From assembly GCF_028023675.1 (NCBI RefSeq), contig NZ_JAQIOZ010000028.1:1-48268 (forward strand): a DNA stretch of 48,268 bases. The letters run 5' to 3'. The notes beneath the pieces are model-generated. The model had not been told where the DNA came from, did no database searches, and saw only the letters and a list, made by a program, of their open reading frames with translations. This DNA comes from Primorskyibacter aestuariivivens (GTDB lineage: Bacteria; Pseudomonadota; Alphaproteobacteria; Rhodobacterales; Rhodobacteraceae). Below, piece by piece: positions 1 to 48,268 of the stretch (within the stretch, counting starts at the first letter, position 1; each line of letters begins with the position of its first letter). Position numbers and translations under genes: made by a program.

Positions 1-156
1 AATACCAAGCACCTCGGTCAGGCTGTCGCCGCGCGGCAGCGGGCCAGTCTGAACTGTGCGCCCGATCTGCTCGCGCATATCTTGCCGCTCGGATGGGCCC
101 ACATCCTGTTCACTGGCGAATACAAGTGGCGGCGGCAAACCAGGGCCAGCCTGTGA
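1..156 (+). pseudogene. tnpA: Tn3-family transposase, C-terminal end (partial)
   Basis: Frame 1 is open from the first base and ends at TGA 154-156, giving 51 residues. The run contains NTKHLGQAV near its start and LLAHILPLGWAHILFTGEY further on. These match the conserved C-terminal signature of Tn3-family DDE transposases (WNTxYLxxAV ... LLAHxxPLGWEHIxLTGDY). The full protein is about 950-1000 residues, so roughly 95% lies outside the window. The window's last gene is a serine resolvase, the usual partner of tnpA, so the two may belong to one transposon broken by the window boundary (inference). Family call is from memory of the motif; no alignment was run. Confidence 0.75.
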
Positions 157-311
157 AATAATCAGCCCTATTTCTTGCCGCCGTCACAGCCACCAAACGA
201 ACGCACCACGCTCATCGCCGCAACGAAGGCGACCACAAAGTTCAAAATGGAGGAAAGAAGGGAATGCCTGGGCCTTGTGATACGATCCTGCCCCCTACCG
301 GAATCTACCCC
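157..311. mobile_element. Non-coding tail of the Tn3-type element
   Basis: No gene is recognised between the transposase stop and the IS6 remnant. The segment ends in CCCC at 308-311; read on the other strand this is GGGGTAG, and Tn3-family terminal repeats start with GGGG. The next base (312) is the first one shared with the other IS6 remnants, so 311 is the likely outer boundary of the Tn3 element. The partner terminal repeat is not in the window, so this is unconfirmed. Confidence 0.35.
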
Positions 312-387
312 TCACATGTGAGTTGAAGGCCGCTTGACCAGGGCTGTGGGGCTCCTTTTCGGCAAAATCCGATAAGTTGACGATGCC
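312..387 (+). mobile_element. IS6-family 3'-end remnant, copy A
   Basis: About 76 bases nearly identical to the segments at 14179-14254 (same orientation) and 11609-11684 (opposite orientation). It encodes the last residues of an IS6 transposase (TCELKAA then TGA) followed by the non-coding end, which terminates in GATGCC. All three copies end at that same base, marking the true IS boundary at about 387. The rest of the element has been lost where the Tn3 tail adjoins it. Confidence 0.8.
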
Positions 388-444
388 GTTCGCCTTCCGA
401 ATTCAGGAAACGGAACGAAAACCAAATCGACGCGTTACATTGCT

Positions 445-458
445 GAAGTCGCGACTTC
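445..458. promoter_or_regulatory. Perfect 14-bp palindrome upstream of the DUF6789 gene
   Basis: GAAGTCGCGACTTC is its own reverse complement and lies 25 bases before the ATG at 484. Its position between the IS6 end and the Shine-Dalgarno sequence (AGGAGGG, 469-475) suits an operator or mRNA hairpin. No regulator can be assigned. Confidence 0.35.
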
Positions 459-483
459 GGCGACATTTAGGAGGGCTATGACC

Positions 484-924
484 ATGACTAATATCCTGAA
501 AGGCATAATCGCCGGTCTTGTGGCAACTGTTGTACTTACACTGATGATGTTTGCGAAGGGCGCAATGGGTCTGATGCCCGCGCTAGACCCGGTCGCTATG
601 ATCGCGGGGATGATGGGGGTGGCTACAATGATCGCATGGGGCGTTCACTTCATGATCGGCACCGTGATCTGGGGCGGTGGCTTTGCGATTCTGGAACCGC
701 GCCTGCCAGGAGAGACTTACTGGGGCAAGGGCGTCGTCTTCGGCGTTGGTGCCTGGCTCATCATGATGGTGGCGATGATGCCGATGGCGGGGGCCGGATT
801 TTTCGGCATGCAGCTCGGCATGATGGCACCCGTGATGACGCTGGTGATGCATCTCGTATTTGGTGCCGTTCTTGGTACTGTTTATGGCAAGTTGTTGCAT
901 CGCGGTTCCCTGCAGAAGGCATGA
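484..924 (+). CDS. DUF6789-like small integral membrane protein
   Basis: This 146-residue protein is almost entirely hydrophobic and very rich in Met and Gly. It has about four membrane segments (roughly residues 5-28, 40-65, 80-105 and 115-138) and a short polar C-terminus. The pattern resembles the DUF6789 / YagU-like family, whose function is unknown. An ATG at 478 is in frame but sits only 2 bases after AGGAGGG; the ATG at 484 is 8 bases after it and is preferred. It is the first gene inside the IS6-bracketed block and the only membrane protein there, and it is not obviously part of the fad operon. Membrane location is clear; the family name is moderately sure. Confidence 0.7.
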   Translation: MTNILKGIIAGLVATVVLTLMMFAKGAMGLMPALDPVAMIAGMMGVATMIAWGVHFMIGTVIWGGGFAILEPRLPGETYWGKGVVFGVGAWLIMMVAMMPMAGAGFFGMQLGMMAPVMTLVMHLVFGAVLGTVYGKLLHRGSLQKA

Positions 925-1122
925 CGCGCAACGAAGCATTTCACGATATGGTCGGATAAGGTGCGCTCCTGTCGCAATGCCCCAAACACCTGAGATGCGG
1001 AAGCTCCAATGGCCCGTCTCTGGCTTGCGAACAGCAGGCATATCCGGCCCGACACTCTAAACAGCGACGCGCTGACGAAGAATTAACGCATCGCTTACCG
1101 CAAATAAGACAAGGAGATGACG

Positions 1123-1650
1123 ATGACTGACAAAATCAAATCCGGCGAACGCCTTCCTGAAGTTATCGTGTCGCGCCTCGGCGGCGGCACTTTGCGGCTC
1201 GGCGAGCCGGTGGATGATCATGACTGGCAGATGGTGGTGGTCTATCGCGGCAAGCACTGCCCGCTTTGCAAGACCTACCTTGCAGAGCTTGAGCGCAGCG
1301 CACCCGATTTCGCCAAGGCGGGCGTCGGTATCATCGCAGTGTCCGGGGATCCCGAAGATCGGGCCCGCAGCTTCACTGAAGAGATCGGCGTGACATTTCC
1401 CGTCGGTTACGGCCTGACTGTGGATCAGATGCAGGACCTCGGTCTTTATGTCTCGGAGCCACGCTCGGAGAAGGAAACCGACCGGCCCTTCGCAGAGCCC
1501 GGAGTGTTCGTCATCAACGCCGATGGCCTGCTGCATATCCTCGACATCTCGAACGCGCCCTTCGCCCGGCCGGACCTCGCGGGCCTCGCCAAGGGGCTGA
1601 AGTTCATCCGTGACAACGACTATCCGATCCGCGGCCGACTGGCGGCCTGA
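1123..1650 (+). CDS. Peroxiredoxin-like (AhpC/TSA superfamily) protein
   Basis: This 175-residue thioredoxin-fold protein probably reduces peroxides or acts as a thiol redox enzyme in the cytoplasm. An RGKHCPLCK motif gives Cys46-x-x-Cys49 after the first beta strand, as in the peroxiredoxin-like family that carries CxxC instead of the classical PxxxT/SxxC. Residues 70-80 (AVSGDPEDRA) and 127-133 (GVFVIN) match later fold elements. The ATG at 1117 lies inside AAGGAGATG with no spacing, so the ATG at 1123 (6 bases after AAGGAG) is preferred. It precedes a broken SDR gene and an Lpd-like flavoprotein that could supply reducing power, though such a partnership is only inferred. Confidence 0.8.
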   Translation: MTDKIKSGERLPEVIVSRLGGGTLRLGEPVDDHDWQMVVVYRGKHCPLCKTYLAELERSAPDFAKAGVGIIAVSGDPEDRARSFTEEIGVTFPVGYGLTVDQMQDLGLYVSEPRSEKETDRPFAEPGVFVINADGLLHILDISNAPFARPDLAGLAKGLKFIRDNDYPIRGRLAA

Positions 1651-1719
1651 AGGGTGCCACCGCAAGCCGATGCGCGCCGGGGGCTGACACGGAACACGAG
1701 CAATAAGGGTGAAAGACGA

Positions 1720-2085
1720 ATGGAACTCAACGGCAAGATCTGCATCGTCACCGGCGGCGCGAACGGCATCGGCTTGAAGACCGCCATCCTCGGGCTCGCG
1801 CAGACCATTGCCAAGGAAGGCGGTGAAAAAGGCGTCCGCACCAACGTGATCTGTCCGGGCTTTGTGAAGACGCCACTGGTGGAAAAGCAGATCCCCGAAC
1901 AGGCGAAGGATCTTGGCATCTCCGAGGAGGATGTCGTGAACAAGGTCATGCTGGGTGAGACGATCGACAAGGAATTCACCACAATCGAGGATGTGCCGCA
2001 CACCGCGCTGTTTCTTGCCAGCGTCCCAAGCAACGCGCTGACCGGCCAAAGCATCGTGGTCGGCCACGGCTGGAGGATGGATTGA
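1720..2085 (+). pseudogene. 3-hydroxybutyrate dehydrogenase-like SDR with internal deletion
   Basis: The 121-residue frame starts as a short-chain dehydrogenase ([11 protein letters not shown], the TGxxxGxG cofactor motif) but after about 18 residues jumps to the C-terminal half. That half includes [15 protein letters not shown] and ends [16 protein letters not shown], typical of 3-hydroxybutyrate dehydrogenases. Intact relatives are about 255-265 residues, so some 130-140 residues, including the Ser and YxxxK catalytic region, are missing. The reading frame survives, so an in-frame deletion fused both ends. Loss of the active site argues for an inactive remnant. The ATG at 1720 follows a weak GAAAGACGA. 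The stop overlaps the next gene (TGATG), so it may still help translate that gene. Confidence 0.8.
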
Positions 2086-3521
2086 TGCCCATGCGCGAGG
2101 TTGATGTTGCCATTATCGGGGCCGGCACGGCGGGCATGGGGGCGTATCGCGCCGCGTGCAAGCACACCGACAATCTGGTGCTGATTGAAGGCGGTCCTTA
2201 CGGCACCACCTGCGCACGGGTTGGTTGCATGCCGTCCAAACTGTTGATCGCGGCGTCCGAGGCCGCCGAGACTGTGCGCGAGGCCGCCGGATTCGGTGTT
2301 CACGCGGCTGCACCTCGCGTAGACGGCAATGATGTCATGGCAAGGGTCAGGCGCGAGCGTGATCGGTTCGTGGGCTTTGTGCTGGAAGCCGTCGAAGCCA
2401 TCGACCCTGCCCACCGCCTGAAGGGGTGTGCTCGGTTTGAGGATCCGCACATCTTGCGGCTTGATACCGGCGACTCCCTGCGCGCTGCACGCATCGTCGT
2501 CGCCACTGGTTCGGTTCCGGTGCGGCCGAAGGCGTTCGACGCGGCGGGCGACCGGCTGATCGTCAATGATGACGTGTTCGACTGGACCGATCTGCCAAAG
2601 TCTGTCGCGGTATTCGGCGGTGGTGTGTTGGGACTGGAGATGGCACAGGCGCTGCACCGGCTTGGCGTGCGCGTCCGCCTGTTCGGTAAGGGTGGCGGCG
2701 TGGGCCAGTTGAGCGATCCCGCGATGCGCAAGGCTGCCGCCGCCGTGATCGGCGCGGGTCTGCCGTTTGATCCGGATGCAGACGTGCAGGACATCGCGCG
2801 CGGGGGTGACGGCGTGATTGTGCGGTTCAGCGAAGATGGCGAAAGTCGCGAAGAGCGGTTCGACTGGCTTTTGGCCGCAACAGGGCGCAAGCCCGCGCTC
2901 GACGGGCTGAACCTCGGCGCATCGGCCCTGACGCTCGATGATCGCGGAATGCCAGAGGTTGATCCGCTGACGATGCAGGCCGAGGCGGGGCATATCTTTT
3001 TCGCAGGCGATGTCGCCGCCCGTATTCCGTTGCTGCACGAGGCGGCAGACGACGGTCGTATCGCGGGCGACAACGCCGGAAGGTTCCCCGAGGTCGAAAC
3101 CCATCCGCGGCGCACGCCGTTGGCCATTGCGTTCACAGAACCCAACATTGCCACTGTTGGCGCATCGTTTGCCGAATTATCGGATACCTCCTGCGATTTT
3201 GCCATCGGCGAGGTGGATTTCTCCGATCAGGGCCGTGCCCGCGTGTTGCGTCAGAACCGCGGGCGGCTACGGGTTTACGCCGAGCGCAGCACCGGCCGTC
3301 TGCTTGGCGCCGAGATGGCAGCCCCGAGAGGAGAGCATCTGGCGCATCTGCTGGCCTGGGCGGTGCAGGCAGGAATGGATGTGGAAACCGCGCTGGCCAT
3401 GCCCTTCTACCACCCGGTGATCGAGGAGGGCCTGCGCACCGCCTTGCGCGATCTCAGCCTGAACCTGGGCCACAGCTGCGAAAACTCTCCGCGCAGCATC
3501 GACTGCGGCCCCGGTGCCTGA
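2085..3521 (+). CDS. Dihydrolipoamide dehydrogenase-like flavoprotein disulfide reductase
   Basis: This 478-residue class I pyridine-nucleotide disulfide oxidoreductase would use FAD and NAD(P)H to reduce a disulfide such as lipoamide. Visible parts are the FAD motif GAGTAGMGA (12-20), the redox pair Cys43-x4-Cys48 in TTCARVGCMPSK, the NAD motif GGGVLGLE, the second FAD motif AGDVA, and the C-terminal YHPVIEEGL with the catalytic His and Glu. The extreme C-terminus carries two extra cysteines (465 and 474), unusual for Lpd and reminiscent of MerA or thioredoxin-reductase tails. The start at 2085 overlaps the SDR stop (TGATG) with GGAGG 8 bases upstream. No E2 or E1 gene is nearby, so its disulfide substrate is unknown. 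Confidence 0.85.
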   Translation: MPMREVDVAIIGAGTAGMGAYRAACKHTDNLVLIEGGPYGTTCARVGCMPSKLLIAASEAAETVREAAGFGVHAAAPRVDGNDVMARVRRERDRFVGFVLEAVEAIDPAHRLKGCARFEDPHILRLDTGDSLRAARIVVATGSVPVRPKAFDAAGDRLIVNDDVFDWTDLPKSVAVFGGGVLGLEMAQALHRLGVRVRLFGKGGGVGQLSDPAMRKAAAAVIGAGLPFDPDADVQDIARGGDGVIVRFSEDGESREERFDWLLAATGRKPALDGLNLGASALTLDDRGMPEVDPLTMQAEAGHIFFAGDVAARIPLLHEAADDGRIAGDNAGRFPEVETHPRRTPLAIAFTEPNIATVGASFAELSDTSCDFAIGEVDFSDQGRARVLRQNRGRLRVYAERSTGRLLGAEMAAPRGEHLAHLLAWAVQAGMDVETALAMPFYHPVIEEGLRTALRDLSLNLGHSCENSPRSIDCGPGA

Positions 3522-3611
3522 CGCGGCACGAACAGCGGGCCGCGTTCATGGCCGCCGTGGATGGGGCCCGTCACTGTATGTCTCTGACAATCGAAAGGCT
3601 GGCGAAAGAAG

Positions 3612-3773
3612 TGCAAGACGCTGTCAGAACGGCTGATTGGCGATCACATCACCGAGGACGAGATGAAACCCGGCACACGGATCGGGCTGAAGATCGACCA
3701 GACGCTGACCCAGGACGCGACCGGAACAGCGGCTATGTTGGCGTTGGAAGCCATGAAAACCAGCCCTCGGTGA
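3612..3773 (+). pseudogene. Aconitase N-terminal remnant
   Basis: An open stretch without its own start encodes KTLSERLIGDHITEDEMKPG and then RIGLKIDQTLTQDATGTAAM, closely resembling the N-terminus of aconitate hydratases (EIGLRIDQTLTQDATGT). It stops at TGA 3771-3773, after about 54 residues of an expected 650-750. An ATG at 3579 lies in a different frame. The cluster residues and active site are absent, so this is a scrap left by deletion. It lies directly before fadE, so the fad operon may have been joined to this spot by a rearrangement. Confidence 0.7.
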
Positions 3774-3872
3774 TCACTGACAGTGCGCATGATCTGTCAA
3801 AACCGTGATGTCTTCTGGCGGTCTTTTGGAACTAAACAGGGGCTCGCGGGTTATAAGATGTGGAGGTATGCC

Positions 3873-6122
3873 ATGTCAGATTTTCGCCGCGACTATCTCA
3901 CCAAACCAATTTATCGCTGGGCCAAAGATGCGCTGCCAGCCCTGTCCGACACCGAATCTGAAGCGCTGAACGCCGGTGAGGTGTGGTGGGAGAAGGATCT
4001 TTTCTCGGGTAATCCTGATTGGTCCCGCATGCTTGAAATCAAAGCACCGAAACTGAGTGATGCCGAACAGGCATTCATTGATGGGCCATGTCGCGAGTTG
4101 TGCGAAATGATCGACGACTGGCAGATCAATCAGCAAGATGCCGACCTTTCGCCAGCGGTCTGGCAGCATCTGCGCGACAAGGGTTTTTTCGGCATCATCA
4201 TCCCAAAATCCTATGGGGGTCTGGAATTTTCCGCCTACGCGCATTCCGAGATTGTGCGGTATGTTGCCACGCGATCCATCGCCGCCGCCGTTACGGTGAT
4301 GGTTCCCAATTCACTGGGGCCCGGCGAGTTGTTGATGCAATTCGGCACCGAGGCGCAGCGCGATCACTGGCTGCCCCGCTTGGCTGACGGGCGCGAATTG
4401 CCGGCCTTCGGGCTGACCAGCGCCGAAGCGGGTTCGGACGCCTCGGCGATGCTCGACGAAGGCGTGGTTTGCAAGGGGAAATGGAAAGGCAATGAGGTGT
4501 TGGGCATCCGGCTCAACTGGGCCAAGCGCTATATCACGCTGGCCCCTGTCTGCACGGTGCTGGGCCTAGCGTTCAAGCTCCGCGATCCCGATGGCCATCT
4601 GGGCGGCGAAGAGGATATCGGCATCACCTGCGCCCTGGTGCCGACTGACCTTAAGGGCGTGGAAACCGGGCGTCGTCACATCCCGTCCTCGACGATGTTC
4701 ATGAACGGACCGACAACCGGCAAGGACGTATTTATTCCGCTCGATCACATCATTGGCGGCAAGGACTATGCCGGGCGCGGCTGGATGATGCTGATGAGCG
4801 CGCTGGCCGCAGGGCGCGGCATATCCCTGCCGTCAATGAGTTGTGCCGCCATTGCGCTTTCGGCCCATACGACCGGGGCCTACTCCCGCATCCGCCAGCA
4901 ATTCGGCCTGCCAATCGGAAAGTTCGGCGGGGTGCAGGCTCGGGTGGGCCGGCTGGCCGCAGATATATATTCGATGGATGGCGCGCGTCGATTCACCTGT
5001 GCCGGGCTTGATGAGGGCCGCGCCCTTTCCGTAATCTCGGCAATCATGAAGGCGCATGCCACCTTCCGGATGCGCGAGGCGCTGAATGATGCGATGGATG
5101 TGCATTCCGGCAAAGCGGTGATTGACGGGCCGTCGAATTACCTGTTGAACCTCTACCGCGCCGTGCCCATCGGCATCACGGTCGAGGGCGCCAATATCGT
5201 CACCCGCAACCTGATCATCTTTGGCCAGGGGTCAATCCGCGCCCACCCTCATATGCTCGACCACATGATGGCGCTTCAGGAAGAGGACGGTGAGACGTCG
5301 CTGGAGAAATTCGACAAAAACCTCTGGGCGCATGTCCGCCACACCTCGGGTCTGGTCTTCCGCGCGCTTGGCCGGGCCTGGACGGGCGGGCGTTTTGGGC
5401 CGACGCCCGATGTCGGCGAGGCACAGCCGCTTTACCGGCGGCTGGCGCGCTGGTCGGCGGCCTATGCGCTGATTGCTGATCTGTGTTTCCTGACGCTGGG
5501 CGGTGCGCTAAAGCGGCGCGAGATGATCTCGGCCCGGATGGGCGATGTCCTGTCAGAGCTTTACATCGCCTCTGCTACGCTGAAACGCTGGGATGACGAA
5601 GGTCGGCAAAAGGCTGACCTTCCGGTCTTGCGCTATACGATTGACCGGGCCGAGGCTCGGATCTCGGACGCGCTGGACGGGGTGCTGAGCAATCTTCCAA
5701 CTTGGTGGGCCGCTTGGTTTGCCCGCGCCGTGACCCTGCCGCGTGTTGCCACACGGGGACCGGATGATGATCTGGTCAAAGCCTGTAGTGATCTGATCTA
5801 TGAGCCCTCCGCAGCAAGAGACCGAATATTGGGACGGCTTTACAGTGGGTGCGAGCGGGATGGTATCCGCGTGTTGAACGATGCCTATGACAGCGTCATC
5901 CGAACCGAGCCACTGATGAAGCGGCTGCGCGAGCTGAAGAAAACACCGCAAGAGGCGCGCGAGGCCGGTGTGTTGAGCGATGCCGAGGTCGACGCGATAC
6001 GCGCGATGGAAAAGATCGTGAGCGAAGTGGTCGCGGTGGATGAGTTTAGCCCCAAAGACCTGAGGCGCTATTTTCCAAGCCTGGCCGACAGCTCTGATAC
6101 TCGTAAGGAGGCCACTGAATGA
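3873..6122 (+). CDS. fadE: Acyl-CoA dehydrogenase (FadE-type)
   Basis: This 749-residue flavoenzyme catalyses the first step of beta-oxidation, acyl-CoA to trans-2-enoyl-CoA, passing electrons to the quinone pool. The order is an N-terminal segment typical of FadE (FRRDYLTKPIYRWAKDALP), an acyl-CoA dehydrogenase core (about 70-480; GLTSAEAGSDASA is the FAD/substrate signature) and a long C-terminal FadE-specific helical domain (about 500-740). The VEGAN motif puts a candidate catalytic base at Glu438. E. coli FadE is 814 residues, so this is slightly short but complete. The ATG at 3873 has GGAGG 6 bases before it and is chosen over an earlier in-frame ATG at 3783. The stop overlaps fadI by 4 bases. 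Confidence 0.93.
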   Translation: MSDFRRDYLTKPIYRWAKDALPALSDTESEALNAGEVWWEKDLFSGNPDWSRMLEIKAPKLSDAEQAFIDGPCRELCEMIDDWQINQQDADLSPAVWQHLRDKGFFGIIIPKSYGGLEFSAYAHSEIVRYVATRSIAAAVTVMVPNSLGPGELLMQFGTEAQRDHWLPRLADGRELPAFGLTSAEAGSDASAMLDEGVVCKGKWKGNEVLGIRLNWAKRYITLAPVCTVLGLAFKLRDPDGHLGGEEDIGITCALVPTDLKGVETGRRHIPSSTMFMNGPTTGKDVFIPLDHIIGGKDYAGRGWMMLMSALAAGRGISLPSMSCAAIALSAHTTGAYSRIRQQFGLPIGKFGGVQARVGRLAADIYSMDGARRFTCAGLDEGRALSVISAIMKAHATFRMREALNDAMDVHSGKAVIDGPSNYLLNLYRAVPIGITVEGANIVTRNLIIFGQGSIRAHPHMLDHMMALQEEDGETSLEKFDKNLWAHVRHTSGLVFRALGRAWTGGRFGPTPDVGEAQPLYRRLARWSAAYALIADLCFLTLGGALKRREMISARMGDVLSELYIASATLKRWDDEGRQKADLPVLRYTIDRAEARISDALDGVLSNLPTWWAAWFARAVTLPRVATRGPDDDLVKACSDLIYEPSAARDRILGRLYSGCERDGIRVLNDAYDSVIRTEPLMKRLRELKKTPQEAREAGVLSDAEVDAIRAMEKIVSEVVAVDEFSPKDLRRYFPSLADSSDTRKEATE

Positions 6123-7417
6123 AGACCGCAAAATCCGACCGACTTGCCTATTTGGTAGATGGCGCCCGCACACCGTTTCTGAAAGCCCGCGGCAAGCCCG
6201 GCCCGTTCACGCCCGTCGATCTGGCGGTGCAGGCCGGTCGGCCGCTGCTTTTGCGCCAGCCTTTTGGTCCGCAGGCGATTGATCTGGTGATCTTGGGCTG
6301 CGTGAATGTCATTCAGGATGAGATGAACCCCGCCCGTGTCGCCGCGCTTCGCCTTGGGCTGGGCGAGGAAATGGTGGCCTTCACCATGCAGATCAACTGT
6401 GGGTCGGGGATGCAATCCATCGACACTGCCTATCGCTACATCCGCGATGGCAGCCACCAGATGATCCTGGCAGGCGGGGCCGAGGCGCTGAGCCATGCGC
6501 CGCTTGTGTTGCGTCAGAGCGCCGTCGAATGGTTCGGCAACATGGCAAAAGCGAAAGACCCTCTGGCCACCGCCCGGGCGATGGCCGGTCTCAGGCCGGA
6601 ATTTTTCAAACCGATTATCGGGCTCGAACGTGGCCTGACTGATCCGATTACCGAGTTGAACATGGGCCAGACAGCCGAAGTGCTGGCGCATCGTTTCGAT
6701 ATCGACCGCAAAACCGCCGATGCCTATGCGATGGATAGCCATCACCGACTGGCAGAAGCGCAAAGGCAAGGCCACTTGAAGGGCGAGGTTTTGCCCGTGT
6801 TTGATCGCGACGGCAACGCGTACGATCAAGATGACGGGGTGCGCCCCGATAGCGACATGGACAGCCTCGCCAAGCTCGATCCTGTGTTCGAGAGGCCCTA
6901 TGGCAAATTGACCGCTGGCAATTCCAGCCAGATCACCGATGGCGCAAGCTGGGTGATCCTGGCCTCGGAAGCAGCGGTGGAAGAACATGGGCTGACGCCG
7001 CTGGCCCGGATCGTCGACAGCGAATGGGCAGCGCTTGATCCCTCGATCATGGGGCTGGGGCCGGTCATGGCCGCGACGCCGATCACCAAACGTCAGGGAC
7101 TGAGTGTTGAGGATGTGGGCCTTTGGGAAATCAATGAGGCGTTTGCCGCGCAGGTTCTGGCCTGTCTCGCCGCCTGGGGGGACGAGGCGTTCTGCAAGAC
7201 GGTTCTGGGGCTAAACGGCGCGTTCGGGCGGATTGACCGCGGTCGGCTGAACGTTGATGGCGGCGCGATTTCGCTGGGCCACCCGGTGGGCACCAGCGGC
7301 AACCGGATCGTCCTGCATCTGGCAAACGCTATGAAACGCAACGGTGCCAAAACCGGTATCGCCACAGAATGCATCGGTGGCGGACTGGGCGGCGCGATGA
7401 TGCTGGAGGCTGTGTGA
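6119..7417 (+). CDS. fadI: Acetyl-CoA C-acyltransferase (3-ketoacyl-CoA thiolase)
   Basis: This 432-residue thiolase cleaves 3-ketoacyl-CoA to acetyl-CoA and a shortened acyl-CoA, the last step of each beta-oxidation cycle. Active-site residues are visible: Cys94 in INCGSGMQS, the NEAFAAQ motif, His388 in GGAISLGHPVGTSG, and Cys418 in ECIGGGLGGA. Its length and pairing with a FadJ-type protein encoded downstream favour FadI over FadA. The ATG overlaps the fadE stop (ATGA) and AAGGAGG lies a few bases upstream, so translation is probably coupled. Operon order is fadE-fadI-fadJ-hydrolase. Confidence 0.92.
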   Translation: MKTAKSDRLAYLVDGARTPFLKARGKPGPFTPVDLAVQAGRPLLLRQPFGPQAIDLVILGCVNVIQDEMNPARVAALRLGLGEEMVAFTMQINCGSGMQSIDTAYRYIRDGSHQMILAGGAEALSHAPLVLRQSAVEWFGNMAKAKDPLATARAMAGLRPEFFKPIIGLERGLTDPITELNMGQTAEVLAHRFDIDRKTADAYAMDSHHRLAEAQRQGHLKGEVLPVFDRDGNAYDQDDGVRPDSDMDSLAKLDPVFERPYGKLTAGNSSQITDGASWVILASEAAVEEHGLTPLARIVDSEWAALDPSIMGLGPVMAATPITKRQGLSVEDVGLWEINEAFAAQVLACLAAWGDEAFCKTVLGLNGAFGRIDRGRLNVDGGAISLGHPVGTSGNRIVLHLANAMKRNGAKTGIATECIGGGLGGAMMLEAV

Positions 7418-9492
7418 TGCCAGGCAAAGTGTTGAAACATCTGGAAGCTACCGAAATGGAGTTCGGCCCCGCAACACAGGCCGGACAAGGCCATTGGCGT
7501 CTGGCGCGGGGCGAAGACGGAATTGCCTGGCTGGTTTTCGACCGCAAGGACAGCACCACCAACACCGTATCGCAGGAGGTGATCCGCGAGCTCGACCGCC
7601 ACTTGGCCACGCTTGAGAAGGACGTGCCTGAGGCGCTGGTTATCCGGTCGGCCAAGCGGGTCGGCTTTGCGGCCGGGGCCGATATATCTGGGTTTGACGA
7701 GATATCCGACGACGGCGCAGCAAAGTTGCTGCAGCAAGGGCACGGGGTTTTGGATCGGATCGCGGCGCTTACCTGCCCGACGATCTGCGTGGTCCATGGT
7801 GCGGCCCTTGGTGCCGGGTTCGAGATCGCGCTGGCCTGCGATTACCGGATTGCGGTCGAGGGTGCGTCGTTCGCTTTTCCCGAGGTCATGCTGGGTCTGC
7901 ACCCGGGGCTGGGCGGCACTTTACGGTTGACCGGGCTGATTGATCCGGTCGAGGCGATGACCCTGATGCTGACCGGCAAGACTGCCCATACCAAAAAGGC
8001 GAAAGAACTGGGCATTGTCGATCTGATCTGCCCGGAACGCCATGTGCCTGCTGCCGTGCGTGCGGTTGTTGCGGGCAAGGTCGAGAAGCATGAACAGGGC
8101 CTGATTTCGAACTCTTATCGGTTGAGAGCGGCCCGCAGCTTTGCCGCGCGACAGATGCGTTCAAAAGCCGCCGAGAACGCGCCCGAGAAACACTATCCCG
8201 CCCCTCACGCGCTGATTGCGCTTTGGGAAGACCATGGCGATGACCGCGAGGCCATGCAGGAGGCCGAGATCGCATCTTTTGCCAGACTGCTTGACACCGA
8301 AACCTCCAAAAACCTGCGCCGCGTATTTTTCCTGCGCCAGGGGCTGAAAGACAATGCCAAAGGCGAGGACGAGATCACCCATGTCCATGTTGTGGGTGCT
8401 GGCGCGATGGGCCGCGAGATTGCCGCCTGGGTTGCAATCAAAGGCAAAAAGGTGACGCTTGGCGATCTTGAACTGGGCCCACTGGCGCAGGCCGTGAAAC
8501 AGGCAAAGACGATCTGCGAGGCGCAGCACCTGAGCGGGATCGAGACCCGCAATGCGCTGGACCGTTTAATCCCCGACCCCGAAGGCTATGGCGTGGCACA
8601 GGCCGATCTGGTGATCGAGGCGGTGCCGGAAAGCCCCGATCTCAAGGGCGATATCTATGCCGATCTCGGTAAGCGGATGAAGGCGGGCGCGATCCTGGCA
8701 AGCAACACTTCCAGTCTGGAGCTGACCGAACTTGCGGGAAAGGTGCGCGCGCCAACCCGCTTTGCGGGCCTGCATTTCTTCAACCCGGTCTCGAAGATGC
8801 AACTGGTCGAGGTCGTGGCGCATCCCAAGACCTCAAAGGTAGTCGTCGACCGCCTCGCGGCGTTTTGCGGGTCGATCAACCGGCTCCCGGCGCTGGTGCA
8901 GGATTATCCGGGCTTTCTGGTAAACCGTGCGCTGACCCCGTATCTGATGGAAGCAATGGTCCTGATGGACGAAGGCGTGACGAAAGAGGTGATCGACAGC
9001 GCTGCCACGGAGTTTGGCATGCCGATGGGTCCGGTGGCGCTGGCCGATCAGGTGGGCCTCGATATCTGCCTGGACGTGGCCGAAAGTCTGCGTGGCAAGC
9101 TGGAAAAGCCGATGGCCGATATTTCGGATAGCCTGCGCGAGAAAGTCGAGGCGGGGCAGACGGGCAGGAAATCCGGCTCCGGCTTTTATGAGTGGAAAGA
9201 CGGCACGCCGGAGCCCGACACCGAAGGCACTGGCCCCGCCGATTTGACCGACCGACTGATCCTGCCGATGCTGGATGCCTGTGTTGAATGCCTGCGCCGC
9301 GATGTGGCGCGGACTGAAAACGAAATCGACGGCGCGATGATCTTTGCCACCGGATTTCCGCCTTTCCGGGGTGGTCCTATGCACTATGTCCGAACGCGGG
9401 GTATCGGCGAGATCAAAGGCCGCCTGACGGAATTGGCCGACACACTCGGCCCCCGCTTTACCCCTGATCGTGGCTGGGATGATCTTGGTTGA
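7417..9492 (+). CDS. fadJ: Bifunctional enoyl-CoA hydratase / 3-hydroxyacyl-CoA dehydrogenase
   Basis: This 691-residue multifunctional enzyme hydrates trans-2-enoyl-CoA and oxidises the L-3-hydroxyacyl-CoA with NAD+. The N-terminal crotonase domain (about 15-290) has AAGADISGF, HGAALGAGFEIALACDYR and FPEVMLGLHPGLGGT. The dehydrogenase part starts about residue 325 with the NAD motif VVGAGAMGREIA, includes GLHFFNPVSKMQLVE with the catalytic His, and continues in the C-terminal 3HCDH domains (GFLVNR, GRKSGSGFYEW, FPPFRGGP). Length fits FadJ/FadB (about 715). The ATG at 7417 overlaps the fadI TGA by one base after a TGGAGG Shine-Dalgarno. The end overlaps the next gene. Confidence 0.92.
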   Translation: MPGKVLKHLEATEMEFGPATQAGQGHWRLARGEDGIAWLVFDRKDSTTNTVSQEVIRELDRHLATLEKDVPEALVIRSAKRVGFAAGADISGFDEISDDGAAKLLQQGHGVLDRIAALTCPTICVVHGAALGAGFEIALACDYRIAVEGASFAFPEVMLGLHPGLGGTLRLTGLIDPVEAMTLMLTGKTAHTKKAKELGIVDLICPERHVPAAVRAVVAGKVEKHEQGLISNSYRLRAARSFAARQMRSKAAENAPEKHYPAPHALIALWEDHGDDREAMQEAEIASFARLLDTETSKNLRRVFFLRQGLKDNAKGEDEITHVHVVGAGAMGREIAAWVAIKGKKVTLGDLELGPLAQAVKQAKTICEAQHLSGIETRNALDRLIPDPEGYGVAQADLVIEAVPESPDLKGDIYADLGKRMKAGAILASNTSSLELTELAGKVRAPTRFAGLHFFNPVSKMQLVEVVAHPKTSKVVVDRLAAFCGSINRLPALVQDYPGFLVNRALTPYLMEAMVLMDEGVTKEVIDSAATEFGMPMGPVALADQVGLDICLDVAESLRGKLEKPMADISDSLREKVEAGQTGRKSGSGFYEWKDGTPEPDTEGTGPADLTDRLILPMLDACVECLRRDVARTENEIDGAMIFATGFPPFRGGPMHYVRTRGIGEIKGRLTELADTLGPRFTPDRGWDDLG

Positions 9493-11335
9493 GAGACCGC
9501 ACATACGAACCGATGATCCGACCGACATAGTCAATCGGATCATAGATTACACCGGCGGCGACATTCGGCTGGCGCTGCCACTCGGCTTGGGTAAGCCGGT
9601 GACGATCCTGAACGCGCTAACCCAGGCGGCGGTGGATGATCCGTCGGTCAGCCTGTCGATTTTCACCGCACTGACGCTGGAGCGGCCCGTCCCATCATCC
9701 GATATGGAACGTTGTTTTCTTGAGCCTGCAATGGACCGCCTCTTTGGGCGCTATCCAAAGATCGGGTATGCACGGATGCTGCATGAGGGATCGCTGCCGC
9801 CCAATATCACCGTGAACGAGTTTTTCTTCCTTGCCGGTCGCTGGCTGGGCGTCGATGCGGCGCAGCAATCTTATATTTCGGCCAATTACACCCATGCCCG
9901 CGATGTGTTGGTCGGGCAATCGCCGAATGTAATGATGCAGCTTCTGGCCAAAGACAAAGGCCGCTTCAGCCTGTCGTCAAATACCGATATTTCCGCCGAT
10001 CTCCTGCGCTTCAGGGCCGAGGGAAGAATGGATTTTCTGTTCGTCGGCGAAGTGTCGAACGAATTGCCCTTCATGCCCGGCGCGGCCGAGGTGGCCACTG
10101 GCGAGGTTGCACTGGTTCTGGAAGGTCATCCACAGTTCGAGCTTTTCTCGGCCGTCAGACAGCCCGTCTCAGAGGTTGATCACGCCATCGGCCTGCATGT
10201 GGCCCCGCTGGTGCCCGATGGCGGGACGCTACAGGTGGGAATCGGCTCAATCGGCGATGCGGTCTCCCATGCGCTTTTGCTGCGCCATCGCGGCAAGATA
10301 GCGCCGCTCATCGACGACAGCCCGTTTCCCGCTCAGGGTGATGAAACTGCACCATTCACCCAAGGGCTTTATGCCGCGACCGAGATGCTGGTGGGTGGGT
10401 TGCTGGCGCTTTTTGAAGAGGGCGTAATCCGCCGCGAGGTCAACGGTGCGGTGATCCATGCCGGGTTCTTTGTCGAAACGACAGATTTCTATCGTCGCTT
10501 GCGTAAAATGCCAGCTGAACGGCGGGCAAAGATCCAGATGATGCCGGTCAGCTTTACCAACGCGCTTTACGGAGATGAAGATGCCAAACGCGCCGCGCGC
10601 GTTGGCGCGCGCTTTGTCAACGGTGCGATGAAGGCCGGCATTCTGGGCGACGTGATGTCGGACATGGTGAAGGACGGCCAGGTTGTAAGCGGCGTTGGCG
10701 GCCAGTTTGATTTCGTGTCTCAGGCCTTTGCCCTGGAGGGCGCGCGATCAGTCATCACCCTGCCCGCAACCCGGATGAGCGGTGGCAAAGCGGAATCGAA
10801 CATTCTCTGGCACCTGCCCGCCGTGACCGTTCCGCGCCATATGCGCGATATCGTGGTCACCGAATATGGGATCGCCGATCTGCGGGGGCAGCCCGATGCC
10901 GAAGTGGTGGCGCGAATGATTGCCATCGCCGACAGCCGCTTTCAGGAGGAGTTACTTGATCAAGCCAAATCCGCCGGAAAAATTCCTGCCAATTACGAGA
11001 TTCGCGCCGCCCATCGCAGAAACAGCCCTCATACGCTGTCCGGCTGGCTTCGACCGCATCGTGATCTCTTGCCCGATTTCCCCCTCGGAACCGATTTCGA
11101 CGATATCGAACGGCAACTGTTGCCTGCACTGGCAATCCTGAAGGACAATTCGCAAAGCTGGCAGGGAAGACTGAGGCTGTTCTGGTCATCGCTTGCACTT
11201 CCACGACATGACCGGGAAGGCGAGGCGATGAAGCGCATGGGCTATACCGCCGCCCCCTATCTGGGCGAGGAATTAGAAGCCCGAGCACTGCGTGGTGCGC
11301 TGCGCATGATCGCTGGAAAAACATCTGGAAATTGA
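9479..11335 (+). CDS. Acetyl-CoA hydrolase/transferase family protein
   Basis: This 618-residue protein of the acetyl-CoA hydrolase / 4-hydroxybutyrate CoA-transferase superfamily would release or exchange CoA from acyl-CoA. Supporting segments are LQVGIGSIGDAVSHAL, GGQFDFVSQAFAL and the C-terminal VTEYGIADLRGQ, all typical of the family. The C-terminal 120 residues form an extra tail compared with the usual 430-500 residue enzymes. The ATG at 9479 lies inside the end of fadJ (14-base overlap); a GTG at 9470 is also possible and no clear Shine-Dalgarno decides. As last gene of the fad operon it may recycle CoA or export acetate during fast beta-oxidation (inference). An organic-acid CoA transferase is the alternative. 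Confidence 0.85.
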   Translation: MILVERPHIRTDDPTDIVNRIIDYTGGDIRLALPLGLGKPVTILNALTQAAVDDPSVSLSIFTALTLERPVPSSDMERCFLEPAMDRLFGRYPKIGYARMLHEGSLPPNITVNEFFFLAGRWLGVDAAQQSYISANYTHARDVLVGQSPNVMMQLLAKDKGRFSLSSNTDISADLLRFRAEGRMDFLFVGEVSNELPFMPGAAEVATGEVALVLEGHPQFELFSAVRQPVSEVDHAIGLHVAPLVPDGGTLQVGIGSIGDAVSHALLLRHRGKIAPLIDDSPFPAQGDETAPFTQGLYAATEMLVGGLLALFEEGVIRREVNGAVIHAGFFVETTDFYRRLRKMPAERRAKIQMMPVSFTNALYGDEDAKRAARVGARFVNGAMKAGILGDVMSDMVKDGQVVSGVGGQFDFVSQAFALEGARSVITLPATRMSGGKAESNILWHLPAVTVPRHMRDIVVTEYGIADLRGQPDAEVVARMIAIADSRFQEELLDQAKSAGKIPANYEIRAAHRRNSPHTLSGWLRPHRDLLPDFPLGTDFDDIERQLLPALAILKDNSQSWQGRLRLFWSSLALPRHDREGEAMKRMGYTAAPYLGEELEARALRGALRMIAGKTSGN

Positions 11336-11608
11336 TGCTCCTGGTCCGCGCAAAACCGTCATCTACGATGGGAAGCAAGGGTTTCTGAACTGCGAAAAAG
11401 TGGTTTCGTCGGCAAATTCTTCCTTCTCGTGATCCCTGACTGTGCCAGTAAAAGACATAAGTCACGACAAGGCCCAGATATCTGAAGTTGCGACGATATC
11501 CAGGATGCACTTCACCCAAGTTATCCAAACCGAGCCTTGACCAATTGCTTGCCGATTTTCCAGTCCACAGGAATGTGAAAGCAGTTTTTGTAGATCTTGT
11601 CGGCTCCA
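11336..11608. other. No gene recognised
   Basis: The 273 bases between the fad operon and IS6 remnant B hold no supported gene. A - strand frame runs through them but continues antisense into the hydrolase gene and has no recognisable motif. I see no clear terminator hairpin. Confidence 0.5.
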
Positions 11609-11886
11609 GGCATCGTCAACTTATCGGATTTTGCCGAAAAGGAGCCCCACAGCCCTGGTCAAGCGGCCTTCAACTCACATGTGATGTCGTCCCAAATGCT
11701 GTGAGCATCTGAGCGAGATTGTCGATAGGCAGGGGCGGATAGTTTGTGGCGGCGAGGGCGAAATACGGTTTGGACTTGATCGTGGACAGACGAAAAGAGC
11801 TGCACTTGGCCGGGCGATTTGAAGCGGGCCACGATCTTTTCTCGTCGCCTTGTGTGTCGATGCGAAGCTTCTGACCGGTTGTTCAG
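11609..11886 (-). pseudogene. IS6-family transposase 3' part, copy B
   Basis: Reading leftward from about 11886, the frame gives LNNRSEASHRHTRRREK and the C-terminal region of an IS6 transposase, ending DDITCELKAA at TGA 11659-11661. About 75 of roughly 235 residues remain; the catalytic Glu in NRSEASH is present but both Asp residues are lost. The terminal non-coding part 11609-11658 ends at GGCATCG and matches copies A and C. The 5' part is replaced by the IS110 element. Copy B is inverted with respect to copy A, so the two face each other across the fad block. Confidence 0.88.
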
Positions 11887-12876
11887 ATGGGGTGGTTGCC
11901 GTCCTCCCCAAACGACATCGCAATGTGCCAAGGTCGTGGTATTCAAAGCCACAAGAAGGAAAGGACGGCGAATGATAGATACAATGATCGGAGTGGACCT
12001 GGCGAAGAATGTTTTCCATCTTCATGGGGCCAGCATGACCGGGCAGTTGAAATTTCGCAAGAAGCTGTCCCGGCCACAGTTTCGCGCGTTTCTTTCTACG
12101 CAACCGCCTGCCGTGATCGTCATGGAGGCCTGCGGCAGTGCCAGCTACTGGGCGCGAGTGTTGCCCGGGGTGGGTCACGAGGTGAAACTGATCGCGCCGC
12201 AGTATGTGAAACCATTTGTGAAACGCCAGAAGAATGATGCTGCGGATGCTGAAGCTATCGTCATCGCCGCGTAGCGGCCGGAGATGAGGTTTGTTCCGCC
12301 CAAGACCAAGGGCCAACAGGCCCGTGCGATCCTGTTCCGGAACCGGGAGCGTTTAGTGAACCAGCGCACCGAGCTGGTAAACGGTCTGCGATCAATCCTC
12401 TACGAGTTCGGACACACTATCTCGCAGGGCATCGGGAATGTGAGCCGCGGGTATGAGATCCTTGAGGATCCAAATTGCGATCTTCCGGACCTGGTCCGCC
12501 AGGAATGTCGAGACCTTTTGGAACTGATTGAAGAGACCACGGTACAGATCGCGGCCAAGTTAAAGCGGATCAAAGCGTTGTCCACGGAGACGGAAACGGC
12601 CAAACGTTTTCAGACGATGCCGGGGGTTGGCCTTCTAAGCGCCCTCGCCATTGAGGCATTTGCTCCACCACTGGAGACATTCGCCCGGGGCCGCGACTTT
12701 GCGGCTTGGTTGGGCCTCGTGCCGCGACAGCATTCATCAGGCGGCAAACCCCGTCTGGGGCGCATGTCGAAGGCAGGACAGTCTGACATCAGGCGCCTTC
12801 TGATCATCGGCGCGATGTCACGCTTGAGCAGGTTAGGCCGCAAATCCATACCCAAAGGGTCCTGGCTGGAACGCAT
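11887..12876 (+). mobile_element. IS110-family element, 3' truncated
   Basis: The 5' non-coding region (11887-11971) resembles the leader of a second IS110 scrap at 40651, sharing a CATCGCA(A/T)TGTGCCA stretch. It is followed by the transposase reading frame. The element's 3' end is missing: at 12877 it is interrupted by the ISKra4 unit, and IS21 sequence follows beyond that. Confidence 0.75.
11972..12876 (+). pseudogene. IS110-family transposase, interrupted by amber codon
   Basis: The N-terminal half begins MIDTMIGVDLAKNVFHLHG, the DEDD-type RuvC-like domain typical of IS110, and reaches DAADAEAIVIAA. There a TAG at 12272-12274 stops it. The same frame continues at once with RPEMRFVPPKTKGQQAR and the Tnp20 domain (TMPGVGLLSALAIEAF, FAAWLGLVPRQHSSGGK). 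Both parts are in one frame with no indel, so a single base change made the stop. The C-terminus is lost after GSWLERM, where the ISKra4 unit joins. A functional recombinase is unlikely. Confidence 0.88.
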
Positions 12877-13679
12877 GGAGACCGTTCAATTGTCTGGGGT
12901 CATGCCGCTTTGAGGAGCGGTGGCGTTGGGTTTAGCAGACTTGCCACATAAGGCGATCCCTCAGTCTCGGGCGGGTCATAGCGGGTTCGCTCCGAGAGGT
13001 CACCGTTCAGCATAGCCGCGCGCACTTTCAGCAGATAGTGCGCTCCGGTTCGCGACCATCGCATCTGCTGTTTCTTGACGAACCGCTTGGCGACGAGAGA
13101 ATTCACGCTTGCTTCTGTCGGCGATGTCGCAATGCGTTGTCCTGCTTGATGGCGCTCGCCATAGTTGATCACTGATCGGCCATTTCGGCTGCTATATGTG
13201 TTGAGCTTCTCAAGGAGCTTGTCTGCGCGGCGCGCCCAGAGACAGTGGCCTGTCTTGGAGGAGAGCGGCTTTCTTACGAGCGCAATTAGATCCAACGCTC
13301 GCCTCGACTGCCCGTTCCAAAGTCTCCACTTGATGCGATCAATATCTTGTTCAAACAGCCCGTAACCTTGGGGCGCGGTCAGCGCCATCTGGGCAAGCGG
13401 CTGAAGTTCCATTGAAATGTGAAACCAATCTAGAATGTGGGTCGCTGGCTGCGGCAACATGCCCGCCAAGCGCTTGAGGCATTCTTCGCCGTCGGAGATC
13501 ACCGTAATGTCCCCCCGACCGACATAACCCTGATTCATCAAAGCCAGTGAAGCGGTCGCGTCCAGTTCAGCCAATCGCGTGCCCTCGAACGCGAAGAGCG
13601 GTTCCCTCCACTTTACATCAAAAGTCGAAGCCTCCCATGGCCCAATGAGAATTGGGCGCCAGACAATTGAACGGTCTCC
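12877..13679 (-). mobile_element. 803-bp ISKra4-family unit with both inverted repeats
   Basis: Perfect 21-bp inverted repeats lie at 12877-12897 and 13659-13679 (starting GGAGACCGTTCAATTG on each strand). They enclose a - strand transposase frame. The left flank is IS110 sequence and the right flank is IS21 istB sequence, and no target duplication is visible. A shared unit joining two unrelated IS elements suggests recombination between two copies. Intact ISKra4 members are usually 1.4 kb or more, so this may be an internally deleted copy. Confidence 0.75.
12900..13677 (-). pseudogene. ISKra4-family transposase, 5'-incomplete
   Basis: About 258 residues in the element encode ITVISDGEECLKRL, HILDWFHISMELQPL, RRALDLIAL, a VINYGERHQAGQRIATS region and KKQQMRWSRTGAHYLLKVRA. 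These are the C-terminal half of ISKra4-type transposases, with the Asp-rich DGEE and DWFH motifs. The frame stays open upstream through the inverted repeat into antisense istB sequence, so no credible start is visible. Full-length relatives have about 350-480 residues; the N-terminal zinc-binding region is absent. Probably inactive alone. Confidence 0.7.
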
Positions 13680-14030
13680 TATAACGCCGTCGATCTGATC
13701 AATGCCCTGATCGCGGAGCAGGCTGAGGGAAACACCGGAAAGATCATCAAGCAACTGACAGCGCTGGATTGCGTGATCATCGACGAGCTTGGCTATATTC
13801 CGTTTCCAAAATCCGGCGGGTCGCTGCTGTTTCATCTGATCAGCAAACTGTATGAAACCACCAGTGTCATCATCACGACCAACCTTGAGTTCGGCGAGTG
13901 GGTGTCTGTATTCGGTGACGCCAAGATGACGACTGCCCTGCTTGATCGCGTCACGCACCACTGCAGCATCATCGAGACGGGCAATACGTATTACCGCTTC
14001 GCCCAAAGCAAATCACGCCAGAAAACCTGA
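13680..14030 (+). pseudogene. istB: IS21-family helper ATPase IstB, C-terminal half
   Basis: From the ISKra4 junction the frame reads [20 protein letters not shown], then [17 protein letters not shown] (Walker B and the IstB hallmark), [20 protein letters not shown] and [13 protein letters not shown]. It stops at TGA 14028-14030. About 116 of 240-250 residues are left; the Walker A region and all of istA are gone. It joins the ISKra4 inverted repeat directly at 13680. Confidence 0.88.
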
Positions 14031-14040
14031 ACCGGCCAAC

Positions 14041-14094
14041 GCAAAGCCCGCAGACGAGCCTGCTATGTGGGGGCCGCTCGTCTGCGGGCTTTGC
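14041..14094. terminator. 18-bp stem hairpin after istB
   Basis: GCAAAGCCCGCAGACGAG (14041-14058) is perfectly complemented by 14077-14094 with an 18-base loop, directly after the istB stop. No long T tract follows. It is probably the IS21 element's own transcription terminator or a barrier to read-through. Confidence 0.6.
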
Positions 14095-14157
14095 CACCTC
14101 AGGGGCGGGTCATTTTCAAATGATCAAACCGGGTCAGTTTTGAATGCACATTGACAG
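14095..14157. mobile_element. IS21-family terminal region
   Basis: The segment contains internally repeated GGGTCA-type motifs (GGGTCATTTTC and GGGTCAGTTTTG) and ends in TTGACA, as IS21 ends with multiple terminal repeats do. IS6 copy C starts immediately after, so the IS21 element had inserted into that IS6 copy. Confidence 0.55.
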
Positions 14158-14254
14158 CTCACAGCATTTGGGACGACATCACATGTGAGTTGAAGGCCGT
14201 TTGACCAGGGCTGTGGGGCTCCTTTTCGGCAAGATCCGATAAGTTGACGATGCC
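14158..14254 (+). mobile_element. IS6-family 3'-end remnant, copy C
   Basis: This 97-base piece encodes the last residues of the same IS6 transposase as copies A and B (WDDITCELKAV then TGA), followed by the non-coding end terminating in GATGCC. A few bases differ from copy A. It retains about 20 bases more on the 5' side than copy A. It is inverted relative to copy B, so B and C bracket the IS graveyard. Confidence 0.85.
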
Positions 14255-14301
14255 CCGACAAGTTCGATCTTTGTCATCGGTCTTTTCCATTTTTTCGCGC
14301 C

Positions 14302-14739
14302 TCATTCTGCCGCGATCGCTGGACCGTCAGGCCCGCCGCCATGCCAAGCGCAATCGGCGACTGTTGATCGATCAAGCTCGGACATGAATGCATCGCGCGC
14401 GGCGGCCAGCCGGGGCTTCAATTGGCATCGTGGCCGCAACACGCACGAGCCGCCGCCCTCCCGGAAACACTCTACGATGGCGAAGCGCTGTTCGAGGTGG
14501 CGCACGACTTCACCCAGCGTGATGGTTTGCGCCGGCCTGGTGAGCTGCAACCCGCCGCTTCGGCCGCGTCGACTGCTGACGAAGCCGCCACGACCTAGAT
14601 CCCGGACGACCTTGGCCAGATGATGCTGCGAAATCTCGAATTCGTCAGCGATCTGACCGGTTGAAACAGCCTCGTCAGGTGTTCCGGCCAGACGCATCAA
14701 AACCCGCAACCCATAATCGGTGAAAGAGGCAAGGCGCAT
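14302..14739 (-). CDS. Rrf2-family regulator, NsrR-like
   Basis: This 145-residue winged-helix regulator probably binds an Fe-S cluster and senses nitric oxide or redox state. The start MRLASFTDYGLRVLM and a recognition helix near SQHHLAKVVRDL (38-49) are typical of NsrR. Cysteines 91, 99 and 105 in the C-terminal part correspond to the cluster ligands of NsrR/IscR, though spacing differs slightly from E. coli NsrR (91, 96, 102). The ORF could begin at 14796, but alignment places the start at 14739. It is divergent from an orphan oxidase subunit gene, with inverted repeats between them, which suggests it represses that gene. Confidence 0.85.
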   Translation of the reverse strand: MRLASFTDYGLRVLMRLAGTPDEAVSTGQIADEFEISQHHLAKVVRDLGRGGFVSSRRGRSGGLQLTRPAQTITLGEVVRHLEQRFAIVECFREGGGSCVLRPRCQLKPRLAAARDAFMSELDRSTVADCAWHGGGPDGPAIAAE

Positions 14740-14759
14740 GCGTGTTCCTTTAATTGGTA

Positions 14760-14802
14760 TTGACAATACGAAATATGCCAGAGAATATTTGGCCATGCAA
14801 AT
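14760..14802 (+). promoter_or_regulatory. Candidate ctaD promoter with overlapping inverted repeats
   Basis: TTGACA at 14760-14765 is followed after 17 bases by GAATAT (14783-14788). Two inverted repeats overlap the -10 region: AAATAT (14771-14776) with ATATTT (14785-14790), and ATTTG (14787-14791) with CAAAT (14798-14802). AT-rich dyads of this kind are bound by NsrR-type regulators, and the Rrf2 gene lies just upstream. Assignment is inferred. Confidence 0.5.
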
Positions 14803-14881
14803 ACCAAATATGTGACGGGGTCGCAGTTGGCGTTGAACTGCCGCTCACGGTTAATTTTGAAACCTACCGAAAGAGGCTGCC

Positions 14882-16546
14882 ATGAGCGAAGCGATGCTGA
14901 ACCAGGACCACGGCCGCCGCGGCTTTTTCACGCGCTGGTTCATGTCGACCAATCACAAGGATATCGGCCTCCTCTACCTGTTCACCTCCGCCGCCGTCGG
15001 TCTGGTCGCGGTGCTGTTCTCGGTCTTCATGCGGCTAGAGCTTATGGAGCCCGGGGTACAGTACATGTGCCTGGAGGGCCTACGTTTCTGGCCCTCAGCC
15101 GCGGAATGTACGCCCAACGGGCACATGTGGAACATCCTCGTCACGTATCATGGCGTGCTGATGATGTTCTTCGTAGTGATCCCGGCCCTTTTCGGTGGGT
15201 TCGGAAACTACTTCATGCCGCTGATGATCGGTGCGCCCGACATGGCGTTTCCGAGGCTCAACAATCTCAGTTATTGGCTCTTCGTTGCTGGAACCGCCCT
15301 TGCCTCCGCGTCTTTCTTTGCACCGGGCGGGGATGGGTCGCACGGGGCCGGCGTGGGCTGGACGTTTTATGCGCCGCTTTCGGTGCGCGATGGCGGCATG
15401 TCGATGGATCTGGCGATCTTCGCGATCCACGTCTCGGGTGCCAGCTCGATCCTGGGTGCGATCAACATGATTACAACGTTTCTGAACATGCGCGCACCGG
15501 GTATGACGCTGTTCAAGGTGCCGCTCTTCGCCTGGTCGATCTTCATAACCGCCTGGATGCTGCTCATGGCGGTGCCGGTGCTGGCAGGCGCGGTCACTAT
15601 GCTGCTGACTGATCGCAACTTCGCAACGACCTTTTTCGATCCTTCTGGCGGCGGGGATCCGAACCTTTATCAGCACCTTTTCTGGTTCTTCGGGCATCCC
15701 GAGGTTTACATCGTAATCTTGCCGGGGTTCGGTATTGTCAGCCATGTCATCGCGACATTCTCGAGAAAACCGATCTTCGGTTACTTGCCGATGGTCTGGG
15801 CATTAATCGCGATCGGCACGCTGGGGTTTCTCGTCTGGGCGCACCACATGTTCACCGTCGGTATGTCGATCACGCAGCAGAGCTACTTTCAGATCGCCTC
15901 AATGACCATCGCCGTGCCGACCGGTATCAAGGTGTTTTCCTGGCTCGCGACAATGTGGCAGGGATCGATCCAGTTCAGGACGCCCATGCTGTTCGCGATC
16001 GGCTTCATCTTCCTTTTCACGATCGGCGGCGTTACGGGCGTTGTTGTAGCACAGGCGGGCGTGGATCGGATCTATCACGACACCTACTACATAGTCGCGC
16101 ATTTCCACTATGTGATGAGCGTCGGCGCAATCTTTGCTCTCTTTGCCGGTATCTACTACTGGCTCGCAAAAATGTCTGGTCGGCAATACCCGGAATGGGC
16201 AGGCCAACTGCATTTCTGGATGTTCTTCGTCGGCGCCAACCTAACATTCTTCCCACAACACTTCCTAGGTCGCCAGGGCATGCCGCGCCGATACATCGAC
16301 TATCCCGAGGCATTCGGTTTCTGGAACGCGGTATCAAGCTGGGGTGCGCTCCTCTCCTTCGCATCGTTCCTTCTGTTCATCGGGATCATCTTCTACACGC
16401 TGCTGGCCGGTAGGCGCGAGACCCGCGCAAGTTACTGGAACGAATACGCCGATACTTTGGAGTGGACGCTGCCTTCGCCGGTGCCGGAACACACGTTTGA
16501 GGAGCTGCCAAAGCCCGAGGATTGGGAACACCATCCGGCTGAATGA
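14882..16546 (+). CDS. ctaD: aa3-type cytochrome c oxidase subunit I
   Basis: This 554-residue integral membrane protein is the catalytic heme-copper subunit reducing O2 and pumping protons. [10 protein letters not shown] carries a heme ligand His, [12 protein letters not shown] the D-channel Asp, and GHPEVYI the CuB His, the Glu and the cross-linked Tyr. AHHMFTVG has the CuB His pair, PTGIKVFSW the K-channel Lys, and AHFHYVMS the heme ligands. All key residues are present, so it could be active and is not a nitric oxide reductase. No gene for subunits II, III or assembly factors is nearby; it must borrow them from the chromosome. The divergent NsrR-like gene suggests control by nitric oxide. 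The ATG has GAGG upstream. Confidence 0.92.
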
Positions 16547-16600
16547 GGATGTCAGTGAACCGGGCTTGCATCGAGCACAGCGCAACAGGAGTGCAATTCG

Positions 16601-16691
16601 ATGAGCACGATGTTGTTCCCGTCGGAAGCAACCAGAACCCTTACTCACTCCCGTTGTGCTCTCAGGACCTTGGACGTTCTCGGTGAAGCTG
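16601..16691 (+). pseudogene. Unknown gene truncated by IS903-group insertion
   Basis: A good start (AGGAG, 9 bases, ATG) follows ctaD by 54 bases and encodes MSTMLFPSEATRTLTHSRC and about 11 more residues before the IS boundary at 16692. The frame then stops inside the IS at 16747. I do not recognise the N-terminus. The rest of the gene is not found beyond the IS, so it was lost. It was probably the second gene of the NO- or oxygen-linked operon. Confidence 0.5.
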
Positions 16692-17791
16692 GGCGTTGTT
16701 GCAGGGATCGCCCCCGAGCTGATATCGGTTGCGATCTGTTCTCTTGAGGGTGCTGTAGATGCCGCACAAGTTCAGTGCTGATCGCCGTGACAAGATCACG
16801 AAGCAAAAGCACCGGGTGAGCAACTGGACTGAGTATAACGAAGGCCTGCGGCGACGTGGTGATCTGACTGTCTGGATCAGCGAAGAGGCGCTTGCTTTGT
16901 GGTCGGCACCACCGCGAACGACGCCTAGCGGTCAGCCTGTCTATTCGGATTTGGCGATTGAGCTTTGCCTGACCTTTGGCATGGTGTTCAAGCAGCCTCT
17001 GCGCCAGCCCCAAGGCTTGATGCGCTCCATCGCCGGGCTGCTGGGGATGGATATCGCGGTGCCGGACTCTTCCACTCTATCGCGCAGAGGCAATGGGTTG
17101 AGCTTGTCCGCCAGAACCGCCTCCAAGAGCCCCATGCCGCTAAAGCTGGTCGTTGATAGCACGGGCCTGAAGATCTTCGGCGAAGGCGAATGGCTGAAGG
17201 AAAAGCATCAAACCAAGCGTAAACGGCGCTCTTGGCGCAAGCTGCACCTCGGTCTTGACCTTGTTAGCGGTCAGATCGTCTGCTCGGATCTCACCAGAGA
17301 TGATGTCGGTGATCCGACCGCCCTGCCGGGCTTGCTGGATCAGGTCGATGGCCCGCTTGACCTGTTTCTGGCGGACGGCGCTTACGATGGAGAGCGAACA
17401 TACGTCGTTCTTACCGCACGCTTCGGGTCAATGATCAAAGTCACGATCCCACCGCCCAAGAACGCGATCCTGAGCCCCGACACTGCCCGGAACCCGGGCA
17501 TTCGTGATCGCCATATCGCCGATATACGAACGCACGGTCGGATGGCTTGGCAGAAGGCATCGGGCTACAATCAGCGCAGCCGGGGTGAAACCCTGATGGG
17601 TCGTTGGAAAACCGTCATCGGGCCCAAGCTAAGGGCGTGGTCGTTCGACAACCAGAAAACCGAGGCCAGGATTGGCGTCCGTATTCTTAACCGCATGACC
17701 GAACTTGGCGGACCCAATTTCGAACGCACCGCCTGAAATCCGTCTCGGGTAGGGCGTGTTCCGAGTTGGAGTCAATCCGTGCAACACGGCC
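16692..17791 (+). mobile_element. IS5-family, IS903-group insertion sequence
   Basis: Imperfect terminal repeats (15 of 19 matching) begin GGCGTTGTTGCAGGGATCG on the left and GGCCGTGTTGCACGGATTG on the right, as in the IS903 group. The element is 1.1 kb with one intact transposase. The flanking 9 bases differ (GTGAAGCTG and GATATACAT), so there is no target duplication; flanking DNA has probably been deleted or rearranged since insertion. Confidence 0.8.
16759..17736 (+). CDS. IS5-family (IS903-group) DDE transposase
   Basis: This 325-residue transposase is intact. Key parts are the N-terminal SNWTEYNEGLRRRGDLTVWI, VVDSTGLKIFGEGEWLKEKH with the first Asp, LFLADGAYDG with the second Asp, and NQRSRGETLMGRWK with the catalytic Glu and the YR(x)3E(x)6K-like signature. 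Length fits the group (about 305-330). It is the only gene of its element. Confidence 0.93.
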   Translation: MPHKFSADRRDKITKQKHRVSNWTEYNEGLRRRGDLTVWISEEALALWSAPPRTTPSGQPVYSDLAIELCLTFGMVFKQPLRQPQGLMRSIAGLLGMDIAVPDSSTLSRRGNGLSLSARTASKSPMPLKLVVDSTGLKIFGEGEWLKEKHQTKRKRRSWRKLHLGLDLVSGQIVCSDLTRDDVGDPTALPGLLDQVDGPLDLFLADGAYDGERTYVVLTARFGSMIKVTIPPPKNAILSPDTARNPGIRDRHIADIRTHGRMAWQKASGYNQRSRGETLMGRWKTVIGPKLRAWSFDNQKTEARIGVRILNRMTELGGPNFERTA

Positions 17792-17931
17792 GATATACAT
17801 CAGCAATCGCGACCTTCGATCCAGAGCCAAACAGACCGTTGCAATTAGGCGGGGTCCATATATATCCACACATGACCTTCGCTGCATCTGGACCAACGAC
17901 CGCTTCGGTAGCGCCGACCAAAGAACTCGGA

Positions 17932-18840
17932 CTACTCCGCAACGACAGCAAAGGAAGGTCGTCCGTCGGCGTGCATTTCGTTGAACACGAACTCTCGGAA
18001 CGCAGCGATCAGCGGCTCGGATGTTCGGCTGCGTTGGCAAACAAACGAGTATATCACGAATGGCATGGTGACTTTTTCAAAAAGGCGTACTAAGCGGCCC
18101 GATGCGACAGTCTCTCGAACCATGAGGTCATAGGCGAGCGAGACACCGAGACCTTGTTCGACACCGGATGTCGCAAGCTCGCAGTTGGGAAACTCCGGGC
18201 CCATCGGAAAGTCAGGCGGTTCAACCCCGGCAGCGGCGAACCATTCGGCCCATTGGTCCATAGTTTCGTCGTGCATCAATGTGACATTTCGCAAGTCTTC
18301 TGGGCTCTCGATGCCGTGCTCTCGCACAAAGTCTGGGGCTGCCACCGGATACCGGCCAGACTGCATCAAAGGCACAACCTCGGCACCGGCAACAGTCGCA
18401 TCGGCCCAACCGATAACGACATCGGCGTCATTCGTCTGAAAGTCAGTCGATGGAGCGCCTACGGAAACGCGAAGTCGAACTGCCGATGGTTCGACAAACC
18501 GGTCGAGTCTTGGCACAAGCCAACGGGCTGCAAAACCGGGCGTGCAAAGAACTCGAAGAGAATGGTTTGCGGTATCTGCTGCGTCCAAAGTGTCGGCCTC
18601 AAATACGTCTAGAAGCGACGTCATTTTCCCCGCATAGGCACACCCCGTCAGGGTTAGCTGCATCTTGTTATTGCGGCGCTCAAACAGCTTTGTATCGAGG
18701 TATTCCTCCAAGGAACGGACCTGATGGCTGATTGCGGAAGGTGAAAGGCAAAGCTCGTCACCAGCCTTTGTGTACGACAAATGCCGGGCGGCCGCTTCAA
18801 AAGCGCGAACTGCGGCAAAAGGTGGAAGTTTTCGTACCAA
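17932..18840 (-). CDS. LysR-family regulator, GcvA-like
   Basis: This 302-residue protein has a winged-helix DNA-binding domain at 1-65 (LPPFAAVRAFEAAARHLSYT, then SPSAISHQVRSLEEYLD) and a periplasmic-binding-like effector domain at about 90-290. The sequence pattern matches the GcvA/AmpR-like branch. It is divergent from the DUF6647 gene, with 109 bases between starts, so it may control that gene as well as itself. Its effector is unknown. The start ATG gives the usual 7-8 residues before the helix-turn-helix. Confidence 0.88.
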   Translation of the reverse strand: MVRKLPPFAAVRAFEAAARHLSYTKAGDELCLSPSAISHQVRSLEEYLDTKLFERRNNKMQLTLTGCAYAGKMTSLLDVFEADTLDAADTANHSLRVLCTPGFAARWLVPRLDRFVEPSAVRLRVSVGAPSTDFQTNDADVVIGWADATVAGAEVVPLMQSGRYPVAAPDFVREHGIESPEDLRNVTLMHDETMDQWAEWFAAAGVEPPDFPMGPEFPNCELATSGVEQGLGVSLAYDLMVRETVASGRLVRLFEKVTMPFVIYSFVCQRSRTSEPLIAAFREFVFNEMHADGRPSFAVVAE

Positions 18841-18949
18841 AGGTTGTGAATTCCTTTCAAGCCAGCATGAAAAATCGTCTTTTGCGCGATCCTCAGGTCA
18901 AGCCTAGCATATTTTCCAAGAGTTCCAAAAAACAACGATGGAGAGCATT

Positions 18950-19483
18950 ATGCTTAGCTCCTCTCCCATCAGCCTTTGGTTGGTGGCACTGTTGATGCTT
19001 GCCAGTTCTGCTTGGGCCGACACAATCGTGCGTCTCGATCCGGAACCGGAATGGCGCAATACCGAAAGTATCACAGAGCTGGTTGAGGTTTTCGATATAT
19101 GGCTTGATCAAAACACGGACTTTCAACGCCCTCAGAACAGCCCCACGATAGAATTTGTGAGCGCGTCTTTCGTTGCATCCATTCAAGGCTCATCAGCATC
19201 AAGTTCTGGGCAAACACGGGGGCTCTTTGATCCAGCCTCGTCAACGGTCTATCTAGCACGGCCCTGGGATCGGAAGAACCCACACGATGCAAGCGTTCTC
19301 TTGCACGAACTCGTACACGCCCGACAGGTTGCCCGGCACTACTTTTGTCCCGGTGCTCAGGAAGAAGCGGCTTATCGCCTTCAAGATGATTGGCTTCGCG
19401 AACGTGGCCTGCAGGCAAAGGTCAACTGGATTGCGGTCGTACTAGAATCTGGGTGTAGTAGACGCGACTTTCACCCCGATTAG
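18950..19483 (+). CDS. DUF6647-like exported protein with HExxH motif
   Basis: This 177-residue protein has a signal peptide (LWLVALLMLASSAWA, cleavage about residue 23) and a HELVHARQ motif at 119-126, the zinc-binding HExxH of metallopeptidases. A following Glu pair (EEAAYRLQDDWL) could supply the third ligand. It resembles DUF6647 proteins, of unknown function. Of two in-frame ATGs (18938 and 18950) the second has GGAG at a proper distance and starts directly with the signal peptide. It is divergent from a LysR gene. A periplasmic protease is likely by motif only. Confidence 0.75.
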   Translation: MLSSSPISLWLVALLMLASSAWADTIVRLDPEPEWRNTESITELVEVFDIWLDQNTDFQRPQNSPTIEFVSASFVASIQGSSASSSGQTRGLFDPASSTVYLARPWDRKNPHDASVLLHELVHARQVARHYFCPGAQEEAAYRLQDDWLRERGLQAKVNWIAVVLESGCSRRDFHPD

Positions 19484-19732
19484 AATTGGAGCTTTTTGAG
19501 GTCACCAAGGGAGAACAAGGGAGAAGCCGACATTCGCCCGCTACGCAGCATCTGACACTCTGGGCTCTACCAGCACCTTCGCCGCGTAATCCACGAATGG
19601 TCGGTCTGCGATACTCCGCATTTCGCTGCACCGTGCACGAACTGGTAAGACGCGGGACAAAGCCGACTCTGATCGAATGTCAGCTATCCAAATCAGGGCG
19701 TTACAAAACAACCCGCTCCCCGGTGGCGGCAA

Positions 19733-20668
19733 TCAGTCCGGCAACGGAATGAACTCGTCTCGGTCATCTGCGGGCAGGTCGAAGAGGCCTTCTCCCCATC
19801 GGCTGGCGCGCCACTCTTCCTTGGCGGCTTCGATTTTTTCGCGACTGGATGCCACGAAATTCCACCAGACATGACGCGGCCCGTTCAGTGTGGCCCCGCC
19901 CAATGCGATGAGTCTCGCGCCCTGCGATCCTGCTGCAACAGTGATTTTATCGCCAGGACGAAACACCATCATTTGCCCTGCGGCGAAGTCTTGACCGGCG
20001 ATTGAGACCGACCCTTGAGTAACATATAGGCCGCAGTCTTCATGATCGTCGGGCAGCGGGAAACGCGCACCAGCAATCAGGGTCACATCAAGATAGAAGG
20101 TTTCAGAATAGATCGTCGCGGGCGCTGTTTCGCCGTACGCCGACCCAAGGATCAGCCTCGCTTTGACCCCGTCGGATTCAATTTCTGGCAAATCGGTCTT
20201 CGCGTGATGTTCAAAACTGGGCTCCATATCCTCCTGTTCGTCGGGTAAGGCGATCCAGGTCTGGATACCATAAAGCGAATGCGGCCCGCTGCGGCCTTCC
20301 GATGACGTGCGTTCAGAATGGGTGACGCCCTTGCCTGCCACCATCCAGTTGAGTGCGCCGGGGCGTATGATCTGGTCAGTGCCAATGCTGTCGCGGTGGT
20401 GGAAATCGCCCTGATAGAGATAAGTCACCGTCCCCAGCCCGATATGGGGATGCGGGCGCACATCAATGCCCTGCCCGGTCAGAAATTCGGCAGGACCAGC
20501 CTGATCGAAGAAGATGAAAGGCCCCACCATCTGGCGTTTGGGTGCAGGCAATGCCCGTTTCACTTCGAAGCCGCCCAAGTCGCGCGCACGCGGGATGATC
20601 AGTGTTTCGATGGCATCCACTCCGATGTCATCAGGGCAACCGGGGGTTAGGGCGGGGTTCCAGCTCAT
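19733..20668 (-). CDS. Pirin family protein
   Basis: This 311-residue bicupin is a candidate quercetin 2,3-dioxygenase-like or redox-linked protein. The N-terminal cupin has FIFFDQAGPAEF, RPHPHIGLGTVTYLYQGDF (metal-binding His) and the typical HSERT segment. The C-terminal cupin is at about 180-290. Length fits pirins (about 290-310). A longer frame to 20896 exists, but the ATG at 20668 has AGGAGA 8 bases upstream and begins at the conserved N-terminus. It is divergent from the isochorismatase-type gene with a shared 199-base promoter region, suggesting joint control. Confidence 0.9.
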   Translation of the reverse strand: MSWNPALTPGCPDDIGVDAIETLIIPRARDLGGFEVKRALPAPKRQMVGPFIFFDQAGPAEFLTGQGIDVRPHPHIGLGTVTYLYQGDFHHRDSIGTDQIIRPGALNWMVAGKGVTHSERTSSEGRSGPHSLYGIQTWIALPDEQEDMEPSFEHHAKTDLPEIESDGVKARLILGSAYGETAPATIYSETFYLDVTLIAGARFPLPDDHEDCGLYVTQGSVSIAGQDFAAGQMMVFRPGDKITVAAGSQGARLIALGGATLNGPRHVWWNFVASSREKIEAAKEEWRASRWGEGLFDLPADDRDEFIPLPD

Positions 20669-20732
20669 ATCGATATCTCCTCTGATTGCATCCATCGTAA
20701 CAGGTTCGATCACATTGACGAAAAAGCAAAGT

Positions 20733-20749
20733 GTTCGAAACGACCGAAC
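20733..20749. promoter_or_regulatory. Inverted repeat in pirin/hydrolase divergent promoter
   Basis: GTTCG (20733-20737) and CGAAC (20745-20749) form a dyad 7 bases apart, midway between the divergent starts of pirin and the isochorismatase-type hydrolase. It is a candidate operator for both; the regulator is not identified. Confidence 0.3.
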
Positions 20750-20867
20750 GCGGGGATCGTATTTCACGCATCGCGAGCCTTTGAAAAGGCGCCTATTCTG
20801 GAAGGGGTTTGTTGGCGTGACGCGTGGCGAGGCCAGGCAGACCAGAAGCGAGAAAAAGGAGCGACAG

Positions 20868-21494
20868 ATGACAACCCCATACACCCGTCTCGACAAAGAA
20901 AACGCCGCCGTGCTGATGGTCGACCATCAGGCGGGGCTGTTGTCTTTGGTCCGCGACATCGATCCGGACAAGTTCAAAAACAACGTGCTGGCACTGGCCG
21001 ACATGGCTAAATACTTTGACCTGCCGACAATCCTGACCACCAGTTTCGAGGATGGCCCCAATGGCCCGCTTGTGCCCGAACTGAAGGAGATATTTCCCGA
21101 TGCGCCCTATATCGCCCGGCCCGGCCAGATCAACGCCTGGGACAACGAGGATTTCGTCAAGGCGGTCAAGGCAACTGGCAAGAAGCAATTGATCATCGCG
21201 GGCGTTGTGACAGAGGTTTGCGTCTCGTTCCCTGCCTTGTCGGCCATCGAAGAGGGCTTTGAGGTTTTCGTGGTGACCGATGCCTCTGGCACGTTCAACC
21301 CGATCACGCGCGATGCTGCCTGGAACCGGATGTCATCCGCCGGTGCGCAACTGGTGACGTGGTTTGGCGCGGCCTGTGAGTTGCACCGCGATTGGCGCAA
21401 TGACATTGAGGGATTAGGTGCTCTGTTCTCGAACCATATTCCTGACTACCGGAACCTGATTACCAGCTATTCCACAGTGCCACTTGACAGCTAA
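20868..21494 (+). CDS. Isochorismatase-family cysteine hydrolase (YcaC-like)
   Basis: This 208-residue hydrolase has the expected catalytic triad: Asp19 in VLMVDHQ, a Lys in the KKQLIIAG region, and Cys in GVVTEVCVSFPA. YcaC-like proteins act on amides of unknown identity. The ATG at 20868 has AAAAGGAGC upstream and is chosen over a longer frame starting at 20514, which would overlap pirin. Divergent pirin and hydrolase pairs of this kind are commonly induced by electrophiles or bleach (inference). Confidence 0.88.
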   Translation: MTTPYTRLDKENAAVLMVDHQAGLLSLVRDIDPDKFKNNVLALADMAKYFDLPTILTTSFEDGPNGPLVPELKEIFPDAPYIARPGQINAWDNEDFVKAVKATGKKQLIIAGVVTEVCVSFPALSAIEEGFEVFVVTDASGTFNPITRDAAWNRMSSAGAQLVTWFGAACELHRDWRNDIEGLGALFSNHIPDYRNLITSYSTVPLDS

Positions 21495-21575
21495 GTGCGC
21501 CGCCTGTCCTGCATTGGTGGGACAGGGATACCTCACGGGTTCTGAAACCAATACTTCGCGGAGACGGACCGTCCC

Positions 21576-23123
21576 ATGACCACCGGCATACATCATGCGA
21601 CAGGCATCACCGCCAATGTGCAGGCCAATGTTGATTTCTATACAGGCTTTCTGGGCCTACGATTGATCAAGCGTACCGGCGGTTTTGAGGATGCCGAACA
21701 GCTCCACCTGTTTTACGGCGATGCAACGGGCACACCGGGCACGCTTGTCAGCTTTCTGGTATGGGAAAGTGGCGGGCGTGGGCGTATCGGCCACGGACAA
21801 GTTGCTGAAATCGCCTTTGCGGTACCACCTGCCAGCATGGGCGATTGGCTGACCCGTGCAATGGACGCGCGGGTGCCGGTCGAAGGGCCCAAACGTGCCT
21901 TCGGCGAGCCGGTTTTGCGCCTGAAAGATCCGGACGGGTTGATAGTCAAGCTAGTCGGTGCCGACCATCCTGCCACAGCGCCCTTGTTTGATCCCGTCGC
22001 GCCGACACGTCTTCACAGCGTGACCATACTGTCTGAGCGTCCTGACGAGACGGCGGAATTTGTTTCCCGATTTGGCTATAAGCAAATAAATTCTGAAGGC
22101 GCAATCAGGCGGCTGACATCTGATAGTGACGCGGTCGACGTACGTGATGCTTCTGGGTTTGTACCAAGCATTCCCGGTGCAGGGATCATGGACCATGTCG
22201 CCTTCCGAGCGCCCGATGCGGATGCGATGCGGTGCATGCGGATGGAGATGAAAGACGTTGCAGGCATGACCAACGTGCATGACCGCAAGTATTTCCTGTC
22301 GCTTTATGTGCGCGAGCCTGCTGGAACTCTGATTGAATATGCTACCGACGGCCCGGGTTTCGCAGTAGATGAACCCCTCGATCATCTGGGCGAGACGCTG
22401 TTCGTGCCGCCGCAAGATGCCAAACGAGCGCAAGACCTGAAGCTTCTGTTGCCGCAATTTGCCATGCCGGGCGAGGAACGGTTTCCCATGCGTGATCTGC
22501 CTTTTATCCATCGTTTCCACCGGCCCGAAAACCCCGATGGCAGCACCATCTTGCTGCTACACGGTACCGGTGGCAGTGAATCCGACCTGATGCCGCTGGC
22601 GCATCGGGTCAATCCCCGTGCCACCTTGCTCGGGGTGCGCGGGCGCGCGACCGAAGAAGGCAATAACCGTTGGTTCCGCCGCTTTGATGCCGTGACCTAT
22701 GATCAGGCCGATATCCACGCTGAAGCCGAGGCTTTTGCGGCTTTTGTTCGGGGCGCGATGTCAGGCTATGGGCTTGACGAAAGACGATTGTGCTTCGTCG
22801 GGTATTCCAACGGCGCCAACTTGCTGGGCGCAGTGCTCCAACTGCATCCGCAAACCATTCGACATGCTATCCTGTTGCGGCCTGTGCAGGTGCTGGAAGA
22901 CCCGCCCAAGGCCGATCTTGAGGGCGCATCTGTGTTGATGCTGATCGGGTCGCGTGATCCTTTCGCACGTATGGCCCCGGCGTTGGAACGGGCACTGCGT
23001 GAAGGTGGCGTAAACGTTGAGGTCCGTGCCTCAGGTGCGGGTCACGACTTGACGCCAGAGGATGTATCGCAGGCGTCGGACTGGCTCTTCGAACAAGGCC
23101 ACCGGGATAACCCGGCGGTCTGA
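21576..23123 (+). CDS. Glyoxalase/dioxygenase-alpha/beta hydrolase fusion (MhqO-MhqD like)
   Basis: This 515-residue two-part protein begins with two vicinal-oxygen-chelate domains (about 1-270). GIHHATGI (His5/His6 region) and the Glu in TLIEYATDGPGF supply likely metal ligands, as in ring-cleaving dioxygenases of the MhqA/MhqO type. It continues with a carboxylesterase-type alpha/beta hydrolase (about 300-510): LLLHGTGGSESD, nucleophile Ser411 in VGYSNGANL, Asp in GSRDPFA, His in GAGHDL. In Bacillus the equivalents MhqO and MhqD are separate neighbouring genes that detoxify quinones; here they are one polypeptide. It converges on the second dioxygenase gene with only 3 bases between stops. 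Family knowledge supports quinone or catechol breakdown; substrate is inferred. Confidence 0.88.
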   Translation: MTTGIHHATGITANVQANVDFYTGFLGLRLIKRTGGFEDAEQLHLFYGDATGTPGTLVSFLVWESGGRGRIGHGQVAEIAFAVPPASMGDWLTRAMDARVPVEGPKRAFGEPVLRLKDPDGLIVKLVGADHPATAPLFDPVAPTRLHSVTILSERPDETAEFVSRFGYKQINSEGAIRRLTSDSDAVDVRDASGFVPSIPGAGIMDHVAFRAPDADAMRCMRMEMKDVAGMTNVHDRKYFLSLYVREPAGTLIEYATDGPGFAVDEPLDHLGETLFVPPQDAKRAQDLKLLLPQFAMPGEERFPMRDLPFIHRFHRPENPDGSTILLLHGTGGSESDLMPLAHRVNPRATLLGVRGRATEEGNNRWFRRFDAVTYDQADIHAEAEAFAAFVRGAMSGYGLDERRLCFVGYSNGANLLGAVLQLHPQTIRHAILLRPVQVLEDPPKADLEGASVLMLIGSRDPFARMAPALERALREGGVNVEVRASGAGHDLTPEDVSQASDWLFEQGHRDNPAV

Positions 23124-23126
23124 AAC

Positions 23127-24068
23127 TCATTCAAGCGGCTTAAGCCCCGCCTCGATCTGGGTACGGAGATCTTCCAAGAAAGGTGGCAGGACGAGCTTTT
23201 CGCCCAGAGCTTCCATCGGCTCGTCCACTGCAAATCCTGGCCCGTCGGTCGCGATCTCGAACAGGTTGCCGCCCGGCTCGCGGAAATAGAGGCTACGAAA
23301 ATAGTACCGCTCAACCTCGCCCGAATTTGGAATGCGGAGCTCTGTCAGGTGGTTTGCCCAATCCCTGATCGTGTCCGTATCCGGCGTGCGGAAGGCAACG
23401 TGATGAACCCCGCCTGCACCCTGACGCGCAACCGGTAAATCGGGCTGAACGGCAACATGTAGTTCCGCCGCAGCCCTGCCATTGCCCATCTCGAACACAT
23501 GCACCCGGCCTTGGCCGTCGGGGCTGGCATAATCCCGCACCTCGCGCATGTTAAGCACCGTTTCCAGAAGCGTCCTGGTCGGTCCAAGGTCGGGCACCGA
23601 GATCGTAATCGGCCCCAGCCCGCGGATCTGATGTTCGGCAGGGACCGGACTGCGCCCCCATGGATGCACGGCATCCGTATCATCGGCCGTCAGTCGAAAC
23701 CGCTGTCCTTCCGGATCTTCGAAATCAAGCGTGGCACGGGTATCCAGTGAGGTGACTTTGCCGTGAGTCAATCCAGCCGTTTTCAACCGGGCGGCCCAGT
23801 AATCAAAGCTGTCTGCGCTGATCCGCAGACCGGTACGGCTAATCGAATGGGTGCCCCGACGTTCCCGCGCCGCCCGCCAATCGAAAAAGGTGAGGTCGGT
23901 GCCCGGCGTCGCCTGCCCATCTGCATAAAACAGGTGATAGGCAGATGTGTCGTCCTGATTGACGGTCTTCTTGGCCAACCGCAGTCCGAGCGTGTCGGTG
24001 TAAAACCGTTTGTTTGCCGGTGCATTTGCGGTGATTGCCGTAAGATGGTGAATACCTGTCAGGTCCAT
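23127..24068 (-). CDS. Ring-cleaving dioxygenase (MhqA/MhqO family)
   Basis: This 313-residue protein contains two VOC modules (about 1-130 and 145-300) with GIHHLTAIT, GVHHVAFRTPD and LFEIATDGPGF carrying the presumed metal ligands. It resembles hydroquinone-specific extradiol dioxygenases. The start at 24068 has AAGGAGG 6 bases upstream; an earlier in-frame Met at 24089 is less likely. It is divergent from a LysR gene, with dyads between that probably bind that regulator. With the fusion protein next door it could open quinol rings and hydrolyse the products. Confidence 0.88.
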   Translation of the reverse strand: MDLTGIHHLTAITANAPANKRFYTDTLGLRLAKKTVNQDDTSAYHLFYADGQATPGTDLTFFDWRAARERRGTHSISRTGLRISADSFDYWAARLKTAGLTHGKVTSLDTRATLDFEDPEGQRFRLTADDTDAVHPWGRSPVPAEHQIRGLGPITISVPDLGPTRTLLETVLNMREVRDYASPDGQGRVHVFEMGNGRAAAELHVAVQPDLPVARQGAGGVHHVAFRTPDTDTIRDWANHLTELRIPNSGEVERYYFRSLYFREPGGNLFEIATDGPGFAVDEPMEALGEKLVLPPFLEDLRTQIEAGLKPLE

Positions 24069-24094
24069 GATGGCCTCCTTTCCTTGCACCAGAT

Positions 24095-24137
24095 ATTCGC
24101 CGTTCGGTCGCTTATTGCCAGCAATACTGTGGCGAAT
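24095..24137. promoter_or_regulatory. Nested dyads between dioxygenase and LysR genes
   Basis: An inner dyad TATTGC-CA-GCAATA (24113-24126), close to a LysR T-N11-A box, lies within an outer pair ATTCGCC (24095-24101) and GGCGAAT (24131-24137). All sit in the 117-base divergent intergenic region, as expected for a LysR activation site. Confidence 0.6.
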
Positions 24138-24185
24138 GCCGTGTTCTGTTCTTGCGAACGACTTGGCGCCTGTTACCCTCTCCTC

Positions 24186-25094
24186 ATGCGTTACACTCTG
24201 GATGAGATCAAAACCTTTCTTGCAGTGATGGAGCTTGGCACCCTCACGGCTGCTGCTATACGCCTCAATCTGTCGAAATCCGTGATCAGCAAGCGCATCT
24301 CCGATCTTGAACTCAATCTCGGGGCAGCTCTCTTTCGGCGCAACGCAGGCCGGATCACACCGACCGAGACCGCTCTACGACTGGATGATCGTCTGCGCCC
24401 CGCGTTGGCAGAACTGACAGCCGCCGCCGAAAGCGTTGCCTGGGGTGGTGCAGATGGTGACAACCTGCGTGGCACGCTATCAATTACCGCGCCGATGAGT
24501 TTTGGAACACTCTATCTGTCCCCGATCATTGCCCGCTTTGCGTTACAGCACCCAGAATTGGACCTGCGTATCGACTACAACGACGGCGCACGTGATTTGC
24601 TGCGCGATGGATTTGACGTAGCTATCCGCATCGGCCATCTGCGGGACACCGCCCTGATGCAACGCAAACTCTGCGAAGATGAAACCATACCATGTGCCAG
24701 CCCAGGCTATCTTGATCAGCACGGGCGGCCAACCGAACTGACAGACCTGAGCAATCATCAGGTCATCGGCTATAATCATATGTCAAACGCGCAACTCTGG
24801 GAACTTGGGAAAAGTGCTCTCCCCGCGTTGCACAGCCGTCTCACCCTGAACAACGGTGAGGCAATGCGGGACATGGTCATTGAGGGGTTGGGATTGGCGA
24901 TCCTGCCCGGCTTTCTTGCCGCTCCTGCCATCGCGCAGGGACACATCGAACGCATTCTGCCCAATATCAAAACGCGCCAACTCCCTATCGTGGCGCTCTG
25001 GCCGCCAGTCACACCGATGCCACCAAAGCTCCGCCATTTCGTCGATCATCTTGTGACCGAACTGAAAGATGGGCGACCCTGGCAACTCAACTGA
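24186..25094 (+). CDS. LysR-family transcriptional regulator
   Basis: This 302-residue regulator has an N-terminal winged helix (TLDEIKTFLAVMELGTLTAA, then SKSVISKRISDLE) and a substrate-binding domain from about residue 90 (CrgA/QseD-like group). The frame is open upstream to 23763, but that part overlaps the dioxygenase gene on the other strand; ATG 24186 gives the standard LysR N-terminus. It is likely to activate the divergent dioxygenase gene in response to quinone-like compounds (inference). Confidence 0.88.
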   Translation: MRYTLDEIKTFLAVMELGTLTAAAIRLNLSKSVISKRISDLELNLGAALFRRNAGRITPTETALRLDDRLRPALAELTAAAESVAWGGADGDNLRGTLSITAPMSFGTLYLSPIIARFALQHPELDLRIDYNDGARDLLRDGFDVAIRIGHLRDTALMQRKLCEDETIPCASPGYLDQHGRPTELTDLSNHQVIGYNHMSNAQLWELGKSALPALHSRLTLNNGEAMRDMVIEGLGLAILPGFLAAPAIAQGHIERILPNIKTRQLPIVALWPPVTPMPPKLRHFVDHLVTELKDGRPWQLN

Positions 25095-25377
25095 GACAGC
25101 CATCGGCGTTGGAGGTGACGATGGTAGAGCGGTGAGGAGTGACTGGCGAGCGCCAGGAGGGCCTTCGCAGGCAGCGCAGCATCTTCGCCCAAATCAGAGT
25201 CGCAAGCCGTCGCTCCCGGCCCACTCTTGCCGTTCACAAGTGCAGCCTTTGCCGCAGTGCAGCTTCACAAGACCAGCCGTTCGTGCATCGCGCAGTATTT
25301 TTTGGCTAAAACGTCGGTCAGCGGACTTAGTGTGAATTCGCTGCGGTTGCGCCAAGGTCCGCTGTTCGAATTATGCG

Positions 25378-26268
25378 CTAAAGTACCCGATTAAGAAATT
25401 CGATTTGCGTGCTTACGGCTTTCAAGAAGTTCGGACTATCCTCCCACAAAAGACCAAAGTGTCCGCCGTCGATAATGACTTTCTCTTTCGGTCCCCCAAT
25501 CCTATCGAACACCGCGTCTTGTAGCTCTGAGTTGCAATGGACCATTTCATCGTTCTTCCCGTTCATCATCAGGACTGGCATTTTGAGGTGAGGAGCCGTC
25601 ACCAACGGGGAAAAAGGAACTGGCGTCTTGGGGATAACCCGCGTCGCCTTGTTTTCCCAACCGCTGCCATGCCGACCGCCATACTCCAGAAACCATCGAA
25701 ACGCTTGTGGCGGCGCAAGCAAGGAAGGGGCGTTAATCTGGTCGAGCGAGACAACAGGCATAGGACCAACTACATCCTCTGGTTCACCGCGCAAATCTGC
25801 GCTGTAAAACAGGTCGCGAAGGGTATCAAAGGCCGGGCCATCTGTCGGACCCTCAGGCCATGTTGCGCCGCAAACGGGTATTTGAGCCACGATCGCCGAA
25901 ACATTTTCAATGAGAGCGCCTGCAACCAGTACAAGACCACCAGTATAGCTATCCCCCCAAAGAGCAACACGGTCCGTCTGCAGGTGCTCCCTCGCAAACG
26001 CCACGGCATCACGATATCCGCGCGCCTGCACCCAAGGGTTTATCTCTTGTCTTGGTTCACCACCGCTTAGACCGAAATTCCTGTGATCATATAGGAGAAC
26101 ATCAAACCCAGCCTTAAAGATAGCTTCAGCGTAACAATCGATTGCCATCGTAATCGTGGCGCTGGTGCCGTGTGTCATGACAATTGTGGGTCTTGCGCTC
26201 CCTGCTGAGCGGTACTGCCTGCCTTGTAAAGTCGCGCCCTCCGACGTAAATTCGATATCCCTGTACAT
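25378..26268 (-). CDS. Alpha/beta hydrolase
   Basis: This 296-residue protein has the alpha/beta hydrolase pattern: MTHGTSATI oxyanion region, nucleophile elbow GDSYTGG, NGKNDEMV with the acid residue, and GGHFGLLW with the His. It resembles DltD-like or X-Pro dipeptidyl-peptidase-like hydrolases. The start is uncertain: ATG 26268 gives the conserved beginning; the frame extends to 26364. It lies downstream of the hydrolase-LuxR gene on the same strand, 114 bases away. Substrate unknown. Confidence 0.75.
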   Translation of the reverse strand: MYRDIEFTSEGATLQGRQYRSAGSARPTIVMTHGTSATITMAIDCYAEAIFKAGFDVLLYDHRNFGLSGGEPRQEINPWVQARGYRDAVAFAREHLQTDRVALWGDSYTGGLVLVAGALIENVSAIVAQIPVCGATWPEGPTDGPAFDTLRDLFYSADLRGEPEDVVGPMPVVSLDQINAPSLLAPPQAFRWFLEYGGRHGSGWENKATRVIPKTPVPFSPLVTAPHLKMPVLMMNGKNDEMVHCNSELQDAVFDRIGGPKEKVIIDGGHFGLLWEDSPNFLKAVSTQIEFLNRVL

Positions 26269-26382
26269 GTGCCGTTCCCATCTGTGATTGATGGAAGCAA
26301 TCAACCACCCAGATAAAAATTCCGCATGAGGCGAATGTCCCTGTAGCGCGTCATTGATGCGCAAATCCTTGGGGCCAACGTC

Positions 26383-27453
26383 CTATCCGTCAGAAAGAAG
26401 CTTGACGATCAATTCTGATCTGCTGCGCACACCGACTTTATCGAGTGCCACAGTGATCTGATTACGCACCGTTTTTTCGGATTTCCCTAGAACATTGGCA
26501 ATTTCGTGGTTCCCCATTCCTTTGGCCACCAGTGCAACAACATCTTCTTCGGCATTGGTCAGATGGTAAGTGGCGCGGACAGAACGAAGTGTCTTTGTCT
26601 CAGGCAAGAACGCACGGAGCGTTTTGAGGAACACCTCCCAGGCAGGTTCATTTTCGAGCAAGATATGGTTTGAGGTGTCCAGCGCAACAAACTGCGCGCC
26701 AGCAATGACGGCGGCCAGCTTGCGGCCTTCATCAAAGGGAATGCGCGCATCGTCGTTTGCATGAAAAATGAGGGTAGGCACATCGAGCTTCGCTGCATCT
26801 GCCAAGACATCAATCTTATGCAGGACCTCCAATGTGCGGAGCGCGATTTCTGGCGATGCACTCTCCCGTTCAAGACGTCGCCACCAACTATGCTGTTCCG
26901 GCGTACCAGATGGAACAAAGAGGTGGGTAAACACCTGATTGAAGGCCGGGACCTCTTTGCCCCATCCAAGTTGGACCAAGTTTGCGAGGGTATCCGCCTC
27001 AAGTCGTGCATTTGGAGTGTCGCTACGAGCCAGCATGCCCTGAGCATATGATCCAACCAGAATGAGCCGTTCCACCTTTTCGGGATGCCGCAAGGCGAAT
27101 GCTATCGACAGTGCACACCCCTGTGACAGGCCCAGAAGCGTAACTGGTCCGTCTATGGCGTCTGCCACCGCTTCCAGATCGAACAACCAAGCATCAAAAC
27201 TAATGTCTTCGACGTCACGATCCGATAGCCCGCAACCGCGTAAATCATATCTGATGAACTGGTGGTCCCGGGAAAGCTCTTGCAGCCAGTGCCGCCAGAT
27301 AGGGCTTTCTTCATCATGGGTCGCATGGCTTAGCCAATTGCCAGCCTTAAGAATGGTCGGGCCCTTACCCATTCTTGCCACTGCAATTCGGACCCCGTCG
27401 TGTGCTGTGACAAACGAGAGCTTCTGATGTGCAGGTTTGTATGCATTGCTCAT
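26383..27453 (-). CDS. Alpha/beta hydrolase-LuxR HTH fusion regulator
   Basis: This 356-residue protein joins an alpha/beta hydrolase (about 12-285) to a C-terminal LuxR-type helix-turn-helix (about 296-356: LTNAEEDVVALVAKGM and EKTVRNQITVALDKVGVRSR). The hydrolase triad looks complete: Ser110 in GLSQGC, Asp235 in HANDDAR, His263 in TSNHILL. It may sense a small molecule by binding or hydrolysing it and then switch transcription; targets could be the nearby hydrolase genes. This architecture occurs in other proteobacteria but is little studied. The start is the only good Met and matches the conserved N-terminus. Confidence 0.85.
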   Translation of the reverse strand: MSNAYKPAHQKLSFVTAHDGVRIAVARMGKGPTILKAGNWLSHATHDEESPIWRHWLQELSRDHQFIRYDLRGCGLSDRDVEDISFDAWLFDLEAVADAIDGPVTLLGLSQGCALSIAFALRHPEKVERLILVGSYAQGMLARSDTPNARLEADTLANLVQLGWGKEVPAFNQVFTHLFVPSGTPEQHSWWRRLERESASPEIALRTLEVLHKIDVLADAAKLDVPTLIFHANDDARIPFDEGRKLAAVIAGAQFVALDTSNHILLENEPAWEVFLKTLRAFLPETKTLRSVRATYHLTNAEEDVVALVAKGMGNHEIANVLGKSEKTVRNQITVALDKVGVRSRSELIVKLLSDG

Positions 27454-27615
27454 ATTCTGAGACTATCAGAAGCAATTCCCTCAGTCAGTACAACTGCTCG
27501 GGCAACGCGACATGAGGAGATCAGAACAGTTCGAAACGCAGAACCAGAAGCGTGGGTTTTTCTTGATCATGATTTCGAGGAACAGGACCCCTGCTGAATC
27601 TCCTATGAGAGAGGC

Positions 27616-27987
27616 TCACCCATAGCTTACAACAGCGGCCACGCAGTTGGCTTTGGCAGTGGTGAATGCAATCACGTGGCAAAAGCGATAACTTTCGCCG
27701 GTTGCCAAAATCACCTCGCCGCTGACAGCGCTGGTCTTGCCGTGTGAGATTGCGTGTTCGACAATGATTTTGTCCGGATTTCTTTTCGCGTTAATCGCCG
27801 CAATTAGGGCGTCACGCCCCCTGATGTGCTCTTCTGAGGAACGCGTCCAAACAGCTTTGGCGTCAAATTGTTCGGGCTTATCCGCGCCGACTTCCAGAGC
27901 AATCGCGACGTCCTGGGCAAATTTGTTCCTGGGCGAGTTGCCGCAATCGGGACTACCAATGATCTCTGCCATCTCTTCATCCAGCAT
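27616..27987 (-). CDS. NTF2-like (SnoaL/SgcJ-type) protein
   Basis: This is about 123 residues of a cone-shaped NTF2-like fold, with the signature segment VWTRSSEEHIRGRDALIAAI and the later CHVIAFTTAKANCVAAVVSY. Such proteins act as small hydrolases, isomerases or ligand binders. The start is uncertain: ATG 27987 or 27972, and a TTG at 28032 would overlap the next gene. It follows an exported hydrolase gene by 13 bases at most, so they are probably cotranscribed. Confidence 0.65.
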   Translation of the reverse strand: MLDEEMAEIIGSPDCGNSPRNKFAQDVAIALEVGADKPEQFDAKAVWTRSSEEHIRGRDALIAAINAKRNPDKIIVEHAISHGKTSAVSGEVILATGESYRFCHVIAFTTAKANCVAAVVSYG

Positions 27988-28000
27988 CAGGTTCGCGCTA

Positions 28001-28885
28001 TCATTCTTCAGCGGTCGCGATCCGGTTTGCAATCAAGGGTGCCAGCCAATCCGGGCGTGACATGATCGACATATGCGTCGTATCGGGCAGTACGGCCAAC
28101 TGCGCTCTGATCTTCCCGGCCATCTGCGCGGCATGGTCAACAGGCGTGAAATCATTGTCCCCCAGCAACAACAGCGTAGGCACATCGATCGCCGCTAGTT
28201 CTTCATCACTCCAGCCCCAATCACCGACGATCAGTGTGTGAAGCTGTTGCATCGTACGCTCGAATTGCTCGGGGCCGTCCGGATTGTCGGCATATGCGGC
28301 CTGCATCCCGGCAAAGTCCTCTTGCGTCGGCATCAGTTCCAGCGCCTCAGGTGATGGGGCCGCGCCGGGGTTGCGGTTCATCTCTACGATGGCAGGGTGC
28401 ATGCCTTCATGGTTCTGGCTAACCGAAATCGCAGAGAGGGTTTCAAGCCGCTCCGGCGCTGTCACGCCCAACTCCATCGCCAGCATGCCACCCATGGAAA
28501 AGCCCACCACATGCACACGATCCACCTCTAGTGCATCAAGTACCGCCAGCGTGTCGTCGCGCATGACTTCCAAAGAGACCTGTGCATCGCGGCCCCCAGT
28601 GTGCCCGTGGCCCTGCTGTTCGATCCCGATTACGGGGCGTTGTTCGGCCAGAACGGGCAGTAAATCGCCAAAGTCGCTGCTGATTGTCCCCATACCGCCA
28701 TGCAGGACGAGAAATGGTGTCACGTCCGATGCAAGGTCACCGTAAACCTCATAGTAGACACCAAGATCGCCGGACATGACCCGACCCGAAGCGTGCTCCG
28801 CGGTAGCGGGCAGCGCCATTGCAGAGAAAAGTGCAACGGCGGGCAAAAGGGTATTGAGGGATTTGGTGCTGGTTTGGGTATTCAT
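28001..28885 (-). CDS. Exported alpha/beta hydrolase
   Basis: This 294-residue protein carries a signal peptide (LLPAVALFSAMALPATA, cleavage about residue 29) and a hydrolase fold: LHGGMGT oxyanion loop, GFSMGG nucleophile, GDNDFTP acid and TTHMSIM His. Exported members include lactonases and esterases. Same-strand neighbours are GST and DUF1428 upstream and an NTF2-like gene downstream, all close, suggesting an operon from about 29922. Substrate not known. Confidence 0.85.
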   Translation of the reverse strand: MNTQTSTKSLNTLLPAVALFSAMALPATAEHASGRVMSGDLGVYYEVYGDLASDVTPFLVLHGGMGTISSDFGDLLPVLAEQRPVIGIEQQGHGHTGGRDAQVSLEVMRDDTLAVLDALEVDRVHVVGFSMGGMLAMELGVTAPERLETLSAISVSQNHEGMHPAIVEMNRNPGAAPSPEALELMPTQEDFAGMQAAYADNPDGPEQFERTMQQLHTLIVGDWGWSDEELAAIDVPTLLLLGDNDFTPVDHAAQMAGKIRAQLAVLPDTTHMSIMSRPDWLAPLIANRIATAEE

Positions 28886-28905
28886 AACAGGTCTTTCAAA
28901 GAGTT

Positions 28906-29565
28906 TTACGTTTCAGCGGCGCGCATTGCGTCTGCCGCGGCGAAATGCGCCATTTGGTCGGCAAGAGCCTTTTCAAAGGCGGGGCGGGCACAGATCCGGG
29001 CCACATAGGCATCTGTTGCTGGATAGCTGCCAAGCCCGCGAACCCAAGGCAGGCGCAGAACATCCGCCATGATCAGATCGGCGGCGGTGAAACGCTCATC
29101 GACCAGCCAGGCGCGCGCGGCAAACACACCCTCCAGCACGTCAAGACGCGAGCGGAGCCAGCCGTCAAGCTGGTTCTCTGGCGGGTTCGATAGGCCGACA
29201 AACCACCACGGCAGGCTGACCATCTCGACCGAGTTCAACGCAGAAATGACCCACGAGAGCGTTTCTGCTTTTGTCACTGCGTCCTGTGGCATCAAGACCT
29301 CGCTCTTCTCAGCAAGATGCAACAGGCATGCGCCGCTTTCGAAAAGGCGCAGGTCGCCATCCGTCAGAAACGGCACTTGCCCGAAAGGTTGCTGTTTCAG
29401 GTGGTCGGCGCTGCGGTCGTCGAAGGGGACGGAGCGAACCTGATAGTCCAACCCCGCCTCTTCACAAGCCCACCGCAGTCGCAAGTCCCGCACATAACCG
29501 CGAGGGCCATCGGGCACCCAATCAAAGGTCCAGATTGTAAGTTCTGATCGAGTACCGTCATTCAT
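28906..29565 (-). CDS. Glutathione S-transferase
   Basis: This 219-residue protein has an N-terminal thioredoxin-like glutathione-binding domain (KQQPFGQVPFLTDGDLRLFESGACLLHLAE: the cis-Pro and Glu-Ser motif) and a C-terminal helical domain (FTAADLIMADVLR, ERFTAAD signature). It probably conjugates glutathione to electrophiles. It lies 20 bases upstream of the exported hydrolase gene and 3 bases downstream of the DUF1428 gene, on the same strand, supporting a detoxification operon. Confidence 0.9.
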   Translation of the reverse strand: MNDGTRSELTIWTFDWVPDGPRGYVRDLRLRWACEEAGLDYQVRSVPFDDRSADHLKQQPFGQVPFLTDGDLRLFESGACLLHLAEKSEVLMPQDAVTKAETLSWVISALNSVEMVSLPWWFVGLSNPPENQLDGWLRSRLDVLEGVFAARAWLVDERFTAADLIMADVLRLPWVRGLGSYPATDAYVARICARPAFEKALADQMAHFAAADAMRAAET

Positions 29566-29568
29566 AGT

Positions 29569-29922
29569 TTAAGCCTTTTCCTCAACGATCGGGGTAAACC
29601 CGCCCCACATCATCCGCTTGCCATCAAAAGGCATATCCATGTCCTGCCAGCGCGGATCGCTCTCCATACTTGCGCCGCATTTGTCGTGGGATTCCTTGTC
29701 GGGCCAGATGATCCAGGAAAAACAGACGGTTTCACCATCCTTCAGCGCCACGGCGCTTTTGAAATCGGTGTGTTCGCCTTCGGGGATATAATCGCCCCAG
29801 GCCTCCACCATCTGCAAGGCTCCATAGTCCTTGAACAATGGCCAAGCCTTGCGGACGCTTGCGATATAGGCCTCTTTGTTTTCATTCGGGACGGGGGTCA
29901 GGATCCCGGCAACATAGGTCAT
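29569..29922 (-). CDS. DUF1428 family protein (YbaA-like)
   Basis: This 117-residue protein matches DUF1428 throughout: MTYVAGILTPVP start, VEAWGDYIPEG, FSWIIWPDKESHD and MPFDGKRMMWGGF. It forms a dimeric alpha-beta barrel (ferredoxin-like) fold whose role is unknown, often found beside stress genes. ATG 29922 has AGGAG upstream; the longer frame to 29961 is rejected. It heads the - strand operon and is divergent from the HxlR gene. Confidence 0.9.
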   Translation of the reverse strand: MTYVAGILTPVPNENKEAYIASVRKAWPLFKDYGALQMVEAWGDYIPEGEHTDFKSAVALKDGETVCFSWIIWPDKESHDKCGASMESDPRWQDMDMPFDGKRMMWGGFTPIVEEKA

Positions 29923-30114
29923 CAATTGTCTCCTCTTAGCGTCTTGGCATGCGCCAATCATTGATCACGACAGGGCGGCCTATCGTCTTTGACTATGGCC
30001 CCTCGGCAGCGCCATTTACGAACTTGGATATTGCATGTGCTGTGACATGGGATTTCTCGCGATTCGTATGGCCGATATGGACAAGCTAATGGGTATCGGT
30101 TATTAAAGGCAACC

Positions 30115-30801
30115 ATGAAGTTACAAAAAGATACCACATCGGCGGAATCCCCCCATGGGCGCTGGTACGCAGATGCCTGCGGCACGGCATTTGGGTTGGA
30201 GCTGCTGGGCGAGCGCTGGTCCATGTTAATCGTGCGCGAGCTGATGTTCGGGCCGCGCCGTTTCAGTGATATTCGCACCAGCCTTCCCGGCTTAAGCGCC
30301 AAAGTATTGACCGAACGGCTCGCCGGGCTTGAGGCGAATGGCGTGATCGTGCGTTCAACTGCGCCGGACCCCGCGCCCGCGCAGCTTTATGGTCTGACGG
30401 ACTGGGGCTATGCGGCTGAACCGATCATAAGCGAGCTCGGACGTTGGGCCGCCGCCTCGCCATTGCATGACCCGACGTTGCCCCTGTCGCCGGTGTCTTT
30501 TATGCTATCGCTGAGAACGATGCTCAAAACCGACGCCGCGCAAGGGATGAAGGTTGTTGTTCAGTTTACCATCGGCAAGGCGCGCTTTACGGCCCGCCTT
30601 GAAGACGGTGCCATGCCTGTGACACGCGGGGAAACTAACGCCTCCGACCTGCACTTCACGGCTCCCGCCGCCCCGCCATTAGCTGCGGTGTTTTATGGTA
30701 ACATGGCCCCCGAAACGGTTGGCGTTGAGATCACTGGAGTTGCGGGCCTGTGTCACAGGTTCGTCGACCTGTTCGAACTCCCCACGCAATGCACGACATA
30801 G
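30115..30801 (+). CDS. HxlR-family regulator with SCP2-like C-terminal part
   Basis: This 228-residue protein has an HxlR winged-helix domain at 18-115 (GLELLGERWSMLIVRELMFG, GLSAKVLTERLAGLE). Cys22, just before the first helix, occupies the position of the redox-sensing Cys of YodB/CatR-type regulators. The C-terminal 100 residues are extra compared with the 100-130 residue core and resemble a sterol-carrier/SCP2-type ligand domain. It is divergent from the DUF1428-GST-hydrolase operon, with 192 bases between, so it probably represses that operon until a thiol-reactive compound appears (inference). Confidence 0.82.
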   Translation: MKLQKDTTSAESPHGRWYADACGTAFGLELLGERWSMLIVRELMFGPRRFSDIRTSLPGLSAKVLTERLAGLEANGVIVRSTAPDPAPAQLYGLTDWGYAAEPIISELGRWAAASPLHDPTLPLSPVSFMLSLRTMLKTDAAQGMKVVVQFTIGKARFTARLEDGAMPVTRGETNASDLHFTAPAAPPLAAVFYGNMAPETVGVEITGVAGLCHRFVDLFELPTQCTT

Positions 30802-30824
30802 CGCCGCCTTCAGGCCCCCTGCCG

Positions 30825-31632
30825 GCTTTGTCAGGTTGTTGACCCGACCCAGCTGCATGCATAGCCCTCTGTCATGATCAGCAAAGTTTCACAGCCTCGC
30901 CTGAAGGGCTTCCGCTTCCCCCGTTCCGTCATCTCTTACGCCGTCTGGGCGTATCACCGCTTTGCACTGAGCCTGCGCGATGTCGAAGATCTGCTGGCCG
31001 AGCGAGGTGTGATCGTCTCCTACGAAAGCATCCGTGTTTGGTGCCAACGGTTCGGTGCGCAGGTCGCCGCGAGTATCCGTCGCGACCGCCCGGCCCCGAC
31101 CGACAAATGGCACCTCGACGAGGTCGTGATCTCAATCCGAGGTCAGAAGCACTGGCTTTGGCGGGCGGACGATACGAATGGCGACGTGCTGGAGATCCTG
31201 GTCCAAAGTCGTAGGAATGCCCATGCTGCCAAGCGATTTCTTCGAAAACTGGTCCGGCGATGGGGCGTACCGCGGGTCATTGTGACCGACAAGCTCCGCA
31301 GCTATAGCGTCGCCGTCCGGGGGCTTTGCCTAAGCGTCGAGCACCGCTCGCACAAGGGGTTGAACAACCGGTCAGAAGCTTCGCATCGACACATAAGGCG
31401 ACGAGAAAAGATCATGGGTCGCTTCAAATCTTCGCGCCAAGTGCAGAGATTTCTTTCCGTTCACGATCAGACCGCAACCTTGTTCCGTCCGAAGCGCCAT
31501 TGCCTCTCCGCAGTATCCTATCGCCAATCTCGGGCTGATGCGTTCAGCCTGTGGAACGATTATGCGGCTGAAATGACCGCATAATGATGGTGCCGGTCTT
31601 GGTCACGTCGCGGTAAAACAACCTGACAAAGC
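30825..31632 (+). mobile_element. IS6-family insertion sequence (complete)
   Basis: Perfect 16-bp inverted repeats GCTTTGTCAGGTTGTT lie at 30825-30840 and, inverted, 31617-31632. They enclose one intact transposase; the size of 808 bp is typical of IS6. No 8-bp target duplication is visible, so replicon fusion or deletion may have separated the original flanks, as IS6 does. It sits exactly between the detoxification region and the TRAP/hydroxylase island. Confidence 0.88.
30874..31584 (+). CDS. IS6-family transposase
   Basis: This 236-residue DDE transposase is intact: N-terminal FRFPRSVISYAVWAYHRFAL, first Asp in KWHLDEV, second in IVTDKLRSY, and Glu in NNRSEASHRHIRRREK. The C-terminal third is similar to that of the remnants A-C, but it is a different element because terminal repeats differ. 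Length matches the family. Confidence 0.94.
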   Translation: MISKVSQPRLKGFRFPRSVISYAVWAYHRFALSLRDVEDLLAERGVIVSYESIRVWCQRFGAQVAASIRRDRPAPTDKWHLDEVVISIRGQKHWLWRADDTNGDVLEILVQSRRNAHAAKRFLRKLVRRWGVPRVIVTDKLRSYSVAVRGLCLSVEHRSHKGLNNRSEASHRHIRRREKIMGRFKSSRQVQRFLSVHDQTATLFRPKRHCLSAVSYRQSRADAFSLWNDYAAEMTA

Positions 31633-31751
31633 TCGCGCGAGTTCAGAAAGGCCAAAACCGAAATCGCTTAGGTGTCCCGTGAAACAAGGGCCGGATCACT
31701 CTGCTTCTCCGAGGCCAATTTCATGAAGCTTTTCGACCACTTCAGTATGAC

Positions 31752-31805
31752 ATATTAGTTACGTATTACTTGCATATTGACCGTCGATCAAAAGTCGTTT
31801 ATGAG
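31752..31805 (+). promoter_or_regulatory. Candidate TRAP operon promoter
   Basis: TTGACC (31777-31782), 17 bases, then TATGAG (31800-31805) form a plausible sigma-70 promoter 115 bases before dctP. An ATATTAG motif at 31752-31758, in an AT-rich stretch, recurs in the promoter of the opposing hydroxylase operon and may be part of a shared operator. Confidence 0.4.
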
Positions 31806-31919
31806 TCTCCGATGCAGCTCTCCGGCGCCGACAAACGTCCGTCTCCGTCGACGATACCTAAGAAGAATGACGGTTTGGAAGGGAAGAGCCTGCAAGAAAC
31901 CGAATAGGGAGGAAATCTT

Positions 31920-32999
31920 ATGTCACCGTGGAAGAAAGGCATCGCGACCGTTGCGCTGGCCGCCAGCATGACCGGCGCTCTGTTGAGCAGCGCGGCGCTC
32001 GCCGCCGAACACGAATGGAAAATGGCCACCACCGTCACCGGCGGTCCGATGATGGAACTGGGCGCCGAAGCCTTCGCTGAGCGCGTGTCGCAAATGACCG
32101 AAGGCCGTGTCGAGATCGAGGTGTTTCCCGCCGGTACGCTGGGCAAGGCGCTCGACGTCACCACCACTGTGAAACGGGGCGTGGCCGAGGTCGGCCACAC
32201 ATGGATGGGGTACGACTGGGGTAGGGACAAGACCACCGTGCTCTTCGGCGGTTTCGCCGGCTCGATGGACAGCGAGCGCATGCTGCACTGGCTCTATCAG
32301 GGCGGCGGCCAGGAACTCTGGACCGAATTCCGCCGGGATCGCTTCGGCATCGTCTCCATGCCGCTCTTTATGCGCCCCGCCGAGGTTTTCCTGCATTCCA
32401 AGAAACCCGTCTCGACGCTCGAGGACCTGCAAGGTCTCAAGATTCGCACCGCCGGGGCGTGGCTGGAGATTTCCAACGAGCTGGGCGCCTCGCCCGTCAC
32501 CATGGCCGGTAGCGAGGTCTACACCTCACTCGAACGCGGCACCATCGACGCGGCCGAATGGGGCTCGCTCTATGAAAACGTTTCGCCCGGCTTTTACCAG
32601 ATCGCCAAATACGTGGTTATCCCTGGCGTGCACCAGCCCGTCGGGCCGGGTGAGCTGATCATTAACGACGCCGCCTTCGAGGCCCTGTCGGACCATGACA
32701 AGGAAATGGTTAAGCTCGCCGCCATGCTGGTGACGTTCGAAAGCTGGATGCGCCTCGGAAACGAGGACGCCAAGGCGTTGGAATTCTACCGCGAGAACGG
32801 CAACGAGATCATCGTCCTGGAGGACGAGGTAAAGGACGCCGCCAAGCGCCTCGGCATGGAATGGGCCGACCGCCAGGCCGAGGGCAACGAATGGTTCGAG
32901 CGCGTGCTCGCCTCCCAGCGTGAGTTCGAGTCCGCATGGTCGGAGGCCGACAGCTATCGCAAGATGGCCCTGCCGCCGCAGGACAGCTCGTCCAACTGA
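31920..32999 (+). CDS. dctP: TRAP transporter substrate-binding protein
   Basis: This 359-residue periplasmic protein captures an organic acid for the DctQM membrane part. It has a signal peptide (about 1-29, ending SAALAA) and DctP-type segments: QMTEGRVEIEVFPAGTLGKA, LQGLKIRTAGAWLE with the conserved Arg that binds a carboxylate, and VYTSLERGTIDAAEW. Length matches the family (330-360). A strong GGAGG lies 8 bases before the ATG. It resembles the branch that binds 2-oxo or hydroxy acids, but the ligand cannot be told from sequence. First gene of a four-gene + strand operon. Confidence 0.92.
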   Translation: MSPWKKGIATVALAASMTGALLSSAALAAEHEWKMATTVTGGPMMELGAEAFAERVSQMTEGRVEIEVFPAGTLGKALDVTTTVKRGVAEVGHTWMGYDWGRDKTTVLFGGFAGSMDSERMLHWLYQGGGQELWTEFRRDRFGIVSMPLFMRPAEVFLHSKKPVSTLEDLQGLKIRTAGAWLEISNELGASPVTMAGSEVYTSLERGTIDAAEWGSLYENVSPGFYQIAKYVVIPGVHQPVGPGELIINDAAFEALSDHDKEMVKLAAMLVTFESWMRLGNEDAKALEFYRENGNEIIVLEDEVKDAAKRLGMEWADRQAEGNEWFERVLASQREFESAWSEADSYRKMALPPQDSSSN

Positions 33000-33017
33000 A
33001 CGCCCAACCGGACAGGC

Positions 33018-33049
33018 GCAGCCCCGACCCGCTGAGGGGCCGGGGCTGC
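33018..33049 (+). terminator. GC-rich hairpin between dctP and dctQ
   Basis: GCAGCCCCG (33018-33026) pairs perfectly with CGGGGCTGC (33041-33049). There is no T tract. Hairpins in this place often protect the dctP transcript or attenuate transcription, so that the binding protein is made in excess over the membrane subunits. Confidence 0.7.
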
Positions 33050-33074
33050 TTCGCCGTTCATAGGAAACTCTGAC

Positions 33075-33590
33075 ATGATTACATCCATTCGCCGCTTCAT
33101 CGGAGCGATCAGTGGTGTCCTGGGCTATTTCTCGGCCCTGATCCTCGTCCCTCTGATCCTCGCCTCGGTCTACGAGGTCATCTCTCGCTACGTCTTCAAC
33201 CAGCCGACCATCTGGGCCTACGAAATCGGCTACATGGCAATGGGCGCCTCCTTCCTGCTGGGCTCCGCCTACGCCCTGCGCGACGGCCAGCATGTGCGCA
33301 TCGACGTCCTCGCCTGCCGCTTCTCGCCGCGTCTCAAGGCCATTCTGGATCTCGCGGGATACCTGCTTCTGTTCCTGCCGATCGGCATCTGGCTGACCTT
33401 CGCGCTCTATCACTACATGATCGAGGCCTATGAATGGGGCGAACGCTCCGGTGAAAGCGCGTGGAACCCTGTCGTCTGGCCCTATCACCTCGTATTCTTC
33501 ACGGCCTTCGTGGCGATGGTGCTCCAGGCCATCGCCGAAGCGCTCGGCTGCCTCCAGGTCCTGTTTGCCCCCGACGCGAAGGAGGTCTGA
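33075..33590 (+). CDS. dctQ: TRAP transporter small permease subunit
   Basis: This 171-residue protein with four membrane segments (about 10-35, 48-70, 92-115 and 132-155) contains the DctQ signature: a conserved E in NQPTIWAYEIGY and LRDGQHVRIDV. It links the binding protein to DctM. It lies 75 bases after dctP and ends 3 bases before dctM, whose Shine-Dalgarno (AAGGAGG) overlaps its last codons. Confidence 0.92.
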   Translation: MITSIRRFIGAISGVLGYFSALILVPLILASVYEVISRYVFNQPTIWAYEIGYMAMGASFLLGSAYALRDGQHVRIDVLACRFSPRLKAILDLAGYLLLFLPIGIWLTFALYHYMIEAYEWGERSGESAWNPVVWPYHLVFFTAFVAMVLQAIAEALGCLQVLFAPDAKEV

Positions 33591-33593
33591 GCC

Positions 33594-34910
33594 ATGGAAT
33601 ATCTCGCACTCTGGATGTTCCCGGTCTTGCTGCTGATCCTGCTGACCGGCTTTCCGATCGCCTTCTCGCTGATGGGCGTCGCCACGATCTTCGGCTACAT
33701 CACCTTCGGCGACACCGTCATCTACCAGTTCATCGACAAGATCGACGAGGTCGCGGGCAACTTCGTGCTCGCCGCCGTGCCGCTCTTCGTCTTCATGGGC
33801 ACCATGCTGGAAAAATCCGGCATCGCGGAACGCCTCTTCGACGCGGTCCATATCTGGACCCGCCGCCTGCCTGGCGGGCTGGGGGTCGGTACGATCTTCA
33901 TGTGCGTCATCTTCGCCGCTTCCACAGGCGTGATCGGCGCGACAGAAACCGTGGTGGGGCTTCTGGCTATCCCGGTCATGATGAAACACAACTACAACAA
34001 GGGACTCATCTCGGGCACGATCTGCGCCGGCGGCTCGCTGGGCACCATAATCCCGCCCTCGGTTGTGGTCATCATCATGGGGCCGATCGCGGACGTATCG
34101 GTCGGCGATCTCTTCATCGGCATGATCATCCCCGGCCTGACCATGGCAACGCTTTACGTCATCTACATCATAGGCCGCTGCTACCTGCGCCCGCAGGACG
34201 GCTCGCTCGTCTCGGATGACGAGTATCTGCCAACGCTGGGCGAGCGGCTCTGGATCACGGTGACGGCCTTCCTGCCGGCGGCGCTGATGATCTTCGCGGT
34301 GCTGGGTTCGATCATGATGGGTCTCGCCTCTCCGACAGAGGCGGCGGCGATGGGCGCCTTCGGGGCCGTGATCCTGGCGGCGGTCTACCGCACGCTTACC
34401 TGGACGACACTGCGCCTTGCCTTGCTGAACACGGTCAAGGTCACGTCGATGATCCTCATGATCCTGCTGGCAGGCTCGATGTTTTCGGGCGTCTTCGTCG
34501 GTGCGGGCGGCACCCGTGTCACGACCGAACTGATCGCCGCCTCCGATCTCAGCCCCTGGGCCACGCTGGCGGTGTTCTTGATCATCGTCTTCATCGCTGG
34601 CTTCGCACTGGAATGGATCTCGATCCTTCTGATCTTCCTGCCGGTCTTCATTCCGATCGTCACGCAACTCGGCTTCGACCCGGTTTGGTTCTGCATCCTC
34701 TTCCTGATCGTGATACAAACCAGCTACCTATCGCCGCCGATGGCCCCGGCCATCTTCTACCTGCGCGGCATCGCACCGCCGGAGATCACCATGCCCGACA
34801 TGTTCAAGGGGGTCGTGCCCTTCATCATCCTTCAGCTCTTCACGCTGGCGCTGGTGATGGCCTTCCCGCAGATGGTTCTCTGGCTGCCGGAGAAAGTCCT
34901 TGGCTTCTAG
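33594..34910 (+). CDS. dctM: TRAP transporter large permease subunit
   Basis: This 438-residue inner-membrane protein has about 11-12 hydrophobic segments. It includes the DctM features GTMLEKSGIAERLFD, GGSLGTIIPPSVVVIIMG and SYLSPPMAPAIFYLRG, which line the Na+-coupled transport path. Length is usual (425-440). It starts 3 bases after dctQ and its end overlaps the oxidoreductase gene by 11 bases. Confidence 0.94.
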   Translation: MEYLALWMFPVLLLILLTGFPIAFSLMGVATIFGYITFGDTVIYQFIDKIDEVAGNFVLAAVPLFVFMGTMLEKSGIAERLFDAVHIWTRRLPGGLGVGTIFMCVIFAASTGVIGATETVVGLLAIPVMMKHNYNKGLISGTICAGGSLGTIIPPSVVVIIMGPIADVSVGDLFIGMIIPGLTMATLYVIYIIGRCYLRPQDGSLVSDDEYLPTLGERLWITVTAFLPAALMIFAVLGSIMMGLASPTEAAAMGAFGAVILAAVYRTLTWTTLRLALLNTVKVTSMILMILLAGSMFSGVFVGAGGTRVTTELIAASDLSPWATLAVFLIIVFIAGFALEWISILLIFLPVFIPIVTQLGFDPVWFCILFLIVIQTSYLSPPMAPAIFYLRGIAPPEITMPDMFKGVVPFIILQLFTLALVMAFPQMVLWLPEKVLGF

Positions 34911-36042
34911 ACAAAAGCTCCTTGTCGTCGGCGGCGGGTATGTCGGCTGCGACGTGGCCCGCCGGCTCGACCAGGTGATGGACGTCACCCTGGTCGAGCC
35001 GAAACCGGCCTTCCTCCACGCTCCCGCCATGATCCGCGCATTGGTCGAACCCGACCTGCTGACGGCCGCGACGATCCCCTATGACGGCCTGCTGCGCGAA
35101 GGCCGGTTTGTTCGGGGCCGTGTCGCCGCCCTTCATTCCAAAGGCGTAACCCTTGAGGATGGCACGGAGATAGCGAGCGACTTCACCCTTGTCGCCACTG
35201 GCTCCTCCTATAACCTGCCCTTCAAATCCTCAGCGGAAGACATTGAAGTTTTCCTCGACGCGCACAGAACACTCTCGGACCGCATCGCGCAGGCCCGACA
35301 TATCGCCATTGTCGGTGCGGGTCCGGTCGGCACCGAACTCGCGGGCGAAATCGCGACGGCCCGGCCCGACGTGCAGATCACCCTGATCGCCGCCGGCCCG
35401 AATCCGATGCCTGACCTGCCGGAGCGGCTGGGCCGCGCACTCATGAACCGGCTGCACAGGCTGGGGGTCAAAGTCATCACGCATCGCACCGCGCCCGGCA
35501 TTGCTGCCGGCATGGATGCACAGGACGGCCCTCTGGGTCTTTCGGACGGGCAAGACGTCGCGGCAGACCTCGTGCTCCCCGCGCTCGGCGCGATTCCCTG
35601 CACCGATCTTCTCTCCGCGCTGCCCTCAGTGCGCCTCGACGGCGCGGGGCGCGTGGTGACAGACGCATGGCTGCGACCCGCACCGGGCGCTCTGCCGGGG
35701 CTGCTCGCGGGCGGCGACATGGCCGCCACCGGCGACGCAATGACCATCGTCGGCACGCTCCGCCAAACCCCTTACCTGACGAAAACCCTCCGCGCGGCCG
35801 CCAAGGGCAAGCCGATCGACACCCAGACGCCCTATCGGCCCTGGCGCGAAGCCCCTATGCTCGTGCCTGTCGGCCCACGCCTCGGCGCCACCCACCTGCC
35901 CCTGCCGGGCCTATTGGCTTTGGCCGGCACCATGCGCGGCCCCGGCGACACGCTGACACGCCTTACAAAAGGCCGCGACCTCTTTGTGGGAAAATACCGC
36001 CGGCTGCTCGGCGCGCAGCGCTTCAAAGGGTCGCGCGGGTGA
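34900..36042 (+). CDS. FAD-dependent NAD(P)H oxidoreductase (NDH-2/AIF-like)
   Basis: This 380-residue flavoprotein has FAD motif VVGGGYVGCD (9-18), ATGSSYNLPF, NAD(P)H motif VGAGPVGTELAGE (about 139-151) and a second FAD motif LLAGGDMAATGD. The pattern resembles NDH-2/AIF/FSP1-type reductases, without a redox disulfide. The start is a TTG at 34900, after GGAG and within the end of dctM; no ATG fits. Translation coupling to a transporter is unusual and suggests an integral pathway role: it may feed electrons to the membrane hydroxylase encoded on the facing operon (inference). Its 3' end overlaps the convergent GntR gene by 20 bases. Confidence 0.85.
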   Translation: MASRQKLLVVGGGYVGCDVARRLDQVMDVTLVEPKPAFLHAPAMIRALVEPDLLTAATIPYDGLLREGRFVRGRVAALHSKGVTLEDGTEIASDFTLVATGSSYNLPFKSSAEDIEVFLDAHRTLSDRIAQARHIAIVGAGPVGTELAGEIATARPDVQITLIAAGPNPMPDLPERLGRALMNRLHRLGVKVITHRTAPGIAAGMDAQDGPLGLSDGQDVAADLVLPALGAIPCTDLLSALPSVRLDGAGRVVTDAWLRPAPGALPGLLAGGDMAATGDAMTIVGTLRQTPYLTKTLRAAAKGKPIDTQTPYRPWREAPMLVPVGPRLGATHLPLPGLLALAGTMRGPGDTLTRLTKGRDLFVGKYRRLLGAQRFKGSRG

Positions 36043-36712
36043 ACTCGTAGATATAGTCCATCAGCTTATCCGATGCCTCGCCCGCTGCCGCCCGGTCACC
36101 CTCGGCGATCTTGCGCGCAACATCGGCGTGAAGGTTTGCACAGCATTCCAGGTCGAGCGCCACGCGGTAATTCTGGAACCAGAACCGTCGCGACAGGCCC
36201 TGCATACGACGCATCGACCGTTCAATGAACTCGTTGCGGCAAGCGGCCAGGACAGCCCGGTTGAACTCAAGGTCAAGTTGCATGAACGCGTCGTAATCTA
36301 TTGCGTCCGCCGAGGCGGCCAGCTTGGCGGCCAGTTCCGTGAAATGCTCTCGCTCTGCCTCGGTGGCTCGCTGCGCTGCCTTGCAGGCACATAACCGTTC
36401 CACTTCGCGCCGCAGTTCCAGCAGCAGCAATTGCTTGGCTATGTTGATCTCGGACACCATGACCCCGCGTCGTGGCATCACCACAACCAGACCCTCGGCC
36501 GCCAGCCGCTGCAACGCCTCGCGCACAGGGGTGCGGCCTATGCCCAGTTCCTCGACAAGTTGCGATTCAGACAGCACCTGCCCCGGCTCCAGATCCAGCA
36601 CCACAATCCGCATCTCGATCATCTCGTAGGCCCGGTCGGTCAGCGTCACATTGTCGATCCTTCGGGCGCGCGCAGAAGCATTATCTAACACGTTCTCTGA
36701 GTCATTGTTCAT
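36023..36712 (-). CDS. GntR-family regulator with FCD domain
   Basis: This 229-residue protein has a winged helix at about 22-92 (LSESQLVEELGIGRTPVREALQRL is the GntR recognition region) and an all-helical FCD ligand domain at about 105-225. The latter has metal-binding candidates in DLEFNRAVLAAC and CCANLHADVARKI. FCD regulators sense carboxylates and usually repress. ATG 36712 follows an AGG; an upstream Met at 36769 is possible. Placed between the two operons of the island, it is the obvious candidate to control both. Confidence 0.88.
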   Translation of the reverse strand: MNNDSENVLDNASARARRIDNVTLTDRAYEMIEMRIVVLDLEPGQVLSESQLVEELGIGRTPVREALQRLAAEGLVVVMPRRGVMVSEINIAKQLLLLELRREVERLCACKAAQRATEAEREHFTELAAKLAASADAIDYDAFMQLDLEFNRAVLAACRNEFIERSMRRMQGLSRRFWFQNYRVALDLECCANLHADVARKIAEGDRAAAGEASDKLMDYIYEFTRATL

Positions 36713-36826
36713 AATTTGCCTGTCTGTGACCTTAACTGCGACCGTCCGAGGTGGATACTTTGTTGCCATATCAAAATCTACGGTGCTTCGGCCCATGCTG
36801 CAAGACTTGGGCGCGTTGTCGGCGGG

Positions 36827-37609
36827 TCACGACGCCACGGCGGCGCAGCATCCCGAGGCGAAGGCGGCCAGCGTCTCGGCGAGGGCTCCGGGCTGCTCTG
36901 CCATCGGCACATGCCCGCACCCCTGCCATAACTCCAGCCTCGAAGTGGCCAGACCAGCCGCAAGCGCGTTGCCATGATCCGGCGGGCACTCGGGGTCGGC
37001 GGTGCCGTGCAAAACCAGCACCGGCACGTCGATGCTGTCCAGAGCCGGGCGATAATCGACCTGCGCAGCGCTCAACCACGCCCCGGCCACCGCGATATCC
37101 GCCGCCGTGTCCGTCAGCTTCAATCGGCGCGCCCGGACCCGCGCCTCCTCGACGAGCGTATCGGGCGTGTTCCCGCGGAACCAGACCGCCGGTTCAAGCC
37201 CCTCGGCCTGCAAGCAGGCGCTGGTGCTGAGCAGCGCAAGCCCTGCCATCCGGTCCGACCCGCGCCTCTGCAAATGTTCCAGCGCGACGAGCCCGCCCAT
37301 GCTCCAGCCAACGAGCACAACGTTGCCCGCGATACCGTCCATCACTTCGGCCAAGTCGTCTGCGAAGTCCGTCATGCGATAGTGCTCGGCATTGTTTACC
37401 ACGAAAGACCCGCCCCGGCCCCGCAGGTTCGGCGCAATCACGTGCCAGTCCTGTGCAAGCACCGGGATCACGGCATCCCACACTGCCTGCGTGCCCTGTA
37501 TCCCGTGCACCAGTACCAGTGTGGGCCGGTCGGCGACAACGCGTCCCGCGACAGCCGCCTCGATCGGACCCTGCGGCGTCTCGACCCACACCTTTCGAAT
37601 GCCGCTCAT
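36827..37609 (-). CDS. Alpha/beta hydrolase (enol-lactone hydrolase-like)
   Basis: This 260-residue cytoplasmic hydrolase has LVHGIQGTQ, NLRGRG, nucleophile Ser103 in GWSMGG, Asp in HGTADPECPP and His in GCGHVPM. It resembles 3-oxoadipate enol-lactonase-like enzymes, so a lactone or ester is the likely substrate. The ATG overlaps the stop of the alcohol dehydrogenase gene (ATGA), so they are translated together. It is the last gene of the hydroxylase operon; the GntR gene follows. Confidence 0.88.
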   Translation of the reverse strand: MSGIRKVWVETPQGPIEAAVAGRVVADRPTLVLVHGIQGTQAVWDAVIPVLAQDWHVIAPNLRGRGGSFVVNNAEHYRMTDFADDLAEVMDGIAGNVVLVGWSMGGLVALEHLQRRGSDRMAGLALLSTSACLQAEGLEPAVWFRGNTPDTLVEEARVRARRLKLTDTAADIAVAGAWLSAAQVDYRPALDSIDVPVLVLHGTADPECPPDHGNALAAGLATSRLELWQGCGHVPMAEQPGALAETLAAFASGCCAAVAS

Positions 37610-38775
37610 GGTCCGAATTCGATCACGCTGCGGATGCTCTGGCCCCGGCGCAGCTTCTCGAAACCGGCATTGATCTCGTCAAGGGTGATCCGGTCGGTGA
37701 TCAGCCCGTCGAGGTCCAGTTTACCTTCCAGGTATTTCCGGCATAGCATCGGGAAATCCCTCCGGGGCCGCGTGTCACCATAGCTCGACCGGCGGATACG
37801 CTTCTCCTGCATAAGCGAGCCCCAGCGGAAACCGACATCCTTCTCGACATCCACCTTGCCCAGCCAGATCACCTCGCCGCCCGGGCGCACCGCTTCGACG
37901 CTCAGGCGAAAGGCCGGCTCGTTTCCGGCGCTTTCCAACACGACGTCCGCGCCCCGGCCGTCTGTCAGGGACCGGACGAGTTCTTCCACGCTATCCGTCT
38001 TCGGGTTGATCCGGTGCGTCGCCCCCATCCCGCAGGCCGCATCCAGCCTCGCCTCGTTCAAGTCGACGGCAATGACGTTCTGCGCCCCGCCAATCACCGC
38101 GCCCTGCACAGCCGCAAGGCCCACCGCGCCACAGCCTATCACCATCGCGGTGCTTCCAGGGCGGATATCCGCCACATTCAGCGCAGCACCGACGCCGGTC
38201 ATCACCCCGCACCCGATCAACGCGGCCCGGTCGAATGGCATTTCCTTGGGTATCGGAATCGCCTGCTGGTCCTCGACCACGCAATATTCCCCAAAAGTCC
38301 CGAGATACATCAGCTGGTGCAGGTCCTGTCCACCAGCCAGCCGCGCCCTCGGTTGCCCGTCAAAGGCGAACCCCGCAGGGCCGTTGGCCAGGAAGGTCTC
38401 GCAAAGGATCGGCAGGCTCTGGTCGCAGTAGAAACAGTCACCGCACTTGGGGTTCCACGACAGGACAACATGATCTCCCACCGCGACGCCCTTCGCTTCA
38501 GTGCCGCAGGCCGTGACCACACCGGCTGCCTCGTGGCCCAGCACGGCGGGCATTCCCAGCCGCAGCGAGCCGTCGATCACTTCCAAGTCCGTATGACAAA
38601 GCCCCGCGGCGCGGATCTTGACCATCACATCGCGCGTCCTAAGCGCGCCGGGTTCGACATCCTCGATCGTCATCGCCTCGCCCGGAGAGCGCAGCACGGC
38701 GGCCCGGAAGGTCTTCGGTATCCCGGGGTCATCCGCCGCGTGCACCGTCTTCGAGTCGTCCAGTGGGGCCATCAT
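37606..38775 (-). CDS. Zinc-dependent alcohol dehydrogenase
   Basis: This 389-residue MDR enzyme, class III-like, oxidises an alcohol with NAD(P)+. The catalytic zinc site is Cys60 (GLCHTD), His81-Glu82 (GHEAAG) and a later Cys in IGCGVMTG. The structural zinc site is Cys111, 114, 117 and 125 (CGDCFYC...C). The cofactor motif is GCGAVGLA, followed by an acidic residue in AVDLNEA, favouring NAD+. It overlaps its neighbours on both sides by 4 bases. It would oxidise the alcohol made by the hydroxylase encoded upstream (inference). Confidence 0.92.
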   Translation of the reverse strand: MMAPLDDSKTVHAADDPGIPKTFRAAVLRSPGEAMTIEDVEPGALRTRDVMVKIRAAGLCHTDLEVIDGSLRLGMPAVLGHEAAGVVTACGTEAKGVAVGDHVVLSWNPKCGDCFYCDQSLPILCETFLANGPAGFAFDGQPRARLAGGQDLHQLMYLGTFGEYCVVEDQQAIPIPKEMPFDRAALIGCGVMTGVGAALNVADIRPGSTAMVIGCGAVGLAAVQGAVIGGAQNVIAVDLNEARLDAACGMGATHRINPKTDSVEELVRSLTDGRGADVVLESAGNEPAFRLSVEAVRPGGEVIWLGKVDVEKDVGFRWGSLMQEKRIRRSSYGDTRPRRDFPMLCRKYLEGKLDLDGLITDRITLDEINAGFEKLRRGQSIRSVIEFGP

Positions 38776-39077
38776 GCCTGCTCCGGCTGAACCTGGGCCA
38801 CGGCAGCGCGTACATCCGCCTCGGTCATTTCCCAGTCGTTGCCGAAATTCGCGGTGACCTCGCGCATGAACGGCTCGGCCAGGCGCTTGGCAAGGCCCGC
38901 ATCGCCGGTCACGTCATAGATCAGCGCAAAGGCTAGCTGCGTCGCCGCCACCCCCTCGAAGCTCCATTCGAAGCCCGCGTTGGTGAACTTGCAGATATCG
39001 GCATAGTCCGGCAGATCCTTTTCATCGACGGTCACGATAACGCCGTCGATCGTCCTGTCTCCAAGATACGTCTTCAT
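38772..39077 (-). CDS. DUF6166 family protein
   Basis: This 101-residue soluble protein has the DUF6166 layout: MKTYLGDRTIDGVIVTVDE start, a central GFEWSFEGVAATQLAFALI and a helical end. Function is unknown. ATG 39077 has GGAGG 6 bases upstream and overlaps the preceding gene's stop; the stop overlaps the alcohol dehydrogenase start. Its tight place in a catabolic operon suggests a structural or chaperone role for the pathway, not visible in sequence. Confidence 0.8.
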   Translation of the reverse strand: MKTYLGDRTIDGVIVTVDEKDLPDYADICKFTNAGFEWSFEGVAATQLAFALIYDVTGDAGLAKRLAEPFMREVTANFGNDWEMTEADVRAAVAQVQPEQA

Positions 39078-39268
39078 GATGTCCTCCGCGCATCGGCCTT
39101 GGACCGCATCACTTCGGGGAAGATCCACAGCGACCCGACGCTGAACGGTCCAAGAAAGGCAATGGCCCATTGCGGTCCGGTCTGTCCCAGGTGTCCCATG
39201 TAAAACCATCCCCCGATGGCCGCGAGCGCCACCAGCGTGGACAGCGCGATTTTGATAATGACGGGCAT
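39074..39268 (-). CDS. Small two-helix membrane protein
   Basis: This 64-residue protein has two hydrophobic segments (about 4-26 and 34-52) and a basic C-terminal tail (MRSKADARRTS). I do not recognise a family. An AGGAGG-rich leader (39278-39285 region) precedes the ATG, and the stop overlaps the DUF6166 start. Candidate small subunit or anchor for the membrane hydroxylase system. Confidence 0.75.
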   Translation of the reverse strand: MPVIIKIALSTLVALAAIGGWFYMGHLGQTGPQWAIAFLGPFSVGSLWIFPEVMRSKADARRTS

Positions 39269-39324
39269 CTCAGCCTCCTCCTTCTGATAGTGTTTGCCGG
39301 GTCAATCGGACCCGCGATCTTGGC

Positions 39325-39696
39325 TCAGGCCATACCTGCCAGCGCCCATACCGAGACGCCGAGGCCGGCCATGACCACCGTCAGGCCCACGGTCCCGTCG
39401 CGCCAACGGCTCGGCCACACGTTGAACAGGCCCGGCATGAACAGCAGGGCGAACCCAGTGATGATGACCACGCTGGTCCAACGCAGCTCGGCCAGGCCGA
39501 AGCCAAAGCTCATGTACAGCACCGCGCCCAGAAGGACGCAGTTCGCCACCACCAGGGCAAATCCCAACGGCCGCTTCAGTTCGGGCCGCGTCGACAGCGG
39601 GAAGACGCCGGTCAACACGATGGCGGCCAGGCTGGCCACACAGGCGAACAGCGCAAAGATGAAGGCAGCGGTAATATTCGGCTCGATATTGGCCAT
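39325..39696 (-). CDS. Four-helix membrane protein, unknown
   Basis: This 123-residue protein has four membrane segments (about 8-30, 43-68, 74-92 and 100-121). No cofactor-binding motif is visible apart from single Cys residues, and I recognise no family. ATG 39696 gives the natural start with GGAG nearby; a longer frame reaches 39768. It lies between the hydroxylase gene and the small membrane protein gene, same strand, and probably forms part of the same membrane complex. Confidence 0.75.
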   Translation of the reverse strand: MANIEPNITAAFIFALFACVASLAAIVLTGVFPLSTRPELKRPLGFALVVANCVLLGAVLYMSFGFGLAELRWTSVVIITGFALLFMPGLFNVWPSRWRDGTVGLTVVMAGLGVSVWALAGMA

Positions 39697-39732
39697 GAGG
39701 TGGCTCCGTCTTTTCCGGGATGTCTTGATAGT

Positions 39733-39759
39733 GCCCGGCCCTGTCATGCGGGGCCGGGC
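39733..39759 (-). terminator. GC-rich hairpin downstream of the hydroxylase gene
   Basis: GCCCGGCCC (39733-39741) pairs with GGGCCGGGC (39751-39759), directly after the hydroxylase stop on the - strand and without a clear T tract. Likely partial terminator or mRNA stabiliser raising hydroxylase levels over the rest of the operon. Confidence 0.65.
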
Positions 39760-39768
39760 AGAAGTCAC

Positions 39769-40566
39769 TTACTCGGCGGGAGTCGCGTTCGTCGTCTCGT
39801 CCGTGCCGCGGACCGGTGTGCGGGACACCTTGCGCATATCCTTGCGGACGTGCTTGGTGTCATAGCCGTTGAACAGGTGTCCGATCAGGCCGCGATTCAA
39901 GTCCGACGTTCCGAACAGCCAGTCCATGATCGGGAACGTGAGATTCATGTTGCGCTCCATCATCAGCGACTGGTCGTGATGCGCTGTGTGGTGACGGCGA
40001 CTGGTGTTGATGAAGGGCATGTTGCGCACGAACCAGTTATCCTCGACGTGGCAACAGAAATGCATGAACTCGTAGATCATGTAGATCGAGGTTGTGGTGG
40101 CGATGAACAGCCAGCCCACATTGGGCGTAAACAGCCAACCCATCACGATCGCACCTGGGATCGACATCAGAGTGAAAGCCGCCAGCGCATAAGGCGGGAA
40201 AAACGTCACGCGGTAATCTTTCTGACCCGCGAAGCGCATCTCCACCTCGGTGAAAAACTGGTGATGCTGCAGTGTGTGCCGGTTGTAGACTGCGCGGGCG
40301 ACAGGGTTCTTCGAAGGCCGGTGCAATACGTAGCGGTGCAGCCACCACTCGAAGAAGTTGCAGAACAGGAAGACCAGCGGCACCGTCAGCCATTCCAGCG
40401 GCGTCACCTGGCTGAGGTTTGCGGTATAGATATAAAGCGCGGTCAGCCCGATCGTGTAGATGATCACGATATGCAGGAAACCATTGTACCAGCCCGCCAC
40501 TCGCTGCCGGTAGTTGGCCCGGTACTGGCGCTGGCGTTCGGTCATGTTGGTGTCTTGAAGTTCCAT
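39769..40566 (-). CDS. Membrane di-iron hydroxylase (sterol desaturase family)
   Basis: This 265-residue protein has about four membrane segments and the histidine boxes of the fatty acid hydroxylase / sterol desaturase superfamily: HRYVLH (His78, 82), HTLQHH (His97, 101, 102), HFCCH (His169, 173) and HHTAHH (His192, 193, 196, 197). These bind two irons that activate O2 to hydroxylate or desaturate a hydrophobic substrate in the membrane. ATG 40566 has GGAGG close upstream. It needs an electron donor; the NAD(P)H flavoprotein of the facing operon is the candidate. It heads the - strand operon. Substrate unknown: the company of a TRAP transporter suggests a small acid. Confidence 0.88.
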   Translation of the reverse strand: MELQDTNMTERQRQYRANYRQRVAGWYNGFLHIVIIYTIGLTALYIYTANLSQVTPLEWLTVPLVFLFCNFFEWWLHRYVLHRPSKNPVARAVYNRHTLQHHQFFTEVEMRFAGQKDYRVTFFPPYALAAFTLMSIPGAIVMGWLFTPNVGWLFIATTTSIYMIYEFMHFCCHVEDNWFVRNMPFINTSRRHHTAHHDQSLMMERNMNLTFPIMDWLFGTSDLNRGLIGHLFNGYDTKHVRKDMRKVSRTPVRGTDETTNATPAE

Positions 40567-40597
40567 GGTCAGCCTCCGATATACCATTTCTCGATGT

Positions 40598-40626
40598 CTG
40601 ATATATTAGAAATATGTTTATGTCAA
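40598..40626 (-). promoter_or_regulatory. Promoter of the hydroxylase operon
   Basis: On the - strand TTGACA (40626-40621), 17 bases, TATCAG (40603-40598) form a good promoter 32 bases before the ATG. The spacer contains ATATTAG in a partly dyadic AT-rich stretch also found near the TRAP promoter, a fitting site for a repressor such as the GntR protein. Confidence 0.5.
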
Positions 40627-40650
40627 GGACAGTAATCGGACCGTGATGGT

Positions 40651-40855
40651 GTGGATACCCCCACTCAACGGCATCGCATTGTGCCAGAATGGTGACGTAT
40701 CACCAAGCAACGAGGAGGGTGTCCATGGACGATGTTACACTGATAGGGGTCGATTTGGCCAAGAGGGTTTTTCATTTGCACGGCGCTGCTGCAGATGGAT
40801 CGGTTGTGTTTCGCAAACTTCTGCTCGGGTCGAAGGTGGCTGAGCTGTGGGCATA
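40651..40855 (+). pseudogene. IS110-family left end and transposase N-terminus
   Basis: The leader resembles that of the IS110 element at 11887. ATG 40725 opens MDDVTLIGVDLAKRVFHLHG, the N-terminus of an IS110 transposase, which ends at TAA 40853-40855 after 43 residues where IS6 sequence takes over. The element was cut by that IS6 copy or by a deletion. Confidence 0.8.
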
Positions 40856-40856
40856 A

Positions 40857-41335
40857 TTATGCCGCGAATACCGCAAATTGCTGAAATGCGGTAAGGCCAT
40901 CGGCGCCGAACTGACCCTTACGTATCATGTGCGCGGTTTCGGTCCCGGCGATGGTGGCGGCGGCGGAATGAAACGCCTTGAAGCCCATCATCGGGCCGGT
41001 GATCCGCTTTATGAAACGGTGGTCCTGCTCAAGGATGTTGTTGAGGTATTTGACCTGCCGGATTTCGACGGCGCGACCGCTGCCGGAAAATTTCAGGATC
41101 ACGTTCACGGCCTGCAGACCGGCGAGATTGGCGCCGCTTTTGTCGTTAGACCACCCGATCGGGCACGCCGTTCGCGCCGATTGCTTGCTTGAAGAACCGC
41201 CGGGCAGCGGCCAGGTTGCGGCGCTCGGAGAGCATGAAATCAAGGGTTTGGCCATCCCGGTCCACGGCCCGGTAGAGGTAGGTCCACCGGCCACCGAAGT
41301 CCACTTTCACTTTCCCCGGCCCCTTTGGGCACACA
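40857..41335 (-). pseudogene. IS6-family transposase, frameshifted and truncated
   Basis: Read right to left, one frame gives DFGGRWTYLYRAVDRDGQTL and FFKQAIGANGVPDRVV (41334-41146). The protein continues in another frame with SNDKSGANLAGLQAVNVI, VKYLNNILEQDHRFIKRITG and FHSAAATIAGTETAHMIRKG to a stop at 40857. A frameshift near 41150 and loss of the N-terminal 70 residues make it inactive. It belongs to a different IS6 subgroup (IS240/IS26-like) from the elements at 30825 and 11609. Confidence 0.88.
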
Positions 41336-41496
41336 ACAAAACCGAAAGGCCCAGCATATCAGCCGAAGCCATTGATTTCATGCAGCAATTCTACATCGGC
41401 ACCGAAGATCGGCAACGCATATCGGCAAAACCTTGCGCGCCAATACGAAATGCGTATATTTTTCAATTACTTTGCAAACATAGAAGATCGGCAAAA

Positions 41497-42699
41497 ATGC
41501 TGGAAACACCCGCCAGAATCGAACCCTGCTTCTTCGAGGAGCATATTCCTACAGAATTGGCAGACCTTTCGGTCGACATCCAGAGGGAAGCCGCCGGGCT
41601 GGGACAAGGGCTGCATCCTGACAGCGCAGCCGAGCTTGCCGATCTCGTCCGCGTGATGAACTGCTACTACTCCAACCTGATCGAAGGACACAACACACGC
41701 CCCCGCGACATCGAAAGGGCGCTGGCTGGCGCCGAGCTTGGGGAAGAAACCCGCCCTCTCGCCCTTGAGGCCCGGGCGCACGTCATCGTTCAACGGGCCA
41801 TCGATGAGATGCATCGCATAGGCACCCTGCCCCGCCCCACATCCGTCGAATTCCTCACTTGGGTCCATAAGAGCTTCTACGACGAGATGCCTGACGAGTT
41901 TCGGGTCATCGAACATCCCGACGGCACACAAGAGCCCATCGTTCCGGGACGCATGCGCCAGGACGACGATCGAGAAGTTGCGGTCGGGCGCCACCTACCT
42001 CCATCATCGTCGCGCGTCGCGGCGTTCATGGATCACTTTGACAAACGGTTTCAAATCGCGGCGCGGTCTTCGAGCGGACGGATCATCGCGATCGCGTCTG
42101 CACATCACCGGCTGAACTACATCCACCCCTTCCCGGATGGCAACGGTCGTGTCAGCAGATTGATGTCTCATGCCATGGCCCTCACAGCAGGGATCGGTGG
42201 CCAGGGGCTCTGGTCCGTTTCGCGTGGGCTGGCTCGCGGGCTAACCGATCGGGGTGAGTACAAACGGATGATGGATCTGGCTGACAGCCCACGCCGTGGA
42301 GACCGCGACGGGCGTGGCAACCTTTCCGAGGCAGCATTAAAGACGTTCAGCGAATGGTTCCTAAAAGTGACGCTCGACCAGATCACGTTCTCTGCGAAGC
42401 TGTTCGATCTCGGCGGATTAGACCAGCGGTACCGACGTCTTGTTGCAGATACCATCGACGACAAGCGAGCGCCGGAACTAATCTCGGCGGTTCTTCGGCT
42501 TGGCGCACTGGAACGAGGCGACGCACAGATTGTGCTCAAGACGTCCGAGCGTACGGCTCGCAACACGCTGAGCAAACTGTCCGCCGCCGGATACCTGACT
42601 TCCGTCTCGCCGAAGACACCCGTTCGTTTGGCGTTTCCGTTGGATTATCGAGAGCGGCTCTTTCCAAACCTCTTTGGAGATGGTGACCTGACTGTGTAA
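41497..42699 (+). CDS. Class II Fic-domain protein
   Basis: This 400-residue protein would transfer AMP (or another nucleotide) to a target hydroxyl group. The Fic motif is HPFPDGNGR (210-218) with the catalytic His. An inhibitory helix motif SNLIEG (Ser59-Glu63-Gly64) lies N-terminal to the core, so it is class II, self-inhibited in one chain. The C-terminus (about 330-400) looks like a winged helix (TSERTARNTLSKLSAAGYL) and may bind DNA. The frame is open upstream to 40978, but that part is antisense IS6 sequence; ATG 41497 starts the conserved region. No separate antitoxin gene is seen. Next to the replication genes it may act as a stress or plasmid-maintenance factor (inference). Confidence 0.88.
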   Translation: MLETPARIEPCFFEEHIPTELADLSVDIQREAAGLGQGLHPDSAAELADLVRVMNCYYSNLIEGHNTRPRDIERALAGAELGEETRPLALEARAHVIVQRAIDEMHRIGTLPRPTSVEFLTWVHKSFYDEMPDEFRVIEHPDGTQEPIVPGRMRQDDDREVAVGRHLPPSSSRVAAFMDHFDKRFQIAARSSSGRIIAIASAHHRLNYIHPFPDGNGRVSRLMSHAMALTAGIGGQGLWSVSRGLARGLTDRGEYKRMMDLADSPRRGDRDGRGNLSEAALKTFSEWFLKVTLDQITFSAKLFDLGGLDQRYRRLVADTIDDKRAPELISAVLRLGALERGDAQIVLKTSERTARNTLSKLSAAGYLTSVSPKTPVRLAFPLDYRERLFPNLFGDGDLTV

Positions 42700-42770
42700 T
42701 TTTCGTTAGTCCGCGCTCTGCGCAGGAAAGCGCGCCCAGGGAGAAAGTGGACGGATCCCCTAAGCAATGA

Positions 42771-42786
42771 GTTCACAGCTGTGAAC
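42771..42786. promoter_or_regulatory. parS: parS-like palindrome 1
   Basis: Perfect 16-bp palindrome GTTCACAGCTGTGAAC, downstream of repC. repABC plasmids carry such RepB-binding centromere sites (GTTNNNNGCNNNNAAC type). An identical copy lies 45 bases on. Confidence 0.88.
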
Positions 42787-42815
42787 CTGTCTTCTGCGCG
42801 ACAAAACAAGACGCA

Positions 42816-42831
42816 GTTCACAGCTGTGAAC
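42816..42831. promoter_or_regulatory. parS: parS-like palindrome 2
   Basis: Second identical 16-bp palindrome, ending 3 bases before the repC stop. Two sites 45 bp apart, about four helical turns, would place two RepB dimers on the same face of the DNA. Confidence 0.88.
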
Positions 42832-42834
42832 TTT

Positions 42835-44055
42835 TCATGCAGCGTCCTTTCTCATAAGGGCCATGATCATGGGACCACAGGAGAATTCACCGAGCGCAGC
42901 CTTTGCAGACAGTGACCGCAAATACCCACCAGGTGACCGGATGTCGCCGAAGCGTTCCAACATTGCCAAGATGACCACCGATGCCTCTTCCGGGCCCATG
43001 TACTGTTTGGCCTCATCCCACGCTGAAGGAGAGACGCCCATCATAGGTCTTATTACATCGGCAACCCTTACTAGATCATGCCAGTGGCGCACAGGTCGTT
43101 CAGCGTAAGTTCGGTATTCAGAGCAAGCGGTCAAAACGAGACCGAGGGGTATTCTAGGTAGATTGTTATCGACCGAGACAGGCTCATCAGTACTACCCTC
43201 TGCAACCAGTGCTGTCGCCGGATCGGAGGCGCTGCCCTCGCCCTTCGCTTTTTCTAAGCGTGGTTCAAAAACATAAGAGTCTTTATTTGAATTCTGATGG
43301 TGCTGCTCATTTGTGACTTCATTGGTGCTCATGTCTTGTGATTCCACTGGTTCCAACACATCCCTAATGGTGTTGAGGGCTTCAGACAGCGCAGATTCCA
43401 TCTGCTGCAACTCTGCAAAGTCAAGCTTGCGGCGAAGGTCACGCGCCATCAGGACGCATAGGTCGGATGCCTGGTCCCAGATGGCGCGGTCAGGGCGCAG
43501 AGAGCGGCCGTAGTCGACGAGACCCGCTAGATCACGGCGCATGAGGCTTACAGTGGTTCTAAGCCGCTTGTAGCGCTCCTCCGCAGCTCGGACAGCCTCT
43601 GCGGCTTCGCACACTTCGACGAAGCGTTGGGCGAGGGGGGCCAGATCGAAGCCGAAAGCGATCTTTTCGTCGCCATATCGGCGCGTGTAACGCTTGCCAT
43701 TGGGACTGTCGCGACGCACGACGAAACCGGTTTGCACCAGGTTCGCCAGATGCCGCCGCATGGTCGAGCAGGGCATGCCGTTCAGGCGCTCACAAATAGC
43801 CTTGTTGGACGGATGCACGACAGTTTCACTATGGTTCCCGCCAACGATCGTGGCCTGATGGAAACTGACCAATGCCTGAAGCACGCTCAAATCACGGTCG
43901 GACAAGCCGAAGGCCATACGGGCAGCGGCGAGTTCGCGAAGTGCTTCCCATTTGTTGACTCCGGAAGGCGGGAGGTTCTGTTGCGCCGCTGCCTGATAGT
44001 GCAGAATGGCAGCATTTATGGGTCGCCTGAAAGGCGTTACGGGGGTGTAGTCCAT
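42835..44055 (-). CDS. repC: Replication initiator RepC
   Basis: This 406-residue initiator of repABC replicons has the conserved N-terminal region (GVNKWEALRELAAARMAFGLSD split over 33-54, then HPSNKAICERLNGMPCSTMRRHLANL with its helix-turn-helix). It has the variable linker rich in Ser, Asn and Glu (about 245-290) and the C-terminal YLRSLSAKAALGEFSCGPMI. The origin is expected inside repC. It follows repB after a 177-base gap holding the antisense RNA candidate. No strong Shine-Dalgarno precedes the ATG, in keeping with low, controlled expression. Confidence 0.95.
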   Translation of the reverse strand: MDYTPVTPFRRPINAAILHYQAAAQQNLPPSGVNKWEALRELAAARMAFGLSDRDLSVLQALVSFHQATIVGGNHSETVVHPSNKAICERLNGMPCSTMRRHLANLVQTGFVVRRDSPNGKRYTRRYGDEKIAFGFDLAPLAQRFVEVCEAAEAVRAAEERYKRLRTTVSLMRRDLAGLVDYGRSLRPDRAIWDQASDLCVLMARDLRRKLDFAELQQMESALSEALNTIRDVLEPVESQDMSTNEVTNEQHHQNSNKDSYVFEPRLEKAKGEGSASDPATALVAEGSTDEPVSVDNNLPRIPLGLVLTACSEYRTYAERPVRHWHDLVRVADVIRPMMGVSPSAWDEAKQYMGPEEASVVILAMLERFGDIRSPGGYLRSLSAKAALGEFSCGPMIMALMRKDAA

Positions 44056-44139
44056 TTTACATTCACGAAGACAAAGAAATCACGGTCCGCGAATCACTTA
44101 AGACTTGCGAAAAACGGCGTCCGAGACTAACTTGAAAGT

Positions 44140-44201
44140 GCTAAGAACAAGTCTGGGTCTCGTAGGGCGGTCGCTTTGCGGGACCTTTTCTTTGGCTTTT
44201 T
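44140..44201 (+). ncRNA. Candidate repABC antisense RNA (ctRNA)
   Basis: The repB-repC gap of repABC operons encodes a small antisense RNA opposite to the operon. Here the + strand has TTGCGA (44105-44110), 17 bases, TAACTT (44128-44133) as a promoter. GGTCTCG (44156-44162) pairs with CGGGACC (44179-44185), followed by TTTTCTTTGGCTTTTT as a terminator. This predicts an RNA of about 60 nt, the usual size. Ends are estimates. Confidence 0.5.
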
Positions 44202-44232
44202 CGTGCCTCCTGTTTTTGGTTTCTGCTCTTCC

Positions 44233-45249
44233 TCAGTCTTCTGAACGCTGCTTCCAGCGTTCATGAAGTTCTTCAATCAAATCATCAGCTTCAGACTCTA
44301 CCCAGTCGGCAAACTTACTATTCTGCAACTCGATCGAGATCCCTTTGGCGGTGCGTTTGAGCGTGCCGCCACGTTTGCCCCCAATCCTGAGCGGCTGACT
44401 GGATGCAGCAGAAGGGGAGGGGGCCTTGGCCGGTTTGACCATCCTTGTGACAACCTTCGACACGGCCTCGAACGCCTGCACAGAGGGGTCGTCGGTCGCA
44501 GGTACGGCATCAATCACCATGGCCACATCGGCCTTGCCATGGGTTTCCTCAGCAAGGCGGATCAGGCTGCCCCGATCCAGGTCGTTGTCCGCGATGGCAC
44601 GGCCCATGGCCTCCCACCGGGGTCGGCCGATACCGTGTGCAGCACCGATGGCGCGGATGAGGTCTGTACCGACCATGTCGGCGATGGCGATGGCCATGGA
44701 CACCGAAGATTTGGTCACGGTCAGAACTTCTGCAACCTGTGATTGATTTCCAAAGCCCGACGATACGAGTTCTTGCGCAAATATCGCCTTTTCAATGAAG
44801 GACAAATCGCGGCGCGCCATGTTTTCGGAAATCTGCGCACGCAGGGCACTGTCATCATCCAGATTGGCAACCAGTGCGCGCACCTTGGCGACCTTGTCTG
44901 ACTGGCGGATCGCCTCGAGCCGCCGGCGACCATAGACGAGCAGATAGCGGTCCGCCTCTGACGGGTGCCGGCGCACAAGAATTGGTACGGTCTGACCATT
45001 CGCCTCGATTGCGGCGCGCAGATCATGTACATCGGCTGGATCAAGCCGGTCGGCCATTCGGTCGTCGACGATACTGGCCGGGTCGAGTTCCCAGACATGA
45101 TGTGAATCGACCGCATCACGGGCCGAGCGCAGGGCGCGGTTGGACGTCATCATAGGGGTCGCGGCACCAGCCTGAGGGGTAGGGGCCGGGCCACCGGCTG
45201 CCGCGAGATTGTCGAGCATCGACATCCGTTTTTTCTTGCCACTCGTCAT
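44233..45249 (-). CDS. repB: Partition protein RepB (ParB family)
   Basis: This 338-residue DNA-binding partition protein has the ParB N-terminal domain with VPILVRRHPSEADRYLLVYGRRRLEA split by residues 90-118 (the CTP-binding GRRR box), ISENMARRDLSFIEKA and a helix-turn-helix near NQSQVAEVLTVTKSSVSMAI. It would bind the twin palindromes at 42771 and 42816. The start MTSGKKKRMS at 45249 overlaps the repA stop (ATGA); the longer frame from 45261 is rejected. Confidence 0.95.
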   Translation of the reverse strand: MTSGKKKRMSMLDNLAAAGGPAPTPQAGAATPMMTSNRALRSARDAVDSHHVWELDPASIVDDRMADRLDPADVHDLRAAIEANGQTVPILVRRHPSEADRYLLVYGRRRLEAIRQSDKVAKVRALVANLDDDSALRAQISENMARRDLSFIEKAIFAQELVSSGFGNQSQVAEVLTVTKSSVSMAIAIADMVGTDLIRAIGAAHGIGRPRWEAMGRAIADNDLDRGSLIRLAEETHGKADVAMVIDAVPATDDPSVQAFEAVSKVVTRMVKPAKAPSPSAASSQPLRIGGKRGGTLKRTAKGISIELQNSKFADWVESEADDLIEELHERWKQRSED

Positions 45250-46433
45250 GACCGCCCCCACGTTTTCTGAATAAGATCAGCGACTTCATCGTTCAGCGCG
45301 TTCAGGCTTTCAAGGGCGCGATCGTAGGTCGTGCGGGTAAAGGCGCTCCGCTCGACTTCGTATAGGGTTTGCTTTGTCAGACCTGCATCGGAGATCGCCG
45401 TGGATTTGAGCATTGGCGAGTTGAGCACCGCATCGCCATACATGGTGCGCAGAAAGGCGACGATCCGGTTTTGTGGTGCATCCTGAGGTTCATAGCGTGT
45501 CAGCGCATAGCGCATCCAGTCGTGGGACATGTCCGCACCGCTTTCGGCGATCACGTCCATTAGATCAGCCGTCATGCGCAGAAATTGCGACATCGACATC
45601 ACGTCGAGCATTTCCGGATGAATTGTGACCAGTACGCCGGTGGCGGCCGAAAGTGCGGACATGGTGAGAAAGCCCAGTTGCGGCGGGCAGTCGATGACCA
45701 CAACATCGTAATCGCCGTCAACCTGCGCCAACGCCTCTTTCACGCGGAAAAAGAACAGGCCTGCGTTGCCTTGTGAAAGAGCACGCGGCGTTTCGTGTTC
45801 GAACTCCATCAGTTCCAGATTGCCCGGGATCAGGTCGAGGTTCGGGATATAGGTCTTGCGGATGACAGCGCGGATCGGCTCTGGGTCGTCATAGCGGATC
45901 GCGTCATAGAGCGTGCCGCCATCTGTCAGATCGAATTCGGGCTGTACGCCATGTAACGCCGTGAATGAGGCCTGCGGATCAAGATCAATGCCCAGGACGC
46001 GATAACCGCGCAAGGCCAGCCGTTGTGCAAGGTGTGCCGAAGTCGTCGTTTTGCCCGAACCTCCCTTGAAGTTCATCACACCGATGACTTGCAGGTGATC
46101 GCCATCACGCCGTCCGGGGATATAGTCTCCAGGCTTGCGCGCGGTCTTTTCCAGCAGGATACGCAGGGCCTGAATGTCCTGCGCGGAATACAGGCGACGA
46201 TTGCCGGCCGTCAGTTCAGGCGAAGGGCCCTTGCCATCAAGGTTGATTTTGCGCAGGTATGAGTCGTTCACACCAAGAAGCGCTGCCGCCTCGCCGGAGG
46301 TGAATTTGCGCATTTCCTTTGTGGCGTCAGGGGGAAACAGGCTCTCGCGTTGCGAATGCAACTGGTTGGCCAGCCACTCGGAATGCTGGCGGATGACCGC
46401 GTTCAGGTCCTGATGCACGAAAGTCTTGTTCAT
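45246..46433 (-). CDS. repA: Partition ATPase RepA (ParA family)
   Basis: This 395-residue ATPase drives plasmid segregation and represses the operon. It has an N-terminal MerR-like helix-turn-helix (about 44-92: FTSGEAAALLGVNDSYLRKI), a deviant Walker A KGGSGKTT (123-130), the IDLDPQAS box and DYDVVVIDCPPQ (Walker B). It is first in the operon repA-repB-repC, coupled to repB by a 4-base overlap. The 236 bases upstream, before vapB, must hold its promoter. Confidence 0.95.
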   Translation of the reverse strand: MNKTFVHQDLNAVIRQHSEWLANQLHSQRESLFPPDATKEMRKFTSGEAAALLGVNDSYLRKINLDGKGPSPELTAGNRRLYSAQDIQALRILLEKTARKPGDYIPGRRDGDHLQVIGVMNFKGGSGKTTTSAHLAQRLALRGYRVLGIDLDPQASFTALHGVQPEFDLTDGGTLYDAIRYDDPEPIRAVIRKTYIPNLDLIPGNLELMEFEHETPRALSQGNAGLFFFRVKEALAQVDGDYDVVVIDCPPQLGFLTMSALSAATGVLVTIHPEMLDVMSMSQFLRMTADLMDVIAESGADMSHDWMRYALTRYEPQDAPQNRIVAFLRTMYGDAVLNSPMLKSTAISDAGLTKQTLYEVERSAFTRTTYDRALESLNALNDEVADLIQKTWGRS

Positions 46434-46626
46434 CTGCCCTCTCGATCCGCGCTACGCATCTTCGGCGTGTTCACGGTTATTGACGTTTTTTGCCTCGTTT
46501 CCGTGACTATTGCCGTAAGAGTCGGATTCGCGCAAGTTTTTTCCACATCTTGTGTGAGCTCACCGTCGAAACACAAGCCCGTTCGCCGTCGTCGTCGCAT
46601 GCTGATCTTGGCAATTGCGGCAAGAT
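46434..46626. other. repA/vapB divergent intergenic region
   Basis: This spacer between the divergent repA and vapB starts has no recognisable gene. It contains T-rich runs and must carry the repABC promoter on the - strand. I could not pick convincing -35 and -10 boxes. Confidence 0.4.
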
Positions 46627-46650
46627 GATATACATACAGGCTCGTATATC
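46627..46650. promoter_or_regulatory. vapBC operator dyad
   Basis: GATATAC (46627-46633) and GTATATC (46644-46650) form a perfect 7-bp dyad with 10 bases between, ending 5 bases before the vapB Shine-Dalgarno (GGAGG). AbrB-type antitoxins bind such dyads to repress their own operon. Confidence 0.7.
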
Positions 46651-46669
46651 CACTTGGAGGAACGACACC

Positions 46670-46897
46670 ATGCAAGTTGCAAAATGGGGGAATTCGCTCG
46701 CGGTCCGGCTGCCTGCCGATCTTGTGCGCGAACTCGGCCTCAAAGAGGGTGACCAAATCGATCTGATAAAGGACGACGGTACCTTGCTCGTCCAGCGCCA
46801 ACCTCGCGCCGATGAAGTCCTGCAAGGGCTAAGGCGGTTTCGCGGAAAGCTATCCAAGGACGCACGCCTGAGCCGCGACGCTGCGCATGAGCGCTGA
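46670..46897 (+). CDS. vapB: AbrB/MazE-type antitoxin (VapB)
   Basis: This 75-residue protein begins with a swapped-hairpin AbrB DNA-binding domain: MQVAKWGNSLAVRLPADLV and LGLKEGDQIDL. The C-terminal tail (FRGKLSKDARLSRD) would wrap the toxin. ATG 46670 has GGAGG at 46656-46660; the longer frame from 46490 is rejected. The coding end overlaps vapC by 11 bases, typical of toxin-antitoxin pairs. Confidence 0.92.
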   Translation: MQVAKWGNSLAVRLPADLVRELGLKEGDQIDLIKDDGTLLVQRQPRADEVLQGLRRFRGKLSKDARLSRDAAHER

Positions 46898-47282
46898 ATT
46901 CGCGGATACAAATGTCGTCCTTTACCTTCTTGACGACGGCCCAAAGGCGGATCGGGCGGAAGACATCCTGGGGCAAGGGCCGCGGATCAGTGTGCAGGTC
47001 CTGAACGAAGCGATGGTCAATTGCCGGAGGAAAGCCGGTCTCAGTTGGGAGGAGACCGGCGCTTTTCTCGCAGGGGTCCAATCCTTGTGTGAAGTCGAAG
47101 ACCTGTCTGTGCAAACCCATTTGGTGGGCCGAGCTTTGGCAGAAAAATACCAGCTTTCGGTCTATGACGCGATGATTGTGTCGGCCGCCCTTATTGCTGG
47201 ATGCACGACTTTGTGGAGCGAAGATATGCACGACGGATTGCTGGTTGAAGATCAGTTACGCGTCGTGAATCCATTCACCTGA
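46887..47282 (+). CDS. vapC: PIN-domain ribonuclease toxin (VapC)
   Basis: This 131-residue toxin would cleave RNA when free of VapB. PIN acidic residues are present: Asp7 (FADTNVVLYLLD), Glu41 (VQVLNEAM), Asp94 (VYDAMIVSAAL) and Asp113 (WSEDM). Length is usual. With vapB it forms a plasmid addiction module beside the repABC genes. It ends 62 bases from the convergent resolvase gene. Confidence 0.93.
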   Translation: MSAEFADTNVVLYLLDDGPKADRAEDILGQGPRISVQVLNEAMVNCRRKAGLSWEETGAFLAGVQSLCEVEDLSVQTHLVGRALAEKYQLSVYDAMIVSAALIAGCTTLWSEDMHDGLLVEDQLRVVNPFT

Positions 47283-47297
47283 CCAGAAAACGGGCTG

Positions 47298-47340
47298 CAA
47301 CCTTGCAATTGTTCCATGAGTTGGAAGATTTGCAAGGTTG
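47298..47340. terminator. Bidirectional hairpin terminator
   Basis: CAACCTTGCAA (47298-47308) pairs perfectly with TTGCAAGGTTG (47330-47340); TTCCA/TGGAA form a second small stem inside the loop. It sits exactly between the convergent vapC and resolvase stops and is followed by TGTTTATT on the + strand. Confidence 0.75.
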
Positions 47341-47343
47341 TGT

Positions 47344-48237
47344 TTATTGCTCGCACTTCAGCAAGCCCAACTTCTCCGCGCGTTCCAGCAGCATCCTCAC
47401 GGACGACGGCTGCCAGCTGGCGCGTCCGCGCGGGGTGCGTTCGCGCATGGATTCCAGTCGGTCACAGATCGCCTGGAGCGTGATGTCAGGGTCCGCGCCC
47501 TTGATGCCAGCGACAATCGCGGGCAGGCGGTCGTCGGTTTCGCGTCGTCCAGCGCGACCAAGCACTTCATTGGGCAGAAACCCGTCGCGCACATAGGCTT
47601 TCACTGCGCGCAGAAGGCGGCTTTGCGTCCAGTGGCGGTCGTAGGGCAGGGGGCCATTGATGATCCGAAGCACATCTTCCCAGGCCATATCGGGTCGAAG
47701 TCGTCGGACATGTGGCACCCAGTCCTGAGCCGTCTCGTTCAGCCGCTCCATGTAGCCGTCTTGCCGCGCGCGCCGCACTTTGCGTAGCGCCGCTGGATCG
47801 CGGGCGCGTAGGCCCGGGTTCCCGCCGACCCGGCCCTTAGTACGGGCACTTGCCAGCCCCGCCTTGGTACGTTCGCGGATCAGCGCCCGCTCGAACTCGG
47901 CCGCGGCGCCTAGAACCTGCAATGTGAACTTGCCCTGTGGGGAAGCGGTGTCGATGGGGTCCTGCAGGGAGCGGAAGAAAGCTCCCTTGGCCTCCAGACG
48001 TTCGATCACCTCCAGCAAGTGCGACAGAGACCGCGCAAGCCGGTCGATCCGCACAACGACCAGCGTATCGCCGCTCTGGACGCGTTCGAGCACGCGTGCC
48101 AGCACCGGTCGCGCGCGATTGCCGCCCGAGGCGTGCTCTTCAAAGATCTCGACGCAACCCGCAGTTTGCAGGGCCTCAGACTGGGGCAGGGGGGTCTGAT
48201 CCTCTGTGGAAACACGGGCGTAGCCTATCAGGGGCAT
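47344..48237 (-). CDS. tnpR: Serine recombinase, long Tn3-type resolvase
   Basis: This 297-residue recombinase has the resolvase catalytic domain at 1-140 (Ser10 in YARVSTEDQ, VVVRIDRLARS with the catalytic Arg pair, and AEFERALIRERTKAGL). The DNA-binding region follows (GRVGGNPGLR), then a C-terminal extension of about 120 residues. Classical TnpR proteins have 185-205 residues; longer ones like this occur in ISXc5-type elements. The gene points away from the window end, where a divergent tnpA would be expected; the tnpA tail at the window start fits. The 31 bases upstream may hold part of the res site. Confidence 0.9.
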   Translation of the reverse strand: MPLIGYARVSTEDQTPLPQSEALQTAGCVEIFEEHASGGNRARPVLARVLERVQSGDTLVVVRIDRLARSLSHLLEVIERLEAKGAFFRSLQDPIDTASPQGKFTLQVLGAAAEFERALIRERTKAGLASARTKGRVGGNPGLRARDPAALRKVRRARQDGYMERLNETAQDWVPHVRRLRPDMAWEDVLRIINGPLPYDRHWTQSRLLRAVKAYVRDGFLPNEVLGRAGRRETDDRLPAIVAGIKGADPDITLQAICDRLESMRERTPRGRASWQPSSVRMLLERAEKLGLLKCEQ

Positions 48238-48268
48238 AAAATCGGGCCGTTTGCAATTTTATGTATTA

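Follow-up and report, generated by a model that had tools for sequence, protein, structure and literature searches.

A widespread alphaproteobacterial gene island with a shared operator-like palindrome, predicted to oxidize and remove a methyl carbon from a small carboxylate

Eleven genes at positions 31920-40587 of the analyzed window (a 48,268-nucleotide stretch of the Primorskyibacter aestuariivivens genome) almost certainly form one regulon controlled by a GntR/FCD regulator, judging from a palindrome that the regulator is predicted to bind. We put at about 50% the probability of the whole reading, in which the regulon would serve the catabolism of a small methyl-bearing 2-hydroxy or 2-oxo monocarboxylate through uptake, hydroxylation by a membrane di-iron hydroxylase (HYD) and cleavage of the resulting one-carbon unit. 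The gene set and the palindrome recur jointly across alphaproteobacteria, and the parts are exchanged as modules.

The layout described in the earlier note was confirmed, with every listed gene present and backed by Pfam where a family exists. On the forward strand lie dctP (31920-32999, 359 aa; TRAP solute-binding protein, PF03480, 6e-45), dctQ (33075-33590, 171 aa; small permease, PF04290, 5e-26), dctM (33594-34910, 438 aa; large permease, PF06808, 4e-74, TIGR00786 above cut-off), and a TTG-initiated gene for an NAD(P)H-dependent FAD oxidoreductase (34900-36042, 380 aa; PF07992, Pyr_redox_2, 3e-32) that overlaps dctM by 11 nt. The reverse strand carries the GntR/FCD regulator (36023-36796, 257 aa; PF00392 and PF07729), whose gene shares its last 20 nt (36023-36042) with the end of the converging flavoprotein gene. 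It also carries a PcaD-like alpha/beta-hydrolase (36827-37609, 260 aa; PF00561, Abhydrolase, 5e-25), a zinc alcohol dehydrogenase of the MDR type (37606-38775, 389 aa; PF08240, ADH_N, and PF00107, ADH_zinc_N), and a DUF6166 protein (38772-39077, 101 aa; PF19663, 5e-25). These are joined by two family-less membrane proteins, TM64 (39074-39268, 64 aa; its W-FPE motif is kept in 65 rows) and TM123 (39325-39696, 123 aa; recurrent at HYD loci), and by HYD (39769-40587, 272 aa; FA_hydroxylase/sterol desaturase superfamily, PF04116, 5e-11). The three 4-nt ATGA overlaps previously reported at 39074, 38772, and 37606 were found.

Two operator-like sites flank the island on the forward strand: TGACATATTAG (31748-31758), which differs by one base from the palindrome TRATATATYA and lies in the promoter region of dctP, and TGATATATTAG (reverse CTAATATATCA; 40599-40609) in the HYD promoter region, in the same register as before HYD in three other loci (L002, L003, L004). 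The pattern TGAYATATTAG, taken from these two promoters, has 2 matches in the 4.29-Mb genome, both in the window. Since a resemblance between 11-mers in just two promoters might arise by chance, the shared operator was trusted only after a survey of other loci. Through HYD, 106 loci were collected, 105 of them with a called HYD, and collapsed to 95 distinct loci. Neighbor genes were called with a codon-based caller and clustered. The palindrome TRATATATYA, with the best form CTGATATATCAG, occurred 104 times in 1.65 Mb, and 100 of the 104 sites fell in the 300 bp ahead of an island gene, at 73 of the 95 loci, as is typical of a GntR/FCD regulon. As a control, 29 palindromes made by rearranging its letters gave a mean of 4.8 occurrences, with 0.9 (maximum 5) before island genes. 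The palindrome precedes PhyH, MFS, dctP, and PanB-like genes at several loci, and iron-type alcohol dehydrogenase and hydrolase genes in Azospirillum (L102); its position before such variable parts joins them into one regulon. As long as no inducer is bound, GntR would keep the two operons repressed by way of TGATATATCA-like sites.

A scan of 29 genomes or records with CTGATATATCA returned 51 rows in 23 of them versus 5 rows for the reversed control, and the rows resolved by coordinates to 36 sites, 25 of them inside the island. This sequence is absent from the window's own genome, and the window sites depart from the consensus. Two palindrome sites in G687 were left out of the inspection. Of the sites in G800, one was set aside as lying inside a putative tctC coding sequence and three as adjoining unrelated genes; at the sites in L178, L181, L182, L183, and L184 no clear target gene was seen.

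The gene set recurs in dozens of genomes and is beyond chance. Near HYD, at the 95 distinct loci, some of which lie on short contigs, we found DUF6166 (79), TM64 (77), GntR/FCD (70), TM123 (56), a PanB-like gene (42), TRAP DctM (26), MFS (26), zinc alcohol dehydrogenase (21), and PhyH (18); the PhyH gene fits nowhere in the proposed scheme. One further locus (L098), in which HYD was not called, was left out of the profile tables; the annotation of its record shows DUF6166, GntR, and TRAP genes together with a sterol desaturase and a small hypothetical protein. Both window operons also occur together in L002, L004, L005, and L012, and at other loci TRAP is swapped for an MFS or a Liv-type ABC transporter. 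Two chance operons lying side by side were rejected on the operator and the co-occurrence counts over the 95 loci. The shared operator and the joint presence of both operons at other loci support the earlier proposal of one functional unit, which a lack of such co-occurrence would have refuted. In an even sample of 385 genomes from across the alphaproteobacteria, 16, counting the window's own, carry HYD with an identity of at least 50% along most of the protein. The gene set is common to ocean, soil, and leaf bacteria, and in a 1.32-Mb single-contig SAR11-like genome (L138), GntR, PanB-like, dctPQM, PhyH, HYD, and TM64 form one block. The island rides on mobile DNA: one element is IS6-like by our reading, and a plasmid of Cupriavidus carries a copy flanked by Tn3. 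In L004, to which the homology of the window begins at base 31748, the island is kept without most of the alcohol dehydrogenase and the hydrolase.

HYD belongs to the FA_hydroxylase superfamily (PF04116, 43.5 bits; cut-off 31), which is rich in lipid hydroxylases and also includes sterol C4-methyl oxidase. Its histidine clusters HX4H, HX3HH, HX3H, and HHX2HH do not vary across 36 aligned rows, and HYD is likely to carry out the O2-dependent hydroxylation of an unactivated C-H bond. The structure model of HYD had no PDB match at E≤0.001; its best and sole specific match was the sphingolipid hydroxylase Scs7p (4zr1/4zr0; probability 1.00, TM 0.47-0.50, E 0.0025-0.012), a distant relative with which it shares the histidine pattern and probably the fold. 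The substrates of membrane FA_hydroxylases are mostly hydrophobic, which speaks against a small acid as substrate. The resemblance to Scs7p would suit a HYD that modifies a membrane lipid or hopanoid, with the transporter and dehydrogenase genes as unrelated passengers. However, at several loci transporter, PanB-like, iron alcohol dehydrogenase, and PhyH genes stand under HYD's operator and alternate as modules, and a lipid enzyme would have no use for an uptake system of the TRAP, MFS or Liv type, so we regard a lipid role as very unlikely. Unlike Scs7p-type lipid hydroxylases, HYD shares one operator with carboxylate transporters and short-chain enzymes, and no recurring lipid gene was found among the neighbor clusters. 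In the regulon that we propose, HYD, perhaps assembled with TM64, TM123, and the DUF6166 protein into a membrane complex, would hydroxylate a methyl group with O2 (-CH3 to -CH2OH). Neither TM64 nor TM123 matched Pfam or NCBIfam at E≤0.01. The DUF6166 model (pLDDT 93.5) had no PDB match at E≤0.001, and its assignment to a known fold was dropped.

The acid would be taken up by the TRAP transporter, or elsewhere by MFS or Liv ABC systems. The top solved relative of DctP is 2hzk, deposited as SmoM, which we take to be TakP; others include the lactate binder TTHA0766 and the ketoacid binder 7ug8. Compared with these binders of 2-oxo and 2-hydroxy monocarboxylates, DctP keeps the Arg and Glu-Trp positions but has Glu in place of a Gln, presumably the metal-binding one. 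A 2-hydroxy or 2-oxo monocarboxylate is the predicted class of substrate, to which we give slightly less than even odds. The leftover glycolate-like acid might enter GlcDEF/LutABC-type oxidation. As a hint of such a product, a 12-mer palindrome lies between lutABC and glcDEF in three genomes (G778, G805, and G812) and ahead of glcD in a fourth (G776), and one-mismatch sites were found in G799 and G781. Of the 28 island genomes examined, only 4 had the exact operator in front of glcD, and glcDEF was therefore rejected as a universal regulon member. The glycolate idea leaves unaccounted for the tctC sites of G776 and G778, which stand before a transporter gene, in G776 next to one for malonate decarboxylase. 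The glcEF-like genes adjoining L010 and the bhc-like genes adjoining L011, as read from the sequences, are further hints of a glycolate-like product.

The earlier note had suggested the flavoprotein as electron donor to HYD. This does not hold in general, because tblastn finds the flavoprotein in 6 of 80 loci, all from Roseovarius, Roseibaca, Pontibaca or Paracoccus, and its role as the dedicated HYD reductase was rejected as a general claim. The note's idea of a module that combines uptake and hydroxylation with alcohol oxidation and hydrolysis is supported, but it omits the PanB-like enzyme, iron-type dehydrogenase or SDR that can take the place of the zinc alcohol dehydrogenase, the replacement of TRAP by MFS or Liv-type ABC transporters, and the mobile DNA.

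The hydroxymethyl carbon would then be cut off, and we consider this logic of hydroxylation followed by cleavage somewhat better than an even bet. In the window, formate may be released by the alpha/beta-hydrolase once the zinc alcohol dehydrogenase has turned -CH2OH into an aldehyde (or a hemiacetal into a formyl ester). In many relatives, the PanB-like enzyme would remove the carbon in a single step, a retro-hydroxymethyl transfer (retro-aldol) that gives CH2-THF or formaldehyde. Alcohol dehydrogenases occur at 25 of the 95 loci, one call being doubtful, and come from three unrelated families (zinc-MDR, SDR, and iron-type); the SDR at L097 and L099 and the iron-type enzyme at L101 and L102 all have a hydrolase alongside. 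On the HYD tree the zinc enzyme requires 6 changes, at least 5 of them forced, counting the doubtful call at L072 (31% identity). No locus carries both a PanB-like gene and an alcohol dehydrogenase, versus 11 expected when the kinship of the genomes is ignored, suggesting that they are alternative finishes to one reaction. Neither was found at 28 loci, including L058 and L066 despite 10-kb flanks; together with the reduced gene content of L004, this suggests that the second step may be met from elsewhere.

The PanB-like protein resembles PanB (PF02548, TIGR00222) in a near-full-length match to solved PanB and in scoring above the equivalog cut-off (285.7 versus 207.55 bits for the L020 copy). 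In contrast to PanB, it has Cys and Gln for the canonical Asp and Glu, and at some loci its gene carries the island operator. Cys and Gln were found in 45 of 46 copies, the other having Cys and an unreadable second site, while eight canonical copies have D/E. The replaced positions, which we take to be the acidic metal ligands D84 and E114 in E. coli numbering, are thus not acidic in the PanB-like copies. In two single-contig genomes, G768 and G573, it is the only PF02548 protein; PanC had no match in G573 and only a 49-residue match in G768 (22.0 bits; cut-off 20.7). With no credible PanC there, the PanB-like enzyme hardly serves pantothenate synthesis, and this role was rejected. A separate canonical PanB is present in G000, G687, G420, and G776-G780. 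Another PanB-like gene, grouped with genes for a Rieske ferredoxin and a membrane oxygenase of the desaturase type, occurs in the window's genome close to iolB/iolC-like genes (L169) and in G420 close to a betaine-type binding protein (L170).

The alcohol dehydrogenase and hydrolase resemble thiol-linked formaldehyde oxidation, with strong sub-threshold matches to TIGR03451 and TIGR02818. HYD could act as an oxidative O-, N- or S-demethylase on an acid with a methoxy (or N-/S-methyl) group, for example methoxyacetate, forming a hemiacetal that yields formaldehyde and glycolate, while the PanB-like enzyme (via folate) or the dehydrogenase and hydrolase (by a formate ester or thiol route) handle only the C1 unit. 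The operator at glcDEF in four genomes and the oxygenase groupings at L169 and L170 would agree with this, as would two genomes with the PanB-type island (G783 and the SAR11-like G687), in which neither class III formaldehyde dehydrogenase nor S-formylglutathione hydrolase was above cut-off. However, both enzymes are above cut-off in 5 of the 7 tested genomes, namely the host, G780, G781, G782, and G777, and a role of the island pair as the host's only formaldehyde route was therefore rejected. Furthermore, methylotrophs, which are rich in formaldehyde sinks, retain the PanB-like gene; the island dehydrogenases include an SDR, and we know of no SDR that is a formaldehyde dehydrogenase; and methoxyacetate was not found linked with glycolate in the open full texts searched. 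We consider demethylation an unlikely explanation. The window's zinc enzyme scored 249.9 bits against TIGR02818 (class III alcohol dehydrogenase/formaldehyde dehydrogenase; cut-off 543.95) and 312 against TIGR03989 (cut-off 440). The best NCBIfam matches of the hydrolase, PcaDC/PcaD, were far under cut-off (TIGR02427, 3-oxoadipate enol-lactonase PcaD: 106.9 versus 255.85 bits).

Known routes offer partial parallels to the proposed hydroxylation and cleavage. MTBE-type ether demethylation proceeds through a hemiacetal, a formate ester, and an esterase, and xylene monooxygenase-type systems oxidize methyl groups; the island shares with them methyl hydroxylation followed by an alcohol dehydrogenase and a hydrolase or further oxidation. 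It differs in the hydroxylase family, the acid transporters for uptake, and the PanB-like alternative. The PanB-like, lactonase-like, and 2-hydroxyacid oxidase parts might suit pantoate-like chemistry, and the island could then encode a known catabolic pathway that we failed to recognize, such as the breakdown of pantoate/pantolactone, branched 2-oxo acids or isoprene acids. This is improbable: HYD, the most constant member, has to our knowledge no role in pantoate breakdown, and no description was found in open full texts, in a search that did not name pantoate or isoprene acids. The earlier statement that no named pathway has this gene set agrees with the open full texts searched, where no hydroxylate-and-cleave pathway with it was found; most subscription papers were outside this scope.

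Tentatively, and with a chance somewhat below even, the island may represent a widespread, undescribed oxidative C1 removal, in which HYD and three small orphan partners mark a methyl carbon of a common 2-hydroxy or 2-oxo acid and a repurposed PanB with an altered metal site passes it to folate, with the alcohol dehydrogenase and hydrolase substituting elsewhere under the same operator. The retention of the set in a streamlined SAR11-like genome suggests a common natural substrate, so far unlinked to these genes. Because the window holds a compact version and the operator and exchangeable modules are at hand, the proposal can be tested in one strain, which would bring a function within reach for DUF6166 and two unnamed membrane proteins. 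Some genes annotated as panB are not pantothenate genes, and such annotations call for caution. If the proposal is true, methylotrophs, soil bacteria, and SAR11-like plankton would have a new way of feeding methyl carbon into C1 metabolism.

The eleven-gene island of the window (31920-40587), with dctPQM and the flavoprotein gene on the plus strand and the remaining seven genes on the minus strand, was arranged as the earlier note had claimed: the ORF listing and the sequence bore out the gene set and its overlaps, and showed that the two operons meet tail to tail at the GntR gene. The gene names were backed by Pfam and NCBIfam, except those of the two small membrane proteins of 64 and 123 residues (TM64 and TM123), which had no family match in the Pfam and NCBIfam profile searches. 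The membrane di-iron hydroxylase (HYD) retains the histidine clusters of its family, and the sole specific PDB match of its predicted model was Scs7p. The window is an entire 48-kb contig of a 4.29-Mb genome. Genes at 44233-46433, judged by their translations, resemble those for plasmid replication and partition proteins, from which the contig is probably a plasmid or part of one.

A genome scan for HYD yielded 83 relatives, and the same neighbours recurred repeatedly around the best 80 of the 83 (tblastn and clustering). Together with plasmid records and regions of sampled genomes, these 80 gave 106 loci; HYD was called in 105, and 95 were distinct by HYD sequence. The recurrent company that the earlier note had proposed to look for was found in these 95 loci, in which DUF6166 occurred 79 times, TM64 77, TM123 56 and DctM 26 times. 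TM64, TM123 and DUF6166 are frequent partners of HYD, which suggests a complex. GntR was present in 70 of the 95 loci, a lyase resembling PanB (PanB-like) in 42, MFS in 26, zinc alcohol dehydrogenase (ADH) in 21, PhyH in 18, and SDR and iron ADH in 2 each, while the hydrolase was detected in 8 by profile and in more by tblastn and annotation. These counts ignore kinship, and they describe the company of HYD rather than the frequency of each gene, because every locus was found via HYD. TRAP and MFS, with 26 loci each, never occurred together, and PhyH was present in TRAP versions of the island. A compact version (GntR, PanB-like, dctPQM, PhyH, HYD, TM64) was observed in a SAR11-like 1.32-Mb single-contig genome (L138:9285-17197), followed by an FAD oxidoreductase similar to one adjoining the island at L013.

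The enzyme family of the step after HYD varies, while its logic is constant. This step is represented either by a zinc, iron or short-chain ADH, often with an alpha/beta-hydrolase, or by the PanB-like enzyme in place of ADH. Among the 95 loci, 42 had PanB-like and 25 any ADH (L072 being doubtful), and none had both, against 11 expected with kinship ignored; some loci had neither. On the HYD tree, zinc ADH requires six changes, at least five of which are forced by well supported branches (doubtful L072 counted). A hydroxymethyl carbon would be removed by retro-aldol cleavage through PanB-like, or alternatively by oxidation and then hydrolytic cleavage through ADH and hydrolase; the simplest reason for the alternation would be that both remove this same carbon. 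The changed positions, C and Q, were found in 45 of 46 PanB-like copies. Neither canonical PanB nor credible PanC was found in genomes G768 and G573, so PanB-like there hardly serves pantothenate synthesis. Directly 3' of the PanB-like gene, malonate decarboxylase-like genes were observed in Methylobacterium dankookense (L021:12997-18366), and a small tautomerase/MIF superfamily-like protein in two Methylobacterium genomes (L016:12851-13285, L025:12836-13270). Another case of a membrane oxygenase paired with a PanB relative occurs in the window's own genome, near iolB/iolC-like genes: a membrane oxygenase of the desaturase type, a Rieske ferredoxin and a PanB-like protein of divergent sequence are encoded in a row (L169:6596-8797; contig C9, about 30.6-32.8 kb). 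A similar set with an added reductase lies near a betaine-type binding protein (L170:9254-12583).

The variable parts are bound to HYD more firmly by a palindrome than by adjacency. TGAYATATTAG, common to the window's promoter regions, had 2 matches in the whole genome, and across loci the core was TGATATATCA, often as CTGATATATCAG. Of the 104 occurrences of TRATATATYA in the 95 distinct loci, 100 were at most 300 bp upstream of an island gene, and these came from 73 loci. For comparison, another 29 palindromes composed of the same letters averaged 4.8 occurrences, with a mean of 0.9 and at most 5 upstream of island genes. Such sites were found before the genes for PanB-like, PhyH, MFS, DctP and GntR, and Azospirillum has them before those for the hydrolase and the iron ADH. 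CTGATATATCA was present in 23 of 29 genomes or records, with 51 rows (36 sites by our own count, 25 of which belong to the island), whereas the reversed pattern gave 5; the exact form was missing from the other 6, including the window's genome. CTGATATATCAR was present in 17 of 41. Outside the island, the full 12-mer lay between lutABC and glcDEF in G778, G805 and G812; in G776 it preceded glcD, which there reads with a stop. The exact site at glcD was absent in 24 of 28 island genomes examined. An 11-mer was upstream of tctC in G776 and G778. In G776, malonate decarboxylase-like genes also follow a tctCBA transporter that has an operator-like site (L179:2115-7079).

Among the solved relatives of DctP are proteins that bind 2-oxo and 2-hydroxy monocarboxylates. 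The leading idea is that a 2-hydroxy acid would be the product or inducer, because glcDEF/lutABC carry the operator-like palindrome in a few related genomes, and glycolate/glyoxylate-type genes, by reading of the sequences and with no statistics, adjoin islands L010, L011, L127 and L138. Alternatively, HYD might be a demethylase that strips an O-, N- or S-methyl group as C1. Neither host formaldehyde enzyme was found in G783 and G687, which would suit a demethylase. More distant HYD relatives (37-43%; L105:7932-8633, L106:7929-8633) lie in clusters with a GMC oxidoreductase, molybdenum hydroxylase, AMP ligase and enoyl-CoA hydratase, and UbiD in L105; these look like furan (hmf) clusters, and the relatives are possible methylfuran hydroxylases.

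The island is sporadic in distribution and probably transferable. Counting the window's own genome, 19 of 385 genomes from the class matched HYD at E<=1e-40, 16 of them with at least 50% identity along most of its length. In the family, 15 of 394 genomes matched at E<=1e-3, 5 of them with at least 60% identity, and in the genus HYD was found in 1 of 4. The island and an IS6-like element shared 99.2% identity with Roseovarius sp. A-2 over 29773-40699. This element, its family named by our own reading, lies at the left edge (30825-31632) and has 16-bp perfect inverted repeats (30825-30840 and 31617-31632); on the other side, beyond the edge of the island, apparent transposase remnants start at about 40.7 kb. 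Locus L004 kept the same island with homology interrupted between 36846 and 38596, so that the greater part of the genes for ADH and hydrolase is missing there. The Cupriavidus USMAA2-4 version is plasmid-borne and flanked by Tn3-family transposases.

The earlier note knew of no named pathway with this set, and no description was found in open full texts. The enzymes are of known families; judging by the open full texts searched, no description exists of their combination, operator and alternation. The island is filed as a catabolic regulon rather than as a member of any named pathway.
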